From Bradyrhizobium sp. SZCCT0148 (GTDB lineage Bacteria; Pseudomonadota; Alphaproteobacteria; Rhizobiales; Xanthobacteraceae), in contig NZ_JAFCKT010000003.1 in assembly GCF_018129985.1 (NCBI RefSeq), positions 62,001 through 126,000 on the forward strand: DNA of 64,000 nt, in the 5' to 3' direction. The translations under genes were made by a program, and so were the position numbers. Under the pieces are notes generated by a model. The model saw only the letters and a list, made by a program, of their open reading frames with translations. It did no database searches and had not been told where the DNA came from. Shown here piece by piece: positions 1 to 64,000 of the stretch. The stretch's first letter is position 1, and the number at the start of each line of letters is the position of its first letter.

Positions 1-41
1 AGAAGGCGCTGTTCGGCAAGACCACGTTCGGGGCGCGGTAG
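1..41 (+). CDS. C-terminal end of a truncated upstream gene
   Basis: The window opens inside a reading frame whose last codons read KALFGKTTFGAR and then TAG at positions 39-41. Only 12 residues are visible, so the family cannot be named. The call as coding rests on the open frame and on a GC-rich hairpin shortly downstream that could end the transcript. Confidence 0.4.
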   Translation, partial: KALFGKTTFGAR

Positions 42-71
42 CCTCTCCAGCTCGCCGCACAACAACGGGGG

Positions 72-93
72 GGAGGGTGCCGGCTCACCCTCC
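72..93 (+). terminator. possible hairpin terminator after the truncated gene
   Basis: GGAGGGTG (72-79) pairs perfectly with CACCCTCC (86-93) across a 6-nt loop. No T-tract follows, so it is not a classical intrinsic terminator; it may only protect the 3' end. Confidence 0.3.
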
Positions 94-173
94 TCCGTAA
101 ATTCCCTCAGCTTCAACCTCCCGCAAAACTGGCCTAACCTTGCCTCCACCCAACTGCCTGCGGAGGTCCCGTC

Positions 174-581
174 ATGCGTTATCCTGTCCGCAAAACCGCT
201 CACATCTTCGAGCGCGTGGGCCTTGCGATGGCAGGCGCCGCATGTGGCCTGTTCGTCGGCGCCCATGTCGGATCGTCGATCCCGCAACTCACCACGCAGG
301 GCTTTCTGCTGCTGATGATGGTGCTCGGCGGTATCGGCTTCTATCTCGGCATCGACACGCCGCAGATGCCGTTCGACGATGCGCACAGCCACATCGATGC
401 CGCGGAATTCCTCAGCGCCGCCGGCACGCTGTTCGCAACCCTGACCGCCTTCGTCTCCGTCTTCGTCATCGTGCTCCGAATCGATCCGCACATGGGCTGG
501 ACCTGGCTCGTCTTCATCGGCTGGATCGTCGGCGTCGTCATGCAGATCGTGGCCGGCGCGAAGGCGAGGATGCGGAAGTAG
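174..581 (+). CDS. small conserved membrane protein, unknown function
   Basis: The 135-residue product has at least four hydrophobic segments: about residues 15-30, 43-60, 88-103 and 113-128. It starts MRYPVRKTAH and ends in a basic tail (KARMRK), which fits an integral inner-membrane protein with a cytosolic C-terminus. A strong ribosome site (GGAGG, 7 nt upstream) supports the ATG at 174. No enzymatic motif is visible. It resembles short conserved hypothetical membrane proteins of Bradyrhizobium, but no function can be assigned. It stands alone, with intergenic repeat-like sequence on its 3' side. Confidence 0.75.
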   Translation: MRYPVRKTAHIFERVGLAMAGAACGLFVGAHVGSSIPQLTTQGFLLLMMVLGGIGFYLGIDTPQMPFDDAHSHIDAAEFLSAAGTLFATLTAFVSVFVIVLRIDPHMGWTWLVFIGWIVGVVMQIVAGAKARMRK

Positions 582-585
582 CTTT

Positions 586-702
586 TTCCTTCTCTCCTTG
601 TGGGAGAAGGTGGCGCGAAGCGCCGGATGAGGGGGCTGCCTCAGCGAGTCCGATCGTAGCAGATGAGGCTGCGGAGGCAGACCCCTCACCCGTCTCGCCG
701 CT
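586..702. repeat. intergenic inverted-repeat element (CCTTCTC...GAGAAGG type)
   Basis: The block contains CCTTCTC..GAGAAGG followed by CGCGAAGCGCCGGATGAGGGG and a distant complement CCCCTCACCCG near 682-700. This pattern recurs between genes throughout Bradyrhizobium-type genomes and can fold into a long stem. No coding capacity is supported. Confidence 0.45.
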
Positions 703-947
703 CAGAACACAACGCCCACCCGCGTGCCGCGCTTCCAGGCGATGCGGCAGCGCTTCCTGGTGTTGACGTGCAGCAGATCGAATCTGTCGGGGATCTTCAC
801 CTGGCCGCCGAGATCGACGCAGGCGCCGCCGGGCGAATAGTCGATCAGCGTGCACGTGATCACGGGCGCGCGCGGGTCGGTGATGATCTTGGCCTGGCGC
901 GATACCAGCCCTGCAGGCTTCACGCGGGCGAATTTACGCGGATACAT
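702..947 (-). CDS. PilZ domain protein
   Basis: This 81-residue protein is little more than a single PilZ domain, a family known to bind cyclic di-GMP. The N-terminal RKFARVKPAG resembles the RxxxR arm and TLIDYSPGGACVDL matches the D/NxSxxG core. The C-terminal strands (CRIAWKRGTRVGVVF) match the usual W-x-x-G-x-x-G/A-V ending. The ATG at 947 is preferred over a GTG at 953 because GAGGAG lies at proper spacing from 947. The first arginine-rich arm is short, so c-di-GMP binding is inferred rather than certain. It is monocistronic. Confidence 0.8.
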   Translation of the reverse strand: MYPRKFARVKPAGLVSRQAKIITDPRAPVITCTLIDYSPGGACVDLGGQVKIPDRFDLLHVNTRKRCRIAWKRGTRVGVVF

Positions 948-1132
948 TGGCACTCTCCTCCAATTCCGCAGATGTAGCGGCGGATCCTGTGCAGGATGAT
1001 GCGGACGAGTCGATGCGATCCGGCTAAAGCGGGCGGGAGAATTTTAATGAAAAGCTGCGGCGAAGGCGGAAAGCGAAGGTAGCGGGGTGCCACACTCCTG
1101 CCTCCAAGGGCTCGACCGAGTGGTGAAAGCCT

Positions 1133-2485
1133 TCACCCGCCGCGCTCTGCGAGCGCGTCGGCCTCTCCTGCAAGCGGGAGACCCGGAGCAGGCGGCACCG
1201 GCATCGGCACCGTCACATAGTGCTTCGGCAAATTCACCGGCCGGTAGTCCGGCTCCGCCGCGATCCGCTTCAAAACGCTCTCATGCACATGGGCGCCTTC
1301 GGGGATCAGGCGCGGCTCGCAATCGGGGATGTACAGGCCGAGAAACACCTTCCGCTCCGGCCACTCCCGGTACTTCGCGCTCTTCGGAAAGACCTCCAGC
1401 ACCCGCCAGCCCGCTGTCATGGAATCGTGCAGCATGCCCGTCTTTCCGGTGTAGGCCGGCGCGACATACTGGAACGGCGAGTTCTTGCGCTGGACGCCCC
1501 AGGCGAGCTGCTTGATGGTCGCCGGGTTGAACTGCAGCCCCGCCTTCTCCGCCTCCGCGATCATCCAGATCAGCGGATATTTGGAGTCGCCGCTTTGCGC
1601 CTCCGGATAGCCGCCGCCGACGTCGCTGTGCACGCCGGCGAACCACACCTGCAGAATGTCCTGCGGCACCTTCTTCTCGTCGGGCACATAGCGGTTGCTC
1701 CAGAACTCCTGCGGCTCCTCATATTTGTTGAGGCGGAACATACGGCGCCGCTCGTCGATCGCGATCGCCTGCCGGAAGGTCCTGACGCTGGGATTGCGCC
1801 GCGTGAAGGCGAGCTCCTCCAGGCTGAACAGGAAGAACAGATTGTCGCGCCGCGGCACGATCACGCTCGCCACCGTGTCCCAGACGCCGATGAAATGGAT
1901 GGTCGGCCAGCGCGTCGAGGTGATGCGGGCGAACTGGGCGGCGAGGTCGAACTGGTCCTTCGGCAGCGGCCCCTGGTCGTCGACATCGACATCCCTGAGG
2001 TCCGCGACGTCGTTACCGCGCCCGGTGCCGGAATATTGCTTGTAGGCGACGAGCCCCGAGCCTGCGAGGTTGGCCTGCTCCGGCCTGACCAGCCCGATCT
2101 TGTGGATCAGCCCCGCCAGCACGCGAACCGTGTAGGCGCCGCGCGAGAAGCCGAATAGATAGATCCTGTCGCCGGGCGCGTAATGCTCGACCAGGAAGCA
2201 ATAGGCGCTGAGCACGTTGTCATCGAGCCCGTAGCCGGTGGCGAGCCCCAGCACCAGGTTGATGTTGGCCTTCAGGCGGTGCCACGTCGTCGGCTGCGTC
2301 ACCGTGCCGACGCCGGGATCGTAGAACACCAGCTGCCGCGGCGACGTCTTGTCGGTCTTGCGCAGGCAGCGGTACAGCTTCAGGACGTTGGAGATGTTCT
2401 CCGAGATCTCGTTGCCGGTGCCGTCACAGCAGATGACGAGATGTTTCGGCTCGGATCTGGTCGCGGTGGTGTGGGCCTGCTCCAC
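1133..2485 (-). CDS. DUF2235 domain protein (alpha/beta-hydrolase fold, putative phospholipase-like)
   Basis: The 450-residue product begins with the DUF2235 signature HLVICCDGTGNEIS (about residues 15-28). The nucleophile elbow GFSRGAYTVRVLAGLI is at about residues 107-122, with Ser in GFSRG. FAGVHSDVGGGYPE (about 280-293) supplies the conserved Asp/His region. Members of this family occur as T6SS lipase effectors and as stand-alone cytosolic hydrolases. No secretion signal and no VgrG or immunity partner is seen nearby, so an effector role is not supported here. The start is GTG, with GGAGG placed 8 nt upstream. The substrate is unknown. Confidence 0.85.
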   Translation of the reverse strand: MEQAHTTATRSEPKHLVICCDGTGNEISENISNVLKLYRCLRKTDKTSPRQLVFYDPGVGTVTQPTTWHRLKANINLVLGLATGYGLDDNVLSAYCFLVEHYAPGDRIYLFGFSRGAYTVRVLAGLIHKIGLVRPEQANLAGSGLVAYKQYSGTGRGNDVADLRDVDVDDQGPLPKDQFDLAAQFARITSTRWPTIHFIGVWDTVASVIVPRRDNLFFLFSLEELAFTRRNPSVRTFRQAIAIDERRRMFRLNKYEEPQEFWSNRYVPDEKKVPQDILQVWFAGVHSDVGGGYPEAQSGDSKYPLIWMIAEAEKAGLQFNPATIKQLAWGVQRKNSPFQYVAPAYTGKTGMLHDSMTAGWRVLEVFPKSAKYREWPERKVFLGLYIPDCEPRLIPEGAHVHESVLKRIAAEPDYRPVNLPKHYVTVPMPVPPAPGLPLAGEADALAERGG

Positions 2486-2602
2486 GGGATGCGCCTCCGG
2501 GTGATGCTACCGAGGCGAGCATAGCGGGAAAGCGCGACGGAGAGGAGACGCCGCTTCTGCCTTCGCGGCGCCAATCGACGCTTTGCGCGGCCGGGGCGCA
2601 CG

Positions 2603-2646
2603 CCTCGTCCTTCGAGACGGCGCTGACGCGCCTCCTCAGGATGAGG
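2603..2646. repeat. short palindromic intergenic repeat, copy A (CCTCATCCT/CTCGAAGGA type)
   Basis: The unit has arms CTTCGAGACGG and CTCAGGATGAGG around a GC-rich stem. It recurs at 2693-2736, 9213-9256, 9303-9347, 9855-9904 and 9932-9973. This copy faces copy B in inverted orientation. Confidence 0.7.
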
Positions 2647-2692
2647 CTGAATGGCATTGTCGCTAGTTGATGCAGTCGCCGCGCACGCCGCG

Positions 2693-2736
2693 CCTCATCC
2701 TGAGGGCCCGCCGAAGGCGGGCGTCTCGAAGGATGG
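2693..2736. repeat. short palindromic intergenic repeat, copy B
   Basis: CCTCATCCTGAGGGCCCGCC is followed by the stem return GGCGGGCGTCTCGAAGGATGG. It is the inverted partner of copy A, about 46 nt away. The rest of 2486-2799 shows nothing coding. Confidence 0.7.
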
Positions 2737-2799
2737 CCGCAAGCGGGGTCGCGAGAACGACTGGTCCTGCTTTCGGCGCAGAATGGCGAAGGACGTGTC

Positions 2800-2934
2800 C
2801 TACTTCTTCTTCCCCGGCCCGAAATCCGGCTGCCAGGCGGCGTCCTTGCGGTTCGGCGCGGCGGCGATCACCTTGGCTTTTTCCTTCTTCGGCTTCTTGG
2901 TTTCGCGATTGCCCTTTTGCTGTCCCTTGGCCAT
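2800..2934 (-). CDS. 44-residue lysine-rich conserved small protein
   Basis: This very small gene encodes MAKGQQKGNRETKKPKKEK followed by an Ala-rich stretch and ends DFGPGKKK. It has an AGAGGAG ribosome site about 8 nt upstream of the ATG at 2934. Short basic proteins starting MAKGQQ(K/R)..NRE.KKPK are widespread in proteobacteria and have no known role. The composition (Lys-rich, Trp once) suggests a disordered, perhaps nucleic-acid-contacting, peptide; that is inference. It is monocistronic. Confidence 0.7.
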   Translation of the reverse strand: MAKGQQKGNRETKKPKKEKAKVIAAAPNRKDAAWQPDFGPGKKK

Positions 2935-3341
2935 GACGTCAGTCTCCTCTGTGGGGGTTCGAGTGTTCGAGTGCGACTCTTGGGGGTTCGACTCTTGGGA
3001 ATTCGCGGTCGTCCGATGGCAGCACCCGCGCGAAGGCGGGCTCTCGGGCCTTGCAGGCCCTTGCGTCGAAGTTGGCCGCACGAGACGTTGTCGCGCCGGC
3101 CTGTTCGCCGGTCGCGCTCACGGAACAGGGCACCGGCCCTGGCGCATGTACTCCCGGCTCCCACCCGTTGCGAAACGGAAGCATGCGCTGATGCAGGCGA
3201 GCCTACGCCCGCACACCACCGATAGCGAGGCCTAAAACGCCGCGCGCGCCGGGCGCGATAAAGCTGGCTATTGCGGGCCAACCGGCGCATGCTCCGCGCA
3301 GCCACGTCGGTTGGGGCCTGACCAGCGCAAGGGAGGCTCGC
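2935..3341. other. 407-nt intergenic region without a supported gene
   Basis: The stretch holds short direct repeats (GTTCGAGTG, CTCTTGGG twice near 2950-3000) and GC-rich inverted segments such as GGGCCTTGCAGGCCC near 3047-3061. Open frames here lack ribosome sites and coding character. No RNA gene is recognised. Confidence 0.5.
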
Positions 3342-3620
3342 ATGACCACACGCTCGCGGCGCGAAACCATCACATTCAGGCATCCGGTCCACATTCGCGG
3401 CATCGCGCGCGAACTGCCGGCCGGCACCTATGAGGTCGTCACCGACGAGGAGATGATCGACGGGCTGTCGTTCGCATCCTGGCGCCGCATCGCCACCATG
3501 ATCACCGTGCCGTCCGAAGGCGTGCGGGGCGCGACCGAGGTGCTGTCGATCGGCTCGGTCGACCTTGCCGATGCGCAGGCGGCCGACGCGCAATTCTCAG
3601 GAGACGAACCGCGCCCATGA
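3342..3620 (+). CDS. conserved hypothetical protein, 92 residues
   Basis: The protein begins MTTRSRRETITFRHPVHIRG and contains ELPAGTYEVVTDEEMIDGLSF, which looks like a compact beta-rich fold (TF.HP..I.G....LPAGTY.V.TDEE). Similar short proteins are common in Bradyrhizobium and Rhodopseudomonas without assigned function. The ribosome site AAGGGAGG precedes the ATG. Its stop overlaps the next gene's start by 4 nt (ATGA), so the two are translationally coupled. No signal peptide or membrane segment is present. Confidence 0.75.
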   Translation: MTTRSRRETITFRHPVHIRGIARELPAGTYEVVTDEEMIDGLSFASWRRIATMITVPSEGVRGATEVLSIGSVDLADAQAADAQFSGDEPRP

Positions 3621-3913
3621 CTGACATCCCCGTGGACCTCGACAAGCATCGCGGCATGGCCGCCCAGAAGGCGACCGACCTGCGCCGCGCGCTGGCCGAG
3701 GTCGAGAACAATGTCAGGGAGCTGCGCGAGCGCGAGGCCGACCTCGAGAACCGCATGATGTCGGCGCCCGCCACCTCGTGGCCGGAGGCCGCGGTGAAGG
3801 CGCGCTATCTGCTCAACCTCTATGCCGCGAGCCTGCCCAACGAAGACACCCGACACCGCGCGCTGGTCGCCGCCCTGTTCGACGATTTCGCCAAACTCGG
3901 CGGCGACAGCTGA
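3617..3913 (+). CDS. conserved hypothetical coiled-coil protein, 98 residues
   Basis: Residues about 12-50 (KATDLRRALAEVENNVRELR and onward) form a heptad-like coiled coil. The C-terminal half (KARYLLNLYAASLPNEDTRH and on) is predicted helical. It overlaps the preceding gene by ATGA and is presumably co-transcribed with it. No catalytic motif is seen. The function is unknown; the two-gene arrangement suggests the proteins act together, which is inference only. Confidence 0.75.
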   Translation: MTDIPVDLDKHRGMAAQKATDLRRALAEVENNVRELREREADLENRMMSAPATSWPEAAVKARYLLNLYAASLPNEDTRHRALVAALFDDFAKLGGDS

Positions 3914-4008
3914 CGCCGGCCGCTGGTTCACCTCTCCCGCTCCTGTCGCGCCGAAGCTTCAGGGCAGGCGGATGCGGGCGCGCACCCATCGTATGACAGG
4001 AGTCCCCC

Positions 4009-4287
4009 ATGCCACTCACCGCCAGCCGTTTCATCGCCTACGATCAGGACCGCGGCATCGTCCAGTTCTCGCTGCAGGACGGCACCAGGGAGATCGCCTG
4101 CGCGATCTCGACCTCCGCGATGGACGACCTCGAACGCGGCCCGCGCGCCAGACCCAGCGAGCGCGAAGCCCAGTTCACCCGCCTGAGCGAGCGCATCGAA
4201 GCCTGCGTCGAGCGGAAGTATCAGGCGACGGAGTTCGAGGGGACCCCGCCGGGCATCGTGCTGCGGAGCATTGATTTTCGGGGGTAG
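4009..4287 (+). CDS. DUF1488 family protein
   Basis: The 92-residue sequence has the DUF1488 pattern: an N-terminal F(I)AYDQDRGIVQFSL strand pair, then CAISTSAMDDLE and a helix ending in YQATEFEG. DUF1488 proteins are small proteobacterial proteins of unknown role. The start at 4009 has AGGAG at 9 nt. It is the last gene before base composition turns AT-richer, and so marks the left edge of the island that follows. Confidence 0.7.
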   Translation: MPLTASRFIAYDQDRGIVQFSLQDGTREIACAISTSAMDDLERGPRARPSEREAQFTRLSERIEACVERKYQATEFEGTPPGIVLRSIDFRG

Positions 4288-4489
4288 GGGAAGAGGGGCG
4301 AATCTGGTCTGAAGCTCGTATCTATAAACCGATACCTCGGGCCACGCTCCCGTTGGCGGCGGGGCGCAGTTAGCGATCGAGTTTCGGCCCGGCGAACGTA
4401 CAAATTTCTTGAGTATGTCGGCCATGGATCGTTCCGGCCTATTGCGCCAACAAGCAACCTTTGGTTTTCTTAGGTGTTAGGGGAAGCTG

Positions 4490-5602
4490 ATGGCTGCAAA
4501 ACTACCTGCCGATCAAGATCTTGGCGAGACTGATGACAACGAGGATTTCTCGTTCCCTCCGGCCGAACGTCGAGTAATTACACAACCGCTCGATCTGTCC
4601 GTCCAAACTCTACAAGAGCAATGGGGTTCTAAGCAGCTCGTACTACCCGATATTCAACGCGAATATGTATGGGATTCTGCGAAGGCGAGCCGGTTGATCG
4701 AATCTCTCCTTCTCAATATCCCAATTCCTGTTTTGTATTTTGCTGAAACGGAGGAAGCGAAATACGAAATATTTGATGGCCATCAGCGTGTCCGTTCGAT
4801 CGTGAATTACTTGGGGGGCCTTTATCCGCTTTCCGGTCTGGCCGTACTTAGAGAATATCGAGGTCTCCGATATCTGGAATTGCCCGACCGCGAGCAGCGC
4901 TTTCTAAGGATGCGGACTCTCAGAACGATCTTGATTTCAATTGACTCCCATCCGAACATGAAGTTCGAAATATATGAGCGCTTAAATACCGGTTCCATTT
5001 CGCTCAACGCGCAAGAACTTCGTAACTCTATCTACCGTGGACCGTTTAACGACTTGTTGCACGAACTCGCTAACCTTTCTTCCTTTCGCGTGCTTATCGG
5101 AACGAAGATGCCGCGCAAGCGAATGGTTGATGAAGAAGCAATACTTCGCTTCTTTGCAATGAGAGAGAAGTTGGGGACTTATAAGACTCCGCTCAAAAAA
5201 TTCTTGAATGAGTTTATGAGCACCGTGAGATCCGCCGATTCTCAGAAGATAGAAGCATATCGAGCAGCTTTCATTCGAGCCGTAGATACGGCTGCCGAGC
5301 TATTGGGTCAGTCAGCTTTTCGGGTGCTCGGCCCAAATGGCGAACCTGCCGAAACGGCGGTCAATCGTGCGCTACTCGAGTCTCAACTTCTGGCTTGTTC
5401 ATGGGTTGCGGGCACTTCTTTGCCGAGCAAAAAAGCAGTGAAGAAAAATGTCGCTGCACTTTTCATGGATGAGACATTTACAGATGCTGTTCAGCGAGCG
5501 ACGGGCGATCGTTCGAGAACTCTAAAGCGAGTAAGAGATACAGTCGCTGCGATACAGGATGCAGGAGCCAAAATGCAGGTTCCTCACAATCTCAGTCACT
5601 AG
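4490..5602 (+). CDS. DUF262 domain protein (GmrS/ParB-N-like)
   Basis: The 370-residue protein carries the DUF262 hallmarks. LPDIQREYVWD (about residues 53-63) is the R-x-Y-x-W motif and IFDGHQRVRSI (about 88-98) corresponds to the DGQQR nucleotide-binding motif of the ParB/sulfiredoxin-like fold. LNAQELRNSIYRG (about 170-182) is the N-x-Q-E-x-R-N segment. There is no C-terminal DUF1524 HNH nuclease domain, so it is a GmrS-like half rather than a full GmrSD restriction enzyme. An AGGGGAAG ribosome site supports the start. The next gene begins 2 nt after the stop. Codon and base use are AT-richer than in the flanking genes, which suggests horizontal acquisition. Confidence 0.85.
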   Translation: MAAKLPADQDLGETDDNEDFSFPPAERRVITQPLDLSVQTLQEQWGSKQLVLPDIQREYVWDSAKASRLIESLLLNIPIPVLYFAETEEAKYEIFDGHQRVRSIVNYLGGLYPLSGLAVLREYRGLRYLELPDREQRFLRMRTLRTILISIDSHPNMKFEIYERLNTGSISLNAQELRNSIYRGPFNDLLHELANLSSFRVLIGTKMPRKRMVDEEAILRFFAMREKLGTYKTPLKKFLNEFMSTVRSADSQKIEAYRAAFIRAVDTAAELLGQSAFRVLGPNGEPAETAVNRALLESQLLACSWVAGTSLPSKKAVKKNVAALFMDETFTDAVQRATGDRSRTLKRVRDTVAAIQDAGAKMQVPHNLSH

Positions 5603-5604
5603 CC

Positions 5605-6291
5605 ATGCCCTCTTCATCGCTTCAAGCATTGATCGCTGCACTAGACGAGGTCACTCATTTGGGTGCTGCTTCACACCCGACGCTTGCTCGCAATTCGCCC
5701 GAGTCGCTAAAGCTTGCTCGTGCAGTCGGCCGAGGACAGGCGGTGCTCCTTTCTTCTCACTTCGAGCGTTATATTTACTCGGTGAATGAAGAGCTTGTAA
5801 CCTTGCTCAACACACTAAATCTGGCGGGGGATAAGATCCCGGATCGAATTCGGTTGCAACACTCAATTGTTCCCATCGATGAACTGGGACGAACAGGTTG
5901 GGAGAATCGTGCACCGAAGCTACTCGACTTCACAGCGAATGAGGCTTGGATTTGGAGTGCTCATTCTGGCGGTGCGATACTGCACGATCGCCTGCTTATG
6001 TGGATGAAGGCCCCTCATCCGAAAGACCTTGTCCGATTTTTCAAATTGTGGGGCTTAGACGACATCTTTAAACAGATCACGCGAAAGGAAAGTTCTCGAA
6101 AGACCTTGTGGCTTGGCGTGCAGGGGCTTGTTGACCTCCGGAACAACATTGCACACGGCGACTACACGGCGCAGGCAACACAAGCGGACATAAAGCGCTA
6201 TATGCGGGGTATCCGAGATTTTTGCGAGCGGGCCGATCGTCACCTGTCAGTGAGTATTGCAAAACAGTTCAATGTGCCGCGGCCGTGGTGA
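5605..6291 (+). CDS. HEPN domain protein (MAE_28990/MAE_18760-like putative RNase)
   Basis: The 228-residue protein has the C-terminal helix LVDLRNNIAHGDY (about residues 177-189), which supplies the HEPN R-x4-H motif (RNNIAH) used by this superfamily for metal-independent RNA cleavage. Upstream, LLSSHFERYIYSVNEELVTL (about 48-67) resembles the first long helix of the MAE_28990-like HEPN family. The ATG is 2 nt after the DUF262 stop with no good ribosome site, so translational coupling is likely. Together the two could be a toxin-antitoxin or abortive-infection pair. The RNase role is inferred from the motif, not proven. Confidence 0.75.
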   Translation: MPSSSLQALIAALDEVTHLGAASHPTLARNSPESLKLARAVGRGQAVLLSSHFERYIYSVNEELVTLLNTLNLAGDKIPDRIRLQHSIVPIDELGRTGWENRAPKLLDFTANEAWIWSAHSGGAILHDRLLMWMKAPHPKDLVRFFKLWGLDDIFKQITRKESSRKTLWLGVQGLVDLRNNIAHGDYTAQATQADIKRYMRGIRDFCERADRHLSVSIAKQFNVPRPW

Positions 6292-6379
6292 CATTTCCGA
6301 AGCTAAATGGAATCAGTTTTGATGCGCGCTTATCGTGCGGAGACGGCTCGACCCCTGTGAGCGATACTTGGTCGTACGA

Positions 6380-7342
6380 CTAATCCCCCCAAACCCCTGC
6401 GCTCTTTGAATCAACGAAGGTATACTGCACCTTTGATCTATTTGATTTTTGATATTTCGCGAGTTTGCCATCAAGCGCAGCTAGTTCATTGAGGTCGTAT
6501 ATGCAAAAATATAAATGGCTTATTTTTGAAGCGAAGAGCGCGTTATAGATATGAGCATCGTTATCGTCTGCGGCCGAACCGTACACGAAGAAGCAGCCCC
6601 TGCTTTCCTTCAGGCGTTCGAAGCAAAGCTTTAGATAGGGTATCGAAGCGATCCGTGCCTGCTTTGATTCCGTGGATCCTTCGGCAACGTATATGGGGAA
6701 GCGATTATTATTCTCGATTGTTTGTGCGATGGCTTCGAGCCCGCCGTCTGCTCCTGCCAGCCGTTTCTCTGTCTCTCCATCTTTCCGGAGAAACAAATGA
6801 AGCCCACCGTGAATATTATACACGTTGCATCGGTTGTCCTCGACGAACGGGCCACGGAAACCATTTTCTTCTTGGGCGAGATAAAAACCGTCGCCGAATT
6901 GCCGGGACTTAATCATCACCCAATAGAGAAGAAGATCGTAGTTGGTCGTGAATACGCGGATGAATGGATTTAGAAACTCTAAGCAATTCGGGATCACACC
7001 CTTGATCTTATCCAAATGGGTAGGATGGGCAGCCTGAATCGCTGTAATCAGCGCCTTTCGTACCACTTCGGCGTCGGCTAACAGTTTGTCCGCCTCAACT
7101 TCCCGGCCGTATGCACGCTCTACGATTGCTGCATCCTCCAATGCTCTCACTACGCGTTCGAAATTTGGAGTATCGAGGCGGTCAAACAGAATGCGACACG
7201 GAGCGTCTGCTGCAAGCCCCGACTTATCGAGCAGGGTTCTATAACCACAGTATGCGGCTGAAAATCCGTTACCCAACAATATCGAGCAAGATTCGTTGCC
7301 GATCTTTTTTAAAGCTGCATCGAAGCGGAGTATCTCGGGCAT
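6380..7342 (-). CDS. DUF4917 family protein (SIR2-like)
   Basis: The product (320 residues from the ATG at 7342; a GTG at 7351 adds three) matches DUF4917. SCSILLGNGFSAAYCGY (about 18-34) is the GNG(F)S nucleotide loop. IRVFTTNYDLLLYWVM (about 130-145) is the TTNYD motif shared with SIR2-like defence proteins. FFVYGSAADDNDAHIYNAL (about 253-271) is the C-terminal Y-G-S...D-x-H-I block. Known SIR2-like relatives deplete NAD+ during phage infection; for DUF4917 this remains inference. The gene converges on the DUF262-HEPN pair and shares its AT-rich composition. Confidence 0.75.
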   Translation of the reverse strand: MPEILRFDAALKKIGNESCSILLGNGFSAAYCGYRTLLDKSGLAADAPCRILFDRLDTPNFERVVRALEDAAIVERAYGREVEADKLLADAEVVRKALITAIQAAHPTHLDKIKGVIPNCLEFLNPFIRVFTTNYDLLLYWVMIKSRQFGDGFYLAQEENGFRGPFVEDNRCNVYNIHGGLHLFLRKDGETEKRLAGADGGLEAIAQTIENNNRFPIYVAEGSTESKQARIASIPYLKLCFERLKESRGCFFVYGSAADDNDAHIYNALFASKISHLYFCIYDLNELAALDGKLAKYQKSNRSKVQYTFVDSKSAGVWGD

Positions 7343-7372
7343 GCGCTGCACATCCAGTGGTTGTGTTGAGTT

Positions 7373-7401
7373 TATTTACAGATCTGCGATTTCGGTGTCG
7401 A
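7373..7401 (-). promoter_or_regulatory. putative sigma70-type promoter of the DUF4917 gene
   Basis: Read on the minus strand, TCGACA (7396-7401) and TAAATA (7373-7378) are separated by 17 nt, about 30 nt upstream of the start codon. This is a sequence match only. Confidence 0.4.
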
Positions 7402-7425
7402 CCCTCTGTTGAATTGCTAATCGAA

Positions 7426-7459
7426 TAAACAAAAACGGCCGGATCTTCCGATCCGGCCG
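7426..7459 (-). terminator. intrinsic terminator of rpmB
   Basis: CGGCCGGATC (7436-7445) and GATCCGGCCG (7450-7459) form a perfect 10-bp stem with a TTCC tetraloop. On the minus strand the stem is followed by a T-rich tract (complement of 7426-7435). It lies about 70 nt downstream of rpmB and also separates it from the island. Confidence 0.85.
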
Positions 7460-7529
7460 CAACGCAAACTCTTACTCGGCTAAGCCTACGCCACGCGACG
7501 CAACCTAGCCCCCGCCCAATTCTGAAATC

Positions 7530-7841
7530 TCAGCTGGCCTTCTTGGCCGGTGCGGCCGTCGGGCCGACCTTCTTCTGGATGGCGCGCTTCAGGTCGAGGG
7601 CGCGCGGCGACAGGACGTCGGCCTTGGCCTTGAGCAGGTAGGCGTCGAGGCCGCCGTTGTGGTCGACGCTCTTCACCGCGTTGGTGGAGACGCGCAGGCG
7701 CACGTTGCGCTCCAGGGCTTCGCTGATGAAGGTCACGTTGACCAGGTTCGGCAGGAAGCGGCGCTTGGTCTTGATGTTGGAGTGGCTGACCTTGTGGCCG
7801 ACGAGGGGGCCCTTGGCCGTCAGTTCGCAGCGGCGAGACAT
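7530..7841 (-). CDS. rpmB: 50S ribosomal protein L28
   Basis: The 103-residue protein starts [20 protein letters not shown] and has the L28 core [30 protein letters not shown]. The alphaproteobacterial C-terminal extension ends [15 protein letters not shown]28 is a structural protein of the large ribosomal subunit. The ATG at 7841 is chosen because it matches the universal MSR(R/V)CxLTGK start; upstream in-frame codons lack conservation. It is monocistronic, with a strong terminator downstream. Confidence 0.95.
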
Positions 7842-8014
7842 GGCATCAATCCTTATCCTGAAACCCCCAACGATGTGCGGCCGCCATTCTGGGCGCCACG
7901 GGGGCGAATTCTTTTGTCCTTGCAGGGAGCGGGCGGACGTATAGGGGGGAAGGGGCGGGACGTCAAGGTTTTGGGCGGGGATTCGTGCTTCCGCAGCATG
8001 CCTCACCCCCTCGT

Positions 8015-8112
8015 GTCATGCCCGCGCAGGCGGGTGATCCAGCACGCCGCGGCGGCGCGGCCGGCCAGAGGCCCGCGGCGCACCGGATGCCCTGGTCAAG
8101 CCGGGGCATGAC
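8015..8112. repeat. REP-like intergenic element (GTCATGCCCGCGCAGGCGGG type)
   Basis: The element starts GTCATGCCCGCG and ends with the complement CGGGGCATGAC, and it contains GGTGATCCAGCACGCCG. It has relatives at 9475-9562, 28582-28682, 34462-34543 and 58101-58224. The remainder of 7842-8301 shows no gene. Confidence 0.6.
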
Positions 8113-8301
8113 AGCGGAGGGGGTGTAAGCAAGTGGGCGCTGCTGCCCGCCCGATCACCAAAACGGCAGTGTTTGTCGCGCTTTACCATCACATAAAGGG
8201 CGTATTCGCCGCCGAAGAGTTCGGTGGAGTTCCCGGATCGACACGTTCCGACACATTGTCCGCCGCGGTTTTTGGCTTAAGTAACGACCGTCGCGCCCCG
8301 A

Positions 8302-9186
8302 TTGGATTGCTTCGTGCTGATATCGCCCCATGTTGCGCCCAGATCGCGCTCCGCCCGCCCGCGCCTTGCCGGCTGGCTGGCGGTGGTTTGCGGCCTGACG
8401 CTGGCGTGGGGCGCCGGGCCGGCGGCGGCGCAGGGCAAGCTCGAGGCGCAATATGAGGCCTCGCTGGCCGGCATTCCCGTCGGCAAGGGCGCCTGGAACA
8501 TCGATATCCAGGACGACGTGTTCGCGGCCGCGGCCTCCGGCGGCACCTCGGGGCTGCTGAAATCGTTCACGGGCGGGTCCGGCACCGGCGCCAGCCAGGG
8601 GCGCGTCGTCAACGGCGCGCTGGTGGCGACCGGCTACCAGGCCTCCACCACCACCCAGAAGAAGACCGAAGAGATCCGCATCACGCTCGACAAGGGCAAC
8701 GTGAAGGATTTTGCCATCCTGCCGGAGCCGCCGGTCGATCCGGATCGGATCGTCGTCACCGACGCGCACCGCCGCGGCGTCTGGGACCCCATGACGGCCT
8801 CGCTGTTGCGGGTATCAGGCACCGGCGACCCGGTCTCGCCGGAGGCCTGCCACAGCTCGGCCCCGGTGTTCGACGGCCGCATGCGCTACGAGCTCAAGCT
8901 CGATTTCAAGCGCATGGAGACCGTCAAGGCCGAGAAGGGCTACAAGGGCCCGGTGGTGGTCTGCGCGATCTATTTCGTGCCAGTCGCGGGCTACATCCCC
9001 GACCGTCCCGTGATCAAATACCTCGCCGCCCAGCGCAACATGGAAATCGCGTTCGCCCCCATCGCCGGCACGCGCATCCTGGTCCCGTTCTGGCTGAAAG
9101 TGCCGACGCCGCTCGGGCCGGCCATGCTGGAAGCCACCAGCTTCATCACCACCGCCCAGCCGCCGCGCGTGGCGAAGACGCAGTAG
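8302..9186 (+). CDS. DUF3108 domain protein, exported
   Basis: This is a 294-residue protein with an N-terminal signal sequence (LAGWLAVVCGLTLAWGAGPA, cleavage after AAA-Q near residue 46). The DUF3108 body begins LEAQYEASLAGIPVGKGAW and includes a Cys pair (EACHSS, VVVCAIYFVPVAGY). DUF3108 proteins are periplasmic, probably beta-barrel or lipocalin-like proteins of unknown role. The start is uncertain: TTG at 8302 or GTG at 8314, and neither has a strong ribosome site; both keep the signal peptide. It is a single gene between repeat-rich spacers. Confidence 0.75.
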   Translation: MDCFVLISPHVAPRSRSARPRLAGWLAVVCGLTLAWGAGPAAAQGKLEAQYEASLAGIPVGKGAWNIDIQDDVFAAAASGGTSGLLKSFTGGSGTGASQGRVVNGALVATGYQASTTTQKKTEEIRITLDKGNVKDFAILPEPPVDPDRIVVTDAHRRGVWDPMTASLLRVSGTGDPVSPEACHSSAPVFDGRMRYELKLDFKRMETVKAEKGYKGPVVVCAIYFVPVAGYIPDRPVIKYLAAQRNMEIAFAPIAGTRILVPFWLKVPTPLGPAMLEATSFITTAQPPRVAKTQ

Positions 9187-9212
9187 GCCGCAGCGAAGCG
9201 CTTCCTTTGTAG

Positions 9213-9256
9213 CCATCCTTCGAGACGCCCGCCGTTGGCGGGCCCTCAGGATGAGG
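9213..9256. repeat. short palindromic intergenic repeat, copy C
   Basis: It has the same unit as 2603-2646 (CCATCCTTCGAGACG to CTCAGGATGAGG), with stem GCCCGCC/GGCGGGC. It faces copy D in inverted orientation, about 46 nt away, just as copies A and B do. Confidence 0.7.
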
Positions 9257-9302
9257 ACCGGGTGCGCGGTAAGCAGCTTCAACGGAGACCGTGCCGGTTC
9301 GC

Positions 9303-9347
9303 CTCATCCTGAGGAGACCGCGAAGCGGTCGTCTCGAAGGACGAGGC
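9303..9347. repeat. short palindromic intergenic repeat, copy D
   Basis: It runs from CCTCATCCTGAGGAGACCGC to TCTCGAAGGACGAGG, with stem GACCGC/GCGGTC. It is the inverted partner of copy C. Confidence 0.7.
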
Positions 9348-9474
9348 GTGCGCTCAACTCGTGAAAAGCCATGGGCGATTGCCGTGCCTGTCGGGATGGA
9401 AAAAGAAGTAAGCAATTTCAATGACATCCCTACTGTGCATGGGGTTGTTTTCGCAAAAATGGGATAGCGAAGCC

Positions 9475-9562
9475 GTCATCGCCGGGCTCGACCCGGCCAT
9501 CCATCCCTCGAAAACACGCTCTTTGTTGCGATGGATCCGCGGGGCAAGCCCGCGCATGACGG
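9475..9562. repeat. REP-like intergenic element (GTCATCGCCGGGCTCGACCC type)
   Basis: GTCATCGCCGGGCTCGACCC opens the element and GGCAAGCCCGCGCATGACGG closes it. The middle contains CCATCC...GGATCC. It belongs to the same broad family as 34462-34543. Confidence 0.55.
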
Positions 9563-9854
9563 GGCCGGGAATCCATTTGACTCCTCCCCGATTCTGATTC
9601 GACTCCGCGCCGTCCCCAACTTAACGCTTTCAGCCATCGAAACGTCACTTGTACGGCGGCCCAAAACTCCATCTAGTCGCAGCCAACAGGACTCCCGCGA
9701 CATGTTGCGTGAACGGAACATGACTCCGGAGGGAGTCAGCGATTCGGCCGCGATTCGTTCTAGAGTCGTTCCGAAGCTTAAGGCCAACGGGAAAAGCGTC
9801 GCAAAGTGAGACAGTTGCGCGGGATCTGGGGAGGGCGTTCCTACATTCGGCGCG

Positions 9855-9904
9855 CCCCTCACCCTGAGGAGGCCGCGCAAGCGGCCGTCTCGAAGGGCGA
9901 GGGG
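9855..9904. repeat. short palindromic intergenic repeat, copy E
   Basis: CCCCTCACCCTGAGGAGGCC pairs with GGCCGTCTCGAAGGGCGAGG. It is a divergent member of the copy A-D family and is followed by copy F in opposite orientation. Confidence 0.65.
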
Positions 9905-9931
9905 CCTGGCGACGGCACCGGCAACCGGGGC

Positions 9932-9973
9932 CTTCATCCTTCGAGACGCGCTGACGCGCTCCTCAGGATGAGG
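9932..9973. repeat. short palindromic intergenic repeat, copy F
   Basis: CTTCATCCTTCGAGACGCGC runs to GCGCTCCTCAGGATGAGG. It is the inverted partner of copy E, about 27 nt away. Confidence 0.7.
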
Positions 9974-10035
9974 AGCAGGGACGCGCACCAGACAGCACTG
10001 ACATTCGCCCGATCAGGCATTACCTAATCCCCCAG

Positions 10036-13000
10036 ATGCCCTTTTCCTCCTCCCCCTTCGCCTCCGAGCGCGCGCTGTCCGATCGCGTGCCCGGCGCCGG
10101 CGTCACCGCGGTGCTCGGGCCGACCAATACCGGCAAGACCCATCTCGCCATCGAACGGATGCTGGCGCATCCTTCGGGCATGATCGGCCTGCCGCTGCGC
10201 CTGCTCGCGCGCGAGGTCTACAACAAGATCGCGGCAAGGGTCGGCAGCGACGCGGTCGCGCTCGTCACCGGCGAGGAGAAGATCAAGCCGAAGAGCCCGC
10301 GCTATTGGGTGTCGACCGTCGAGGCGATGCCGCGCGACCTCGACGTCTCCTTCCTCGCCGTCGACGAAGTCCAGATCGCCAGCGATCTCGAACGCGGCCA
10401 TGTCTTCACCGACCGCATCCTCAACCGCCGCGGCCGCGACGAGACGCTGCTGCTCGGCGCTGCCACCATGCGCCCGATCATCGAGCGGCTGCTGCCCGGC
10501 GTCTCCATGATCACGCGTCCCAGGCTGTCGCAGCTGGAATTCGCCGGCGACCGCAAGATCACGCGCCAGCCGCGCCGCACCGCCATCGTCGCGTTCTCGG
10601 CCGACGAGGTCTACGCCATTGCCGAGCTGATCCGCCGCCAGCATGGCGGCGCCGCCGTGGTGCTGGGCTCGCTCTCGCCCCGCACGCGCAATGCGCAGGT
10701 GGCGATGTTCCAGAACGGCGACGTCGATTATCTCGTCGCCACCGACGCCGTCGGCATGGGCCTCAATCTCGACGTCGACCACGTCGCCTTCGCCTCCGAC
10801 CGCAAATACGACGGCTACCAGTTCCGCCGGCTGACGCCGTCCGAATTCGCGCAGATCGCAGGCCGCGCGGGCCGCGCCACGCGCAACGGCACCTTCGGCA
10901 CCACCGGCCGCTGCGGGCCGTTCGAGCCCGAGCTCGTCAACGCGCTGCAGAACCACACCTTCGATTCCGTGAAGATGCTGCAATGGCGCAATGCGAGGCT
11001 GGATTTCGCCTCGCTCGGCGCGCTCCAGGTGTCGCTGAACCTCGGCCCCGGCCACGAGGCGCTGACGCGCGCGCCCGTTGCCGAGGACATGCGCGTGCTC
11101 GAGCACGCCGCCCGCGACGCCGAGGTGCGCGACGTCGCGCATGGCAAGGACGCCGTGGAGCGGCTGTGGGAGGCCTGCCAGGTCCCGGATTATCGCAAGC
11201 TGTCGCCGGCCGCCCATGCCGAGCTGGTCACCACGCTGTACGGCTTCCTGATGCGGAAGGGCTGCATCCCCGATGCCTGGTTCGCGGCGCAGATCACCCA
11301 GGCCGACCGCATCGACGGCGACATCGACACGCTGTCGGCCCGAATCGCGCAGATCCGCACCTGGACCTTCGTCGCCAACCGTCCGGACTGGCTGAAAGAC
11401 CCCGAACGCTGGCAGGGAATCGCCCGCGAGGTCGAAAATAAATTATCGGATGCGCTCCATGAACGCTTGACTGAGCGTTTCGTTGATCGCCGGACCAGTG
11501 TATTGATGCGCCGCCTGCGGGAGAACACGAGCTTGAATACTGAAATCGGCAAGACCGGCGAAGTCATCGTCGAAGGCCATGTCATCGGCCGTCTCGATGG
11601 CTTCACCTTTGCACCGGATGCGGCGGAAGCCGGCTCCGATGCGAAAGCCTTGCAGGCTGCAGCGCAGGCGGTGCTCGCCGGCGAGATCAACGCGCGCGCC
11701 GAAAAGCTCGGCAACGCGCCGGACGATCAGTTCGTGCTGACCTCGGAAGGCATCATCCGCTGGACCGGCGACGCGGTGGCGCGACTGTCCGCCGCAGAGG
11801 ACGCGCTGCATCCGCGCATCCGCATCATCTCCGACGAGCGCCTGACCGGCGCCCCCCGCGACAAGGTGCAGGCCCGGCTCGAGCTCTGGCTCAAGACCCA
11901 TATCGAGAAGCTGCTCGGGCCGATGTTCGAGCTGTCCAAGGCCGAGGACGTCACCGGCATCGCCCGCGGCATCGCCTATCAGCTCGTCGAGGCCCTCGGC
12001 GTGCTCGAGCGTCCCAAGATTGCCAACGAGCTGAAGGATCTCGACCAGCCCTCGCGCGCAGTGCTGCGCAAATACGGCGTCCGTTTCGGCGCCTATCACA
12101 TCTACTTCCCCGGCCTGCTCAAGCCCGCCGGGCGTGCGCTGGCCGCGCTGCTGTGGGCGTTGAAGCAGGACAATGTCGATCTGTCCTCGCTGTCCGGCGC
12201 GCAGCATCTGGCGTCCTCGGGGCGCACCTCGTTCCCGGTCGACAAGGCGCTGCCGCGCGATGCCTATCGCGTGCTCGGCTACAAGCAGGCCGGCGAGCGC
12301 GCCGTACGCGTCGACATCCTGGAGCGCCTGGCCGATCTGATCCGCCCGGCGCTGGCCTGGCGCGAGAACGCTTCCGGCGAAAAGCCGGCCGGCGCCTTCG
12401 ACGGCCGCAGTTTCGTGGTGACGCAGGCGATGACCTCGCTCACGGGATCCGCCGGCGAAGATTTCGCCTCGGTGCTGCGCGCCCTCGGCTATCGCATGGA
12501 GAAGCGTCCGCCGCTGCCGGCAAAGCCCGCCGTGGCCGAGACGGTCGCAGCCGAGACGCCGCCGGCTGAAGGCAGCGCGGAAACCTCGAACGAGACTGCA
12601 GTCGAGGCCGTTGCCGGCCTGCCGGCGGAGGCTTCCACCGAAGCTGCCGCCGAGCCGGTCACCGTCGAAGACGCGCCCGGCATGGAGCCGCAGGACGAGC
12701 CGGCCCAGCAGGCCGAGCCTGCGCTGGAAGGCTCTCCCGAGGCCCCTGTCACGCCCGAAGACGCGCCCGGCATTGCGCCGCCGGCGGAAGACGCTGCTGC
12801 GCCGACCGAGTCCGCCGGCCTCGAAGCCGCTCCGGCCGAGACGGCAGCAGCCGAGGCTGCCGCGGCACCCGACGCTGCCGCGCCCGAAGCTGCGGCGACG
12901 CCCGCCGAGCCCGAACTGATCGAGGTCTGGCGTCCCGGCGGCCGTCACGAGGACCGCAAGCCGCGCCACGAGCGCCATCGCCACCAGCGTCACCAGAACC

Positions 13001-13452
13001 AGCGTCCGCAGGCCGGCGCCGAAGCCGGCGCTGCGCCCGGTGCGGCGAACGCTGCGCCCGGCGAAGCCGCCGACGGCGCCAAGCCGGGCCATCGCCATGG
13101 CGGCCATCGCAGCAGGGACGGCGGCAGAGACTTCCGCAAGCCGCGCGAAGGTGGCGAAGGCGCGCCGCGTCCCGAGGGGCGCGACGACAAGAACCGCCGC
13201 TTCGAGGGCAAGGATCGCGACAACAACAAGGGACGCGATCGCGACAAGGGCAAATTCGGCGGAGATCGCGACAAGGGCCGTGACAACCGCGGCCGTGATC
13301 GCGACAAGGGCCGCGACCGCCAGGGCGGTCCGTCGCTGCGTCCCTACGCCTCGAGCGCGAACCCGCGCGAGCGCGACCGTCCCGCCGATCCGAACTCGCC
13401 CTTCGCGAAACTCGCCGCGCTGAAGGAGCAGCTTTCCGGGCGCAAGGAGTAG
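10036..13452 (+). CDS. SUV3-like DEAD/DEAH superfamily II helicase with disordered C-terminal tail
   Basis: The 1138-residue protein has Walker A GPTNTGKTH (about 29-37), a Walker B variant AVDEVQ (about 109-114) and motif VI QIAGRAGRATRNG (about 273-285). The pattern matches the SUV3 RNA/DNA helicase family, known from mitochondria as part of the RNA degradosome. Residues about 820-960 are Ala/Pro/Glu-rich with a repeated EDAPG module. Residues about 965-1110 are Arg/Asp/Gly/Lys-rich with repeated DRDKGR units, a likely disordered RNA-binding tail. The S4 RNA-binding gene follows immediately. A role in RNA turnover is inferred. Confidence 0.85.
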   Translation: MPFSSSPFASERALSDRVPGAGVTAVLGPTNTGKTHLAIERMLAHPSGMIGLPLRLLAREVYNKIAARVGSDAVALVTGEEKIKPKSPRYWVSTVEAMPRDLDVSFLAVDEVQIASDLERGHVFTDRILNRRGRDETLLLGAATMRPIIERLLPGVSMITRPRLSQLEFAGDRKITRQPRRTAIVAFSADEVYAIAELIRRQHGGAAVVLGSLSPRTRNAQVAMFQNGDVDYLVATDAVGMGLNLDVDHVAFASDRKYDGYQFRRLTPSEFAQIAGRAGRATRNGTFGTTGRCGPFEPELVNALQNHTFDSVKMLQWRNARLDFASLGALQVSLNLGPGHEALTRAPVAEDMRVLEHAARDAEVRDVAHGKDAVERLWEACQVPDYRKLSPAAHAELVTTLYGFLMRKGCIPDAWFAAQITQADRIDGDIDTLSARIAQIRTWTFVANRPDWLKDPERWQGIAREVENKLSDALHERLTERFVDRRTSVLMRRLRENTSLNTEIGKTGEVIVEGHVIGRLDGFTFAPDAAEAGSDAKALQAAAQAVLAGEINARAEKLGNAPDDQFVLTSEGIIRWTGDAVARLSAAEDALHPRIRIISDERLTGAPRDKVQARLELWLKTHIEKLLGPMFELSKAEDVTGIARGIAYQLVEALGVLERPKIANELKDLDQPSRAVLRKYGVRFGAYHIYFPGLLKPAGRALAALLWALKQDNVDLSSLSGAQHLASSGRTSFPVDKALPRDAYRVLGYKQAGERAVRVDILERLADLIRPALAWRENASGEKPAGAFDGRSFVVTQAMTSLTGSAGEDFASVLRALGYRMEKRPPLPAKPAVAETVAAETPPAEGSAETSNETAVEAVAGLPAEASTEAAAEPVTVEDAPGMEPQDEPAQQAEPALEGSPEAPVTPEDAPGIAPPAEDAAAPTESAGLEAAPAETAAAEAAAAPDAAAPEAAATPAEPELIEVWRPGGRHEDRKPRHERHRHQRHQNQRPQAGAEAGAAPGAANAAPGEAADGAKPGHRHGGHRSRDGGRDFRKPREGGEGAPRPEGRDDKNRRFEGKDRDNNKGRDRDKGKFGGDRDKGRDNRGRDRDKGRDRQGGPSLRPYASSANPRERDRPADPNSPFAKLAALKEQLSGRKE

Positions 13453-13456
13453 TGCC

Positions 13457-13726
13457 ACGACCGAGCGGCAGCGCCTCGACAAATGGCTGTGGCACGCGCG
13501 GGTGGTGAAGGCGCGTACCTCGGCGGCCGAACTCGTCGGATCCGGTCATGTCCGCGTCAACGGCGAGCGAGAGAAGGCGCCGGGCCATGCGGTCAAGCTC
13601 GGCGACGTCATCACCGTCGCACTCGATCGCACCGTGCGCGTCCTGAAGGTGACGGGCTTCAGCGAACGCCGCGGCGATGCCGCCGCGGCGCGCGTGCTCT
13701 ATGAAGAGCTCGGGATGCGCAATTAA
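13457..13726 (+). CDS. S4-domain RNA-binding protein (Hsp15/HslR-like), apparent ACG start
   Basis: The frame reads TTERQRLDKWLWHARVVKAR at its N-terminus, the classic RLDKWLWxAR opening of Hsp15-type S4 proteins. It continues SGHVRVNGEREKAPGHAVKL and GDVITVAL, the S4 core. Such proteins bind RNA or stalled 50S subunits. No ATG, GTG or TTG exists in frame between the stop at 13421 and the GTG at 13502, which would cut off the first S4 helix. AAGGAG (13444-13449) lies 7 nt before an ACG at 13457, the position where homologues have ATG. Either ACG is used or the start codon is damaged. It is presumably co-transcribed with the helicase. Confidence 0.75.
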   Translation, partial: TTERQRLDKWLWHARVVKARTSAAELVGSGHVRVNGEREKAPGHAVKLGDVITVALDRTVRVLKVTGFSERRGDAAAARVLYEELGMRN

Positions 13727-13858
13727 TTGCGCATTGCATTCATTTCTTGGTCGATCAAACGCGCAAAGCCGTCATGATCGGGCCTTCCCGACCTTGCGGC
13801 GCCCGGCCATCCGCGCTACGCAAGCCGCGACTTTTAAAAGAGCTTTTCGGAGCGTTGG

Positions 13859-14197
13859 ATGACTTACGTCGTCACTGAAAACTGCATCAAGTGCAAGTAC
13901 ACCGATTGCGTCGAGGTCTGCCCGGTCGACTGTTTCTATGAGGGCGACAACATGCTCGTCATCCACCCGGACGAGTGCATCGATTGTGGCGTGTGCGAGC
14001 CCGAATGCCCCGCCGACGCGATCAAGCCGGACACCGAACCGGGCCTCGAAAAGTGGCTGGAAGTGAACACCCAGTACGCCAAGAGCTGGCCGAACATCAC
14101 CCAGAAGAAAGAATCACCTGCCGACGCGAAGGAATTCGACGGCATGGAAGGCAAGTTCGAGAAATATTTTTCTCCAACTCCCGGCTCCGGCGACTAA
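13859..14197 (+). CDS. fdxA: ferredoxin FdxA (7Fe-8S type)
   Basis: The 112-residue protein starts [20 protein letters not shown] and has the two cluster motifs C-x2-C-x4-C-x3-CPVDCF (residues 9-24) and [16 protein letters not shown] (about 40-55). The longer Azotobacter-type C-terminus EKWLEVN..Y...WPNIT is present. FdxA carries a [3Fe-4S] and a [4Fe-4S] cluster and serves as a low-potential cytosolic electron carrier. The ATG at 13859 has GGAG upstream. It sits directly before carD, an order common in Rhizobiales. Confidence 0.95.
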
Positions 14198-14265
14198 ATC
14201 GGGCCCAAACTTAACCCTAATAGCGTCGCTGCCGCCGAAAACCAGCCCTGACTACCCCTAAATCA

Positions 14266-14293
14266 TTGATTTTTGCGGGAAATGTGCTATATT
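14266..14293 (+). promoter_or_regulatory. putative carD promoter
   Basis: TTGATT (14266-14271) and TATATT (14288-14293) are 16 nt apart in an AT-rich island of the fdxA-carD spacer. A transcript starting near 14300 would reach the GTG at 14344 with a leader of about 45 nt. Confidence 0.5.
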
Positions 14294-14343
14294 GGGCACA
14301 TTGAGCCGAACCCTGTCAGCCCCGTTGGCCCCGCCGGGTTCCC

Positions 14344-15348
14344 GTGAAACCAAATGTCGAACAGGGGCGTGGCAGTTTCCGCGCGCAGGCTGTGTCACAG
14401 AAAACGCGTAAAAAGAGTACTTCAGCGAGGGCTTCCCATAAGGAGGCCAAAAAAGTCGCCGCGGCCAGCCGTAGCGCATCCAAGGGTCGGACCGCTGCCA
14501 AGGCGCCGCCGGCTGCAAAGTCCTCGAAGAACAAAAGAAGCGCAATGCCTAACAAGACTGCCAAACCGGCCGCGAAAGCGACCGTTGCAAAGCCTGCTGC
14601 CAAGCCTGTCGCTGCCAAGGCTCCTGCTGCCAAGCCCGCCGCGTCGAAGGCTCCCGTTGCTGCTCCTGCCAAGGCGCCCGTCGCTGCCGCCAAGCCGGCT
14701 GTGAAGCCGGCGGCCGCTGCGCCGAAGGTCGAAGAAAAGAAGGTCGTGACCCAGCGCCAGGGCTTCAAGGCCAATGAATTCGTCGTCTATCCCGCTCACG
14801 GCGTCGGCCAGATCCTGGCCATCGAGGAGCAGGAGATCGCCGGCGCGAAGCTCGAGCTGTTCGTCATCAACTTCATCAAGGACAAGATGACGCTGCGCGT
14901 GCCGACCGCCAAGGTCGCCAATGTCGGCATGCGCAAGCTGTCCGAGCCCGCGCTGGTGAAGAAGGCGCTGGAGACGCTCAAGGGCCGCGCCCGCGTCAAG
15001 CGCACCATGTGGTCGCGCCGCGCCCAGGAATACGAAGCCAAGATCAATTCCGGCGACATCGTCGCGATCGCGGAAGTCGTGCGCGATCTCTTCCGCTCGG
15101 AATCGCAGCCGGAGCAGTCCTACAGCGAACGCCAGCTCTATGAAGCGGCGCTCGATCGTCTGTCCCGCGAGATCGCGGTGGTGCAGCACTCGACCGAGAC
15201 CGAAGCGGTCAAGGAGATCGAGGGCCAGCTCGCCAAGAGCCCGCGCCGCGGTGCCAAGTCCGAAACCGCCGAAGGCGAGACGGATGCCGAGGGCGATACC
15301 GACGACACCGATGGCGATGACACCACCGTTGCCGACGAGGCCGCGTAA
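14344..15348 (+). CDS. carD: CarD family transcriptional regulator with Lys/Ala-rich N-terminus
   Basis: The RNA-polymerase-interacting domain begins at GFKANEFVVYPAHGVGQILA (about residue 140) and is followed by KDKMTLRVPTAKVANVGMRK and the helical DNA-contacting region with RRAQEYEAKINSGD. CarD stabilises open promoter complexes through the RNAP beta subunit. The first 135 residues are repetitive AAKPA/AAKAP sequence like a histone H1 tail. The start is uncertain: GTG at 14344, or ATG at 14545 (MPNKTAKPAA), which gives 267 residues. The Lys/Ala/Ser bias already present between the two favours the longer form. A terminator follows. Confidence 0.85.
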   Translation: MKPNVEQGRGSFRAQAVSQKTRKKSTSARASHKEAKKVAAASRSASKGRTAAKAPPAAKSSKNKRSAMPNKTAKPAAKATVAKPAAKPVAAKAPAAKPAASKAPVAAPAKAPVAAAKPAVKPAAAAPKVEEKKVVTQRQGFKANEFVVYPAHGVGQILAIEEQEIAGAKLELFVINFIKDKMTLRVPTAKVANVGMRKLSEPALVKKALETLKGRARVKRTMWSRRAQEYEAKINSGDIVAIAEVVRDLFRSESQPEQSYSERQLYEAALDRLSREIAVVQHSTETEAVKEIEGQLAKSPRRGAKSETAEGETDAEGDTDDTDGDDTTVADEAA

Positions 15349-15378
15349 GCGCTTTCGTCGCGTCGAGCGCAAGAAATC

Positions 15379-15409
15379 AAAAGCCCGGCCGGTCGGCCGG
15401 GCTTTTTTG
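15379..15409 (+). terminator. intrinsic terminator after carD
   Basis: GCCCGGCC and GGCCGGGC form a perfect 8-bp stem with a GGTC loop, extended by A-T pairs, and followed by TTTTTTG. It is a classical rho-independent terminator 30 nt after the carD stop. Confidence 0.9.
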
Positions 15410-15497
15410 TGCGTGCTCTCGGTCGTGACCCAACTGAACCTGGAGCGGGTCCGCAGGCACTGATGGAGAGCGGTGCGCAAAGCGGCTCCTGCACAAC

Positions 15498-16151
15498 ATG
15501 GACAAACTGATCTCCCGCCTCCTTCCAGTGTGCTTTCTGCTGTGTTGCATGTCGTGTCATGCGGCATCAGCCGAACGCATCGTGTTCAAATATGAAAACA
15601 CCGCCGATCTGCGTGGCTTGGTCAATGTACTGACAGCCTTCCGCGCCGCCTGCCTCTCCGAACCTCTGGCACCGGCTCTGCCAGCCGAGCTATTGCCGAA
15701 CGGCTATCAGATCGTCAGTGGTCCCGTTTACATGTGGGGCAAGGAGGACGGATCGCTCCCGAACAATGTCGTTCTGTCCAAGACTGGCAACGAGGAGAGC
15801 GATACTGCCGGGGGCTACCCCATCATCAAGTTCATTCTTCCGACCGCGCGAGTTCCGGAGGGCGCGTGCGAAGTCAGCTGGGCGCGGCGTTGGGTCCAGG
15901 ATTATCCGAGTGGCGCCGGTCGCTTGAGCCACGACATGGCCGCATCCCTCGTGGCGCGCGTATCGTATCATTTGGGCGCCGCGCTGCTCTCGCCGCCCGA
16001 CGCGATCTCCGCTGACGCCACAAGCTACTCCGACCTGACGACCTGGCGGACAGAATGCAGGGCAACCAAGCTGTGTCGCTTCGATGTCCTTGCGCGGATC
16101 GATCAGGAAGGTATCGAAGTCACCGTGACATGGCGGGACGAGGTACAGTAA
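15498..16151 (+). CDS. exported protein of unknown function
   Basis: The 217-residue product begins MDKLISRLLPVCFLLCCMSC and has an Ala-rich end to its signal sequence (HAASA, cleavage near residue 25). The mature part has four cysteines (AACLS, GACEV, TECRA, KLCRF), a typical periplasmic disulfide pattern. The last about 30 residues form beta-like strands (FDVLARIDQEGIEVTVTW). No family is recognised. It is preceded by the carD terminator and converges on the response regulator gene. Confidence 0.65.
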   Translation: MDKLISRLLPVCFLLCCMSCHAASAERIVFKYENTADLRGLVNVLTAFRAACLSEPLAPALPAELLPNGYQIVSGPVYMWGKEDGSLPNNVVLSKTGNEESDTAGGYPIIKFILPTARVPEGACEVSWARRWVQDYPSGAGRLSHDMAASLVARVSYHLGAALLSPPDAISADATSYSDLTTWRTECRATKLCRFDVLARIDQEGIEVTVTWRDEVQ

Positions 16152-16176
16152 GGATACGGCAACGTGCCGCGCGGAC

Positions 16177-16710
16177 CTATTTCACCGGCCGCTTCTCGAG
16201 CTTCCGTGCCAGCGTGCGCCGGTGCATGCCGAGCCTTCGTGCTGCTTCCGAGATGTTGAAATCGGTCTCGATCAGGGTCTGATGGATGCGCTCCCATTCC
16301 AGCGTCTTGATCGAGGTCGGTCGCGCGTCGAGTGCGACCTCGGTATTGCCGGCCGCCTTGGTGAAGGCGGCTTCGATGTCGTCGGTGTTGGAAGGCTTTG
16401 CGAGGTAGTGGCAGGCGCCGAGCTTGATCGCCTCCACGGCGGTCGAGATGCTGGCAAAGCCGGTCAGCACCACGATCAGCATATCAGGATCATGCGTGTG
16501 CAAGAGCTCGACGCAGGCCAGGCCTGAAGCGCCGCCGAGCTTGAGGTCGACCACGGCGTGGCCGAAAGAGCGTTCCTCCAGCACCTGCCGCACCTCCTCG
16601 ATCGAGGCGGCGAGCACCACCTCGTAGCCGCGGCGCTCGAACGAGCGCTTCAGCGTGCGTGCAAAACCCGCATCGTCCTCGACCACGATGAGCGAACGGT
16701 CAGGCGTCAA
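16177..16710 (-). CDS. RegA/PrrA/ActR-type response regulator
   Basis: The 177-residue protein has a receiver domain with the acidic pair VEDD (about 9-12), the phospho-acceptor in VVDLKLGG (Asp about 55), LTGFAS (Thr about 82) and the KP lysine (LAKP). A short linker leads to a Fis-type helix-turn-helix: NISEAARRLGMHRRTLARKL (about 151-170). This layout and the MHRRTL helix are diagnostic of the RegA/PrrA/ActR family, which controls respiration and nitrogen metabolism by redox state. It overlaps the kinase gene by 11 nt. It differs from canonical RegA in the final HTH residues, so it may be a paralogue of the main RegR. Confidence 0.85.
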   Translation of the reverse strand: MTPDRSLIVVEDDAGFARTLKRSFERRGYEVVLAASIEEVRQVLEERSFGHAVVDLKLGGASGLACVELLHTHDPDMLIVVLTGFASISTAVEAIKLGACHYLAKPSNTDDIEAAFTKAAGNTEVALDARPTSIKTLEWERIHQTLIETDFNISEAARRLGMHRRTLARKLEKRPVK

Positions 16711-18103
16711 AATTTCCTCCGATCGCGAGCATTGCGAGCGGCAGCGTGAGGCGCACGGTGGCGCCGCGCTTTCTGTGATTCTCGGCGGTCACGGTGCCGC
16801 CCAGCTTGCGCACCACATTCACCACCAGGAACAGGCCGAGCCCGCCGCCGGCGCGGCCCTTGCTCGACTGATAGGGCTTTCCGAGCTGTGCCAGCATGTC
16901 CGGCGCAAAGCCCGGGCCGCGGTCGCTGATCGACAGCACGAGATTGTCGCCCTCGCGCTCCGCGACGAGTTCGACCCAGTCGCGCGAGACCTCATAGGCG
17001 TTGTCGAGCACGTTGAAGATCACCTGCTTCAAAGCGACATCCGAGACGATCGCGACGTCCTCGCCAAAGGTGTTGACGAAGTAGAGCGTCCGCGCGGAGC
17101 GCGCGTCGCGCCACTCGTCGACCAGGGCGGTGACGAACGCCGTCACCGTCGTCGGCGACGAGCCTTCGCCTCGCGCCTCGCCCGCCGACACCAGAATGCC
17201 CGTCACGATCGACTTGCAGCGTTGCAGCGAGGTTTCCATCTCCGCGAGGTCCTCGGCAAGCTCCTGATCGGCGGCAAGATCAGGCATGCGGCGCCAGTCG
17301 CTGAGGATCACCGAGAGCGAGGCCAGCGGCGTGCCGAGCTCATGGGCTGCGCCGGAGGCGAGCAGACCCATGCGCACGATGTGGTCCTGCTCGGCCGCAT
17401 GCTGGCGCAGCGCGGCCAGATGCGCATCGCGCTCGCGCAAATTCCTGTTGATGCGGGTCACGAACACCACCAGCAGCACGGCGTTGAGCACGAAGCCCAG
17501 CAGCATGCCCGTGACGGTGAGGCTGTAGGTCTCGCTGAGAGGGTTCGGCGGCAAATCGAGCGGCCTGTAGGCCAGGGTCAGCCACACAAAGCTCGCGCAG
17601 GTCAGCGCGACCAGTGACCAGGTCGAGCGCGCATCGAGCAGCACCGCGCCGAGCGTCACCTGGAGCAGGAACAGCGAGGTGAAGGGATTGGTGGCGCCGC
17701 CGGAGAGGTAAAGCTGCGCGGTCAGCGCGGCGACATCTAGCATCAGAGCGACCAGCAGCTCGTTGTTGGTGATCGCGGCGCGATGGCGCACCCAGATCAG
17801 GCTGGAGACGTTGAGCAGCACCAGCGCGCCGATCACTGCGCCCATCCGCTCCAAGGGCAGGGGGATGCCGAGCCCAAAATGCACGCCGCCGATGGTGACG
17901 ATCTGGCCGATCACCGCGATCCAGCGCAACTGGATCAGCAGCGCCATGTTCTTGCGGTTGGTCTCGTCGTCAGTCGGCGCAGTGCCGATCAGCTCGCTGC
18001 GTGCGTCCGCCTGCGATTGCAGCGTGACGGCCAACCCGTCCTGCGCAAATGTGTGGGAAAGCGACTTCCCGTCGTCAGGTCGGCTCGACGATCGTTCCAG
18101 CAT
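16700..18103 (-). CDS. RegB/PrrB/ActS-type redox sensor histidine kinase
   Basis: The start at 18103 (MLERSSSRPDD) gives 467 residues with six predicted transmembrane helices. SGGATNPF between helices 3 and 4 is the GGxxNPF quinone-binding heptapeptide of RegB. The H-box is GAAHELGTPLASLSV, and the redox-active cysteine lies in SLQRCKSIVTGI. N- and G-boxes follow: FNVLDNAYEVSRDW, DRGPGFAPDM, GRAGGGLGLFLV. In this family an oxidised quinone pool and Cys oxidation shut off kinase activity. The gene overlaps SURF1 by 29 nt and sits at the end of the quinol oxidase cluster, so it may sense the quinone pool its neighbours drain. Confidence 0.88.
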   Translation of the reverse strand: MLERSSSRPDDGKSLSHTFAQDGLAVTLQSQADARSELIGTAPTDDETNRKNMALLIQLRWIAVIGQIVTIGGVHFGLGIPLPLERMGAVIGALVLLNVSSLIWVRHRAAITNNELLVALMLDVAALTAQLYLSGGATNPFTSLFLLQVTLGAVLLDARSTWSLVALTCASFVWLTLAYRPLDLPPNPLSETYSLTVTGMLLGFVLNAVLLVVFVTRINRNLRERDAHLAALRQHAAEQDHIVRMGLLASGAAHELGTPLASLSVILSDWRRMPDLAADQELAEDLAEMETSLQRCKSIVTGILVSAGEARGEGSSPTTVTAFVTALVDEWRDARSARTLYFVNTFGEDVAIVSDVALKQVIFNVLDNAYEVSRDWVELVAEREGDNLVLSISDRGPGFAPDMLAQLGKPYQSSKGRAGGGLGLFLVVNVVRKLGGTVTAENHRKRGATVRLTLPLAMLAIGGNFDA

Positions 18104-18923
18104 CTGATCCCGTCCTGCGGGCGACAGCATCGGTGCCGCCAGCCTGTTCGTGGACGAAGCGTTTGCGGCGGAACAGCCCGCCGCCGAATGTGACGAAGAG
18201 TCGACCTGCCAGCATGAAAGCCAGGGCAAACCACGTCAGGGCATAGATCAGGTGGTTATTTGGAAAGCTGATCACGGTCAATCCGCCGATCGGCCCGCCC
18301 GCGGATTGTGATCGGGCATCGGCATCGACGAAGAACGGCGCAACCTCGTGCAGATCGCGGGCCGTCGCAATCGCGGCGACATCGCGAGAATACCAGCGGT
18401 TGTGCTGGGGCACGTTGTTCCGGAGGAAGCCGCCTTTCGGCTCCGAGATGCGGAGCAGGCCGGTGATCTCGACCTGACCGTCCGGATTGCCGTCCCGGCG
18501 CGTCGATGCGTCGCGCCGCTCCGATGGCACGAAGCCGCGGTTGATCAGGACCTGCGTGCCATCGTCGCGCTGGAGCGGTGTCAGCACCCAAAAGCCCGGG
18601 CCCCCCTCGGTGACAGCCTGCACCAGGGTCTCGCGGTCATGCAGGAAGCGGCCTTGAAGGCTGACATGCCTGTATTCGTCGTTGGCGGCGCTGACCGCAG
18701 GCCATGAAGCGGGCGAGGGGATCGGCTGGGCCGGGGCGTGGACGCGCTGCTCGACGCGGTCGATCAGGGCCAGCTTCCAGGCACGGCGCTCGATCTGCCA
18801 GATTCCGAGCGCGATCAGAAGTGCGAAGGCCGCGAGCGAAAGAACCGTGAGCCACAAGGAGGGGCGAGCAGCCTTGCGGGGCGCGCCCTCTGCCTTGTCC
18901 GTCACGGTCCCGGTATCGCTCAC
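18075..18923 (-). CDS. SURF1 family oxidase assembly protein
   Basis: The 282-residue protein has one N-terminal transmembrane helix (LWLTVLSLAAFALLIALGIW) followed directly by Q-IERR.WK, the SURF1 signature. A periplasmic domain (GFWVLTPLQRDDGTQVLINR) and a C-terminal helix NHLIYALTWFALAFML complete the fold. SURF1 assists heme insertion into heme-copper oxidases. The GTG at 18923 overlaps the cyoD stop as GTGA, so this start is preferred over an ATG inside cyoD. Its position implies service to the bo3 oxidase. Confidence 0.88.
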   Translation of the reverse strand: MSDTGTVTDKAEGAPRKAARPSLWLTVLSLAAFALLIALGIWQIERRAWKLALIDRVEQRVHAPAQPIPSPASWPAVSAANDEYRHVSLQGRFLHDRETLVQAVTEGGPGFWVLTPLQRDDGTQVLINRGFVPSERRDASTRRDGNPDGQVEITGLLRISEPKGGFLRNNVPQHNRWYSRDVAAIATARDLHEVAPFFVDADARSQSAGGPIGGLTVISFPNNHLIYALTWFALAFMLAGRLFVTFGGGLFRRKRFVHEQAGGTDAVARRTGSDAGTIVEPT

Positions 18924-19300
18924 TTCATTCCCGTCATTTCGTGCATCGGCATCATGTTGCTGTTGAGGTGGCTCATCACCCACAGCGAACCCGACAGCGC
19001 GATCACCACCATGACAATGGTGAAGATCAGCGCCATCATCGTCCAGCCGTTCTCCGACGCCGTGTTCATGTGCAGGAAGTAGATCATGTGGACGACGATC
19101 TGCACCACGGCGAAGACCATGATCACCAGCGCGGTGATCTGCTTGCTCGGCAGCGCGCCGCTCATCACCAGCCAGAACGGAATTGCGGTCAGCACCACCG
19201 AGAGCACGAAGCCGAGCATGTAGGTCGAGAACGTGCCGTGGGCGTGGCTGTCGCCGTGGTGATGGTCGTCCGCGTGCGCGGCGCGGGTATCGGTGCTCAT
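18920..19300 (-). CDS. cyoD: cytochrome bo3 quinol oxidase subunit IV
   Basis: The 126-residue protein has a His-rich N-terminus (ADDHHHGDSHAHG) and three transmembrane helices: TYMLGFVLSVVLTAIPFWLV, ITALVIMVFAVVQIVVHMIYFL and TMMALIFTIVMVVIALSGSLWV. These match CyoD in size and topology. The ATG at 19300 overlaps the cyoC stop by 4 nt. CyoD is non-catalytic and helps assemble the CuB site. Confidence 0.93.
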   Translation of the reverse strand: MSTDTRAAHADDHHHGDSHAHGTFSTYMLGFVLSVVLTAIPFWLVMSGALPSKQITALVIMVFAVVQIVVHMIYFLHMNTASENGWTMMALIFTIVMVVIALSGSLWVMSHLNSNMMPMHEMTGMK

Positions 19301-19926
19301 CGCAGAACTCCCAGGAGGTAGACGAAGGTGAAGACGCCGATCCAGACCACGTCGAGGAAGTGCCAGAACATCGACAGGCACATCAGGCGGCGGCGATTTG
19401 CCTCGATCAGGCCGAACTTCTGCACCTGCACCATCAGCGTCACCAGCCAGATCAGGCCGCAGGAGACGTGCAGGCCGTGGGTTCCGACCAGGGTGAAGAA
19501 CGCCGACAGGAAGGCGCTGCGCTGGGGCGTCGCACCCTCGTGGATCATGTGGGCGAACTCGGTGAGCTCGATGCCGATGAAGGCGAGGCCGAACAGGCCG
19601 GTGATCGCCAGCCAGACCTGCGTCTGAGCGACCTTGTTCTGCTGCATCGTCAGCATGGCAAAGCCGTAGGTGATCGACGACAGCAGCAGCATCGAGGTGT
19701 TCACCGCGACCAGGTTCAGGTCGAACAGGTCCTTCGGCGCCGGGCCGGCGGCATAATTGCCGCCGAGCACGCCGAAAGTGGCGAACAGGATCGCGAAGAT
19801 GAGACAGTCGCTCATCAGGTAGATCCAGAAGCCGAGCGAGGTGCTGTAGCCTTCCGGATGCGGATGTTCGTCGGCGAGGTAGAAGACCGGCTCGCCGGAT
19901 TGGGTGGATTGGACAGCGACAGTCAT
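19297..19926 (-). CDS. cyoC: cytochrome bo3 quinol oxidase subunit III
   Basis: The 209-residue polytopic protein shows the COX3 family pattern with five helices, including LGFWIYLMSDCLIFAILFAT, the E-L-T-E-F region and THGLHVSCGLIWLVTLMV. It is the correct size for CyoC, which lacks the first two helices of mitochondrial COX3. It begins immediately after the cyoB stop with no gap, so the genes are coupled. Confidence 0.95.
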   Translation of the reverse strand: MTVAVQSTQSGEPVFYLADEHPHPEGYSTSLGFWIYLMSDCLIFAILFATFGVLGGNYAAGPAPKDLFDLNLVAVNTSMLLLSSITYGFAMLTMQQNKVAQTQVWLAITGLFGLAFIGIELTEFAHMIHEGATPQRSAFLSAFFTLVGTHGLHVSCGLIWLVTLMVQVQKFGLIEANRRRLMCLSMFWHFLDVVWIGVFTFVYLLGVLR

Positions 19927-21924
19927 TTACTTGGCTCCGGCGAGCAGTTTGGTGCGCGCGTCCTCGGCCCGGATGACGTCTTCAGCCGGAATGTCGAAGT
20001 CGCGGTGATAATTGAAGGTGTGGCCGATGCCGACGACGAGGAGCCCGGCGAAGCTCAATGCGGCCAGCCACCACATGTACCAGATCAGGCCGAACCCCAT
20101 CGCAGTCGCGAGGCCGGCAAGGATGATGCCGGTGCCGGTGCTGCTGGGCATGTGGATCGGCTTGAATCCGGTCAGCGGACGCTGGTAGCCGCGTCTCTTC
20201 ATGTCCCACCACGCGTCATTGTCGTGAACGACGGGGGTGAAGGCGAAGTTGTAGTCCGGCGGCGGCGACGATGTCGCCCATTCCAGCGTGCGTGCATCCC
20301 AGGGATCGCCGGTGACGTCCTTGAGCTGCTCGCGCTTGAGGAAGGAGACCGCGAATTGCACCAGCATCGAGAGGATACCGAGGAAGACGAGGAAGGCGCC
20401 GATCCCGGCGATGATGAACCAGATCTGCAGGCTCGGATCGTCGAACACGCGCAGCCGGCGAGTCACGCCCATCAGGCCGAGCACGTAGAGCGGCATGAAG
20501 GCGAGGTAGAAGCCGGTGACCCAGAACCAGAACGACATCTTGCCCCAGAATGGATCGAGCTTGAAGCCGAAGGCCTTCGGGAACCAGTAGTTGATGCCGG
20601 CGAACGCGCCGAACACCACGCCGCCGATGATGACGTTGTGAAAGTGCGCGATCAGGAACAGGCTGTTGTGCAGCACGAAGTCGGCCGGCGGTACCGCGAG
20701 CAGCACGCCGGTCATGCCGCCGATGACGAAGGTCAGCATGAACGCGATCGTCCACATCATCGGCAGCTCGTAGCGGATACGGCCGCGATACATCGTGAAC
20801 AGCCAGTTGAACATCTTCGCGCCCGTCGGGATCGAGATGATCATCGTGGTGATGCCGAAGAACGAGTTGACGCTGGCGCCCGAACCCATCGTGAAGAAGT
20901 GGTGCAGCCAGACCAGGTACGACAGGATGGTGATGACGACCGTGGCGTACACCATCGAGGTGTAGCCGAACAGTCGCTTGCCGGAGAAGGTCGAGGTCAC
21001 CTCGGAGAAGATGCCGAACGCCGGGAGAACCAGGATGTAGACCTCGGGATGGCCCCAGATCCAGATCAGGTTCACGTACATCATCGGGCTGCCGCCGAAA
21101 TCGTTCGTGAAGAAGTTGGTGCCGACGTAGCGGTCGAGCGTGAGCAGCGCGAGCACGACGGTCAGGACGGGGAAGGAAGCGACGATCAGGACGTTGGTGC
21201 AGAGCGAGGTCCAGGTGAACACCGGCATCTTCATCATGGTCATGCCGGGGCATCGCAGCTTGACGATGGTGCAGATCAGGTTGATCCCGGACAGCGTCGT
21301 TCCGACGCCGGCGACCTGCAAACCCCAGATGTAATAGTCGACGCCGACGTCAGGACTGTAGCCGATGTTGGACAGCGGCGGATAAGCCAGCCAGCCGGTG
21401 CGGGCAAATTCGCCGATGAACAGCGAGGCCATCACCAGCACCGCGCCGCCGACCGTCATCCAGAAGCTGAAATTGTTCAGGAAGGGGAACGACACGTCGC
21501 GCGCGCCGATCTGGAGCGGCACCACATAGTTCATCAAGCCGGTCACCAGCGGCATCGCCACGAAAAAGATCATGATCACGCCGTGGGCGGTGAAGACCTG
21601 ATCGTAGTGATGGGCGTTGAGGTAGCCTTCGGAACCACCAAAAGCCAGCGCCTGCTGCAACCGCATCATGAGCGCGTCGGCGAAGCCGCGCAGCAGCATC
21701 ACGATGCCGAGGATCATGTACATGATGCCGATGCGCTTGTGGTCCACGGTGGTGAACCATTCGCGCCAGAGATAACCCCAGAGGCGGAGATAGGTCAGGC
21801 CGGCGAGCATGACGAGGCCGCCGGTTGCCACCACCGCGAAGGTGCCGACGACGATCGGCTCGTGCAACGGCAAGGATTCGATGGTGAGCCGGCCGAAGAT
21901 GAGCTTGAGAAGATCAGGAGACAT
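19927..21924 (-). CDS. cyoB: cytochrome bo3 quinol oxidase subunit I
   Basis: The 665-residue catalytic subunit has [17 protein letters not shown] with the low-spin heme ligand, and [15 protein letters not shown] with the CuB histidine and the proton-channel glutamate. [10 protein letters not shown] holds the other two CuB histidines, and [12 protein letters not shown] the two C-terminal heme ligands. It oxidises ubiquinol, reduces O2 to water and pumps protons across the inner membrane. Its length of about 660 residues, with N- and C-terminal extra helices, distinguishes it from aa3 cytochrome c oxidase subunit I. Confidence 0.96.
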
Positions 21925-21936
21925 GCGGGAATCTCT

Positions 21937-23097
21937 TTAGGAGTCTGACTTCGGACGCAGTCCGAGCAAGAAGGACGAGGACTTGAGCGGCGTGAAGCTC
22001 GGCCGCTTCAGGCCTGCGCCGAGCAGCGGCGCCATGTCGACGGGAGCCGTGATCGACGCCGTGGTCTTGCCTTGCGGCGCATCGGGCGTGCAGGTGCCTG
22101 CGACGAAGCTCGGCTCGGGTCCGAGCGCCGTGCCGCGGCGGGCGTATTTGTCGTAAGCCAGCGGCAGCGTGTTGTTCAGGCCCTCATGGCCGTTGCCGCC
22201 CTTGGCGTCGATCGCCATCATCTCGCTCTGGCACATCTTGCCGGTCTCGACGCACATGTTGAGGATCAGGCGATAGAGGTCGGCATCGACGGTGCCCCAG
22301 CGTCGTACGGGCTCGTTCTCGCTGGGCTTCTCGAGCTGGAGATATTCGGCGCGGCCGAGCGAGCCGCCGGCCGATTTGGCGCTGGCGACCCAGGCGTCAA
22401 AACCCTTGTCGTCGAGGCCCTGGAAGTTGAAGCGCATGCCGGAGAAGCCGGCACCGCTGTAGTTGGCCGAGAAGCCCTTGTAGCTGCCTGCGTGGTTCAC
22501 CACCGCGTGGAGCTTGGTCTCCATGCCCGGCATCGCGTAGATCTGGCCGGCGAGCGCGGGGATGTAGAACGAGTTCATCACCGAGGACGCGGTGATGCGG
22601 AATGTGATCGGACGATCGACCGGAGCTGCGAGCTCGTTGACGGTGGCGATGCCGTAGTCCGGATAGATGAAGAGCCACTTCCAGTCGAGCGCGACGACGT
22701 CGACCTCGAGCGGAGCCTTGGACTGGTCCACGGCGCGGTCGGCATGGATGCGGCCGAGCGTGCGATAGGGGTCGAGCAGGTGCGTGCCCATCCAGGTCAG
22801 CGCGCCGAGGCAGACGATGATCAGCAGCGGTGCCGACCAGATCACCAGCTCGAGCGCCGTCGAGTGATCCCATTCCGGCTCGTAGCGAGCGTCCGTGTTG
22901 GACTGGCGATAGCGCCAGGCGAACAGCACCGTCAGCGCCATCACGGGGACGACGATGAGCAGCATCAGGACGGTCGAGATGATAACGAGGTCGCGCTGTT
23001 GGGCTGCGATATCGCCGGCTGGCGCCAGCACAACGCAGTCGCAGCCGCTGAGCGCAGCAGCCAGAGGTAGTAGCGCCAGGATCTTGAGACGAGACAC
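21937..23097 (-). CDS. cyoA: cytochrome bo3 quinol oxidase subunit II (lipoprotein)
   Basis: The 386-residue protein has a lipoprotein signal peptide (LAALLPLAAALSGC-like lipobox, here AAALSGC at about 14-20) and two transmembrane helices. A cupredoxin domain follows with SSVMNSFYIPALAGQIYAMP. The CuA ligands of cytochrome c oxidases are absent, as expected for a quinol oxidase. The C-terminal extension (about 330-386) is longer than in E. coli CyoA. The start is GTG. It is the first gene of cyoABCD-SURF1-sensor-regulator, and a palindromic site lies about 70 nt upstream. Confidence 0.94.
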   Translation of the reverse strand: MSRLKILALLPLAAALSGCDCVVLAPAGDIAAQQRDLVIISTVLMLLIVVPVMALTVLFAWRYRQSNTDARYEPEWDHSTALELVIWSAPLLIIVCLGALTWMGTHLLDPYRTLGRIHADRAVDQSKAPLEVDVVALDWKWLFIYPDYGIATVNELAAPVDRPITFRITASSVMNSFYIPALAGQIYAMPGMETKLHAVVNHAGSYKGFSANYSGAGFSGMRFNFQGLDDKGFDAWVASAKSAGGSLGRAEYLQLEKPSENEPVRRWGTVDADLYRLILNMCVETGKMCQSEMMAIDAKGGNGHEGLNNTLPLAYDKYARRGTALGPEPSFVAGTCTPDAPQGKTTASITAPVDMAPLLGAGLKRPSFTPLKSSSFLLGLRPKSDS

Positions 23098-23163
23098 GGG
23101 CCGAGCCTTTGAGAATGAGTTTCTTTTGCGGAGCCAACGGGTAGCTGCGGCGCAACAGTCCGG

Positions 23164-23186
23164 ACATTGGACAATTTGTCCAATGT
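23164..23186. promoter_or_regulatory. perfect 23-bp palindrome between cyoA and the MFS gene
   Basis: ACATTGGACAA (23164-23174), a central T, and TTGTCCAATGT (23176-23186) form perfect 11-bp arms. It lies 67 nt upstream of cyoA and 93 nt upstream of the divergent MFS start. It looks like a dimeric repressor or activator site; the cognate regulator is unknown. Confidence 0.65.
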
Positions 23187-23278
23187 TGCAGTGCGGAATG
23201 CTGGGTCAGACAAAGGCGGATTGCCTGGCGCCCCGCCGGGCGGTCGGCATTGGTTATCAAGACGTTAAGGGCGCACGC

Positions 23279-24607
23279 ATGGCGACGGCACACACCCCGG
23301 TATTGGCAAAGACCCCCTCGGGCGAGCACGGCCACGACCTCGCCAGTCCGGGCGAGATCGCCATCGGCGTCATCATCGGCCGCACCTCGGAATTCTTTGA
23401 CTTTTTCGTCTTCGCGATTGCCTCGGTGATCGTGTTCCCGCGCCTGGTCTTCCCGTTCACGAGCGAGCTGACCGGCACCTTCTATACCTTCATGATCTTC
23501 GCGCTGGCCTTCATGGCGCGGCCGATCGGCACCGTCATTTTCATGACCGTCGACCGGGAATACGGCAAGACCGCCAAGCTGATCTCGGCGCTGTTCCTGC
23601 TCGGCACTGCCACCGTCGCCATTGCGTTCTTGCCGAGCTACAAAGAGATCGGCAGCGCGGCGATCTGGCTGCTCGCGCTGGCGCGTATCGCGCAGGGTCT
23701 GGCCTGGGGCGGCGCCTGGGACGGCATGGCTTCGCTGCTGGCGCTGAACGCGCCGCCTTCCAAGCGCGGCTGGTACGCGATGGTGCCGCAGCTCGGCGCC
23801 CCGCTCGGGCTGATCGTGGCGAGCGCGCTGTTCGCCTATTTCGCCGGCAATCTCTCGGCCGACGATTTCTTCGACTGGGGCTGGCGCTATCCCTTCTTCG
23901 TCGCGTTCGCCATCAACGTGGTGGCGCTGTTCGCTCGCCTGCGCATGGTGACGACGGCGGAATACGCCTCGCTGTTCGAGACCCGCGAATTGCAGCCCGC
24001 GCGCATTTCCGAGACCGTCGCTCGCGAAGGCCAGAACATCATGCTGGGCGCGTTCGCGCCGCTCGCCAGCTTTGCGCTGTTTCACATGGTCACGGTGTTT
24101 CCGCTGTCCTGGGTGTTCCTGTTCACCCGCGAAAGCCCGGTGCGCTTCCTGATCATCGAGATCGTCGCTGCCGTGTTCGGCGTCGGCGCGATTGTGGCCT
24201 CCGGCATCATCGCCGACCGTGTGGGACGCAAGTCGCTGTTGATGGGATCGGCGATCGCGATCGCGATCTACAGCGGCTTTGCCCCGCAGCTGCTCGACGC
24301 CGGCGCGTTCGGCGAGACCATCTACATGGTGATCGGCTTCATCCTGCTCGGCCTGTCCTTTGGCCAGTCTTCGGGCGCGATCGCCTCGAGCTTCAAGCAG
24401 ACCTATCGCTATACGGCGTCCGCGCTGACGTCGGACATGGCCTGGCTGTTCGGCGCCGGCTTCGCTCCGCTGGTCGCGCTGCTGCTCGCCACCAATCTCG
24501 GCGTCATCGCCTCGGGCGCCTATCTGCTGTCAGGCGCGTTCTGGACGCTGCTCGCGCTCTGGCTCAGCGGCCAGCGCGAGGCCGGCGATATGGACGCGGG
24601 GCGTTAG
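23279..24607 (+). CDS. MFS transporter (proline/betaine/metabolite:H+ symporter-like)
   Basis: The 442-residue protein has about 12 transmembrane helices. GRTSEFFDFFVFAIASVIVF in the first helix and FMARPIGTVIF..DREYGK correspond to the sugar/metabolite MFS family that includes ProP, KgtP and ShiA, with the loop 2-3 motif altered. A second conserved loop, GIIADRVGRKSLLMG, is present at about 310-325. The start at 23279 (MATAHTPVLAK) is chosen because upstream sequence holds the palindrome. Substrate cannot be told from sequence. It is divergent from the oxidase operon. Confidence 0.8.
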   Translation: MATAHTPVLAKTPSGEHGHDLASPGEIAIGVIIGRTSEFFDFFVFAIASVIVFPRLVFPFTSELTGTFYTFMIFALAFMARPIGTVIFMTVDREYGKTAKLISALFLLGTATVAIAFLPSYKEIGSAAIWLLALARIAQGLAWGGAWDGMASLLALNAPPSKRGWYAMVPQLGAPLGLIVASALFAYFAGNLSADDFFDWGWRYPFFVAFAINVVALFARLRMVTTAEYASLFETRELQPARISETVAREGQNIMLGAFAPLASFALFHMVTVFPLSWVFLFTRESPVRFLIIEIVAAVFGVGAIVASGIIADRVGRKSLLMGSAIAIAIYSGFAPQLLDAGAFGETIYMVIGFILLGLSFGQSSGAIASSFKQTYRYTASALTSDMAWLFGAGFAPLVALLLATNLGVIASGAYLLSGAFWTLLALWLSGQREAGDMDAGR

Positions 24608-24644
24608 GGCTCGCGCGGTAGTCACACAACAGATGCCTTTGTGG

Positions 24645-24686
24645 CTCTGGATCCCGGGTTCGTGCTCAGCGCGCCCCGGGATGACG
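24645..24686. repeat. intergenic inverted repeat (GGATCCCGGGTTC/CCCCGGGATGACG)
   Basis: CTGGATCCCGGGTTCGTGCT pairs with GCGCCCCGGGATGACG. It is a half-size relative of 28582-28682. Confidence 0.5.
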
Positions 24687-24701
24687 TGCGCTTCGCGCAC
24701 G

Positions 24702-26201
24702 TCAGTCCGCTACGATCTTCACGCGATCTCGCACCTTCACCTGCGCGGTGCGATCGAGCCCGTTCAGCACGCGAAAACGCTCGGCGGGATGATCGACGCC
24801 GGCCATGCGGTGGGAGAGCGATTCCACGGTGTCGCCGGGCTGCACGGTGATGACCTTGATGCGCAGCGGACGGGCGGCCTGGATCTCGTCCAGCGTCAGG
24901 CGGCGGAATGAACTGACGGTCTCGCGCGCGTTGCGCTCGCTCTCGGTCGATTTCTGCCGGGTCGCGAAGATGAACCGGTAGACGTCGCTGCCAAAGCGCA
25001 GCGCGTAGACCTTGAACTGCCACTGGTCGCCCTTGGCGGTGGCGGACGCGGCCGGAAAGCCGTTGATGGTGATGTCTTCGGTGGAGGCCTTCTCGACGCC
25101 CTCCATCCAGCCGGAATTGAGGTAGTCGCCGAGCGACTGCTCGGCCGGGACGCGCACCACGTCGAAACGCATCGCCTGTGCGCCGCCCTCGCGCACGCCG
25201 ATCACGGCCTGGGCGGTGTTGTCGAGCGTGAAATTCTCCGGCGCCTGGAAGGAAAAGCCCAGCTTCGGATGCAGGAAGCGGCGGCCGCGGACGAAACCTT
25301 CGCTGGGGTCTTCGCCGTAGACGAGGTTGTCGATCGCCGCGAGATAGCTCTCGCGGTCGCGCTCGGCGCCTTCGGGCGCCGTATATTGCCGCGCAATGGT
25401 CTGCGCGTTCTGCACGCGCTCCGGGGTTGCCGGATGCGACGACGTGAAATCCTGCGCGCGCGGATCGAGCGAGCTCTTGCCCGCTTTCAGCTCGGCATTG
25501 CGCTCCATCGCCGAAAGGAAGCGCGCAGCTCCGTAAGGGTCAAAATGCGCCTTGGCGGAGATGCCGACGCCGATGCCGTCGGCCTCGAACTCCTGCTTGC
25601 GCGAAAAGCTCGCCATGGTGAGCTTGGTCTTGGCCAGCGCCAGCGCAGTGAGGTCCGGATCGTTGCTCATGTCGGTGACGACGCGGGTGACGATCGCGGC
25701 CTGGCGCGCCTGGTCCTCGCGCATCGCGGCGTGCTTGGACAGCACATGCGCCATCTCGTGGCTGAGCACGGACGACAATTCCGAGGTGTCGCTGGCGAGC
25801 GCGAGCAGGCCACGCGTCACATAGAGCTGGCCGTTGGGCAGCGCGAAGGCGTTCACAGCGCCGGAATTGAGGATGGTGACCTTGTAGCCCTGGTCTGGAC
25901 GATCCGACGCTGCAACCAACCGATCGACTGTCTTGCTGACGAGCGACTCGAGCCTGGGATCGTCATAGGTGCCGCCATAGCTCGCCAGGATGCGCTCATG
26001 CTCCTTTTCGGTCGCGGGGGTCTGCGCAACGGCCGGTTTCGGCTTCGGCATGGCGACGGTCGCCGGGACAGCGGCGGTCTGGAACCGGCCCATGTCGCCG
26101 CAGCCCGCCAGCGCCGTGCCCAGCACGAGGCATAGCGCGGCCGGCGCCGCCCGCAGGCGGCGGCGTTCGTTCCGTACGTGCCGTTCTAGCACCCCATTCA
26201 C
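24702..26201 (-). CDS. M48 family metalloprotease, lipoprotein, with C-terminal LysM-like domain
   Basis: This is a 499-residue lipoprotein (signal LCLVLGTALAGC, lipobox ALAGC at about 30-34). The zinc site is LSHEMAHVLSKHAA (HEMAH, about 143-147) with the third ligand in EFEADGIGVG (about 205-214). The C-terminal about 50 residues (VQPGDTVESLSHRMAG.. FRVLNGLD) resemble a LysM peptidoglycan-binding module. The family includes BepA and LoiP, which act in outer-membrane protein quality control. Periplasmic, membrane-anchored action is inferred from the lipobox. The start fits a cluster of Arg residues before the hydrophobic core. Confidence 0.87.
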   Translation of the reverse strand: MNGVLERHVRNERRRLRAAPAALCLVLGTALAGCGDMGRFQTAAVPATVAMPKPKPAVAQTPATEKEHERILASYGGTYDDPRLESLVSKTVDRLVAASDRPDQGYKVTILNSGAVNAFALPNGQLYVTRGLLALASDTSELSSVLSHEMAHVLSKHAAMREDQARQAAIVTRVVTDMSNDPDLTALALAKTKLTMASFSRKQEFEADGIGVGISAKAHFDPYGAARFLSAMERNAELKAGKSSLDPRAQDFTSSHPATPERVQNAQTIARQYTAPEGAERDRESYLAAIDNLVYGEDPSEGFVRGRRFLHPKLGFSFQAPENFTLDNTAQAVIGVREGGAQAMRFDVVRVPAEQSLGDYLNSGWMEGVEKASTEDITINGFPAASATAKGDQWQFKVYALRFGSDVYRFIFATRQKSTESERNARETVSSFRRLTLDEIQAARPLRIKVITVQPGDTVESLSHRMAGVDHPAERFRVLNGLDRTAQVKVRDRVKIVAD

Positions 26202-26227
26202 GTCGCTTAACCCGTGCCTGGCCCTCT

Positions 26228-26998
26228 TTAGGGCCCTACCCCTGTCGGCTCGTTTGCGCCCAGCAACTCGACCTGCCCTACGAACCGCACATCGATCCGC
26301 GGCCCCGCACTTCCCTCGACCCAGCCCCGAACTCGAACACGTTTACTTTCCAAGGACTTAAGGGCAATCCCGGCGCTCTCGAACGCGGGTAACGTGCGCT
26401 TTGAAATAGTCACGGCGAAGCCACGTGTCCAGTTCCGTCCGAAGTTGAGGTAGGTCGTTGCCCCAGCTTGCCGGACCGACAGGACTTTACCCTCGACCAC
26501 CACAAAACGCCCGATCCCCGCCAAAATATCGTCCGGACTTTCCGCGTTTTTTATGGCCGTCGGGGCAGCCCAGCTGCCAATTTTTTGGCGCCGTGCCGCG
26601 GCCTCCGACGCCATCAGGACAGCCGCGCAGTCCTTGTCGCTGATCTCGGCGGAGACCATGGCATCGCCCTGGGCGAGCAGCATGGCCTGCACCGGGGTGT
26701 CGCTCCCGGCGATGAAGACCAACGCGCCCTGCCGGCCGTAGCGGTCGGGCGTATCGTCGGTGCCCCGGAGAGTGACGTCGCGGCTCGCGAGCAGCGAGGC
26801 CAGCGCCTGTTTCGTCGTCGCCGTGGGCTCGATGCCGGTGAGGCGGATTTCGCGGCCGTCATCGAGGCGGACACTGCGCGCATCGACGATCGCGGTGACG
26901 CGGCCCTCGCCTTGCGATTCGAACTGGCACGGCGTCGCGAGCGCGGTGCGGCTCGCGAGGAGAAGGATTGCGACGATGAGGTGAAGTCGTCGTGCCAC
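26228..26998 (-). CDS. thermonuclease-fold (SNase-like) exported protein
   Basis: The 256-residue protein has a signal sequence (LIVAILLLASRTALA, cleavage near residue 22). The SNase OB-fold opening GRVTAIVDARSVRLDDGREI RLTGIE is recognisable over about 31-56. The segment TPDRYGRQGALVFI corresponds to the D-x-Y-x-R active-site strand. The first catalytic Arg region (RLTGIEPTATTK) departs from the canonical R-L-x-G-I-D-A-P-E, so nuclease activity is uncertain. A C-terminal domain (VEGKVLSVRQAGATTYLNFG) resembles an OB-like strand set found in related proteins. It is monocistronic. Confidence 0.7.
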   Translation of the reverse strand: MARRLHLIVAILLLASRTALATPCQFESQGEGRVTAIVDARSVRLDDGREIRLTGIEPTATTKQALASLLASRDVTLRGTDDTPDRYGRQGALVFIAGSDTPVQAMLLAQGDAMVSAEISDKDCAAVLMASEAAARRQKIGSWAAPTAIKNAESPDDILAGIGRFVVVEGKVLSVRQAGATTYLNFGRNWTRGFAVTISKRTLPAFESAGIALKSLESKRVRVRGWVEGSAGPRIDVRFVGQVELLGANEPTGVGP

Positions 26999-27329
26999 GT
27001 GACCCGGAGAGGTTGCGTTAGTTGCTGATCATAACTCAAGCGTCATGGGCGGCGAAGTGGGTTCGTCAAACTCCGTCACTGCAAGGAGCCCTTGCGACGA
27101 AGCCATCCGGACTGTCTCCGCGGCAAGACTGGATTGCCTCGCTGCGCTCGCCATGACGCGCAAACATTTTGCGACATTCCACCATTCCGCTTTGCGGAAA
27201 ACATGCGCGGCATTCCTGCGCGTATTGCAGCTCGCGCTTGCTGCGCTCTTGCGCATGCGGCATGATTGCGGCAACAGCAATAACCAAGCCGCCATCAGAG
27301 TACGGCGCGATAACGGGAGGTCTTTTTCG
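26999..27329. other. 331-nt intergenic region with one repeat
   Basis: It contains the repeat at 27073-27158 and a GC-skewed stretch before the binding-protein gene. No coding frame is convincing. The ribosome site GGGAGG for the next gene is at 27315-27320. Confidence 0.5.
27073..27158. repeat. intergenic repeat (CCGTCACTGCAAGGAGCCCT type)
   Basis: This is a Bradyrhizobium-type element that runs CCGTCACTGCAAGGAGCC, GACGAAGCCATCC, GCAAGACTGGATTGCCTCGC, GCTCGCCATGACG. The ends GTCA..TGAC are complementary. Confidence 0.55.
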
Positions 27330-28538
27330 ATGAAGAATATTCTGTCGGGCATTTTTGCCGCTGCGTTTGCCTTGAGTGCGAGCGCTGCCGCGCAGGCCCA
27401 GGACAAGCCACCGCTCAAGATCGGCGGCATCCTCGACATGTCGAGCCTCTATGCCGACATCACCGGTCCCGGCAGCGAGACCGCGGCCAAGATGGCGGTG
27501 GAGGATTTCGGCGGCGAGGTGCTGGGGCGCAAGATCCAGGTGCTGGCCGCCGACCATCAGAACAAGGCCGATCTCTCCGCCAACATCGCCCGCGACATGC
27601 TCGACAACCAGGGCGTCGAGATGATCTACGACGTCGCGGCCTCCGCGACTGCGCTTGCGGCCGGCGAGATCGCCAAGGCGCGCAACAAGATCATCATGTT
27701 CAACGGACCGGGCTCGATCCGTCTCACCAACGAGGCCTGCGGTCCCTATACCATCCATTACGTGTTCGACACCTACGGCCAAGCCAACGTGACCGGCCTC
27801 GCGGCCGTGAAGACGGGCCTCGACAGCTGGTTCTTCCTCACCGCCGACTATGCCTTCGGCCAGGATCTGGAAAAGGACACCAGCGCCGTCGTCACCAAGA
27901 CCGGCGGCAAGGTGCTCGGCAGCGTACGTCATCCGCTCAACACGTCGGACTTCTCGTCCTTCCTGCTGCAGGCGCAGGCCTCCAAGGCCAAGGTGATCGG
28001 TCTCGCCAATGCCGGCGGCGACACCGTCAACGCCATCAAGCAGGCGGCCGAGTTCGGCATCACCAAGGGCGGCCAGAAGGTCTCGCCGCTGCTGGCCTTC
28101 GTTTCAGATATTGATTCGATCGGGCTGGAAACCGCGCAGGGCCTGCTGCTGGCTGAAGCGTTCTACTGGGATCTGAACGACGACACGCGTGCCTTCTCAA
28201 AACGCTTCATGGAGCGCACCAAGCGCGTGCCGACCTCGGCCCAGGCCGGCGTCTACTCCTCGATCACCCATTATCTGAAGGCGGTGAAGGCTGCGGGTAC
28301 GACCGACGCGGCGGCCGTCATGAAGATCATGAAGGAGACGCCCATCAACGACTTTTTCGCCAAGAACGGCAAGATCCGCGAGGACGGTCGTATGATCCAC
28401 GACATGTACCTGTTCGAGGTCAAGAAGCCATCGGAGTCGAAGGGGCGCTGGGACGATTACAAGCTGCTCGCCACCGTGCCCGGCAGCGAGGCGTTCCAGC
28501 CGATGGAGCAGTCGCGCTGTCCGCTGGTGAAGAAATAA
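27330..28538 (+). CDS. ABC transporter substrate-binding protein (LivK/amide-type, type I fold)
   Basis: The 402-residue periplasmic protein has signal peptide MKNILSGIFAAAFALSASAA (cleavage after AQA). The mature part begins PPLKIGGILDMSSLYADITG, the usual opening of Leu/Ile/Val-type (Peripla_BP_6) binding proteins. No permease or ATPase gene is adjacent, so it is an orphan receptor in this window. The following genes are CoA-ester enzymes, which suggests an organic-acid or aromatic ligand; that is inference. The ATG at 27330 has GGGAGG upstream. Confidence 0.85.
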   Translation: MKNILSGIFAAAFALSASAAAQAQDKPPLKIGGILDMSSLYADITGPGSETAAKMAVEDFGGEVLGRKIQVLAADHQNKADLSANIARDMLDNQGVEMIYDVAASATALAAGEIAKARNKIIMFNGPGSIRLTNEACGPYTIHYVFDTYGQANVTGLAAVKTGLDSWFFLTADYAFGQDLEKDTSAVVTKTGGKVLGSVRHPLNTSDFSSFLLQAQASKAKVIGLANAGGDTVNAIKQAAEFGITKGGQKVSPLLAFVSDIDSIGLETAQGLLLAEAFYWDLNDDTRAFSKRFMERTKRVPTSAQAGVYSSITHYLKAVKAAGTTDAAAVMKIMKETPINDFFAKNGKIREDGRMIHDMYLFEVKKPSESKGRWDDYKLLATVPGSEAFQPMEQSRCPLVKK

Positions 28539-28581
28539 GAACGTGAGCCGTCGTGCCGGCGATCGTGCCTCACGACAGGTC

Positions 28582-28682
28582 GTCATCCCGGGGCCCGCGT
28601 AGCGAGAACCCGGGATCCATCGGGCGGCCGTGACGGTTGGAGAATGGATTCCGGGCTCGCGCTTCGCGGGCCCCGGAATGAC
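28582..28682. repeat. long REP-like inverted repeat (GTCATCCCGGGGC...GCCCCGGAATGAC)
   Basis: The ends GTCATCCCGGGGCCCGCG and CGCGGGCCCCGGAATGAC are complementary over about 17 positions with one mismatch. The interior has GGATCCAT...ATGGATTCC. It could fold into a cruciform or act as a transcript 3'-end stem for the binding-protein gene. Confidence 0.7.
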
Positions 28683-28706
28683 GGAAGAACAACAGGGAGA
28701 CGCCCG

Positions 28707-29495
28707 ATGAACGATATGGTTCTGCAAAAGCTCGAAGGCGGACTGCTCACCATCACCATGAATCGCCCGGATCGGAAGAACGCGCTCAACCCGGAGATGG
28801 TGGCCGGGCTGGTCGAGGCGGCGCGCCGGGCGGCGGACGATCCGGAGGTGCGCGCGGTGCTGTTCAAGGGCGCCGGCGGCTCGTTCTGCGTCGGCGGCGA
28901 TGTCAAGTCGATGGCGGCGGGCCGTGCGCCGCTCCCGTTCGAGGTGAAAATGGCGAACCTCCGGCGCGGCATGGAGGTCTCTCGCATCCTGCACCAGATG
29001 CCGAAACCCGTCGTGGCGCAGCTCGACGGCGCCGCGGCCGGCGCCGGTCTTTCCATGGCGCTGTCGTGTGATCTACGCATCGCCTCCGAGTCCTGCAAGA
29101 TCACCACCGCTTTCGCCAAGGTCGGATTTTCCGGCGATTACGGCGGCACCTACTTCCTGACGCAGCTGCTCGGCAGCGCGCGGGCGCGTGAGCTCTATCT
29201 GATGTCGCCGGTGCTCACGGCGAAGGAGGCGCACGCGATCGGGATGGTGACCAAGGTCGTGCCCGACGCGGAGATCGACGCGGCTGCGCACGAGCTTGCG
29301 CTGTCGCTGGCGCAGGGCCCGTCGATCGCGCTCGGCTTCATCAAGCGCAACATCAACAACGCCGAGCATCTGCCGCTGGAGGATTGCTTCGACGGCGAGG
29401 CGATCCACCACACCCGCTGCAGCGACACCGAGGACCACAAGGAGGCCGCCAAGGCCTTCGTGGAGAAGCGCAAGCCGAGCTTCAAGGGCGCATGA
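28707..29495 (+). CDS. enoyl-CoA hydratase/isomerase family protein (PaaG-like)
   Basis: The 262-residue crotonase-fold protein has the oxyanion-hole segments GAGGSFCVGGDVKSM (about 57-71) and AAAGAGLSMALSCDLRIA (about 112-129). In the catalytic region FAKVGFSGDYGGTYFL the usual hydratase glutamate is missing and an Asp sits in GDYGG, as in PaaG-type epoxyphenylacetyl-CoA isomerases. It may therefore be an isomerase rather than a hydratase. The ATG at 28707 has AGGGAGA. The following VOC gene overlaps by ATGA. Confidence 0.85.
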   Translation: MNDMVLQKLEGGLLTITMNRPDRKNALNPEMVAGLVEAARRAADDPEVRAVLFKGAGGSFCVGGDVKSMAAGRAPLPFEVKMANLRRGMEVSRILHQMPKPVVAQLDGAAAGAGLSMALSCDLRIASESCKITTAFAKVGFSGDYGGTYFLTQLLGSARARELYLMSPVLTAKEAHAIGMVTKVVPDAEIDAAAHELALSLAQGPSIALGFIKRNINNAEHLPLEDCFDGEAIHHTRCSDTEDHKEAAKAFVEKRKPSFKGA

Positions 29496-30244
29496 CCATG
29501 GCGCCCTATCTGCGGTTGCGGCAGATCTGCCTGGTCGCGCCGCAACTCGCGCCCGTCGTCTCCGACATCGCGGAGATCATGGGCCTTGCCGTCTGCTATC
29601 GCGACGGCAACGTCGCGAAATACGGTCTGGAGAATGCGCTGCTGCCGGTCGACACGATCCTGCTGGAGGTGGTCGCACCGTTCCAGGACGGCACCACGGC
29701 CGGCCGGTTCATCGAAAAGACCGGCGGCCGTGGCGGCTACATGGCGATCTTCTGCTGCGACGATCCGGACGAGCGCGGCCGCAACGCCAACGCGCTTGGC
29801 GTGCGCACCGCCAACGTGATCGACCACGCGCCCTATCACGGCGTGCAGCTCCACCCCCGAGACTGCCGCGCCGCCTTCATCGAGTTCAACCACACTGAAG
29901 GCAGCGACGATATTCTGGGTCCCTATCCGCCGGCCGGGCCGGATTGGCAGACATTCATCCGCAAGGACGTGACGCAGGCGCTGACGGCCGTGGAGATGCA
30001 GAGCCCGGATCCGCAAGGTCTTGCGGAGCACTGGGGCAAGATCATTGGCATTGCGCCTGAAGGTGCCGAGCTGAAATTGCCCAATGCGACCTTCCGCTTC
30101 GTCAAGGGCGCCAGTGAGATCATGAGCGCGCTGGAGTTTCGTGTGGCCGACGTCGCGCGCGTGCTGGATGCGGCGAAGGCGCGAGGGGTTGCGGTGGAAG
30201 GCAACGCGTTTGCACTGGGCGGCGTAACGTTCCGCCTGAGCTGA
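29492..30244 (+). CDS. VOC (glyoxalase-like) family protein
   Basis: The 250-residue protein has two beta-alpha-beta-beta-beta modules. The first is YLRLRQICLVAPQLAPVVSD with GLAVCYRDG..KYGLENALLP and LLEVVAPFQ; the second begins TAVEMQSPDPQGLAEHWGK with LKLPNATFRFVKG. It resembles Glyoxalase_3-type lactoyl-like domains of unknown substrate. The gene overlaps the PaaG-like gene by 4 nt, so the products likely act on the same CoA ester or aromatic intermediate (inference). Confidence 0.75.
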   Translation: MTMAPYLRLRQICLVAPQLAPVVSDIAEIMGLAVCYRDGNVAKYGLENALLPVDTILLEVVAPFQDGTTAGRFIEKTGGRGGYMAIFCCDDPDERGRNANALGVRTANVIDHAPYHGVQLHPRDCRAAFIEFNHTEGSDDILGPYPPAGPDWQTFIRKDVTQALTAVEMQSPDPQGLAEHWGKIIGIAPEGAELKLPNATFRFVKGASEIMSALEFRVADVARVLDAAKARGVAVEGNAFALGGVTFRLS

Positions 30245-30256
30245 GTGAGCGAAGTG

Positions 30257-30342
30257 TAGGGTGGGCAAAGCGTAGCGTGCCCACGCTCTTTCATTGGAGG
30301 CACGATGGTGGGCACGGCGCTCGCGCGCCTTTGCCCACCCTA
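30257..30342. repeat. inverted repeat (TAGGGTGGGCAAAG / CTTTGCCCACCCTA)
   Basis: Perfect 14-nt arms at 30257-30270 and 30329-30342 flank GTGCCCACG..GGTGGGCAC. A second copy of the family is at 36888-36961. It lies between convergent genes and may act as a bidirectional terminator or be a non-autonomous mobile repeat. Confidence 0.7.
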
Positions 30343-30355
30343 CGGCATTATGGCC

Positions 30356-31168
30356 TTACCGCCCTTTGAAGTTCGCCGTGCGGCGTTCTTCCGTGGCCTT
30401 GACGCCTTCCTTGAAATCTTCCGTCGCGCGCAGCCGGGTCTGCTCGCCGAGCTCGTGATTGGTCGCAGCCATGACGCGGTCGGCCAGTCCTGCGCGCATT
30501 GTGGCGCGGGTCGAAAGCAGGCCGAGCGGCGAGCATTCGGCGATCTCGCCGGCGAGCTTCATCGCGGCGGCCTTGACCTGGTCCTGCGGGACCAGCTCGT
30601 TGGCGAGGCCCCATTTGTACGCCTCTTCGCCGGTGACGCGGCGGCTGGTGTAGAACATCAGCTCGGCGTTGTTCTTGCCGATCAGCTCGGGCAGCGTCGT
30701 GGTCAGGCCGAAGCCGGGATGGAAGCCGAGCTTGGTGAAGTTGGCGGAGAAGCGCGCTTCGGGGCAGGTGACCCGGAAATCGGCCGATACCGCAAGGCCG
30801 AGCCCACCGCCGATGGCGGCGCCTTGCACGGCGGCGACGATCGGCTTCTTGGCGCGGAAGATGCGAACGGCCTGGATGTAGAGATGGTTGATCGGGCCGA
30901 GATTGTCGGCAGGGTCACCCTTCTTCTCGGCTTCACGCGCTTCCTGCGCCTGCCGCGCCGGGTCGCCAAAGTTTGCGCCAGCGCAGAACGCCTTGCCCTG
31001 TGCCGACAGCACCGAGGCCCGGATCTCGATGTCGCGGTCGAACTCGTCGAGCGCATCTGCGATCTGGTTGATCAGCGAAATGTCGAAGAAGTTCAGCGGC
31101 GGGCGGCGGATCTCGATGGTGCCGACGTGGCCGACCTTCTCGACGCCGATATCTGTATAGGTGCTCAT
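30356..31168 (-). CDS. enoyl-CoA hydratase/isomerase family protein
   Basis: The 270-residue crotonase-fold protein has GKAFCAGANFGDPA (about 56-69) and AVQGAAIGGGLGLAVSADFR (about 106-125). In the catalytic loop FTKLGFHPGFGLTTTLPELI neither classic acid (Glu144 or Glu164 in rat hydratase numbering) is present. This points to a different reaction of the superfamily, such as a thioesterase, isomerase or decarboxylase. It is transcribed with the two acyl-CoA dehydrogenase genes upstream (16 nt gap). The ATG at 31168 is chosen by the conserved MSTYTDIGVE start. Confidence 0.85.
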   Translation of the reverse strand: MSTYTDIGVEKVGHVGTIEIRRPPLNFFDISLINQIADALDEFDRDIEIRASVLSAQGKAFCAGANFGDPARQAQEAREAEKKGDPADNLGPINHLYIQAVRIFRAKKPIVAAVQGAAIGGGLGLAVSADFRVTCPEARFSANFTKLGFHPGFGLTTTLPELIGKNNAELMFYTSRRVTGEEAYKWGLANELVPQDQVKAAAMKLAGEIAECSPLGLLSTRATMRAGLADRVMAATNHELGEQTRLRATEDFKEGVKATEERRTANFKGR

Positions 31169-31184
31169 GATGTCCTCGATTGAA

Positions 31185-32345
31185 TTAGCGCAGGCCCAAA
31201 CCGCGGGCAATGATGCCGCGGAGCACCTCGGTGGTGCCGCCCTGGATGGTGAGTTTCGGCGCGGTCTTGATGGCGAAGTCGAGCTGCCGCTCCAGCGTCT
31301 CGCGGTTGGTCGCGGTCTCCTCGACGAAGGCGGCGAGATCCCGCACGCGATGCGGCAGCTGCTGCTCCCAGACCGTGCCGATATCCTTGACGATCGACGC
31401 CTCCACCACCGGCTCCTTGCCGGCCTGCAGCATGCCGGCCACCGAGACCGACATGCGCCGCATGGTGTGAAGCTGCGCCACGAGACGGCCGATGCCTTCG
31501 GCGCTGCGCGTATCCGGATTGGAGCCGACCGCGCGGACCAGCTCGGTCAGCACGTAATAGGTCTCGAGGAAGCGCTCGGGGCCGGAGCGCTCATAGGCGA
31601 GTTCGCTGGTTGCCTGCTTCCAGGCGCCATCGACTTCGCCGAGCACGTGATCGTCGGGCACGAAGAAGTCGGTGAAGACGACTTCGTTGAACTCGTACTG
31701 GCCGGTGATCTGGCCGATCGGGTTCACCTGGATACCCGGCTGCTTCATCTTGACCAGGAACTGCGTCAGGCCGTGGCGGCGGTTTTCCTTTGTCGGCTGG
31801 GACGTCCGGAAGATCGCGATCATGTAGTCGGCGATATGCGCCGACGAGGTCCAGATCTTGGTGCCGTTGATGAGATAGCCGCCGTCGGTCTTGGTCGCGC
31901 GCGTCTTCGCCGCGAACAGGTCGGAGCCGGAGTTCGGCTCGCTCATGCCGATGGCGAAGCAGATCTCGCCGCGGCAAATGCGCGGCAGGATGTCCATCTT
32001 GATATGTTCAGGCGCGTATTTGATCAGCACCGGCCCGCTCTGGCGGTCGGCGACGAAAAAGCGCCGCGTCGGCGCGTTGGCGACGCGCATCTCCTCGGTC
32101 ACCACGTAGCGCTCGAGGAAGGAACGCTCCTGGCCGCCATATTTCTTCGGCCAGGTCATGCCCAGCCAGCCCTTGGCACCGACGCGCCGCGAGAACTCCG
32201 GCGCATCGGTGTCTTCACGGTTGGGCTTGTGCGGGTCGAAAGTGCCGGCGGCGATCTCTTCGGCGAGGAACGCGCGCACTTCCTTGCGCAATTGCTCGCA
32301 CTTCTCGGGCAGGCGGATCGGGTCGAAACGGAGGGCTGCGGTCAT
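31185..32345 (-). CDS. acyl-CoA dehydrogenase family protein, likely catalytic partner
   Basis: The 386-residue flavoprotein has the FAD-binding core CFAIGMSEPNSGSDLFAAKT (about 121-140) and INGTKIWTSSAHIADY (about 149-164). It ends QGGTTEVLRGIIARGLGLR. It resembles the FadE/ChsE-type subunits that form alpha2beta2 complexes. A glutamate in SELAYERSGPERF (about 240-252) is the likely catalytic base. Start MTAALRFDPIR at 32345. The partner gene lies 16 nt upstream. The product would introduce a double bond into an unknown acyl-CoA. Confidence 0.88.
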   Translation of the reverse strand: MTAALRFDPIRLPEKCEQLRKEVRAFLAEEIAAGTFDPHKPNREDTDAPEFSRRVGAKGWLGMTWPKKYGGQERSFLERYVVTEEMRVANAPTRRFFVADRQSGPVLIKYAPEHIKMDILPRICRGEICFAIGMSEPNSGSDLFAAKTRATKTDGGYLINGTKIWTSSAHIADYMIAIFRTSQPTKENRRHGLTQFLVKMKQPGIQVNPIGQITGQYEFNEVVFTDFFVPDDHVLGEVDGAWKQATSELAYERSGPERFLETYYVLTELVRAVGSNPDTRSAEGIGRLVAQLHTMRRMSVSVAGMLQAGKEPVVEASIVKDIGTVWEQQLPHRVRDLAAFVEETATNRETLERQLDFAIKTAPKLTIQGGTTEVLRGIIARGLGLR

Positions 32346-32361
32346 GTGTTTCTCTCCCTGA

Positions 32362-33426
32362 TCAGCGCGACGCCACGAGTGGCCACAATTCGTCGGCGCC
32401 TCTGGTGGCGACCAGCTTGCCGAGTTCGACGGCCCAATGGCTTTCCGAGCCGAAATCGTCGCGCCAGGCCAGCGCCCGCAGCGAATAGCGGTGCAGGATG
32501 TGCTCGAGGGTGAAGCCGATCGCGCCGTGCACCTGATGGGCGATGGCGCCGCCTTTTTCCGCCGCTTCCGCGCAGCGAATCTTTGCCGAGGCCGCTTCGA
32601 GATAGACCTCGTCGTTGAAACCCGTCGCGTTCGCGATGGCGTCGGCGGCCGAGGTTGCAGCCGCAAGGGCCGCGGCGGATTCGCCGGCGAGGCGCGCCAG
32701 ATTGTGCTGCACCGCCTGAAACTTGGAGATCTTCTTCTCGAAGGCGACGCGCTCGTTGGAATAACGCACGGAGATGTCGAGCATCGATTCCAGCGCGCCG
32801 GCGATCTGCAGGCTACGCGCAACGCCGCCCACCAGCATGAGCGTGGTCTGGTCAAAGCCATCAGGCGCCGGTTTGAGCGTGACCGGCTGAACCTTGTCGA
32901 GCGTCACGGTGTCGCTGTGGTCGTAGCCGACATTGAGGCCGGATTCGATACGGCCCTTGCCGGCATCGACCAGTGCGATCACGGCGCCATCCTTGCCGTG
33001 CGCCAGCACCGCAAAGTGCTTCGCCGCCTTGGCATAGGGCACGCCGCGGGCGCGGCCGGAGAGCGAACCGTCGGCATCAAGAGTGATGCGGTCCTTCGGC
33101 GACGCCGGCAGCACCGTCATCTCGCCCTCGGGCGATGCGATCTTCGCCTGGGCCAGCAGCCAGCCGGCCAGCATGGTCTCGGCCAGCGGAACCGCGATCG
33201 CGAAACGGCCGGCGGCGTTCAGCAGCGCAAAGCCGTCGGCAAGGCTCGCGCCGGAGCCGCCGAGATCGTCGGGCACCCAGGAGAGCGGCAGGCCGGCTTC
33301 GCTCAGCGCCTGCCACAGCGGCGCCTGCCAGGAGTTCTTCTTGTCGTTGTTGATGGTTTGAGGATCGGCGAGATCGGCGAAGATCTTCTCCGCAGTCTCG
33401 ACGACGATATTGTCACTCTCCGCCAC
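32362..33426 (-). CDS. acyl-CoA dehydrogenase family protein, likely partner subunit
   Basis: The 354-residue protein aligns with the shorter ACAD paralogues that pair with a full subunit. It has WVPDDLGGSGASLADGFALL (about 55-74), KISKFQAVQHNLARL (about 234-248) and QVHGAIGFTLEHILHRYSLR (about 306-325). The middle FAD/substrate domain is reduced and no FAD-binding SEP..GSD motif is present. In characterised heterotetramers such as ChsE1-ChsE2 one subunit carries the base and the other completes the FAD site. That division is proposed here. It is the first gene of the ACAD-ACAD-hydratase operon. Confidence 0.85.
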   Translation of the reverse strand: MAESDNIVVETAEKIFADLADPQTINNDKKNSWQAPLWQALSEAGLPLSWVPDDLGGSGASLADGFALLNAAGRFAIAVPLAETMLAGWLLAQAKIASPEGEMTVLPASPKDRITLDADGSLSGRARGVPYAKAAKHFAVLAHGKDGAVIALVDAGKGRIESGLNVGYDHSDTVTLDKVQPVTLKPAPDGFDQTTLMLVGGVARSLQIAGALESMLDISVRYSNERVAFEKKISKFQAVQHNLARLAGESAAALAAATSAADAIANATGFNDEVYLEAASAKIRCAEAAEKGGAIAHQVHGAIGFTLEHILHRYSLRALAWRDDFGSESHWAVELGKLVATRGADELWPLVASR

Positions 33427-33674
33427 AGCGTTCCCCGTGTTTTGCCGTTGGCGCGTCCCGCCTCGTTGAGCGAACCGCGCAGGTCTTCTTGCGCCCGATG
33501 ATCTAAAAAAGCCATGGCCCTGACAAGCGTTGATCGCAGGTCAACCTGCAGCGAAGGCATGGGCACGGATTGAGGAGGCTAATTCCGCTTAGCGGAGTTT
33601 GCTCGATTTGCAGGGCGCGGCAAACTCGCTAAACAAGGCACCGGCAATTCAATAACGGGGAAGAGGAAATCCGG

Positions 33675-34460
33675 ATGGCAAAAGACAGTCTGTGCGCAAT
33701 CGTGACGGGGTCTGCATCCGGGCTGGGTGCGGCAACCGCGGAGATTCTCGCGCGGAGCGGGGCGCGGCTCGTCATCAACTATTCGTCGAGCCAGAAGGAG
33801 GCCGAGGCCACCGCCGAACTCTGCCGCAAGGCGGGCGCTGCGGAAGTTCTGGTCGCGCAGGGCGACGTTTCCAAGGATGAGGATTGCCGCAGGATCGTCG
33901 CGGCCGCCAGCGGCTGGGGCCGGCTCGACATCCTCGTCAACAATGCCGGTACCACCAAGCATGTTGCTCACGCCGATCTCGACGGATTGTCGGCGGAAGA
34001 TTTCCAGCGCCTATATGGCGTCAACACCATCGGACCATTCCAGATGGTGCGCGCCGCGCGGAGCCTGCTTGAGGCCGGTGCGAAAGCTTCGGGGCGTCCG
34101 TCCGCCGTGGTCAACGTGTCTTCGGTCGCCGGCATCAGCGGCGTCGGCTCGTCAATCGCCTATGCCGCAAGCAAGGGCGCGCTCAACACCATGACGCTGT
34201 CGCTGTCGCGCGCGCTGGCCCCGCTGATCCGCGTCAATACGGTCTGCCCCGGCTATATCGACACGCCCTGGTTCACCAAGGGCCGCGGCGAGGCGGGCGC
34301 CAAGCAGGTGCGCGACAGCGTGGTGGCGAAGGTGCCGCTCAAGGTGGCCTCGACCGCCGAGGACATCGCGCAGTTGGTCTGCTTCCTGGCAATGCCGGCC
34401 TCCAGCAACATGACCGGCGAGGTCGTGCGCATGGATGCGGGCATGCATTTAATTACGTGA
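33675..34460 (+). CDS. SDR family oxidoreductase
   Basis: The 261-residue short-chain dehydrogenase has the TGSASGLGAATAEILA nucleotide loop (about 11-26), DILVNNAGTT (about 88-97), a catalytic Ser in VNVSSVAG (about 146-153) and YAASKGALN (Tyr and Lys, about 162-170). The substrate is not evident. It is divergent from the ACAD operon and separated by 248 nt, so it may belong to the same pathway. The upstream AAGAGGAAA is a usable ribosome site. Confidence 0.87.
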   Translation: MAKDSLCAIVTGSASGLGAATAEILARSGARLVINYSSSQKEAEATAELCRKAGAAEVLVAQGDVSKDEDCRRIVAAASGWGRLDILVNNAGTTKHVAHADLDGLSAEDFQRLYGVNTIGPFQMVRAARSLLEAGAKASGRPSAVVNVSSVAGISGVGSSIAYAASKGALNTMTLSLSRALAPLIRVNTVCPGYIDTPWFTKGRGEAGAKQVRDSVVAKVPLKVASTAEDIAQLVCFLAMPASSNMTGEVVRMDAGMHLIT

Positions 34461-34461
34461 T

Positions 34462-34543
34462 GTCGTCCGGCTTGTCCCGGGCATCCACGGACTAACGCGC
34501 AGGTCGATAGACGTGGATGCCCGGGTCAAGCCCGGGCATGACG
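34462..34543. repeat. REP-like intergenic element (GTCCGGCTTGTCCCGGGCAT type)
   Basis: TGTCGTCCGGCTTGTCCCGG and GGTCAAGCCCGGGCATGACG bracket CATCCACG...CGTGGATG. It lies between convergent genes and is closely related to 58101-58224. Confidence 0.65.
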
Positions 34544-34580
34544 TTGATGAGGCGGTGTGCCCCCTCGCTGATTTTAAGCG

Positions 34581-34853
34581 CTATCCCCTGATCACGCCGC
34601 TCGCCACCAGCCGGTGCCAGATGAACAGCACCACCACCGCGCCGAGCGTGGCCATGATGAAGCCGGCGCCTTGGTCGGGGCCGTAATGGCCGATCGCCTG
34701 GCCGATGAAGGTGGCCAGAAACGCGCCGGCGATGCCGAGGATGGTGGTGAGGATGAAGCCGCTCGGGTTGTTCGGTCCCGGCGCCAGCCAGCGCGCGATG
34801 AGGCCGGCGATAAAGCCGACGACGATGATCCACAACAGGCCGCCCATGCTCAT
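34581..34853 (-). CDS. GlsB/YeaQ/YmgE family stress-response membrane protein
   Basis: The 90-residue protein has three transmembrane helices, with GFIAGLIARWLAPGPNNPSG (about 13-32), ILGIAGAFLATFIGQAIG and ATLGAVVVLFIWHRLV. It matches the transglycosylase-associated protein family in length and in the Gly-rich helix pattern. Members are induced by general stress; the molecular role is unknown. The start is MSMGGLLWIIVV. Confidence 0.88.
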   Translation of the reverse strand: MSMGGLLWIIVVGFIAGLIARWLAPGPNNPSGFILTTILGIAGAFLATFIGQAIGHYGPDQGAGFIMATLGAVVVLFIWHRLVASGVIRG

Positions 34854-34896
34854 GAGTGTGCTCCCCTTCCCGAAAGCGCGTCGATCGAAGGTCTGA

Positions 34897-35469
34897 TTAA
34901 AGCTTGCCCGAGAGCTCGTGCTCGGTCGGCAGCCGTCCTTCCGGCGTCAGATGGTCGACCACCTGCGGCAGATATTGGCTGAGGCCGTTGAGCAATTCAT
35001 CGCGCGGCAGGCCGCTCTGGGCGGACAGACTTTCGATCTGGTCGGCGCCAAGTGCGCTCGCAAGGTCGCCGGGCGCGATCGGCTTGTTCTCGCCCTTGCC
35101 GACCCAGGAATTCGCGGCCTCGCCGTGGCCGCCCTGCTGGAGCTGGTTGAGGAGGTCCCCCAAGCCGCCGCTCAGCACGGATCCGGCCGCGCCGCCCGCG
35201 AGCAGGCCGCCAAGCCCGCCTTTGAGCAGGCCTCCGAGACCGCCAAGACCGCCGCTGTCCGCGTTCACCGGCGGAGGGGCAGGCGTCGGCGACGGCTGCG
35301 GCGCCGTACCGGACTGATTTGCCGTCATATGCTTGAAGGCTTTCCACCCAAGCAGGGCAATGATCGCCATGGTCATCGGCGACATGCCACCGGAGGATTT
35401 CTCGGAGCTCGGCGTAGCGGGGCCGCGCGGGCCGTTCTGCATGCCGTTGAGGACGTCGAGTAGACCCAT
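34897..35469 (-). CDS. YidB/DUF937 family protein
   Basis: This is a 190-residue protein. The N-terminus MGLLDVLNGMQNGPRG and a Gly/Leu-rich middle (GGLGGLLKGGLGGLLAGGAA) precede the YidB-type C-terminal domain: ALGADQIESLSAQSGLPRDE LLNGLSQYLPQVVDHLTPEG. The family is widespread with no fixed function. The ATG at 35469 has AAGGAGAG, which is much better than upstream starts. It is in the same direction as the GlsB gene, about 40 nt apart. Confidence 0.85.
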   Translation of the reverse strand: MGLLDVLNGMQNGPRGPATPSSEKSSGGMSPMTMAIIALLGWKAFKHMTANQSGTAPQPSPTPAPPPVNADSGGLGGLGGLLKGGLGGLLAGGAAGSVLSGGLGDLLNQLQQGGHGEAANSWVGKGENKPIAPGDLASALGADQIESLSAQSGLPRDELLNGLSQYLPQVVDHLTPEGRLPTEHELSGKL

Positions 35470-35633
35470 GGTGCTCTCCTTTGGCGTCTCGTGCGGCGAC
35501 CGCTCGCCGCTGACTGCCCCCGGAACGAAAACATATGGGGCGCTCATGACCGTTACAAGTCGATGCGACGCGATTGGTTGCTGCCCTTGCCTCTGCTATC
35601 GAAGGCGGATCGTTCAGGGAGCAAGGCGAGGTG

Positions 35634-36632
35634 ATGACGGATCGACCGATCGTGGTGGCCGGCGCGGGCGCCATCGGGTGTTTCGTCGGAGGCCAACTGG
35701 CCGCCTCGAGCCGCCGTGTCGCGCTGCTGGTGCGGCCGCGGGTGAAGGCCGAGATCGAGCGGTTCGGCCTGCGGCTCACCGGCTTCGACGGTTCGGAGAA
35801 GAAGCTGGATGCCGGCCAGTTCGCGCTGTCGGAGGATCCCGCGATCCTGCACAACGCCCGCATCGTGCTGGTCACGGTGAAGAGCGCCGACACCGCCGAT
35901 GTCGCGGACCAGATCGCGCAGCACGCGCCCGAGGATGCCGTCATCGTCTCGCTCCAGAACGGCATCGGCAATGTCGGGGTGTTGCGGGACCGCCTCGGTA
36001 ACCGCCGCGTGCTCGCCGGCATGGTGCCGTTCAACGTGATCGCGATGGGCGAGGGCCGTTTCCACCGCTCGACCTCCGGCGACATCCAAGTCGGAGAGGA
36101 TGCGGGGAATACGGCCGCGGCGCTCTCGGTGGCCGGTCTCGCGGTGCGCGCGAGCAGGGACATCACCGGCGTGCAATGGGGCAAGCTGATCATCAATCTC
36201 AACAACGCGCTCAGCGCATTGTCCGACTTGCCGCTCGCCGCGCAACTGGCAAGCCGCGACTGGCGCAGGCTGTTCGCCGATCAGATGGCCGAGGGGCTGG
36301 CTGTGCTGAAGGCCGCCGGCATCGCGCCGGTCTCGGCGACGCCGATCCCGATGAACTGGACGCCGGCGCTGCTGCGGCTGCCCGACGTGATCTTCAACGC
36401 GATCCTGGGACGGACCATGAGGATCGATCCCGAGGCACGCTCGTCGATGTGGCAGGATTTGAAACAGGGCCGCAAGACCGAGATCGACTATCTACAAGGC
36501 GCCGTCATCGCGCTCGCCGAGCAAAACCATGTCGACGTGCCGCTGATGCGCCGCATTGTTGCGCTGATCAGGGAAGCCGAGGCGGCCGGCAACGGTCCGC
36601 CGCGTCTGACGCCGCGGCAGATCCGCGGCTAG
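35634..36632 (+). CDS. ketopantoate reductase PanE/ApbA family protein
   Basis: The 332-residue protein has the NADPH-binding VVAGAGAIGCFVGGQLA (about 7-23), VKSADTAD and SLQNGIGN (about 100-107). The C-terminal domain GVQWGKLIINLNNALSAL contains the conserved Lys and Asn residues. It reduces 2-dehydropantoate or a similar 2-oxo acid. It is probably not the only panE paralogue, since a second homologue lies at 52025-52999. The ATG at 35634 is preferred to a start 60 nt upstream because the Rossmann strand begins directly after it. Confidence 0.85.
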   Translation: MTDRPIVVAGAGAIGCFVGGQLAASSRRVALLVRPRVKAEIERFGLRLTGFDGSEKKLDAGQFALSEDPAILHNARIVLVTVKSADTADVADQIAQHAPEDAVIVSLQNGIGNVGVLRDRLGNRRVLAGMVPFNVIAMGEGRFHRSTSGDIQVGEDAGNTAAALSVAGLAVRASRDITGVQWGKLIINLNNALSALSDLPLAAQLASRDWRRLFADQMAEGLAVLKAAGIAPVSATPIPMNWTPALLRLPDVIFNAILGRTMRIDPEARSSMWQDLKQGRKTEIDYLQGAVIALAEQNHVDVPLMRRIVALIREAEAAGNGPPRLTPRQIRG

Positions 36633-36656
36633 CGCTTGCGCGCGAGGAGAAGTGCG

Positions 36657-36872
36657 ATGAGGCGTTCTTGGATGATGAGAATAGCGCTGGTCACGTTCTG
36701 CGGCGCATCGACGTTGGCCCATGCAAGGCCGCCGACGGCCCAGAGCTCTCCGGGATACGACAGGCGGTTGCAGGAGAGCCGGTCTCAGTTAGGAAATTCG
36801 CCGACGGTCACCGAGCCAGCGACAACACCGGTGGTCAAACCGCAGCAGCGCAAGAAGAAGCACACGAAGTGA
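36657..36872 (+). CDS. small exported protein, 71 residues
   Basis: The start at 36657 has GAGGAGAAG upstream and gives a signal peptide MRIALVTFCGASTLAHA after a short basic lead. The mature part is about 48 residues, polar and Pro/Thr-rich, and ends KPQQRKKKHTK. No family is recognised. It is downstream of the panE-like gene by 24 nt and may be co-transcribed. Confidence 0.55.
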   Translation: MRRSWMMRIALVTFCGASTLAHARPPTAQSSPGYDRRLQESRSQLGNSPTVTEPATTPVVKPQQRKKKHTK

Positions 36873-36887
36873 GGTGGACGCTCTCGG

Positions 36888-36961
36888 AGGGTGGGCGTGC
36901 CACCAACTCCCTCAATCATGCATGACTGGTGGGCACCGCGCTTTGCGCCTTTGCCCACCCT
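36888..36961. repeat. inverted repeat (AGGGTGGGC...GCCCACCCT)
   Basis: It has the same family arms as 30257-30342: AGGGTGGGC and TTTGCCCACCCT, with GGTGGGCACCGCGC inside. It lies between convergent genes. Confidence 0.6.
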
Positions 36962-36980
36962 GCAGATCAGTGCAAGAGAC

Positions 36981-37601
36981 TCAGCCCTTCTTCGCCGGCT
37001 TGCTAGGGGTCGGATTGAACAGCTTCTTCAGATCGTTCAAGCCTTCCGACAGCCGCGGCCATTCGCAGGAGAAAGAGCCCTTGGCGCAGGGCGCGCCCTT
37101 TCGCTGTCCGACGGTCTGCTGCACCTTAGGCCGTTCGACCGGCATCGGCACGCGCTCGACGTCGGTTCGCAATGCGACCTGCTGGATTTGCCGCGCCTGC
37201 AGTTCCTGCTGCTCGCGCTGCTGACGGGCGGCAGCCTCGGCTGCTTCGTTGTTGCGGCGCTCTTTGGCAAGATAGGCGGTATAGGCTGAGTCGATTTTCT
37301 TCTGTTCCTCCGGCGTCGGATTGGGACCGGCGATGTCGAAGGTGCGATCCTGCAGGAAGTCGTAATAGGAGTAGCCGCCGCCCGGCTTGCGGCGGCCCGC
37401 GAACTTGGCGTTGCAATCGGCGAGCGCGGAGGTCTTCTCGGCCTTGGTCGCGGCCTTCTCGGCAGCGTCGGCGCATTCCTCGAAGTCGACCGGCGCGCGT
37501 TTCCACCATTGCGCCTGGGCATGCGTATGCGTCAGCAGAAAGAACCCTGCTGCGGCAACGGGAAACAGCGCCGCACGACGCAATGCAATCAGAGACGACA
37601 T
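36981..37601 (-). CDS. exported protein of unknown function, 206 residues
   Basis: A signal peptide ends AQA near residue 30 (AAGFFLLTHTHAQA). The mature part has FEECADAAEKAATKAEKTSA with two cysteines spaced as in small disulfide proteins (ECADA, LADCNAKF). RRKPGGGYSYYDFLQDRTFD follows, then a Gln/Ala/Glu-rich helix (about 115-145) and a C-terminal CAKGSFSCEW pair. It resembles conserved hypotheticals restricted to Bradyrhizobiaceae. The function is unknown. Confidence 0.7.
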   Translation of the reverse strand: MSSLIALRRAALFPVAAAGFFLLTHTHAQAQWWKRAPVDFEECADAAEKAATKAEKTSALADCNAKFAGRRKPGGGYSYYDFLQDRTFDIAGPNPTPEEQKKIDSAYTAYLAKERRNNEAAEAAARQQREQQELQARQIQQVALRTDVERVPMPVERPKVQQTVGQRKGAPCAKGSFSCEWPRLSEGLNDLKKLFNPTPSKPAKKG

Positions 37602-37833
37602 TCTACGAGAGCATTCCTTGTCAAACTCAACCCAAACTGAGTCGAGCCGGATTTTTGCCTCTTTATCGCCGGCTTGTCACCCATGGAACCCGGGAATTTC
37701 GTGGCTGGGATGCTGACATTTTGTGCTTGACGTTGCGCATGAGTCACAGCGTCGCTCTGGCTGGATGCTACACTTCGCCCTGCGAGTGCCTTACTCCCGA
37801 GGCGACGCCAAAAAGACGAAATGGAAACGCCTG

Positions 37834-39351
37834 ATGCTGCTGCCCCTGTCCGACGTGCCGCGCTGGTACGCTGAACGCAAACCGCAAGGCACGATCGCAA
37901 TCCGTCATGGGCAGGACACGCTGACATGGGACCAACTCGAGCGCGGTGCCAACCGGCGCGCGCGGGCGTTCGCGGCCAAGGGCGTCAAGCCCGGTGATTT
38001 CGTTGCGATCGGACTGCCCAACGGCAATACGTTCTTCGAGACATCGTTTGCGGTGTGGAAGTGTGGTGCGACGCCGACCTCGCTGTCATGGCGGCTGCCG
38101 CGCGGCGAGGCCGCTGCCGTGCTCGACATTCTCAAGCCCGCGCTGGTGGTCGGCGGCGAGGCTGATTGGAATGCGCCGAACCACTTGCCGGCGGATTTTG
38201 TGCCGGAAGGATTCTCGGATGAGGCGCTCAATCCGCCGGTGGCGCGCTACTGGAAAGCCATGACCTCCGGCGGCTCGACCGGCCGGCCGAAAGTCATCCT
38301 CGATCATCAGCCGGCCGTGACCGACACAGTCGCCGCGCCGCCGCTGAATATTCCCTTCGGGGTTTCGCTGCTCAACCCCGGTCCGCTCTACCACAACGCG
38401 CCGTTCATCGTGTCGCACTACGCTCTGTTCACCGGCGGCAAGCTCACCGGTCTGACCAAGTTCGACGCCGAGGAGACGTTGCGGCAGATCGAACGCGAGC
38501 GCGTGCAATGGATCAATTTCGTGCCGACCATGATGCACCGGATCTGGGCGCTGCCGGAGCAGGTGCGTAACGCCTACGATCTGTCGAGCCTGCAGACCGT
38601 GTTTCACATGGCCGCGCCCATGCCGCCCTGGCTGAAGGAGAACTGGATCGCCTGGCTCGGCCCGGAGCGGATCTGGGAGCTCTATGGCGGCACCGAGCGG
38701 CAGGGCGCCTGCATCATCTCCGGCACGGAATGGCTGACGCACAAGGGCTCGGTCGGCAAGATCGGCGACATGGCGAAGCTGCGCATCATCGGCGAGGATG
38801 GCAGCGACGTCGCGCTCGGCGAGACTGGCGAGATCTATTTCTTCAACAATGACGGCAAGGACGCCACCTATCACTATCTCGGCGCCGAGCCGAAGCGGCG
38901 CAGCGACGGCTGGGAATCGCTCGGCGATATCGGCCGGCTGGATGCGGAGGGCTATCTCTATCTCGGCGACCGCCTCGCCGACATGGTGCTGCGCGGCGGC
39001 GCCAACATCTATCCGGCCGAGGTCGAGGCTGCGGTCTCCGAGGCGCCCGGCGTGCGCTCCTGCGTCGTGGTGGGATTGCCCGATCCGGAGCTCGGCCAGC
39101 GCGTGCACGCCATCATCGAGCCGGAGGCGGACAGCGATGGCCAGGCGATCGCCGACGGCATGGCGGAATTCCTGAAGGACAGGCTCAGCCGCTACAAGCA
39201 CCCTGAAAGCTTCGAGTTCGTCGACGCCCCGCCGCGCGATGATTCCGGAAAAGTCCGCCGCACCCTGTTGCGCGACGAGCGCGCAACGTGGATGAAGGAA
39301 GGGCGTGCCTTCCGGATCATGCCGGCGAAGGCCCGGGCGCACGCCGAGTAA
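37834..39351 (+). CDS. AMP-dependent acyl-CoA synthetase/ligase (bile-acid-CoA-ligase-like)
   Basis: The 505-residue enzyme has the P-loop TSGGSTGRPKVI (about 146-157), the adenylate motif WELYGGTERQG (about 281-291), LGDIGRLDAEGYLYLGDR and the C-terminal hinge and Lys region DDSGKVRRTLLRD. It activates a carboxylic acid as acyl-AMP then acyl-CoA. The relatively short N-terminal domain and GGSTG loop resemble BaiB/CaiC-type ligases. The start at 37834 (MLLPLSDVPRWY) is preferred. The next four genes run in the same direction. Confidence 0.85.
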   Translation: MLLPLSDVPRWYAERKPQGTIAIRHGQDTLTWDQLERGANRRARAFAAKGVKPGDFVAIGLPNGNTFFETSFAVWKCGATPTSLSWRLPRGEAAAVLDILKPALVVGGEADWNAPNHLPADFVPEGFSDEALNPPVARYWKAMTSGGSTGRPKVILDHQPAVTDTVAAPPLNIPFGVSLLNPGPLYHNAPFIVSHYALFTGGKLTGLTKFDAEETLRQIERERVQWINFVPTMMHRIWALPEQVRNAYDLSSLQTVFHMAAPMPPWLKENWIAWLGPERIWELYGGTERQGACIISGTEWLTHKGSVGKIGDMAKLRIIGEDGSDVALGETGEIYFFNNDGKDATYHYLGAEPKRRSDGWESLGDIGRLDAEGYLYLGDRLADMVLRGGANIYPAEVEAAVSEAPGVRSCVVVGLPDPELGQRVHAIIEPEADSDGQAIADGMAEFLKDRLSRYKHPESFEFVDAPPRDDSGKVRRTLLRDERATWMKEGRAFRIMPAKARAHAE

Positions 39352-39383
39352 GGGGCGAGTGATACACATGGGGAAAGATTGAC

Positions 39384-40022
39384 ATGACGATCACCATCGC
39401 AGCGAACAGCGTGCCGAAGCCGCCGGCCGAAATCATCGAGGGCTTTCGCGGGGCGCCGACCTCGGTCATTTCAGACAATCTCGCCCGGCTCCCCGGCGCG
39501 GTCGGGCTGAAGCCGTATCATCGCGGGGCCAAGCTGGTGGGCACGGCCTTCACCGTGCGCACCCGCCCCGGCGACAATCTCGCCATCCACCGGGCGCTCG
39601 AACTGGTCGGGCCCGGCGACGTCATCGTGGTCGACGGCGGTGGTGACGAAACCCGCGCACTGGTCGGCGAGATCATGAAGAACATCGCGCAATGGCGCAA
39701 AGCCGAAGGCTACGTCATCGACGGTGCGATCCGCGATGTCGCGGCGTTCGCGGCCGACGATTTTCCCTGCTACGCGCGCGCCGTGATCCACCGCGGCCCC
39801 TACAAGAACGGTCCGGGCGAGATCAACGTGCCCGTCACGATCGGCGGCAGCGTGATCTCGCCCGGCGACATCGTCGTCGGCGACGAGGATGGCGTGGTGT
39901 CGTTTCCCGCTGCAGGCGCGGCGGCGCTGCTGGAAGCAGTCCGCGCCCAGGTCGCGCGCGAGGAGGAGACCATGAAGGCGATCCGCGAGGGCCGCTATCA
40001 GGGCTCCTACGGCAAATCCTGA
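39384..40022 (+). CDS. RraA-family aldolase/decarboxylase-like protein
   Basis: The 212-residue protein has VVDGGGDETRALVGEIM, GYVIDGAIRDVAAF with the conserved Arg-Asp pair, and HRGPYKNGPGEINVPVTIGG. It ends with PGDIVVGDEDGVVSFP. The Arg-Asp pair binds the metal and substrate carboxylate in class II HMG/CHA aldolases. It is therefore more likely a 4-hydroxy-4-methyl-2-oxoglutarate type aldolase or oxaloacetate decarboxylase than an RNase E inhibitor. It lies 32 nt after the ligase gene. Confidence 0.83.
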   Translation: MTITIAANSVPKPPAEIIEGFRGAPTSVISDNLARLPGAVGLKPYHRGAKLVGTAFTVRTRPGDNLAIHRALELVGPGDVIVVDGGGDETRALVGEIMKNIAQWRKAEGYVIDGAIRDVAAFAADDFPCYARAVIHRGPYKNGPGEINVPVTIGGSVISPGDIVVGDEDGVVSFPAAGAAALLEAVRAQVAREEETMKAIREGRYQGSYGKS

Positions 40023-40047
40023 TCACGAGAACAAGAAGGAGCACGGC

Positions 40048-40419
40048 GTGAGCCAGAGGGACGAATTCCACAATATCGATGATCCCAGCGACGGGCTGTT
40101 CCGCGAGCTCGCGGCGGGGGTGACCACGCGCATCTTCTCCGGCGAGCAGGCGATGCTGTCGGTGGTGACGCTGGCGCCGCATGCGCAGGGCACGCTGCAC
40201 CACCATCCCGAGGAACAATGGGGCGTGCTGCTCGACGGCTCCGCCATCCGCGTCCAGGGCGACGAGGAGATTGCGGTGAAGAAGGGCGATTTCTGGCGCA
40301 CCCCGGGCAATGTGCCGCACACCATGCGTGCCGGACCCGACGGTGCCCGGGTGCTGGACATCTTCAGTCCGCCTCGTCCAGAATACAGGAAAGCGGGATC
40401 GGGCTTCGGAACGACCTGA
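40048..40419 (+). CDS. cupin domain protein
   Basis: The 123-residue single-cupin protein has motif 1 TLHHHPEEQWGVLLDGSA (about 50-67), in which three histidines and a glutamate form the metal site. Motif 2 is GDFWRTPGNVPHTMRA (about 81-96). The start is GTG at 40048 behind AGAAGGAG. Small cupins of this kind serve as isomerases, dioxygenases or binding proteins. The position between an aldolase and a Bug protein suggests a role in the same catabolic unit (inference). Confidence 0.85.
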   Translation: MSQRDEFHNIDDPSDGLFRELAAGVTTRIFSGEQAMLSVVTLAPHAQGTLHHHPEEQWGVLLDGSAIRVQGDEEIAVKKGDFWRTPGNVPHTMRAGPDGARVLDIFSPPRPEYRKAGSGFGTT

Positions 40420-40467
40420 GCGCCAAAGAGCAAAAGCCGGGCGCTGAAAATCTAAAGGGAGGGGACC

Positions 40468-41424
40468 ATGACGATCACTCGACGGGCGCTGCTGGCCGCA
40501 CCGGCCATTCTCGCGTTGACGCCGGCGCGCGCGCAGGCCGGCAAGATCACGCTGGTGGTGCCGTTTCCGCCGGGCGGCTCGACCGACGCGATGGCGCGGC
40601 TGTTGCAGGCCAGCCTGCAAACCAAGCTCAATCGCATCGTCGTGGTCGAGAACAAGTCGGGCGCGGCCGGCGCGCTCGGCGCGGCGCAGGTCGCCAAGAG
40701 CCCGGCCGACGGCACCTCCTTCCTGGTCACCTTCGATTCCCACGCGGTGATTCCGTCGATCCTCGACAAGCCGCCGGTCGACGTCGAGCGCGAGTTGATG
40801 CCGGTGCTGTTGATCGGCACCGCACCCTATGTGATCGCCGCCGGCGCCGGCCGCCCCTACAAGACTTTTGCCGACGTGGTCGCGGCCTGCAAGGCGACGC
40901 CGGGCGCGGTGAAATACGCCTCCGTCGGCATCGGCACGCTCGGCCATCTCGCCATGACCGTGCTCGGGAACAAGGCCGGCGTCGAAATCATGCATGTGCC
41001 CTATCGCGGCGGCGGGCCGGCCATGAACGACGTGCTCGGCGGCCACGTCGACCTCATCGCGGGATCGGCGGCGCTGGTCGCCGCCCAGCTCGGCACCAAC
41101 ATGCTGCATCCGATCCTGCAGCTCGGCCGCGAGCGGCTACCGGCCCTGCCGGATACGCAGACCGCGATCGAGGCGGGCTTTCCGGATTTCGAGACGCTGG
41201 CCTGGTGGGGCATCTTCGCGCCCGCAGGCACGCCGCCCGATGTCGTCGCAGCCTTCGCGGCAGCGTCCAAGGAGATCCTGAGCGAGCCCGCGACCGCCGC
41301 CCAGCTGAAAGAGACGCAGCACATGACGCTGCTGCTCCAGGACGGCGCAGCCTTCAAGACCTTCTTCGACAAGCAGGTTGCCACCTGGGGCAAGGTGGTG
41401 AAAGACAACAATATCAGGGCGTGA
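40468..41424 (+). CDS. Bug/TctC-family tripartite tricarboxylate transporter binding protein
   Basis: The 318-residue periplasmic protein has a Tat-like N-terminus MTITRRALLAAPAILALTPA. The family pattern follows: ITLVVPFPPGGSTDAMARLL, VVENKSGAAGALGAAQVAKS, PYRGGGPAMNDVLGGHVDL and WWGIFAPAGTP. Bug proteins bind carboxylates such as citrate or nicotinate. No TctA/TctB membrane genes are present here, as is usual for the many orphan Bug proteins. The GGGAGG ribosome site supports the start. Confidence 0.9.
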   Translation: MTITRRALLAAPAILALTPARAQAGKITLVVPFPPGGSTDAMARLLQASLQTKLNRIVVVENKSGAAGALGAAQVAKSPADGTSFLVTFDSHAVIPSILDKPPVDVERELMPVLLIGTAPYVIAAGAGRPYKTFADVVAACKATPGAVKYASVGIGTLGHLAMTVLGNKAGVEIMHVPYRGGGPAMNDVLGGHVDLIAGSAALVAAQLGTNMLHPILQLGRERLPALPDTQTAIEAGFPDFETLAWWGIFAPAGTPPDVVAAFAAASKEILSEPATAAQLKETQHMTLLLQDGAAFKTFFDKQVATWGKVVKDNNIRA

Positions 41425-41527
41425 CGGGCAGCCAGACTCGAGCATTAGGCAAGGCGGAGGGCTTCCGATTCCGCCCTCGCTTTGATATGAACATCCCCAG
41501 GCAACCCGCCTACCCGGCGGGTTCCGC

Positions 41528-41604
<77 letters not shown>

Positions 41605-41727
41605 GCCTTACATTCAGCCGTCCTCACCGTGCGGCAAGCTCTCCGGCGCAGAAATTGCTAGAAGCAGGCGCTTCCTTCTTCAGGCGGTTTTGCCAGCCGC
41701 CTCACCGCCACACACCCGGAGACGTTG

Positions 41728-42867
41728 ATGCCTTTCGACCTGATCCTGCGCGGGGGCCGCGTCATCGACCCCTCGCAGAAGCTCGATGCCGTAACCGATG
41801 TCGCGTTCGCCGGCGGCAAGGTCGCCGCCATCGGCGCCGGCCTCAAGGCCGATCCGGGCACCGACGTGCGCGATGTCTCGCGCTACATCGTCACGCCGGG
41901 GCTGATCGATCTCCACACCCATGTCTATTGGGGCGGCACTTCGCTCGGCATCGACGCCGAGGAATTCTGCCGGCTCTCCGGCGTCACCACCGCGGTCGAC
42001 ACCGGCAGCGCCGGTCCCGGCAATTTCGCGGGCTTCCGCAAGCATGTGATCGAGCCGAGCCAGGTTCGCATTCTTGCCTATCTGCACGTCTCGCATGCCG
42101 GCATCTTCGGCTTCTCGCACCGGATCATGGTCGGCGAAAGCGAGGAGTTGCGGCTGATGAATCCGATCGAGGCCGCGAAGGTCGCGGACGCCAATCGCGA
42201 TCTCATCGTCGGCATCAAGGTGCGCGTGGGCCTGCATTCTTCGGGAACGTCGGGGGCGGTGCCGCTCGATATCGCGCTCGAGGTCGCGGGCGAGGTCGGC
42301 ATGCCCCTGATGGCGCATATCGACCATCCGCCGCCGAGCTACGAAGAGGTGCTGGCCCGTCTGCGTCCCGGCGACGTGCTCACCCATGCGTTCCGCCCCT
42401 TCCCCAACACGCCGGCGACCGCGCAAGGTACGGTGAAGAAGGCGGTGCTCGACGCGCGCGAGCGCGGCGTGCTGTTCGACATCGGCCACGGCAAGGGCTC
42501 GTTCGCCTTCAAGACCGCGCGCGCGATGCTCGCCAACGGCTTCTATCCGGACACGATCTCGTCCGACATCCACCAGCTCTGCATCGACGGCCCGGCCTAC
42601 GACCAGGTCACGACCATGTCGAAGTTCCTGTGCATGGGCATGGAGCTGTCCGACGTGATCGCGGCCTCGACGGTGAACGCCGCGATGGCGCTGCGCCGCC
42701 CCGAACTCGGCAGCCTCAAGCCGGGCAGCGTCGGCGACGCCACGCTCGTTACGGTCAGGCAAGGCCAGTTCGATTACGAGGACGTCGTCGGCGAGCATTT
42801 GATCGGAGACCGCAAGGTCGTGTCCGAAGGCGTCGTCATCGGCGGCCGCTGGTGGCATCCGAATTAA
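41728..42867 (+). CDS. amidohydrolase/deacetylase family metallohydrolase
   Basis: The 379-residue TIM-barrel enzyme has the first-strand metal motif LIDLHTHVYWGG (about 63-74), VGIKVRVG with the likely carbamylated lysine (about 160-167), LMAHIDHPPP (about 193-202), FDIGHGKGSFAF and SSDIHQLC (Asp about 275). It fits the EF_0837/AHA_3915 deacetylase-like branch of the amidohydrolase superfamily. The substrate is unknown. A TTG sits one codon before the ATG at 41728; the ATG is preferred. It is downstream of the tRNA. Confidence 0.83.
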   Translation: MPFDLILRGGRVIDPSQKLDAVTDVAFAGGKVAAIGAGLKADPGTDVRDVSRYIVTPGLIDLHTHVYWGGTSLGIDAEEFCRLSGVTTAVDTGSAGPGNFAGFRKHVIEPSQVRILAYLHVSHAGIFGFSHRIMVGESEELRLMNPIEAAKVADANRDLIVGIKVRVGLHSSGTSGAVPLDIALEVAGEVGMPLMAHIDHPPPSYEEVLARLRPGDVLTHAFRPFPNTPATAQGTVKKAVLDARERGVLFDIGHGKGSFAFKTARAMLANGFYPDTISSDIHQLCIDGPAYDQVTTMSKFLCMGMELSDVIAASTVNAAMALRRPELGSLKPGSVGDATLVTVRQGQFDYEDVVGEHLIGDRKVVSEGVVIGGRWWHPN

Positions 42868-42908
42868 GCGCTGCTTGCAAGCCATGATCGCGGTCGCGGA
42901 CGCACCTG

Positions 42909-43634
42909 TCAGTCGCGCCCTGCCTCCATGATCGCCCCGGCAAGGCGTGCCGGATCGGAGAAGCACAGTTCGTGGCTTCCGGGCACCTGCACCAGCCTGA
43001 ACAGGCCGAGCTTCTCCGACAGCCGCGGGTGCCAGCCATAGCTGTGCGGCAGGGCGGTGTCTTCGGTGCAGTTGATGTAGGACTTGGCCAGCGGCATCTC
43101 CGCCGGATTGGCCTTGAGCGTGATTTTGTCGGTGAAGGTTGCCAGCGGATGCGGATTGAGGACGTCATAGGCGCGCTGCGCCGTCTCCAGGTCTGCATCG
43201 TTGATGAAGGCTTCACGCCAGACCGGGAACGGCAGCACCACTGAGCCGTCGCCGCGTTCGGCGGCGATGGCGTCGAACAGTCCGACATAGTGCGGCGGCA
43301 CCATGTCGTTGAGGCATTCGCCATTGTTGGGCACGAAGGCATTCCAATAGACCAGGCGACGGATACGCTCCGGCGCAAGGTCGGCAACGCCCGTAATAAT
43401 CATGCCGCCATAGGAATGGCCGAGCAGGACGACGTCCTTCAGATCATTTTCGGCAAGATCGTCGGCGATCGACTGAATCGCTTCTTTCAATCCCGTCGTC
43501 TTGGCATCGCCCGGGCGGTTGCCCTTGATCGTTGGCGTGTAGACCTGGTGCCCAGCGGCCCGGATGGGTGCCGCGACAGGCTCGAACTCGGCACCGGTGT
43601 GCCATGCCCCGTGGACGAGAACGTAGGTCGACAT
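42909..43634 (-). CDS. alpha/beta hydrolase
   Basis: The 241-residue enzyme has the oxyanion strand TYVLVHGAWHTGAEFEPVAA (about 3-22), nucleophile elbow LLGHSYGGMII (Ser about 81) and a C-terminal catalytic His in VPGSHELCFS. It resembles small cytosolic esterase/methylesterase-like hydrolases (HNL/SABP2 type HGAW). The ATG at 43634 has AGGAGGGG. It is divergent from the AraC-family gene, whose product probably controls it. Confidence 0.87.
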   Translation of the reverse strand: MSTYVLVHGAWHTGAEFEPVAAPIRAAGHQVYTPTIKGNRPGDAKTTGLKEAIQSIADDLAENDLKDVVLLGHSYGGMIITGVADLAPERIRRLVYWNAFVPNNGECLNDMVPPHYVGLFDAIAAERGDGSVVLPFPVWREAFINDADLETAQRAYDVLNPHPLATFTDKITLKANPAEMPLAKSYINCTEDTALPHSYGWHPRLSEKLGLFRLVQVPGSHELCFSDPARLAGAIMEAGRD

Positions 43635-43731
43635 GTTGTGGCCCCTCCTGAGGGTGTGGTTAGATCGACAGACGTAGGCCCCCTTGCGGCTCGCGCGAGG
43701 CACGCAGCGGACAATTCTTCTTGTGCGAAGT

Positions 43732-43794
43732 GTGAACCGGCTGGTTATTTGCTGCTTGGCTGGAAGTGAACCGGATTGGTCTCGGAGTGAACCG
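43732..43794. promoter_or_regulatory. three direct repeats GTGAACCGG in the hydrolase-AraC spacer
   Basis: GTGAACCGG occurs at 43732-43740 and 43766-43774, and GTGAACCG at 43787-43794 directly abuts the ATG of the AraC gene. The first two are followed by CTGGT and ATTGGT. Spacings are 34 and 21 nt. Direct repeats of this kind are typical AraC-family sites; binding is not shown. Confidence 0.5.
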
Positions 43795-44775
43795 ATGCAG
43801 GAGATCGAGCGCGCCGTTTCGTCACGCCAATCGGCCTGGGACACCGAGGATATCAGGCCAGGCGAGCAATTCGCCTACTACCGCGAGGCGGTTTGCCAGG
43901 CCTTCATGAAGTTGACCCCGGAGCCGATGGCGGCCGCAGGCTTCCGCGCCAGTGTCGAGAATGTCAGGCTCGGCGATGCCGCGATCAATCGCGTCAGCTT
44001 TCCCGAGCACGTGGTGCGTCGTTCCGCGGCCGACATCGCGGCGTCCGACCGCAGCTGTTTCTACCTAAACCTGAAGGTGGCCGGCCGCTGCCGCGTTCAG
44101 CAGGACGGTCGCGAAATCAGCCTGTCGCCAGGACAGGTCGGAATTTTCGACAGCGACCGGCAGTTCGCTCTTTTGCACGACCGTGGTCCGCAATTGCGGG
44201 TTGCCTCGTTCTGGGTGCCGGCGGAGGTTTTGCGCGAACGCTTGCCGGCGTCGTTCGACGTTGCCGCGTCCCGAGTCTCCGACGACCCCTTTGTCGGCCA
44301 TCTCATCGTGGAGACGGCGCGCACGCTCAGCGACGGCGCGCTGCGCATGACCGAGCAGGAAGGCGTGCGGTTGTTTCGTGCGCTGATCGAGCTGGTCGCC
44401 GTGAGCCTGTCACGGCAGAGCAAGGCAGGCGCTGCGGCGTCCGAAAGTCTTGCCGACGCGACGACGCTGGCGCTGAAGCGCGCCATTCACCGGCGGCTCC
44501 GCGAGCCCGGCCTTGCGGTCGCCGATGTCGCCGAGGCCGTCGGCATCAGCGAGCGGTACGTGCACAAGCTGCTGGCGCGATCGGGCTTCAGCTTCACCGA
44601 TTATGTCATCGACAACAGGCTCGACGGAGCGGTCCGGGATCTCGGGGATCCCGAGATGGCAAACCGTGCGATCGGCGCCATTGCGTTCGATTGGGGCTTC
44701 TCGGACCTTTCCCACTTCACCCGACGCTTCAAGCAGCGCTTCGGCTGCCGGCCGCGCGACTGGCGTGCGCGCTGA
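43795..44775 (+). CDS. AraC family transcriptional regulator
   Basis: The 326-residue protein has an N-terminal AraC-binding-like sensor domain (about 20-190; CFYLNLKVAGRCRVQQDGRE, LSPGQVGIFDSDR) and a C-terminal double helix-turn-helix (about 225-320). The C-terminal part contains LAVADVAEAVGISERYVHKL and GFSDLSHFTRRFKQRFGCRP. It probably responds to a ligand and regulates the divergent hydrolase. The ATG at 43795 directly follows the third GTGAACCG repeat, which suggests autoregulation. Confidence 0.88.
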   Translation: MQEIERAVSSRQSAWDTEDIRPGEQFAYYREAVCQAFMKLTPEPMAAAGFRASVENVRLGDAAINRVSFPEHVVRRSAADIAASDRSCFYLNLKVAGRCRVQQDGREISLSPGQVGIFDSDRQFALLHDRGPQLRVASFWVPAEVLRERLPASFDVAASRVSDDPFVGHLIVETARTLSDGALRMTEQEGVRLFRALIELVAVSLSRQSKAGAAASESLADATTLALKRAIHRRLREPGLAVADVAEAVGISERYVHKLLARSGFSFTDYVIDNRLDGAVRDLGDPEMANRAIGAIAFDWGFSDLSHFTRRFKQRFGCRPRDWRAR

Positions 44776-44791
44776 TCTACAGCGACCTGAT

Positions 44792-45937
44792 CTACAAGGA
44801 TCTGGCGATCAGCAGCTTCATGATCTCGTTGGTGCCGCCGTAGATCTTCTGAATTCGGGAATCGATGAAGATGCGTGAGATCGGGTATTCCTGCATGTAG
44901 CCGTAGCCGCCGAACAGCTGGAGGCATTCGTCGGCGGTCTGGACCTGCTTGTCCGAGCACCAGTATTTCGCCATCGACGCGGTGACGGTGTCGAGGTCGC
45001 CGGCGACCAGGCGCTCGATGCACCAGTCGACGAAGACGCGCGCGATCATCGCTTCGGTCTTGCGCTCGGCGAGCGTGAAGGCGGTGTTCTGGAAGTCCAT
45101 CAGCGGCTTGCCGAAGGCTTTCCGCTCCTTGGTGTAGTCGGTGGTGAGCTTGACGGCGCGCTCCATCGAGGCGACGGCGCCGACCGCGAGCGCAAGGCGC
45201 TCCTGTGGCAATTGCTGCATCAGCTGGACGAAGCCCTGGCCTTCCTCCTTGCCGAGCAGGTTTTCCGGCGGAACCACGACGTTGTCGAAGAACAGCTCGG
45301 ATGTGTCGGAGGCGTGCAGGCCGATCTTGTCAAGGTTGCGCCCGCGCTTGTAGCCGTCCGCGCCTGCGGTCTCGACCACGATCAGCGAAATGCCCTTGGC
45401 ACCGACGTCACCGGTGCGGGCGACCACGATGACAAGATCGGCAGCCTGGCCGTTGGTGATAAAGGTCTTCTGGCCGTTGATGACGTAGGCATTGCCCTGC
45501 TTCTTTGCCGTGGTCTTGACGGCCTGCAGATCCGAGCCGGTGCCGGGCTCGGTCATGGCGATGGCGCCGACCATCTCGCCCGAGGCCATCTTCGGCAGCC
45601 AGCGCTTCTTCTGCTCCTCCGAGCCGTAATTGAGGATGTAGTGGGCGACGATGGCGCTGTGCACGGAGACGCCGGTGGTCAGCTCGGGCACCGTGCTTTC
45701 GAGGTCGTCCAGGACCGCGGCGTCATAGGCGAAGCTCGCACCCAGGCCGCCATATTCCTCCGGTACGCTGGCCAGCAGCGCGCCCATTTCGCCGAGGCCG
45801 CGCCAGGCGAAGCGGTCGACCATCTTTTGCTCGCGCCATTTTTCGGCGTGCGGCGCCAAATCCTTGGCGAGGTATCTCCGGAACTGGTCGCGGAACGTGT
45901 CCAGTTCTTCGGTCATCCACGATGATCGGTAATGCAT
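44792..45937 (-). CDS. acyl-CoA dehydrogenase, long-chain (LCAD) type
   Basis: The 381-residue flavoenzyme has AIAMTEPGTGSDLQAVKTTA (about 127-146), INGQKTFITNGQAADL and KAFGKPLMDFQN. The catalytic base appears to be the Glu in QLPQERLALAVG (about 241), as in LCAD, because the MCAD position reads YGGTNE. It ends KIYGGTNEIMKLLIARSL. It introduces the alpha-beta double bond of an acyl-CoA. The ATG at 45937 is preferred over a TTG at 45958 inside the upstream gene. It is the last gene of a five-gene operon. Confidence 0.9.
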   Translation of the reverse strand: MHYRSSWMTEELDTFRDQFRRYLAKDLAPHAEKWREQKMVDRFAWRGLGEMGALLASVPEEYGGLGASFAYDAAVLDDLESTVPELTTGVSVHSAIVAHYILNYGSEEQKKRWLPKMASGEMVGAIAMTEPGTGSDLQAVKTTAKKQGNAYVINGQKTFITNGQAADLVIVVARTGDVGAKGISLIVVETAGADGYKRGRNLDKIGLHASDTSELFFDNVVVPPENLLGKEEGQGFVQLMQQLPQERLALAVGAVASMERAVKLTTDYTKERKAFGKPLMDFQNTAFTLAERKTEAMIARVFVDWCIERLVAGDLDTVTASMAKYWCSDKQVQTADECLQLFGGYGYMQEYPISRIFIDSRIQKIYGGTNEIMKLLIARSL

Positions 45938-45950
45938 CGGCGCCTCGCTT

Positions 45951-46778
45951 TCAGACAATCAGGCCGCCACCGGCGACGACCACCTGGCCGCTGATATAAT
46001 TGGATTCCGGGCTGCAGAACAGATAGACCGCGTCGGCCGCCTCTTCCGGCGTGCCGCCGCGGCCAAGCGGTATCATACGCGACATCGCCTCCAGCATCTG
46101 CGGCTGGACGCCGACCTTGATGTCGCGGCCTGCGACGTCGATGGTCTTTTGCTGCGCCTCGATCGGCTGGGTCAGGCGGGTGTTGATCAGGCCGAACGCG
46201 ACGCAATTGACGTTGACCTTGTAGCGGCCCCACTCCTTGCACATGGTTCGGGTCAGCCCGATCAGCGAGGCCTTGGCCGAGGAATAGCTCGCCTGTCCGG
46301 CATTGCCGTAGAGGCCGGCGATAGAGGAGATGTTCACGACCTTGCGGAACACCTCGCGGCCCTCCTCGGCCTCCTTCCTGGCAAAGACGCGAATCGGCTC
46401 GGCCGCCGCGCGCAGCAGCCGGAACGGCGCGACGAGATGGACGTCGAGCATGGCCTGGAACTGCTCGTCCGTCATCTTCTGGATGGTGGAGTCCCAAGTA
46501 TAGCCGGCATTGTTGACGATGATGTCGAGCCCGCCGAACTTGTCCAGCGCGGCGCCGACGAAGCGGTCGGCGAAGCCTGTTTCCGCGACGCTGCCGTTGA
46601 CGGCGACGGCGTCGCGGCCGAGCGCCTTGATCTCCGCGGCCACGGCGTCGCCGGGCGCGGCATCGAGGTCATTGACGACGACCCTCGCGCCTTCGCGCGC
46701 AAGCTTGAGTGCGATCGACCGCCCGATGCCGCGGCCCGAGCCGGTGACGAGCGCGACCTTTCCCTGCAGTCTTGCCAT
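45951..46778 (-). CDS. SDR family oxidoreductase (FabG/3-hydroxyacyl-CoA dehydrogenase-like)
   Basis: The 275-residue protein has VTGSGRGIGRSIALKLA (about 10-26), VVVNDLDAAPG, IIVNNAGYTWD (about 85-95), VNISSIAGLYG (Ser) and ASYSSAKASLIGLTR (Tyr and Lys, about 164-178). The length is slightly above FabG owing to an insertion after RVFARKEAEEGRE. In this operon it would oxidise the hydroxyacyl-CoA formed by the MaoC hydratases. The gap to the ACAD gene is 13 nt. Confidence 0.88.
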   Translation of the reverse strand: MARLQGKVALVTGSGRGIGRSIALKLAREGARVVVNDLDAAPGDAVAAEIKALGRDAVAVNGSVAETGFADRFVGAALDKFGGLDIIVNNAGYTWDSTIQKMTDEQFQAMLDVHLVAPFRLLRAAAEPIRVFARKEAEEGREVFRKVVNISSIAGLYGNAGQASYSSAKASLIGLTRTMCKEWGRYKVNVNCVAFGLINTRLTQPIEAQQKTIDVAGRDIKVGVQPQMLEAMSRMIPLGRGGTPEEAADAVYLFCSPESNYISGQVVVAGGGLIV

Positions 46779-46798
46779 TTGGATGTGTTCTCCTGCTG

Positions 46799-47209
46799 TT
46801 ACAGCGCGATGACGGCGCTGCCGTCGAGCTTGATCTCGCCGCGATCGTCCCTGGTGGTAAGCGCGAGCCTTGCGCGCCGCTCGCCACCTTCGGCGAACAG
46901 CTCGGTCACAGTGCCTTCGCAGGTCAGCCTGGCGCCGAGCTGGGTGATGGCGACGAAGCGCGTCGCAAAGGCGCGGAGCTTCGATGGCGGCACTGCATCC
47001 GTGAGCGCCTGCCCGAGATAGGCCATCACCAGCATGCCGTGGGCGAACACATCAGGAAATCCTGCCGCCTTGGCGAAGTCGATATCGACGTGGATCGGAT
47101 TGTGGTCGCCAGATGCGCCGCAATAGAGCGCGAGCGTGTGGCGGGTGATCGGCGGAAAGACCTTGTGCACGATGCGGTCGCCGGCCTTGATGTCTGCGGC
47201 TGCCATCAT
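46799..47209 (-). CDS. MaoC-like dehydratase/hydratase (C-terminal hot-dog type)
   Basis: The 136-residue hot-dog protein has the hydratase-2 motif YCGASGDHNPIHVDIDFAKA (about 29-48), with the catalytic Asp and His, and FAHGMLVMAYLGQAL (about 55-69). It overlaps the next-upstream MaoC-like gene by ATGA. It probably forms a heterodimer with that protein, so that one full R-specific enoyl-CoA hydratase is made from two half-domains. Confidence 0.88.
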   Translation of the reverse strand: MMAAADIKAGDRIVHKVFPPITRHTLALYCGASGDHNPIHVDIDFAKAAGFPDVFAHGMLVMAYLGQALTDAVPPSKLRAFATRFVAITQLGARLTCEGTVTELFAEGGERRARLALTTRDDRGEIKLDGSAVIAL

Positions 47210-47661
47210 GACGCAACCTCGTTGCGGACGACGATGGTGCGCGCGGTATCGGCGACATGCAGGCCGTCCTGGTTGGTCACCTCGCACCGGATGCCGATCA
47301 GCGTCATCGCGCCACCTTTCTTCTCCGTCACGCTGGTCACGCTCGGCCGAAACGTCAGGGTGTCGCCGACCAGAACCGGCGCGTGATAGATGAAGCTCTG
47401 CTCGCCGTGCAGCACACGGGCGATATCGATGTCCAGCGCGGTGAACATTTCAAAGGGATCGTCGACGTCCATCATCTCCAGGCAGAACAGATAGGTCGGC
47501 GGCACCGGCGTGCCGGCTAAGCCGGATGGGCGCGCGGCGTCTGCGTCGCGATAAACCGGGTTCTGTTCACCCAGCGTATTGAGGAAGTAGCGAAGACGGC
47601 CCGGCTCCACGCGCGCGGTGACGGGCGTGAAGCAGCGCCCTACGGCGGACTGATCGACCAT
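47206..47661 (-). CDS. MaoC N-terminal-type (FAS1-like dehydratase) domain protein
   Basis: The 151-residue protein starts with ARVEPGRLRYFLNTLGEQNP (about 16-35) and PPTYLFCLEMMD, then LHGEQSFIYHAPVLVGDTLT (about 84-103), the pattern of the FAS1-type MaoC N-terminal domain. It lacks the D-x3-x2-H catalytic pair, so it is the structural/substrate-binding half. In actinobacterial steroid degradation the ChsH1/ChsH2 MaoC proteins form such pairs. The coupled partner is at 46799-47209. Confidence 0.83.
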   Translation of the reverse strand: MVDQSAVGRCFTPVTARVEPGRLRYFLNTLGEQNPVYRDADAARPSGLAGTPVPPTYLFCLEMMDVDDPFEMFTALDIDIARVLHGEQSFIYHAPVLVGDTLTFRPSVTSVTEKKGGAMTLIGIRCEVTNQDGLHVADTARTIVVRNEVAS

Positions 47662-47670
47662 GGCGTGATA

Positions 47671-48852
47671 TCAGTGCCGCTTGTAAAGGGTGACGACGCA
47701 GGCGCCGCCGAGGCCGAGATTGTGCTGAAGTGCGACCTTCGCGCCCTCGACCTGCGTGGCACCTGCCGTGCCGCGCAACTGCCGCGTCAGCTCGTAGCAC
47801 TGTGCAAGCCCGGTGGCGCCGAGCGGATGCCCCTTCGAGAGCAATCCGCCGGACGGATTGGTCACGATCCGGCCGCCATAGGTGTTGTCGCCGTCATTGA
47901 TGAACTTGCCGGCTTCGCCCTCGCCGCAGAGGCCGAGCGCCTCGTAGGTGATCAGCTCGTTGTGGGCGAAGCAGTCGTGCAGCTCGACGACGTCGAGATC
48001 GCCCGGCCCAACGCCGGCGCTTTCATAGACGCGGCCGGCCGCCTCCTTTGCCATATCATAGCCGACCAGTTGCATCATGTCGCCGGCCTTAAAGGTCGAC
48101 GGCGTATCGGTGGTCATGGACTGAGCCGCGATCCGTACCTTCTTGCCGATGCCGTGCTTGTCCGCAAACCGTTCGGACACCAGCACGGCCGCGGCGCCGC
48201 CGCAGGTCGGCGGGCATGCCATCAGGCGCGTCATCACGCCGGGCCAGATCACCTGGTCGTTCATGACGTCGTCCGCGGTGACCTCCTTGCGGAAGAGCGC
48301 GAGCGGATTGTTCCTGGCATGACGGCTTGCCTTGGCGCGCACCTTGGCGAAGGCGTCCAATGGTGTGCCGTACTTCTTCATGTGGCTCAGTCCGGCGCCG
48401 CCGAAATAGCGCAGCGCCAGCGGAATGCCGGGAGCGTCGATCAGCTCGTCCGCAGCCGCGTCGAATTCCTCGAATGCGCTCGGGCGATCGGTGTAGACGC
48501 TGCCGAGCGCGCCGGGCTTCATCTGCTCGAAGCCCACCGCCAGCACGCAATCCAGCGCGCCGCTCGCGATCATCTGCCGCGCCATGAACAGCGCGGTCGA
48601 GCCGGTCGAGCAATTGTTGTTGACGTTGACGATGGGGATGCCGGTCATCCCGACATGGTAGAGCGCGCGCTGCCCGCAGGTGGAATCGCCGTAGACATAT
48701 CCAACATAGGCCTGCTCGACCTGGTCGTAACCGAGGCCGGCGTCGGCGAGCGCGAGCCTGGTCGCCTCGGTCCCCATCGCGTGATAGGGCGCGCTGGCGC
48801 CCGGCTTGGCGAACGGGATCATGCCGACCCCAGCGACGATGACGTCAGACAT
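47671..48852 (-). CDS. thiolase-fold lipid-transfer/acetyl-CoA acetyltransferase family protein (SCP2-thiolase type)
   Basis: The 393-residue protein starts MSDVIVAGVGMIPFAKPGAS. The nucleophile is in VNNNCSTGSTALFMARQ (Cys about 82), VVELHDCFAHNELITYEALG holds the HDxF motif, and GGLLSKGHPLGATGLAQCYE the GHP loop (His about 345). This is the SCP2-thiolase group that also includes the Ltp2-type retro-aldolases. It would cleave 3-ketoacyl-CoA. It is the first gene of the minus-strand operon and is divergent from the TetR gene. Confidence 0.9.
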   Translation of the reverse strand: MSDVIVAGVGMIPFAKPGASAPYHAMGTEATRLALADAGLGYDQVEQAYVGYVYGDSTCGQRALYHVGMTGIPIVNVNNNCSTGSTALFMARQMIASGALDCVLAVGFEQMKPGALGSVYTDRPSAFEEFDAAADELIDAPGIPLALRYFGGAGLSHMKKYGTPLDAFAKVRAKASRHARNNPLALFRKEVTADDVMNDQVIWPGVMTRLMACPPTCGGAAAVLVSERFADKHGIGKKVRIAAQSMTTDTPSTFKAGDMMQLVGYDMAKEAAGRVYESAGVGPGDLDVVELHDCFAHNELITYEALGLCGEGEAGKFINDGDNTYGGRIVTNPSGGLLSKGHPLGATGLAQCYELTRQLRGTAGATQVEGAKVALQHNLGLGGACVVTLYKRH

Positions 48853-48867
48853 CGTTCCTCCGATAAT

Positions 48868-48900
48868 TTACCCGTTGGACTTTTTCTTACCTGCGGGTAA
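48868..48900. promoter_or_regulatory. palindromic operator candidate between thiolase and TetR genes
   Basis: TTACCTGCGGGTAA (48887-48900) is a 14-bp near-palindrome with one mismatched pair. A second half TTACCCG (48868-48874) is in inverted arrangement to CGGGTAA. The region lies 16 nt from the thiolase start and 40 nt from the TetR start, so a TetR dimer there would cover both promoters. Confidence 0.55.
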
Positions 48901-48939
48901 TATATCGGCCGATATCCTCCGGAGTCAACGCAGTCGAGC

Positions 48940-49683
48940 ATGGATTCAGCGCCGCCCACTCCGCCGTCATCCCCGCCATCGTCCCCATGGCTGCCGTTCG
49001 AGAGCCGGCGCCGCGCCCGGGACGAGAAGCGCGAGGCGGTGCTGCGCGCCGCCGTGCAACTGTTTTTGGAGCAGGGCTATCATCGCGTCACGCTCAACGA
49101 GGTCGCCGAGCGGCTGAACATCACCAAGCCCGCTCTGTACAATTACTTCCGGGGCAAGGACGAGATCTTGTTCGAATGCTGGTCGATGGGCGCCGAGCTC
49201 GTCGACAGCGTCATCACCGAGATCAATGCCGGCAGCGGCTCGGGCCTCGCCAGGCTGCGCAAGCTGGTCCACGCCTATGCCGCGCTGATGGCGACCGATT
49301 TCGGCGCGAGCCTGGTGCGCTTCGACCTGCGCGACCTGACCGAGCGGAACGCAGCTGTCGCGCGCGCGGCCAAGAAGCGGATCGACGCCACGTTCCGGGA
49401 CTATATCGCCGCAGGCATGGCCGACGGTTCGATCAAGGCTTGCGATCCCAAGCTTGCGGCGTTCGCGATCGCGGGCTCGCTCAACTGGATCGGCCACTGG
49501 TATCGCCGGGACGGCGGATTGTCGCCGGCCGCAATCGCCGACGAGTTCACGGCTCGGCTGACCGAAGGCCTGGCGGCTGTCGGCCCGCAACACACGATAA
49601 AGAAGACGCCGGGGGCGCCGCGACGGCGCAACCCTAGACGCAAGACAACAGGGAAGAAGCGTACAGGAGAGGGAACGCGATGA
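48940..49683 (+). CDS. TetR/AcrR family transcriptional regulator
   Basis: The 247-residue protein has a Ser/Pro-rich lead (about 1-17), then the TetR DNA-binding domain RREAVLRAA-type segment (KREAVLRAAVQLFLEQGYHR, about 30-49) with VTLNEVAERLNITKPALYNY (about 50-69). The C-terminal ligand domain is all-helical. The last about 30 residues are very basic (KKTPGAPRRRNPRRKTTGKK), an unusual tail. It likely represses the acyl-CoA operon and its own unit. It overlaps the ligase gene by ATGA. Confidence 0.9.
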   Translation: MDSAPPTPPSSPPSSPWLPFESRRRARDEKREAVLRAAVQLFLEQGYHRVTLNEVAERLNITKPALYNYFRGKDEILFECWSMGAELVDSVITEINAGSGSGLARLRKLVHAYAALMATDFGASLVRFDLRDLTERNAAVARAAKKRIDATFRDYIAAGMADGSIKACDPKLAAFAIAGSLNWIGHWYRRDGGLSPAAIADEFTARLTEGLAAVGPQHTIKKTPGAPRRRNPRRKTTGKKRTGEGTR

Positions 49684-51236
49684 ACATCACGCACGGCCTG
49701 CGGCGCGCGCTGCAGATCAATCCGAACGGGCTCGCCACCGTCTATGGCCAGCGGCGCCGCAACTGGGGCGACGTCGGCGGACGCGTCGCCAGGCTGGCCG
49801 GTGGCCTGCACACGCGCGGCCTCAAGGACGGCGATCGCGTCGCCGTGCTGTCCTTCAACTCCGACCGCTATCTCGAGCTCTATCTGGCGACGGGCTGGGC
49901 CGGCGGCGTGATCGTGCCGCTCAACATCCGCTGGAGCGCGCTGGAAAACGAGGATGCGCTACGCGACTGCAGGGCCTCCGTTTTGCTGGTGGACAAGGCC
50001 TTTGCGAAAATCGGCGCGCAGCTCGCCGGCGAAATTCCTGGGCTGAAGCTGATCTATGCCGACGACGGCGAGGTGCCGGCGGGGATGGAGAACTACGAGG
50101 ACCTGGTCGCGGGCAGCACGCCCGTTGCCGACGCAATGCGCAATGGCGGCGATCTCGCCGGCATCTTCTACACGGGCGGCACCACCGGACGTTCCAAGGG
50201 CGTGATGCTCAGCCACCAGAATTTGATGGCCAATGCGCTTAACGCCCTCGGCGAAGGGCTGTTTCCGGCGAGCACGACCTATCTGCATGCTGCCCCGATG
50301 TTTCACCTCGCCAACGGGGCGGCGATGTACTCCCTGCTGCTCTCCGGCGGCTCCAACGTGATCGTTCAGGGCTTCACGCCCGAAGGCGTCATGGCCGCGA
50401 TGCAGAACGAGCGCGTCACCGACGTGCTGCTGGTGCCCACGATGATCCAGATGCTGGTCGATCACCCCGCGATCGCAAACTACGACCTGTCGTCGCTCAA
50501 GCACATCATCTATGGGGCGTCGCCGATCAGCGAGGCGGTGCTCGACCGCGCCGCGCGGGCACTGCCGCATGTGCGCTTCACGCAGGCCTATGGCATGACC
50601 GAACTGTCGCCGATCGCGACGCTGCTGCACTCCGACGAGCATATCGGGGAGGGGCGCAGCAAGGGGCGTCATCGCGGCGCCGGCCGCGCCACGCTCGGCT
50701 GCGAGGTGCGGATCGTCGACGAGAACGATCAGCCGGTACCGACAGGCGCGGTCGGTGAGATCGTGGTGCGCGGCGACACGGTGATGATGGGCTATTGGGA
50801 ACGTCCGGAAGAGACCGCGCGCGCCGTCGTCGATGGCTGGATGCACACCGGCGATGGCGGCTACATGGACCAGGACGGGTTCATCTACGTCGTCGATCGC
50901 GTCAAGGACATGATCATCTCGGGCGGCGAGAATGTGTACTCGGTCGAGGTGGAGAACGCGCTGGCGCAGCATCCGTCGGTGCTGCAATGCGCGGTGATCG
51001 GAGTTCCCAACGAGCAATGGGGAGAGCAGGTCCATGCCGTCGTGGTCAAGCGCGGCGGCGCGGAGGTTTCGCCCGGCGAGCTGATCGAGTTCACGAAGAC
51101 GTTGATCGCCGGCTACAAATGTCCGCGAAGCATCGATATCACCGAGACGCCGCTGCCGCTGTCCGGCGCCGGCAAGGTGCTGAAGCGCGAGCTCCGCAGG
51201 CCGTTCTGGGAAGGCCGGGACCGGCGGGTGAGCTAA
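49680..51236 (+). CDS. long-chain-type acyl-CoA synthetase (AMP-binding)
   Basis: The 518-residue enzyme has IFYTGGTTGRSKGVMLS (about 161-177), AYGMTELSPIATL (about 303-315), the hinge WMHTGDGGYMDQDGFIYVVD, VKDMIISGGENVYSVEVENA and the catalytic Lys in LSGAGKVLKRELRR. It converts a carboxylic acid to its CoA thioester for the divergent beta-oxidation operon. An insertion near 319-332 (EGRSKGRHRGAGR) is basic. The start overlaps the regulator gene's stop, so both are made together. Confidence 0.9.
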   Translation: MNITHGLRRALQINPNGLATVYGQRRRNWGDVGGRVARLAGGLHTRGLKDGDRVAVLSFNSDRYLELYLATGWAGGVIVPLNIRWSALENEDALRDCRASVLLVDKAFAKIGAQLAGEIPGLKLIYADDGEVPAGMENYEDLVAGSTPVADAMRNGGDLAGIFYTGGTTGRSKGVMLSHQNLMANALNALGEGLFPASTTYLHAAPMFHLANGAAMYSLLLSGGSNVIVQGFTPEGVMAAMQNERVTDVLLVPTMIQMLVDHPAIANYDLSSLKHIIYGASPISEAVLDRAARALPHVRFTQAYGMTELSPIATLLHSDEHIGEGRSKGRHRGAGRATLGCEVRIVDENDQPVPTGAVGEIVVRGDTVMMGYWERPEETARAVVDGWMHTGDGGYMDQDGFIYVVDRVKDMIISGGENVYSVEVENALAQHPSVLQCAVIGVPNEQWGEQVHAVVVKRGGAEVSPGELIEFTKTLIAGYKCPRSIDITETPLPLSGAGKVLKRELRRPFWEGRDRRVS

Positions 51237-51346
51237 GGGTCTCTGCTCGCGCGGGCCGCACACATCGCGAGCAGGTGCGAGGTCTCCTGTTTTCAGATCG
51301 CGCTCGGGCAGGTACCATCGAGGGAATTCATCGGGAACATTCAGTC

Positions 51347-52021
51347 TTGGTCGAGACGCGCGAACTCAAGCTCGACATCGAACGCGTCGGTACGGTCTCG
51401 GCGCTCCTGACGCGGCCGGACCATGCACGCGCCTGCTACGTGCTGGCGCACGGTGCCGGCGCCGGCATGCGGCATTCATTCATGGAGAAGGTCACAGCCG
51501 GTCTCGCCGATCGCGGCATTGCGACGTTCCGCTTCAACTTCCCCTATATGGAAAGGAAGCAGGGGCGTCCCGACCAGCCCGCGGTCGCGCACGCCGCCAT
51601 CCGCGCGGCGGCGGCGGAGGCGGCGAGACTGTGTCCGGGGGTGACGCTGGTTGCCGGCGGCAAGTCGTTCGGCGGACGCATGACCTCGCAGGCGCAGTCG
51701 AAGGCGCCGCTGCCCGACGTGAAAGGGCTCGCCTTCCTCGGTTTCCCCCTGCATGCCGCCAAGAAGCCGTCATCCGAGCGGGCCGAGCATCTCGCCGGCA
51801 TCGCGATCCCCATGCTGTTCCTCCAGGGAACGCGCGACGAGCTTGCCGATCTCGGCCATCTCAAGCCGGTCATCGCGTCACTCGGCCCAAAGGCGACGCT
51901 CCACGAGGTCGAAGGCGGCGATCACTCGTTCGCGGTGCTTAAAAAATCCGGCCGCAGCAACGAAGAGGCGCTCACCGAGGTGCTCGATACGCTTGCGGCG
52001 TGGATCGACGATCTCGCCTGA
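51347..52021 (+). CDS. alpha/beta family hydrolase (Tex30/KANL3-like)
   Basis: The 224-residue protein begins (TTG at 51347) ahead of ETRELKLDIERV. It has AHGAGAGMRHSFMEKVTAGL (about 30-49), FRFNFPYMERKQGRPD and the nucleophile GGKSFGGRMTSQ (Ser about 104). Late acid and His positions are GTRDELADLG and EGGDHSFAVL. This is the KANL3/Tex30 family of small bacterial hydrolases of unknown substrate. No ATG is available in frame before the hydrophobic strand. The start is therefore tentative. Confidence 0.75.
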   Translation: MVETRELKLDIERVGTVSALLTRPDHARACYVLAHGAGAGMRHSFMEKVTAGLADRGIATFRFNFPYMERKQGRPDQPAVAHAAIRAAAAEAARLCPGVTLVAGGKSFGGRMTSQAQSKAPLPDVKGLAFLGFPLHAAKKPSSERAEHLAGIAIPMLFLQGTRDELADLGHLKPVIASLGPKATLHEVEGGDHSFAVLKKSGRSNEEALTEVLDTLAAWIDDLA

Positions 52022-52024
52022 ACC

Positions 52025-52999
52025 TCACGCCGCATACAACCCCTTGTCCCGCGCCTTCTGGATCGCGAGCGCCGCGATCAGGTCGAGCGTCGGTGTCGAC
52101 AGGCCGGCGGTGCGCGCGAAGGCGGCAGGCGCTTTCACCAGCACGTCGATCTCCATGGCGCGGCCGAGCTCGTAATCCTGCAGCAGCGACGGCTTGTGGT
52201 TGGGGGCGGGGCCGCTGCGCGTCACGCGCTTGACCTCGGGGATGAAATGCTGGGCGATGTCATTGGCCTCGTTCAGCATGCGCGGAATGACCTCGGCGAA
52301 CGCCGGGTCGTCGCGCACGCCGCGCGCGGTCTGCCCGGTCAGCAGGCACAACACCGACAGTGACATGTTGATCAGCAGCTTCGACCAGATCGCCTCGCGG
52401 ATTTCGGCGACCGGCGGAGACTCCAGCCGCGCGTCGTTGAACACGTTGCGCAGCTTGGTGATGCGCTCGCTATTGCGATCGTCGCATTCGCCGATCAGCA
52501 AGCGGTTGCGATCCGGCGTCCGGTTCTGCACCACGCCGGGTGCGGTCACCTCGTTGGAGGAGAAGACGACGCCGCCGATGATCCGCTCCTTCGGAATGCA
52601 GGCGCGCAAACGTCCGCCGGGGTCGAGGAAGGACACGTCCGGCGGTGTCGGGTGCCGCGGCGGCAGGCCGATCCCGTACCACCAGGGAATACCGTTCTGG
52701 GCAAAGACGATCGCGGTGTCGTCCTGAAGCAGCGGTTTGAGGCTGGCGACCAGTCCCGTCAGCGCGGTCGCCTTCAGCGTCGAGATCACCACGTCCTGCG
52801 GGCCGAGCTGGGCCGGATCGCCCGAGGCGTTCACCTTGGCGGAGACCTCGGAATCGCCGACGCGCAGTTTGAGGCCATTGGCCCGGACCGCCTCCAGATG
52901 CGCCCCCCGCATCACGCATGAAACGTCATGACCGGCGCGCGCCAGCCGGACCGCGATGTGGCTGCCGACGGCGCCCGCGCCGAAAATGCAGATACGCAT
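52025..52999 (-). CDS. ketopantoate reductase family protein (second paralogue)
   Basis: The 324-residue protein has ICIFGAGAVGSHIAVRLARA (about 3-22), STLKATAL, VFAQNGIPWWYGIG (about 98-111) and IWSKLLINMSLSVLCLLTGQ with the catalytic Lys. It ends SLLQDYELGRAMEIDVLVKA. It differs from the 35634 gene in the WWYG insertion and in the TLKA loop, so the substrate is likely a different 2-oxo acid. Its frame is open far upstream, but only the ATG at 52999 precedes the Rossmann strand. It converges on the hydrolase gene. Confidence 0.87.
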   Translation of the reverse strand: MRICIFGAGAVGSHIAVRLARAGHDVSCVMRGAHLEAVRANGLKLRVGDSEVSAKVNASGDPAQLGPQDVVISTLKATALTGLVASLKPLLQDDTAIVFAQNGIPWWYGIGLPPRHPTPPDVSFLDPGGRLRACIPKERIIGGVVFSSNEVTAPGVVQNRTPDRNRLLIGECDDRNSERITKLRNVFNDARLESPPVAEIREAIWSKLLINMSLSVLCLLTGQTARGVRDDPAFAEVIPRMLNEANDIAQHFIPEVKRVTRSGPAPNHKPSLLQDYELGRAMEIDVLVKAPAAFARTAGLSTPTLDLIAALAIQKARDKGLYAA

Positions 53000-53149
53000 G
53001 ATGATTCCCTGGTCCCAAACTGTCGCCCGGCGCCACCATGACACAAGCCGCCATGCGATGGGCGCGACCGCCCCACGCTGGAAAGATATGGATCGGGATG
53101 CGTTGCCTCGGCCATAGTGCAGGGCAAACAATGACCGGAGGGATCGCCG

Positions 53150-53953
53150 ATGACTGCCAGCCCCGTGGTGTGGACCCTTGACGAGCGAGGGGTTGCAACC
53201 GTCACCTTGAACCGGCCGGAGGTCAACAACGCCTATGACGGCGCGCTGATCGCGGGTGTGCTTGCGGCGATGGACGATCTCGGCAAGAAGCCCAATTTGC
53301 GCGTCGTCGTGCTCAAGGGCAACGGCAAGCACTTTCAGGCCGGTGCCGACCTGAAATGGATCAACGGCGTGCGGCCGCAATCGGTCGAGGTCAACGAGGC
53401 GGCCTCGCGCGCGACCTTCGAGGCGGTGCAACGGCTCAACACCCTGCCGATCCCGACGGTCGCTTTGGTGCAGGGCGGCTGCTTCGGTGGCGGCACCGGT
53501 GTGATCGCAGGCTGCGATGTCGTGATCGCCGCGGACAACGCCCTGTTCTCGATCACCGAGGTGCGCTGGGGCCTGACGGCCGCGATCATCATCCCGCAGC
53601 TTTGCGATGCCATCGGCGTGCGCCAGGTCCGCCGCTACGCACTGACCGGTGAACGTTTCGGTGCCGAGGACGCCCGCCGCATCGGCCTGGTCCATGAGGT
53701 GGTGCCGCTCGCCGATCTCGAAGCCGCCGGCGCCAAGGTGGTCGAGCAACTGCTCGCCAACGGGCCGGAGGCGATGGCTGAAACCAAGCGCCTCGCGCTG
53801 GAGAGCTCGTTCGGCGGCATGGCGGTGGACGATGCCGCCTACACGCGGCTCGTCCAGCTGCATTCGCTCAAGCGCCAGAGCGCGGAAGCGGCGGAGGGTC
53901 TGGCCTCGTTTGCGGAAAAGCGGGCGGGGAACTGGGGCGGCGGGAAACGCTGA
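53150..53953 (+). CDS. enoyl-CoA hydratase/isomerase family protein
   Basis: The 267-residue crotonase has GNGKHFQAGADLKWINGV (about 60-77) and VQGGCFGGGTGVIAGCDVVI (about 107-126). ITEVRWGLTAAIIIPQLCDA keeps the first catalytic Glu, while the second position is not acidic. This pattern resembles methylglutaconyl-CoA hydratase-like members. The ATG at 53150 follows GGAGGGATCG. It is divergent from the PanE-like gene and about 120 nt upstream of the FAD oxidoreductase gene. Confidence 0.85.
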   Translation: MTASPVVWTLDERGVATVTLNRPEVNNAYDGALIAGVLAAMDDLGKKPNLRVVVLKGNGKHFQAGADLKWINGVRPQSVEVNEAASRATFEAVQRLNTLPIPTVALVQGGCFGGGTGVIAGCDVVIAADNALFSITEVRWGLTAAIIIPQLCDAIGVRQVRRYALTGERFGAEDARRIGLVHEVVPLADLEAAGAKVVEQLLANGPEAMAETKRLALESSFGGMAVDDAAYTRLVQLHSLKRQSAEAAEGLASFAEKRAGNWGGGKR

Positions 53954-54078
53954 ACGTCGACAGCCGCGGCAGAATGTCGATGCTGCGATAGACTACGTCG
54001 TCGTCTTGTCGCATCTGGCCGAGGCGAGCCGGGCGAATCCAGCCTTGGGCGAGCAAGAGATTTGGGAAGAAACGCGCC

Positions 54079-55443
54079 ATGCGGACCACGACGATCGAAG
54101 AACCGGCGCGTCACGTGCCGCTCTATGGCGAATACGAAGTCGTCGTGCTCGGCGGCGGCCCGGCCGGGATCGTCGCGGCGGCCTCAGCGGCGCGCGCGGG
54201 ACGAAAGACCCTTCTGATCGAGCGCTACGGCTTTCTCGGCGGCATGGGCACCGCTGCAGGTGTCACAAACTTTTGCGGCCTGCATGGCAATGTCCATGGC
54301 GAGCATCGTCGCCTCGTGCAGGGCATGGCGTCCGAGTTACTGGCGCGGATCGATCGGCTCAACGGCCTGAACGCGCCGCACCTGATCCTCGGCAAGGTCT
54401 TTGCGCAGGCCTACGATACCGCGGCCTACAAGATCGCGGCGGATCAACTGCTGGCGAGCCACAAGGTGCACATTCTCTTCCACGCGCTCGGCGCAGGCGT
54501 GGTGATGGGCAAGAACAACCGCATCGACGCGCTGATGGTGGAGACCAAGGCCGGACGGCAGGCGGTGCGATCAGAGATATTCATCGATTGCTCCGGCGAC
54601 GGCGATCTCGCCGTCTGGGCCGGTGCGCCGTTCGACATCGGCGATGCGCACGGCCATCCGATGTATCCCTCGATGATGCTCCGTCTCAATGGCATCGACC
54701 CCGACAAGGCCGGCGATGCCTGGCGCACCATCCCGCAATTGATGGAAAAGGCGCTTGCCGCCGGCACCCACACATTCCCGCGCAAGAGCGCGATCGTAAG
54801 GCCGCAGAAATCCGGCATCGAATGGCGGGTGAACTTCACGCAAGTGGCGCGCGAGGACGGCCACGCCATCAACGGCGTCGAGCCCGACGATCTCACCCGC
54901 GGCGAGATCGAGGGCCGCAAGCAGGCGCTCGCCGCCTTCGAATTCCTGCGCACCGTACCGGGGTTTGAAAAATCCTACATCGTCGATTTGCCGCCGCAGC
55001 TCGGCATTCGCGAGACCCGCCGCATCAAGGGCGGCTACCAGCTCAGCGGCGAGGACGTACTCGGCTGCGCCTCCTTCGAGGACTCCATCGGCGTCAATGG
55101 CTGGCCGATCGAGGCTCACGTTCCCGGCGACGTCGTCTTCACCTTCCCGCCGATCCCGGAATCGCGCGGCTATAACGAGCTGCCGTACCGGATGCTGGTG
55201 CCCGAAGGTGTCGACAATCTGCTGGTCGCCGGCCGCTGCGCCTCGATGACCCACGAGGGCCAGTCCGCGGCGCGGGTCTCGGGGGCCTGCTTTGCGATGG
55301 GCGAGGCGGCCGGTTCCGCCGCTGCATTGGCGCTCTCCGGAAACCGAATTCCACGCGACATCCCCATTGAAAAGTTGCAGGAAACGTTGAAACAACAGGG
55401 TGTCTTCATCGGACGGGACCAGCCGGTACCCGAAGGCATGTAA
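54079..55443 (+). CDS. FAD-dependent oxidoreductase (FAD_oxidored family)
   Basis: The 454-residue protein has the dinucleotide loop EVVVLGGGPAGIVAAASAAR (about 20-39) and LIERYGFLGGMGTAAGVTNF (about 46-65). IDCSGDGDLAVWAG (about 170-183) is typical of the PF12831 family. C-terminal NLLVAGRCASMTHEGQSAAR and GEAAGSAAALAL complete the FAD domain. Its substrate is unknown; homologues often lie beside transporters for aromatic or N-containing compounds. It is followed at 36 nt by the binding-protein gene. Confidence 0.85.
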   Translation: MRTTTIEEPARHVPLYGEYEVVVLGGGPAGIVAAASAARAGRKTLLIERYGFLGGMGTAAGVTNFCGLHGNVHGEHRRLVQGMASELLARIDRLNGLNAPHLILGKVFAQAYDTAAYKIAADQLLASHKVHILFHALGAGVVMGKNNRIDALMVETKAGRQAVRSEIFIDCSGDGDLAVWAGAPFDIGDAHGHPMYPSMMLRLNGIDPDKAGDAWRTIPQLMEKALAAGTHTFPRKSAIVRPQKSGIEWRVNFTQVAREDGHAINGVEPDDLTRGEIEGRKQALAAFEFLRTVPGFEKSYIVDLPPQLGIRETRRIKGGYQLSGEDVLGCASFEDSIGVNGWPIEAHVPGDVVFTFPPIPESRGYNELPYRMLVPEGVDNLLVAGRCASMTHEGQSAARVSGACFAMGEAAGSAAALALSGNRIPRDIPIEKLQETLKQQGVFIGRDQPVPEGM

Positions 55444-55479
55444 ACGAACAGCAAGATAACCGACGGCGGAGGAAGCAGG

Positions 55480-56484
55480 ATGATCGGAATTGCGCGGTTC
55501 GCGGCAGCCAGTCTTTTGGCGATCATGGCGATGGGGGCAGCCCACGCCGAGGATGCGCTGAAGGCCAGGATCGGCGTGCTCCGTCTGTCCTCCTCCGCGC
55601 CGGTCTTCATCGCGCAGGACAAGGGCTACTTTCGCGAAGCCGGCCTCGAGGTCGAGCTGAAATTCTTTGACGCGGCACAGCCGATCGCAGTCGCCACCAC
55701 GTCGGGCGACGTCGATTTCGGCATCACCGCCTTCACCGCCGGTCTCTACAATCTCGCCGGCAAGGGCACACTGAAGGTGATCGGCGGCATGAGCCGCGAG
55801 AAGGCCGGTTATCCCCTGATCGGATATTTCGCCAGCAACAATGCCTACGCGGCCGGATTGAAGACGCCGAAGGACCTCGCGGGCAAACGCGTGGCGATGA
55901 CGCAGGTCGGCTCCTCCTTCCACTATTCGCTCGGCCTGCTCGCCGACAAATACGGCTTCAAGCTCGCGGACGTGAAGATCGTGCCGCTGCAATCGCTGTC
56001 CAATGCCGCCGCCGCGCTGAAGGGCGAGACAGTCGATGCGGCGCTGCTGCCGATCTCGACGGCGCGAAAGCTCACCGACGAAGGCGGCGCGAAGTTCCTG
56101 GGTTGGGTCGGCGACGAAACGCCGTGGCAGCTGGGTGCGGTGTTTGCCTCGCCGAAGACGCTGACCAACAAGGCGCTGGTGACGAAGCTGCTCGGCGTCT
56201 TGGCCAAGGCGGACCGAGAATATCACGACGTGATCCTCGCCGCGATGAAGGACGGTGTCGCGCCGATCAACGAGCAGACAAAGCCGCTGCTGGAGATCAT
56301 CGCGAAGTACACCAACCTCCCGGTCGAGCAGGTGGTCGGCAATTGCGCCTATATCGATCCCGACGGCAAGCTGGACGTGAAGAACGTCGACAACCAGATC
56401 AAATGGCTGCAGGAGCAGGGCTTCGTCGACAAGGGCTTTGACGCGAACGCGATCATCGCGAAGGACTACGTGAAGGCGGATTGA
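55480..56484 (+). CDS. ABC transporter substrate-binding protein (NitT/TauT, NMT1-like)
   Basis: The 334-residue periplasmic protein has a signal peptide (FAAASLLAIMAMGAAHA, cleavage near residue 23). The NMT1/SsuA-like fold opens RIGVLRLSSSAPVFIAQDKG YFREAGLEVELKFFD over about 30-65. PKDLAGKRVAMTQVGSSFHY is the mid-domain signature. It is the receptor for the adjacent ATPase and permease. The ligand is not known; gene context suggests an aromatic acid (inference). Confidence 0.9.
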   Translation: MIGIARFAAASLLAIMAMGAAHAEDALKARIGVLRLSSSAPVFIAQDKGYFREAGLEVELKFFDAAQPIAVATTSGDVDFGITAFTAGLYNLAGKGTLKVIGGMSREKAGYPLIGYFASNNAYAAGLKTPKDLAGKRVAMTQVGSSFHYSLGLLADKYGFKLADVKIVPLQSLSNAAAALKGETVDAALLPISTARKLTDEGGAKFLGWVGDETPWQLGAVFASPKTLTNKALVTKLLGVLAKADREYHDVILAAMKDGVAPINEQTKPLLEIIAKYTNLPVEQVVGNCAYIDPDGKLDVKNVDNQIKWLQEQGFVDKGFDANAIIAKDYVKAD

Positions 56485-56500
56485 GAGTAGAACGCAGACG

Positions 56501-57266
<766 letters not shown>

Positions 57267-57274
<8 letters not shown>

Positions 57275-58088
57275 TCGCGCGGCGACTGAGATTGCGAAGG
57301 GCGGGGTGACGCGGCGCGTGCGGTTTCGCGGCGCCGGCTTCGTGCCCGCGAGCAGTCGCTATGGCGGCTGGATCGCGCTCGCTCTGGTCATCGCGATCTG
57401 GCAAGCGGCGGGCAGCATCGGTCTCGTCAATGCGCTATTTCTGCCGACGCCCGCTGCAATCGTCCGCGCGATCTATCGGCTCGCGATCTCAGGTGCGCTC
57501 TGGCAGCATCTCTCGGCATCGCTGCTGCGCATCGGCGTCGGCTGGCTGCTCGGGACGGCCGCCGGCGTCGTCGTCGGCTTCGCCATCGGCCTGTCGCGGA
57601 TGGCGCGGAGTGTCGGCATTACCTTCATCTCGGCGCTGTTCCCGATCCCGAAGATCGCACTGCTGCCGCTCCTGATCCTCTGGCTCGGCATCGGCGAAGA
57701 GCCGAAGATCGCGACCATCGCGCTCGGGGTGTTCTTCTCGACCGCGATCTCGGTCTATAGCGGCGTCGACGCTGTGCCGCGCAATCTCATCCGCATGGCG
57801 CAGAGTTTCAACGTTCCGTTCGCCACCATCGTTCGCAGGGTGATCTGGCCCGGCGCGCTGCCCGCGATCCTCGCCGGCTTCCGCATCACCGCATCCGTCG
57901 CGCTGCTGCTCGTCGTCAGCGCCGAGATGATCGGCGCGCAATACGGCATCGGCGCCTTCGTGCTGCAGGCCGGCAATCTGATGCAGACCGATCAGCTGCT
58001 GGCGGGCGTGGTGATCCTGTCGGTGTTCGGGCTGGCGGTGGGGAAGGTGATCGGCTGGCTGGAGACGCGGTTGCTGCACTGGCGGTAG
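57267..58088 (+). CDS. ABC transporter permease (NitT/TauT type)
   Basis: The 273-residue membrane protein has five to six helices, with IALALVIAIWQAAGSIGLVN at about 40-59. The cytoplasmic coupling region TAISVYSGVDAVPRNLIRMA QSFNVPFATIVRRVIWPGAL (about 162-201) is the BPD_transp_1 EAA loop. The ATG at 57267 overlaps the ATPase stop. Together the three genes make a complete importer. Confidence 0.93.
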
Positions 58089-58100
58089 CCGTATCCCATG

Positions 58101-58224
58101 TCGTCATGCCCGGGCTTGTCCCGCCTGCGCGGCCGAAGCCGCTTCGGCGCGGCGGAAGCCCGGGCATCCACGTTCTTGTATCGGACGTGAGGCGTGGATG
58201 GCCGGGTCAAGCCCGGCCTTGACG
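58101..58224. repeat. long REP-like inverted repeat (GTCATGCCCGGGCTTGTCCC type)
   Basis: TCGTCATGCCCGGGCTTGTC and GGGTCAAGCCCGGCCTTGAC are complementary ends. The interior contains CATCCACG...CGTGGATG and a GC hairpin CCGAAGCCGCTTCGG. It separates the convergent permease and dioxygenase genes. Confidence 0.65.
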
Positions 58225-58244
58225 AACGATAGACCGGTGGCCCG

Positions 58245-59285
58245 TTACGCGTTGCCGCGATCCTCGCGAAAAAGATCCAGCTTCTGCTGCACGGGCCGAT
58301 CCGAGAAGCTGAACAGCACGGCGTCCTCATCCGCCTCATGCGTGACCCAGTGCCAGCTCGGCACCACGAACAGATCGCGCGGACCCCATTCGAAAACGGC
58401 GTCGCCGATGCGGCTGCGGCCCTTACCCTCGATCGGGCAGAACACGGTGGCGTCGGTCGAGCGATAGCGCGCGGTCTTGAATCCTTTCGGCAGCAGCTGG
58501 ATGAACGTGCCGATGGTCGGCATCGCGAAATCGCCGGTCTCGGGATTGCTGAACTTCAGCTTCAACCCGTGGCAGGCATCCCAGTCCTGGCTCGTGCGAG
58601 CCTTCTCCAGCGCTTCGCGGGTGTAGGCATAGGGATAGCTGAAGATCGGCGAGGTCTTCGAACTGCGCTTGACGTCGATCGGCAGCAGATTGTGGCCGTA
58701 GCGCGCAAAGCTGTCGCCGGCGGGCTTCGTGATCTTCTGCTGGTCTTCCTTCGAGCCTTCCGCGAACGAGCAGTCGAAGAACTGCACCAGGGGAATGTCA
58801 AGGCCGTCGAGCCAGAACATCGGCTGATCGGTCTCGTTGGAGTGATCGTGCCAGGTCATCGACGGCGTGATGATGAAATCGCCTTGCTCCATCGCGGTGC
58901 GCTCGCCGTCCACGGCGGTGTGGGCGCCTTTGCCTTCCAGCACGAAGCGCAGCGCCGACTGGCTGTGCCGGTGCGCCGGCGCGACGTCGCCGGGCACCAC
59001 CATCTGCACGCCGGCATAGAGCGAGGTCGTGATCTTGGACTGGCCGCGCAAGCCGGGATTCTCCAGCACCAGCACGCGCCGCTCGGCTTCCTTGGCGGTG
59101 ATCAGTCGGCCCGCCTCCGTCATATAGTCGCGGATGACGTCGAATTTCCAGAGGTGCGGTCGGCAGGCGCTCTTCGGCTCCGGCGTGATCAGATCGCTCA
59201 TCACCGTCCACAGCGCGGTGAGGTTTTCGCCGTCGATCTTCTTGTAGAAGGCCTCGCGTTCCGGCGTCTTGGTCACGGCTTCCAT
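58245..59285 (-). CDS. gtdA: gentisate 1,2-dioxygenase
   Basis: The 346-residue bicupin has the iron site APAHRHSQSALRFVLEGKGA (about 101-120; His-x-His) with ITPSMTWHDHSNE (about 138-150). The second cupin half ends EWGPRDLFVVPSWHWVTHEA. Length and motifs match the GDO family, which opens the gentisate ring between C1 and C2 to give maleylpyruvate. The downstream isomerase gene is divergent. A putative promoter and operator overlap are found upstream (59311-59344). Fumarylpyruvate hydrolase is not in this window. Confidence 0.93.
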   Translation of the reverse strand: MEAVTKTPEREAFYKKIDGENLTALWTVMSDLITPEPKSACRPHLWKFDVIRDYMTEAGRLITAKEAERRVLVLENPGLRGQSKITTSLYAGVQMVVPGDVAPAHRHSQSALRFVLEGKGAHTAVDGERTAMEQGDFIITPSMTWHDHSNETDQPMFWLDGLDIPLVQFFDCSFAEGSKEDQQKITKPAGDSFARYGHNLLPIDVKRSSKTSPIFSYPYAYTREALEKARTSQDWDACHGLKLKFSNPETGDFAMPTIGTFIQLLPKGFKTARYRSTDATVFCPIEGKGRSRIGDAVFEWGPRDLFVVPSWHWVTHEADEDAVLFSFSDRPVQQKLDLFREDRGNA

Positions 59286-59310
59286 GGCGGCGCTCCCGTT
59301 CGTTTTGTTG

Positions 59311-59334
59311 ATTGACAGTATACTGACGATCTAG
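59311..59334. promoter_or_regulatory. putative MarR operator, copy 1 (CAGTATACTG palindrome)
   Basis: The block ATTGACAGTATACT, then GACGATCTAG, matches 63456-63479 at 22 of 24 positions. CAGTATACTG (59316-59325) is a perfect palindrome. It overlaps the -10 box of the dioxygenase promoter and precedes maiA-marR. Confidence 0.65.
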
Positions 59335-59344
59335 GTAGCGTCAA
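59317..59344 (-). promoter_or_regulatory. putative gentisate dioxygenase promoter
   Basis: On the minus strand TTGACG (59339-59344) and TATACT (59317-59322) are 16 nt apart, about 30 nt before the start codon. The -10 box lies within the palindrome. Confidence 0.55.
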
Positions 59345-59374
59345 TGTGACGACAAGAATGTAAGGGAGGGTCCG

Positions 59375-60007
59375 ATGAAGCTGCATGGCTATTTCCGCTC
59401 CAGCGCCGCCTATCGGGTGCGGATCGCGCTGAACCTGAAAGGCCTCGGGGCCGAGCATCTGCCGCATCATTTGCGCAAGGGCGAGCAATGTGCGCCCGCC
59501 TATCTCGCCATCAATCCGCAAGGCCTCGTGCCCGCGCTGGAGGATGATGCGGGTGTGGTGCTGACCCAATCGGTCGCGATCATCGAATGGCTCGACGAGA
59601 CCCATCCCCATCCGCCGCTGCTGCCGCAGGATCCGCTGCGCCGCGCCAAGGTGAGGGCGTTCGCGCTGGCGATCGCCTGCGACACCCATCCGGTGCAGAA
59701 TTTGAAAGTACTGGCGCGGCTGCGCGAGCTCGGGCTGGCCGAAGACAAGGTCCAGGACTGGGCGGCGTGGGTCAACCGCGAGGGATTGTCGGCCTGCGAG
59801 ACGCTGATCAAGGGCGAGCCCGGGCCGTTCTGCTTCGGTGATGCACCGACGCTCGCCGATCTCTGCCTGGTGCCGCAGTTCGCCAATGCGCGCCGCTTCG
59901 GCGTGGATGTCTCGGCTTATCCGCGCCTGCTGCAGGCGGAAGCGGCAGCAAAGGCGCTGCCGGCCTTCGCCGATGCCGCACCGGAGAAGCAGCCCGATGC
60001 CGAGTAA
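59375..60007 (+). CDS. maiA: maleylacetoacetate/maleylpyruvate isomerase (zeta-class GST)
   Basis: The 210-residue protein has the zeta-GST active site YFRSSAAYRVRIALNLKG (SSxxxR, about 5-22) and INPQGLVPALEDDAGVVLTQ S (about 49-69). The C-terminal domain is all-helical, with LGLAEDK..W.AWVNREGL. In this context the substrate is likely maleylpyruvate from gentisate, isomerised to fumarylpyruvate using glutathione. Maleylacetoacetate is the alternative. It has a GGGAGG ribosome site and overlaps the MarR gene by 11 nt. Confidence 0.9.
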   Translation: MKLHGYFRSSAAYRVRIALNLKGLGAEHLPHHLRKGEQCAPAYLAINPQGLVPALEDDAGVVLTQSVAIIEWLDETHPHPPLLPQDPLRRAKVRAFALAIACDTHPVQNLKVLARLRELGLAEDKVQDWAAWVNREGLSACETLIKGEPGPFCFGDAPTLADLCLVPQFANARRFGVDVSAYPRLLQAEAAAKALPAFADAAPEKQPDAE

Positions 60008-60509
60008 GGCTTCTCCTCCCATTACGATCGATGCGGTCTATGCCGCGCCGGGCTATCTGTTCCGGCGCATGCAGCAGATCGCGGTCTCGATCTTCATGGA
60101 GGAGTGCAAGGCGTTCGACCTGACCCCGGTGCAATATGCGGCGCTGATCGCGATCCACACCCATCCCGGCATCGACGCGACGCGGCTGTCGGCGGTGATC
60201 GCCTTCGACCGCTCCACGCTCGGCAGCGTGATCGAGCGTCTGCAGGCCAAGGACTATGTCGAACGCAAGCCGGCGCCCGAAGACAAGCGAATCAAGCTGC
60301 TCTATCTCACCAAGCCCGGCGTCGCGATCCTGCGCGAGATCATCCCCGCGGTCGAACGCGCCCAGGCGCGGATGCTGGAGCCGCTCAAGCCGGCCGATCG
60401 CAAGACGCTGATGGGTCTGATGTCGCAGCTCGTCGATCTCAACAACGAGGCCTCGCGGGTCCCGCTGCGTGCGGAAGATGCGCTGGAGCATCTGGGGAAG
60501 ACGGGGTGA
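59997..60509 (+). CDS. MarR family transcriptional regulator
   Basis: The 170-residue protein has a winged helix with PVQYAALIAIHTHPGIDATR L (about 44-64), IAFDRSTLGSVIERLQAKDY (about 68-87) and the wing ERKPAPEDKRIKLLYLT. Such regulators often bind aromatic acids or their CoA esters. The ATG at 59997 overlaps maiA and has GGAGAAG. It is the best candidate for the regulator at the CAGTATACT sites. Confidence 0.9.
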   Translation: MPSKASPPITIDAVYAAPGYLFRRMQQIAVSIFMEECKAFDLTPVQYAALIAIHTHPGIDATRLSAVIAFDRSTLGSVIERLQAKDYVERKPAPEDKRIKLLYLTKPGVAILREIIPAVERAQARMLEPLKPADRKTLMGLMSQLVDLNNEASRVPLRAEDALEHLGKTG

Positions 60510-60547
60510 GGGAAGCGAGGAAGGCGCCGCTGTTGCAAGATAGAGGT

Positions 60548-60580
60548 GTCATTCCCCGCGGAGGCGGGGAATCCAGTATG
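60548..60580. repeat. half-length intergenic inverted repeat (GTCATTCCCCGCGGAGGCGG)
   Basis: TTCCCCGC pairs with GCGGGGAA across GGAG, and ends CCAGTATGCTGCAG. It follows the MarR gene and may end its transcript. Confidence 0.5.
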
Positions 60581-60692
60581 CTGCAGCCTTATCATTTCAA
60601 TCACAACTGTTTCGGAGCTCTGGATCGCCCGCCTTCGCGGGCGATGGCCACGGTTGCGTGGCGGGTTGAGTTGCGCTACTCGCCGCGGCGCC

Positions 60693-62306
60693 TCACATCC
60701 GCAGCAACGCCTGCCGATCGATCTTTCCCGTCCCCGTCTTCGGCAACTCGTCGGTGAAGATCACCTCGCGCGGGTATTTGTAGGGAAGCAGCTTGCCCTT
60801 GACGTAATCCTGCAGCCGCCGCGTCGCTTCGCTCGGGTCGGCGGTGCGACTGTTCATCACCACCACCGCCTTCAACGTCATGCGTCGGTCCGGCAGCTCC
60901 GTGGCGAACACCGCGCATTCGCGGATGTCGGGGTGGTCGGCGAGACACAGCTCGACTTCCAGCGGGTAGACCCATTGACCGGAAATCTTGATGAGATCGT
61001 CGGCGCGGCCGCGGAAGAAGTGGAAGCCGTCGGCATCGCGGATGAAGCGGTCGCCGGTGTAGATCCAGCCGCCCTGCCGAATCGTCTCGGCGGATTTGTC
61101 GGGCCGGTTCCAGTACAGCGGCGTGTTGGAATCGCCGCGCACCCACAAGATGCCTTCCTCGTTGTCGCCGACCTCGCGTCCGTCCTTGTCGCGTAGCGAG
61201 ACCTCGTAGCCGGGCACGCGCAGGCCGGCGGCGCCGAGCTTCTTCTGCTCGGGCCTGTTGGAAAGATAGATGTGCAGCACCTCGGTCGAGCCGAGGCCTT
61301 CGACGATCTCCAGGCCCGTGAGCGCCTTCCAGCCGTTGAAGACTTCCGCCGACAGCACCTCCGCCGCCGAAAGCGACATGCGCAGCGACGAGAAATCGGT
61401 CTTGTCCGCGCCTTCAGCCTTGGTGAGGGACGTGTAGAGCGTCGGCAGGCCGAAGAAGACCGTCGGCTTGTATTGCTCGATCGCCGCGAAGATCGCGGCG
61501 GGTTTCGGCTGGCCCGACAGCAGCAGCGTGGCCGCTCCCGCAGCGAACGGGAAGGTGACGGAGTTGCCGAAGCCATAGGCGAAGAAGATCTTCGGCACCG
61601 AGAAGCAGATGTCATCGGGCGTCAGCTTCAGCACGTTCTGCGCAAAGGCGAGCTCGCTATAGGCCATGTCGTGCTGGAGGTGCACGATGCCCTTGGGCCG
61701 GCCGGTCGAGCCGGACGAGTACATCCAGAACGCCATCTCGTTGCGATGGGTGTCCGCTTCCGCCAGCTCGGCCGGGAATTGCCCGAGCCAGTCCGCCGCC
61801 GCGAGCGCGCTCGGCGCGGCGTGATGGCCCGCCGCGCCATTGACGACGATCAGCGTGCGCAGGCGCGTGTCCTTGCAGGCCTCTGCATCGAAGCGGCCAC
61901 AGAACTCGGCCTCCGTCACGGCGACTTCAGCTCCGGAATCGGCGAGATAGAACTGCAGCAGGTCCGGCGGCGTCAGCGTGTTGATCAGGAGCGGCACGAA
62001 GCCGGCCCGCACCGCGCCGAAGAACGCGGCCGGGTAGGACGGCGTGTCGTCGAGGAACAGCAGCACGCGGTCGCCGCGCTTTAGGCCGAGCGATGCAAGG
62101 CCGTTGCCCCAGCGGCAAGCCTCGTCGCAAAGCCCGGCATAGGTCCGCGTGCCCGCCGGCCCCATGAGCGCGACCCTGTCGCCCCGGCCTTTGGCGATAT
62201 TGTCGAACAGCACGCGGCTGGCGTTGTAGAATTTTGGAACGGCAAAGCCGATCTCGCGCGCGCCCTCGCTGTCGGCGGGCACCTGGTCGGAAGTCTCGTT
62301 GCTCAT
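60693..62306 (-). CDS. benzoate-CoA ligase family protein (aryl-CoA ligase)
   Basis: The 537-residue enzyme has WMYSSGSTGRPKGIVHLQHD (about 175-194), VEGLGSTEVLHIYLSNRPEQ (about 320-339), WIYTGDRFIRDADGFHFFRG and the catalytic Lys in PKTGTGKIDRQALLRM. The G-S-T-E-x-L-H motif is a mark of benzoate-CoA ligase relatives. The likely substrate is an hydroxybenzoate such as salicylate. Its start overlaps the FAD monooxygenase gene by ATGA, so they form one operon. Confidence 0.9.
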   Translation of the reverse strand: MSNETSDQVPADSEGAREIGFAVPKFYNASRVLFDNIAKGRGDRVALMGPAGTRTYAGLCDEACRWGNGLASLGLKRGDRVLLFLDDTPSYPAAFFGAVRAGFVPLLINTLTPPDLLQFYLADSGAEVAVTEAEFCGRFDAEACKDTRLRTLIVVNGAAGHHAAPSALAAADWLGQFPAELAEADTHRNEMAFWMYSSGSTGRPKGIVHLQHDMAYSELAFAQNVLKLTPDDICFSVPKIFFAYGFGNSVTFPFAAGAATLLLSGQPKPAAIFAAIEQYKPTVFFGLPTLYTSLTKAEGADKTDFSSLRMSLSAAEVLSAEVFNGWKALTGLEIVEGLGSTEVLHIYLSNRPEQKKLGAAGLRVPGYEVSLRDKDGREVGDNEEGILWVRGDSNTPLYWNRPDKSAETIRQGGWIYTGDRFIRDADGFHFFRGRADDLIKISGQWVYPLEVELCLADHPDIRECAVFATELPDRRMTLKAVVVMNSRTADPSEATRRLQDYVKGKLLPYKYPREVIFTDELPKTGTGKIDRQALLRM

Positions 62307-63442
62307 GCCTCGTTCCCGCCGTTCCTGGCAGCCTCGTAACGCGCCATGAAGGCCGGCGACATGTGGCGCAGGCGTGCATCGTCGATGCGGCCGGAGCGGG
62401 TGATGTAGCTATAGGCGAAGTCCATCAGGCCTTGCTGCATGTGCTGGGCAAATTGCTCATACCAGAAGGCGCTGGTGCGCGCCGCGTTGACCAGCTTCTG
62501 CACCACCGGCTTGCGCGCCGCCTGGTAGCGATGCAGTGCGGTCGACAGATGCGCATCCGATTCCAGCGCCTTGACCAGCGCGATGGCGTCCTCGATCGCG
62601 AGCCGCGTGCCCGAGCCGATCGAGAAATGCGCGGAATGCAGGGCGTCGCCGATCAGCACCATGTTCTTGAACGACCAATGCTCATTCCAAATCCAGGGGA
62701 AATTGCGCCAGACCGATTTGTTGGAGACGAGGCAATGGCCGCCGAGCGTGTCCGCGAACACCTCTTCGCAGACGCCCTTGGACTGCTCGACGTCCTTGTA
62801 GGCGAAACCATAGGCCTGCCAGGTCGCGTGGTCGCATTCGACCAGGAAGGTGCTCATGGCCGGCGAGTAGCGATAGTGATGGGCGTTGAAGGCGCCGCGA
62901 TCGGTCTTCACGAAGGTCTGCGACAGCGTGTCGAACCGCTTCGAGGTGCCGTACCAGACGAACTTGTTGGAGGAGTAGGACAGCGAGGTGCCGAAATCAC
63001 CTTCGAAGCTGCGACGGACCAGCGAGTTGAGCCCGTCCGCGGCAACGATCAGGTCGTATCCGTGGAGTTGGTCGACGGCCTGAATCTGCGTATCGAAGCG
63101 CGGTGTGACGCCGACGTCCAGCGCGCGCTGCTGCAGGAATCGCAGCAGCTCGAGCCGCCCGATCGAGGAGAAGCCGACTCCGTCGATGGCGACGCTGTCG
63201 CCGCCGAGGTTCAGCGTGATGTTCTCCCAGCTCTCCATGTGCGGCGCAATCGCGTCGACCGTCTCGGGGTCGTCGGCGCGCAGGAATTCCAGCGCCTGGT
63301 CGGAGAACACGACGCCAAAGCCCCAGGTCGCGTCGGCCGGGTTCTGTTCGAACAGGTCGACCTGATCCTCGGGATGTCGCTTCTTCCAGAGATAGGCGAA
63401 ATAGAGCCCACCGGGCCCCCCGCCAATCACGGCGATCCGCAC
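62303..63442 (-). CDS. FAD-dependent monooxygenase, salicylyl-CoA 5-hydroxylase-like
   Basis: The 379-residue class A flavin monooxygenase has AVIGGGPGGLYFAYLWKK (about 4-21), the DG motif IVAADGLNSLVRRS (about 132-145) and GD motif VLIGDALHSAHFSIGSGTRL (about 267-286). YLWKKRHPED and GFGVVFSD match the branch with SdgC-type salicylyl-CoA 5-hydroxylase and the N-terminal half of anthraniloyl-CoA monooxygenase. With the CoA ligase it would hydroxylate an aryl-CoA ester. A promoter and MarR-type site lie 14 nt upstream. Confidence 0.85.
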   Translation of the reverse strand: MRIAVIGGGPGGLYFAYLWKKRHPEDQVDLFEQNPADATWGFGVVFSDQALEFLRADDPETVDAIAPHMESWENITLNLGGDSVAIDGVGFSSIGRLELLRFLQQRALDVGVTPRFDTQIQAVDQLHGYDLIVAADGLNSLVRRSFEGDFGTSLSYSSNKFVWYGTSKRFDTLSQTFVKTDRGAFNAHHYRYSPAMSTFLVECDHATWQAYGFAYKDVEQSKGVCEEVFADTLGGHCLVSNKSVWRNFPWIWNEHWSFKNMVLIGDALHSAHFSIGSGTRLAIEDAIALVKALESDAHLSTALHRYQAARKPVVQKLVNAARTSAFWYEQFAQHMQQGLMDFAYSYITRSGRIDDARLRHMSPAFMARYEAARNGGNEA

Positions 63443-63455
63443 TTCTGCCTCCCTA

Positions 63456-63479
63456 ATTGACAGTATACTTACTATCTAG
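63456..63479. promoter_or_regulatory. putative MarR operator, copy 2 (CAGTATACT)
   Basis: The block ATTGACAGTATACT, then TACTATCTAG, matches copy 1 at 59311-59334 except for two positions. It overlaps the -10 box of the monooxygenase promoter. Confidence 0.6.
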
Positions 63480-63490
63480 AGGTAGACTAA
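63462..63490 (-). promoter_or_regulatory. putative promoter of the monooxygenase-ligase operon
   Basis: On the minus strand TTAGTC (63485-63490) and TATACT (63462-63467) are 17 nt apart, ending 19 nt before the start codon. The -35 match is weak; the -10 is good. Confidence 0.4.
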
Positions 63491-63632
63491 TGTGCTCCAG
63501 CGGCCCGCGCCAGCGGAATTATCGGCCGAGCGCAGGCGCGCCGCAGCTCATCTTCGGGCGCTCAGGTCGCGCGCGCCCGACGCCATCAGGTCCGAATCAT
63601 AGCCAAACCGCGCCGGCTTGGCTATTCGCGTG

Positions 63633-63848
63633 TCAGACGCAGCGCTTCACGTAGACGCCGTTCACCAGCACCCTGGTGCAACGGACCACCGGAACCGGCT
63701 TGCGGACCACGACGGCCGCGTTCGGTCCGGCGCAGCCGGCGCGATAGACGCCGCGGGCGCACACCACTGCATTGGCGTCGGTGGCCTCGAACGTCATGGT
63801 TGCGGCGAAGGCGAAGAGTGCAGAAGCAACGAGCAGCAATGATCGCAT
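63633..63848 (-). CDS. small exported protein, 71 residues
   Basis: The protein starts MRSLLLVASALFAFAATMTF with cleavage near ANA-V (about 27). The mature part is about 44 residues with four cysteines (VVCARG, AGCAGP, VRCTRV, VKRCV), including one at the penultimate position. Similar short Cys-bearing exported proteins with V(Y)VKRCV ends are frequent in Bradyrhizobium. The ribosome site GGGAGGAC supports the start at 63848. No function is known. Confidence 0.75.
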   Translation of the reverse strand: MRSLLLVASALFAFAATMTFEATDANAVVCARGVYRAGCAGPNAAVVVRKPVPVVRCTRVLVNGVYVKRCV

Positions 63849-63965
63849 GTTGTCCTCCCGGTGTTGCCGTCGATGAAATCGGATGTCTGCAAAGGATTTG
63901 TCGCTGCAGGCGTGCGAAAATTCATGCGCGCACGCCGCCAGATTTCGATGGAGCTGCGCGGCGCG

Positions 63966-64000
63966 TCAGCGCACCGTGAAGGCCGCCAGCACGTCCCTGC
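63966..64000 (-). CDS. C-terminal end of a gene truncated at the window edge
   Basis: Read on the minus strand the last codons are RDVLAAFTVR and then TGA (63966-63968). Only this tail is in the window, so the family cannot be assigned. Confidence 0.3.
   Translation of the reverse strand, partial: RDVLAAFTVR

Follow-up and report, generated by a model that had tools for sequence, protein, structure and literature searches.

Two probably separate immune-type modules in an AT-rich island at the 3' side of rpmB in Bradyrhizobium sp. SZCCT0148

Here, we analysed an AT-rich island between a DUF1488 gene and rpmB in a window (the whole stretch of DNA under study) of 64,000 nucleotides from Bradyrhizobium sp. 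SZCCT0148. Probably, the island represents one alternative cargo of an rpmB hotspot and carries two separate immune modules, namely a PD-T4-2-like DUF262-HEPN operon and a stand-alone putative DUF4917 NADase of predicted SIR2 fold. A supposed new three-gene system is thereby replaced by two smaller testable units. The features of the locus are as follows:

4009 to 4287, plus strand: DUF1488 gene, left core flank (Pfam DUF1488, 47.8 bits)
4287 to 4304, no strand: left island edge, where nucleotide homology to 19 relatives ends (blastn of the flank)
4490 to 5602, plus strand: DUF262 protein (GmrS/ParB-like) of 370 aa (Pfam GmrSD_N, 85.3 bits, cut-off 33.2)
5605 to 6291, plus strand: HEPN protein (RiboL-PSP-HEPN, PF18735) of 228 aa, putative RNase (HEPN_RiboL-PSP, 47.2 bits, cut-off 28.4)
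6380 to 7351, minus strand: DUF4917 SIR2-like protein (Pfam, 159.3 bits, cut-off 28)
7417 to 7432, no strand: right island edge, where homology to 19 relatives resumes (blastn)
7435 to 7460, minus strand: terminator-like hairpin 3' of rpmB (stem of 11 pairs, T tail)
7530 to 7841, minus strand: rpmB, ribosomal protein L28, right core flank (Pfam Ribosomal_L28, 84 bits)

The island and the rpmB site

The preliminary description had located an AT-richer block with DUF262, HEPN and DUF4917 genes at 4290-7430 within high-GC sequence, and this span proved almost exact, as homology to the 19 relatives breaks at the two edges listed above (left alignments stop at query 123-140, query 120 being base 4284; right alignments begin at query 385-400, query 501 being base 7533). 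All three ORFs are intact, lie where they had been placed and match Pfam over the cut-offs. The 3,249 bases separating DUF1488 from rpmB have a GC content of 0.503 versus 0.64-0.69 in the 500-base windows flanking the island; the AT-rich block spans from the DUF1488 stop to the rpmB terminator, with the DUF4917 gene convergent to the other two. GC3 is 0.47 for DUF262 and 0.53 for DUF4917, compared with 0.89, 0.91 and 0.86 for a Tle1-like, a DUF3108 and a helicase gene. Further ORFs of at least 80 aa were found in the island only overlapping DUF262, HEPN or DUF4917 on other frames, and the three proteins gave no NCBIfam match up to an E-value of 1.

Read on the rpmB strand, the homology resumes just past the hairpin, which has the longest stem of six terminator-like sites that a consensus scan returned in the region, versus 5.1 in shuffles. 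The hairpin adjoins the constant edge of the hotspot. No sigma-70-like promoter appeared in the scan, versus 2.1 in shuffles. As had been noted before, there is no integrase or transposase among the three genes by Pfam, and the lack of a clear flanking direct repeat also held, since the repeat scan gave short imperfect repeats only, possibly due to chance, such as a direct repeat at 4277/4470 (17 bases, 82% identical) of a kind that chance often produces. A search for remnants in the gaps 4288-4489, 6292-6379 and 7352-7434 revealed one 21-base match to relatives and nothing longer, so the island itself shows no scar. A foreign island, without vertical inheritance at the rpmB site, is supported, and in the synteny comparison proposed earlier the pair of the window was absent from all 34 relatives with DUF1488-rpmB flanks; in one of them (G026) the DUF1488 protein is 100% identical and is followed by other cargo.

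In this genus, the sequence 3' of rpmB forms a defence hotspot where relatives carry different defence genes. The cargo matches models of Gabija, Lamassu, Zorya, short-pAgo, Dsr1 and RT-Toprim, and no two intervals of the 34 syntenic relatives are equal in length; three of them (L077, L263, L274) have no ORF of at least 130 aa with a GC content under 0.6. PADLOC matches were obtained for 9/10, 8/10 and 7/10 cargo ORFs versus 1/10 core control ORFs, where the first two cargo sets were chosen by hand, the third by rule (the largest AT-rich ORF in the first 10 of 20 genomes), the controls were hand-picked for high GC3, and some counted matches are weak (DpdB 6.7e-6, Dsr1 1.4e-7, RTasRmuC 7.1e-9). 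By eye, some cargo recurs, with DndC-type ORFs alike in G058 and G130 and PIN-type ORFs in G026 and G061. Because relatives keep so many different immune-type genes at this site, uncharacterised genes there, for example ORFs without a PADLOC match, make good starting points in the search for new defence genes.

At the far edge, degraded 5' pieces of a Tle1-like gene were found in 12 of 55 loci, all of them confined to residues 1-98 of the 450, and partial second DUF1488 copies in seven of the 55, while the order rpmB-cargo-Tle1 is still present in several relatives. Tentatively, the cargo of a genus-wide hotspot might be swapped by rpmB-anchored recombination and not by an integrase, with the terminator as the constant edge and the Tle1-like and DUF1488 scars left by donors of the order rpmB-cargo-Tle1.

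The DUF262-HEPN pair

The earlier assignment of the island genes to immune-type families is supported; PADLOC matches are NsnA and PD-T4-2_A for DUF262 and PDC-S21 for DUF4917. The DUF262 protein displays the motif DGHQR in its pocket, and residues P53, Q56, R57, D96, G97, Q99 and R100 are invariant in an alignment of 13 sequences. Its predicted model (pLDDT 88.3) is essentially helical from residue 150 to 357 and has BrxU as its top fold match, with a weak Foldseek TM-score of 0.27. A DUF1524/HNH nuclease domain is absent from all three island proteins by Pfam, in line with the earlier view of a DUF262 protein without an HNH partner. The closest DUF262 relative in the genus (38%, in G008) lacks a HEPN match. 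The HEPN gene starts 2 bases past the DUF262 stop, and its product carries the motif RNNIAH, with E54, R179 and H184 invariant among 16 aligned sequences. Paired HEPNs of other genomes share no more than 23% identity with it; searches revealed a single relative in the genome collection (70%, in L002, where the copy has no DUF262 beside it) and no match in plasmids.

The succession of DUF262 and HEPN recurs as a two-gene operon. With the HEPN gene as the starting point of the count, a DUF262 gene adjoins in 14 of the 18 genomes of the class with PF18735 over the cut-off, own genome included, which bears out the pairing seen at the outset; with an expanded HEPN profile it does so for 96 of 101 matches (8,193 ORFs), many of these loci having been retrieved around DUF262. 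The pairwise identities of the two proteins correlate (r 0.795 over 81 non-redundant pairs; highest of 2,000 permutations 0.088); a within-row correlation that includes a copy of the window was left aside. On viral contigs, 67 of 80 DUF262 loci have a HEPN gene, a figure that overstates pairing, the query alignment having been built from HEPN-paired DUF262 proteins. Within the genus, a HEPN match adjoins in seven of 26 DUF262-bearing genomes, own included, and the other 19 show no HEPN by profile. At some of these HEPN-less loci, downstream ORFs carry an RNxxxH-like motif below the profile call.

The pair is already described in kind and so not an undescribed system, because its composition is that of PD-T4-2, listed as DUF262 plus PF18735 HEPN in the excerpt of PMC10952713. 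The HEPN of the window has no match to PD-T4-2_B models, even at an E-value of 1. In the alignment of 16 HEPNs, all but one from genes adjoining a DUF262, 2 to 5 members match these models and at least 11 fail to do so at an E-value of 0.01 (two unnamed members for each of the three models; 10 of the 16 scanned singly without a match). PD-T4-2-like systems are therefore probably under-counted.

Among PADLOC models, the window DUF262 scores best against NsnA (255 bits, 3.1e-76), ahead of PD-T4-2_A (153 bits, 2.4e-45, positions 51-353 of 363), as would be expected of a Menshen derivative in which a HEPN effector has replaced the ATPase/nuclease partner of an NsnA-type sensor. The same site in G115 fits this derivation, since it holds a DUF262 (NsnA, 115.6 bits) and, behind it, an ATPase-type ORF that matches NsnB weakly (4.2e-14) and HEC-04 best. 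However, all 13 HEPN-paired DUF262 proteins scanned match both models, so the NsnA and PD-T4-2_A profiles cannot separate the two families, and no NsnB-type gene adjoins the window DUF262; we regard a Menshen origin as rather doubtful.

The 2-base spacing of the two genes, the frequent role of HEPN RNases as toxins (PMC3710099, as excerpted) and a gene taken as a PIN_10 match at the same site in G026 would suit a toxin-antitoxin module, with HEPN as toxin, DUF262 as neutraliser and element maintenance as the main role. This is unlikely, as DUF262 is a larger NTPase with intact motifs, unlike a small antitoxin, and PD-T4-2, which has this composition too, confers phage protection, its deletion raising T4 plating (excerpt of PMC9519451). 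Toxin-antitoxin-like wiring and phage defence are compatible with each other.

For the PD-T4-2-like operon that we favour, we infer sensing, RNase activity and phage protection: the ParB/Srx-type DUF262 NTPase would sense infection, its nucleotide binding or hydrolysis would release or activate the HEPN RNase partner, and the latter would cut RNA and stop the phage, probably at the cell's cost.

DUF4917 and its relation to the pair

Translation of DUF4917 probably begins at the ATG at 7342 (MPEILRF...) rather than at the GTG at 7351, because homologues begin likewise. The protein matches the PADLOC model PDC-S21 over its full length (271 bits, 3.1e-81, positions 1-335 of 336); no paper was found under that name. 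Residues G27, N28, G29, S31, N137, D139, H181 and G182 are invariant in an alignment of 16 sequences, the motif G27-N28-G29-x-S31 fits the SIR2 type, and the conserved N and H are presumably the SIR2 catalytic pair. The best fold matches of the AlphaFold2 model are BcThsA (5.6e-5), SIRT2, a Sir2 homologue, KomC and SPARSA, with moderate Foldseek TM-scores (0.35-0.46 among the best eight), and a sequence search returned a SIR2-like PDB chain (E 0.0071). Modelling predicts a SIR2 Rossmann-type fold with conserved N and H. Once triggered, stand-alone DUF4917 may degrade NAD+ and abort infection.

The preliminary description left it undecided whether DUF4917 is part of a system with the pair or an independent neighbour, and proposed a co-occurrence survey. 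Outside the own genome, this survey yielded no co-occurrence in the loci covered, the outcome that the description had named as refuting its reading. On viral contigs, none of 27 DUF4917 loci has DUF262 or HEPN and none of 80 DUF262 loci has DUF4917; ten plasmid neighbourhoods of DUF4917 revealed one unpaired DUF262 and no DUF262-HEPN pair. In the genus, both occur only in the own genome: the five other DUF4917 loci lack the pair, and five other pair loci (5 of 6 covered) lack DUF4917; four other DUF4917 loci of the class (4 of 7 covered) also lack the pair. Three class genomes have both DUF4917 and HEPN (G000, G165, G193) versus 0.67 expected by chance (8 x 32 / 385), one of them being the ascertained genome of the window; the other two have these genes on separate contigs.

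A single three-component system, with the DUF4917 NADase as a second effector licensed by the pair, could be proposed from the three genes lying in one AT-rich block of similar GC, the only such case among those examined. It is very improbable, given that DUF4917 is convergent and so not co-transcribed with the pair, that the viral, genus, class and plasmid loci covered show no other co-occurrence, and that G022 has DUF4917 at the same rpmB site beside an LmuB-type gene without the pair. We rejected the three-gene system, as among the genomes, plasmids and viral contigs examined only the own genome has DUF4917 together with the pair. DUF4917 appears to be an independent neighbour. The earlier statement that no system with this exact trio is described stands for the trio, for which, as for the rpmB hotspot, no description was found in open-licence literature among the matches listed; it does not extend to the pair.

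Comparison with known systems

In common with the type IV restriction systems GmrSD, BrxU and SspE, the island has a DUF262 domain with ParB/Srx fold and DGxQR motif, BrxU being the top fold match, but a DUF1524/HNH nuclease domain is neither fused to it nor encoded next to it. Menshen comprises NsnA and an OLD-type partner; Nsn is probably Menshen, as we infer from the model names, the NsnB-matching ATPase-type ORFs and the excerpt of PMC10952713. The window DUF262 resembles it in the 255-bit NsnA match, whereas a HEPN gene takes the place of an OLD/AAA (NsnB) gene in the island. With PD-T4-2, a two-gene anti-phage system of E. coli ECOR65, the pair shares the gene order, with DUF262 ahead of a PF18735-type HEPN gene, and the match to the component A model; it differs in that its HEPN misses the PD-T4-2_B models, its DUF262 scores higher against NsnA, and host and locus are others. 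DUF4917 agrees with the PADLOC candidate family PDC-S21 in its full-length match and SIR2-like fold, with no difference seen.

As for the site, the hotspots cDHS1 and cDHS2 of Pseudomonas aeruginosa, as far as the excerpt of PMC10250203 describes them, differ from the rpmB site, which belongs to another genus, is flanked by rpmB and DUF1488 or a Tle1-like gene, has intervals of 0.8-7.5 kb with cargo adjoining the rpmB terminator, and shows no tRNA at its edge in the window. In both kinds of site, constant core genes enclose a variable immune cargo of lower GC, and most genomes have the site occupied.

The AT-rich island and its edges

The island carries three intact genes and lies between a DUF1488 gene and rpmB, with a Tle1-like phospholipase gene further out:

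1136-2485, Tle1-like phospholipase gene (280.8 bits, Pfam), beside the hotspot
4009-4287, plus strand, DUF1488 gene, left flank of the island
4490-5602, plus strand, DUF262 gene, intact
5605-6291, plus strand, HEPN gene, intact, starting 2 bases past the DUF262 stop
6380-7351, minus strand, DUF4917 gene, intact
7435-7460, terminator-like hairpin with a T tail, read on the rpmB strand
7530-7841, minus strand, rpmB, right flank of the island

The source genome comprises 42 contigs and 7.17 Mb. From the DUF1488 stop to rpmB, the 3.2 kb show a GC content of 0.503 against 0.64-0.69 in adjoining 500-base windows, and GC3 is 0.47 in the DUF262 and 0.53 in the DUF4917 gene versus 0.86-0.91 in the Tle1-like, DUF3108 and helicase genes. 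The edges are sharp: in the alignment, homology with 19 relatives stops at 4287-4304 and is back at 7417-7432, directly past the hairpin, which reads as the rpmB terminator. Pfam revealed no integrase or transposase among the three island proteins, and a repeat scan gave no convincing direct repeat. On these points, as on the AT-rich block and its three named genes, the preliminary description holds, and the island is a real, foreign immune block whose parts are ordinary.

The DUF262-HEPN pair and the DUF4917 protein

Against PADLOC models, the window DUF262 protein matches NsnA, a probable Menshen component, with 255 bits and PD-T4-2_A with 153 bits, most of the length of both models being covered. 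Its pocket motif D-G-x-Q-R is kept as DGHQR, with D96, G97, Q99 and R100 invariant in 13 sequences, and Pfam shows no HNH domain in it. The best fold matches of the predicted model (pLDDT 88.3) include BrxU, ParB/Noc, SspE and sulfiredoxin, at weak TM-scores. The HEPN protein belongs to PF18735 and carries the motif RNNIAH; all 16 sequences of its alignment keep E54, R179 and H184. Its nearest relative, 70% identical and differing in the first residues, is encoded within 1331-2428 of stretch L002, where no DUF262 gene adjoins and small upstream genes look RelE-type and HTH-type by eye.

Among 385 class genomes, PF18735 was over the cut-off in 18 and reached E <= 0.001 in 32. DUF262 lies directly upstream of HEPN in 14 of the 18 over-cut-off genomes, the source genome counted, as the preliminary pairing of the two had it, and in three of 12 weaker-match genomes whose loci were read; in the genus, 7/146 genomes hold the pair (own counted). 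With an expanded HEPN profile on 8,193 ORFs, 96 of 101 matches adjoin a DUF262 gene, in a collection of loci that included many stretches fetched around DUF262, and 94 of these 96 have the R-x-H motif with the expected spacing. Pairwise identities of the two proteins co-vary (r 0.795, 81 non-redundant pairs; maximum of 2,000 permutations 0.088). On viral contigs, HEPN follows DUF262 in 67 of 80 relatives kept from 214 confirmed, a figure biased by a query alignment built from HEPN-paired DUF262 proteins; the pair is therefore also carried by contigs classed as viral. The pair is conserved.

The DUF4917 protein was found in 8/385 class genomes, 6/146 genus genomes (own counted) and 34 plasmid records. 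Its profile reaches a SIR2-like PDB chain (E 0.0071), and its predicted model (pLDDT 86.4) matches BcThsA (E 5.6e-5), SIRT2, a Sir2 homologue, KomC and SPARSA; an alignment of 16 sequences shows no variation at G27, N28, G29, S31, N137, D139, H181 and G182. In PADLOC it corresponds to candidate PDC-S21, a name found in no paper among open-licence full texts; one paper there, on an Arcobacter plasmid, names DUF4917.

The preliminary description had left open whether DUF4917 forms a trio with the pair or is an independent neighbour. In the genus, genomes with the pair and those with DUF4917 overlap in the window genome only. Stretches of 15-19 kb showed no pair at any of the five other genus DUF4917 loci or in the four class DUF4917 genomes read of seven others, and no DUF4917 at five of the six other genus pair loci, the five that were read. 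Neither DUF262 nor HEPN occurs in 27 viral DUF4917 loci, nor DUF4917 in 80 viral DUF262 loci, many of these stretches stopping at contig ends. Across ten plasmid neighbourhoods the neighbours of DUF4917 differ (toxin-antitoxin, restriction, mobilisation, phage-type and other genes); the HEPN profile matched in none, and one, Rhizobium johnstonii pRL11, has a 621-aa DUF262 gene nearby. DUF4917 adjoins a type I restriction locus on pRL11, and on a Vibrio europaeus plasmid it lies amid DUF3265-flanked small genes, integron-like by eye. The trio as one system was rejected: in the viral, genus, class and plasmid loci examined, DUF4917 accompanies the pair nowhere outside the window genome. DUF4917 thus appears separate from the pair, an independent neighbour.

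Judged by their families, DUF262 would most likely be an NTP-dependent sensor or switch, HEPN the RNase effector of the pair, and the SIR2-like DUF4917 protein an independent effector consuming NAD+.

Variable cargo on the 3' side of rpmB

In the synteny comparison proposed beforehand, DUF1488 adjoins rpmB in 34 measurable relatives (19 + 15; located by eye, 146 genomes searched), with intervals of 767 to 7,549 bases, every length different, a GC content of 0.50-0.64 and variable cargo. An ORF of at least 130 aa with GC < 0.6 is present in 31 of them and absent from L077, L263 and L274. In relative G026, whose DUF1488 protein is identical to the window's, the interval holds other small genes, one probably a PIN_10 match; in G022 an intact DUF4917 (43%) stands at this site beside an LmuB-type gene, without the pair. 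G115 has at its rpmB site (L260:1292-3876) a DUF262 gene (NsnA, 115.6 bits) and, downstream of it, an ATPase-type ORF, another DUF262 partner at the same spot.

Scanned jointly, 46 cargo ORFs gave LmuB, LmuA, LmuC, Dsr1, IetS, GajA, NsnB and others (best 25 of 228 families). One by one, and with some weak matches counted, PADLOC matched 9/10 of the first ten (e.g., GajB 5e-222, LmuB 3e-163, HamB-type, IetS) and 8/10 of the next (e.g., GajA 7e-285, RT-Toprim_I-C 3e-217, Dsr1, ThsA, DndC-type), compared with 1/10 control core ORFs of the window. A further set of 20 genomes lacking DUF1488 synteny was chosen manually from the rpmB list. In 18 of them (not G010, G087), an ORF of 273 aa or more with GC < 0.6 starts at most 4.5 kb after rpmB; for the largest such ORF, PADLOC matched in 7 of the first 10 (e.g., short pAgo 4e-194, ZorA 6e-134, Dsr1, GajB). 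Several of these genomes have the Tle1-like gene itself as the other flank; full-length copies of this gene in relatives are ~66-90% identical to the window gene. A high-GC ORF, FtsZ-like by eye, occurs in L074 (by DUF1488) and L279 (downstream of rpmB); none was seen in the window's interval.

Tle1-like fragments, always within the first 98 residues (weakest E 2e-4), occur in 12/55 loci, and partial second DUF1488 copies in 7/55, of which L066 has no rpmB in its stretch:

Degraded Tle1-like 5' fragments near cargo: L076:7585-7756, L077:4993-5109, L078:4571-4765, L079:4562-4726
Further such fragments: L080:8286-8441, L261:1591-1840, L264:4553-4735; L266, L269 and others
Partial DUF1488 copies, rpmB side of the DUF1488 gene: L062:1877-2104, L065:5205-5330, L066:5215-5361, L070:5377-5530
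Further such copies: L074:5141-5282, L075:5624-5848, L272:3549-3756

Both kinds of remnant would be scars of past exchanges, the Tle1-like ones possibly with donors ordered rpmB-cargo-Tle1. Island gaps compared with relatives revealed no such scar in the window itself. The 3' side of rpmB is a hotspot, with differing immune-type cargo in most genomes examined (L062-L081, L260-L294) and the rpmB terminator as its constant edge.

Relation to known systems

The composition DUF262 plus HEPN is already known: in the relevant entry of PMC10952713, the anti-phage system PD-T4-2 stands under DUF262 as well as PF18735 HEPN, and a passage of PMC9519451 reports that T4 plating rises when PD-T4-2 is deleted from its native strain. 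RiboL-PSP-HEPN in operons with ParB-type genes was noted earlier in a passage of PMC3710099. Among open-licence full texts, two papers bring DUF262, HEPN and defence together, and both are drawn on here. The window pair shares with PD-T4-2 the two gene families and the match of its DUF262 to PD-T4-2_A; in contrast, its HEPN matches no PD-T4-2_B model in PADLOC. Because no fewer than 11 of the 16 HEPNs in the alignment, this one among them, miss the PD-T4-2_B models, we file the pair as PD-T4-2-like only, not as a proven member.

The rpmB hotspot in which the island lies merits description; among the matches listed from open-licence full texts, no description of a rhizobial or Bradyrhizobium defence hotspot at rpmB was found. 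The rpmB site is of the same kind as the core defence hotspots of Pseudomonas aeruginosa, as these are presented in the matching passages of PMC10250203.
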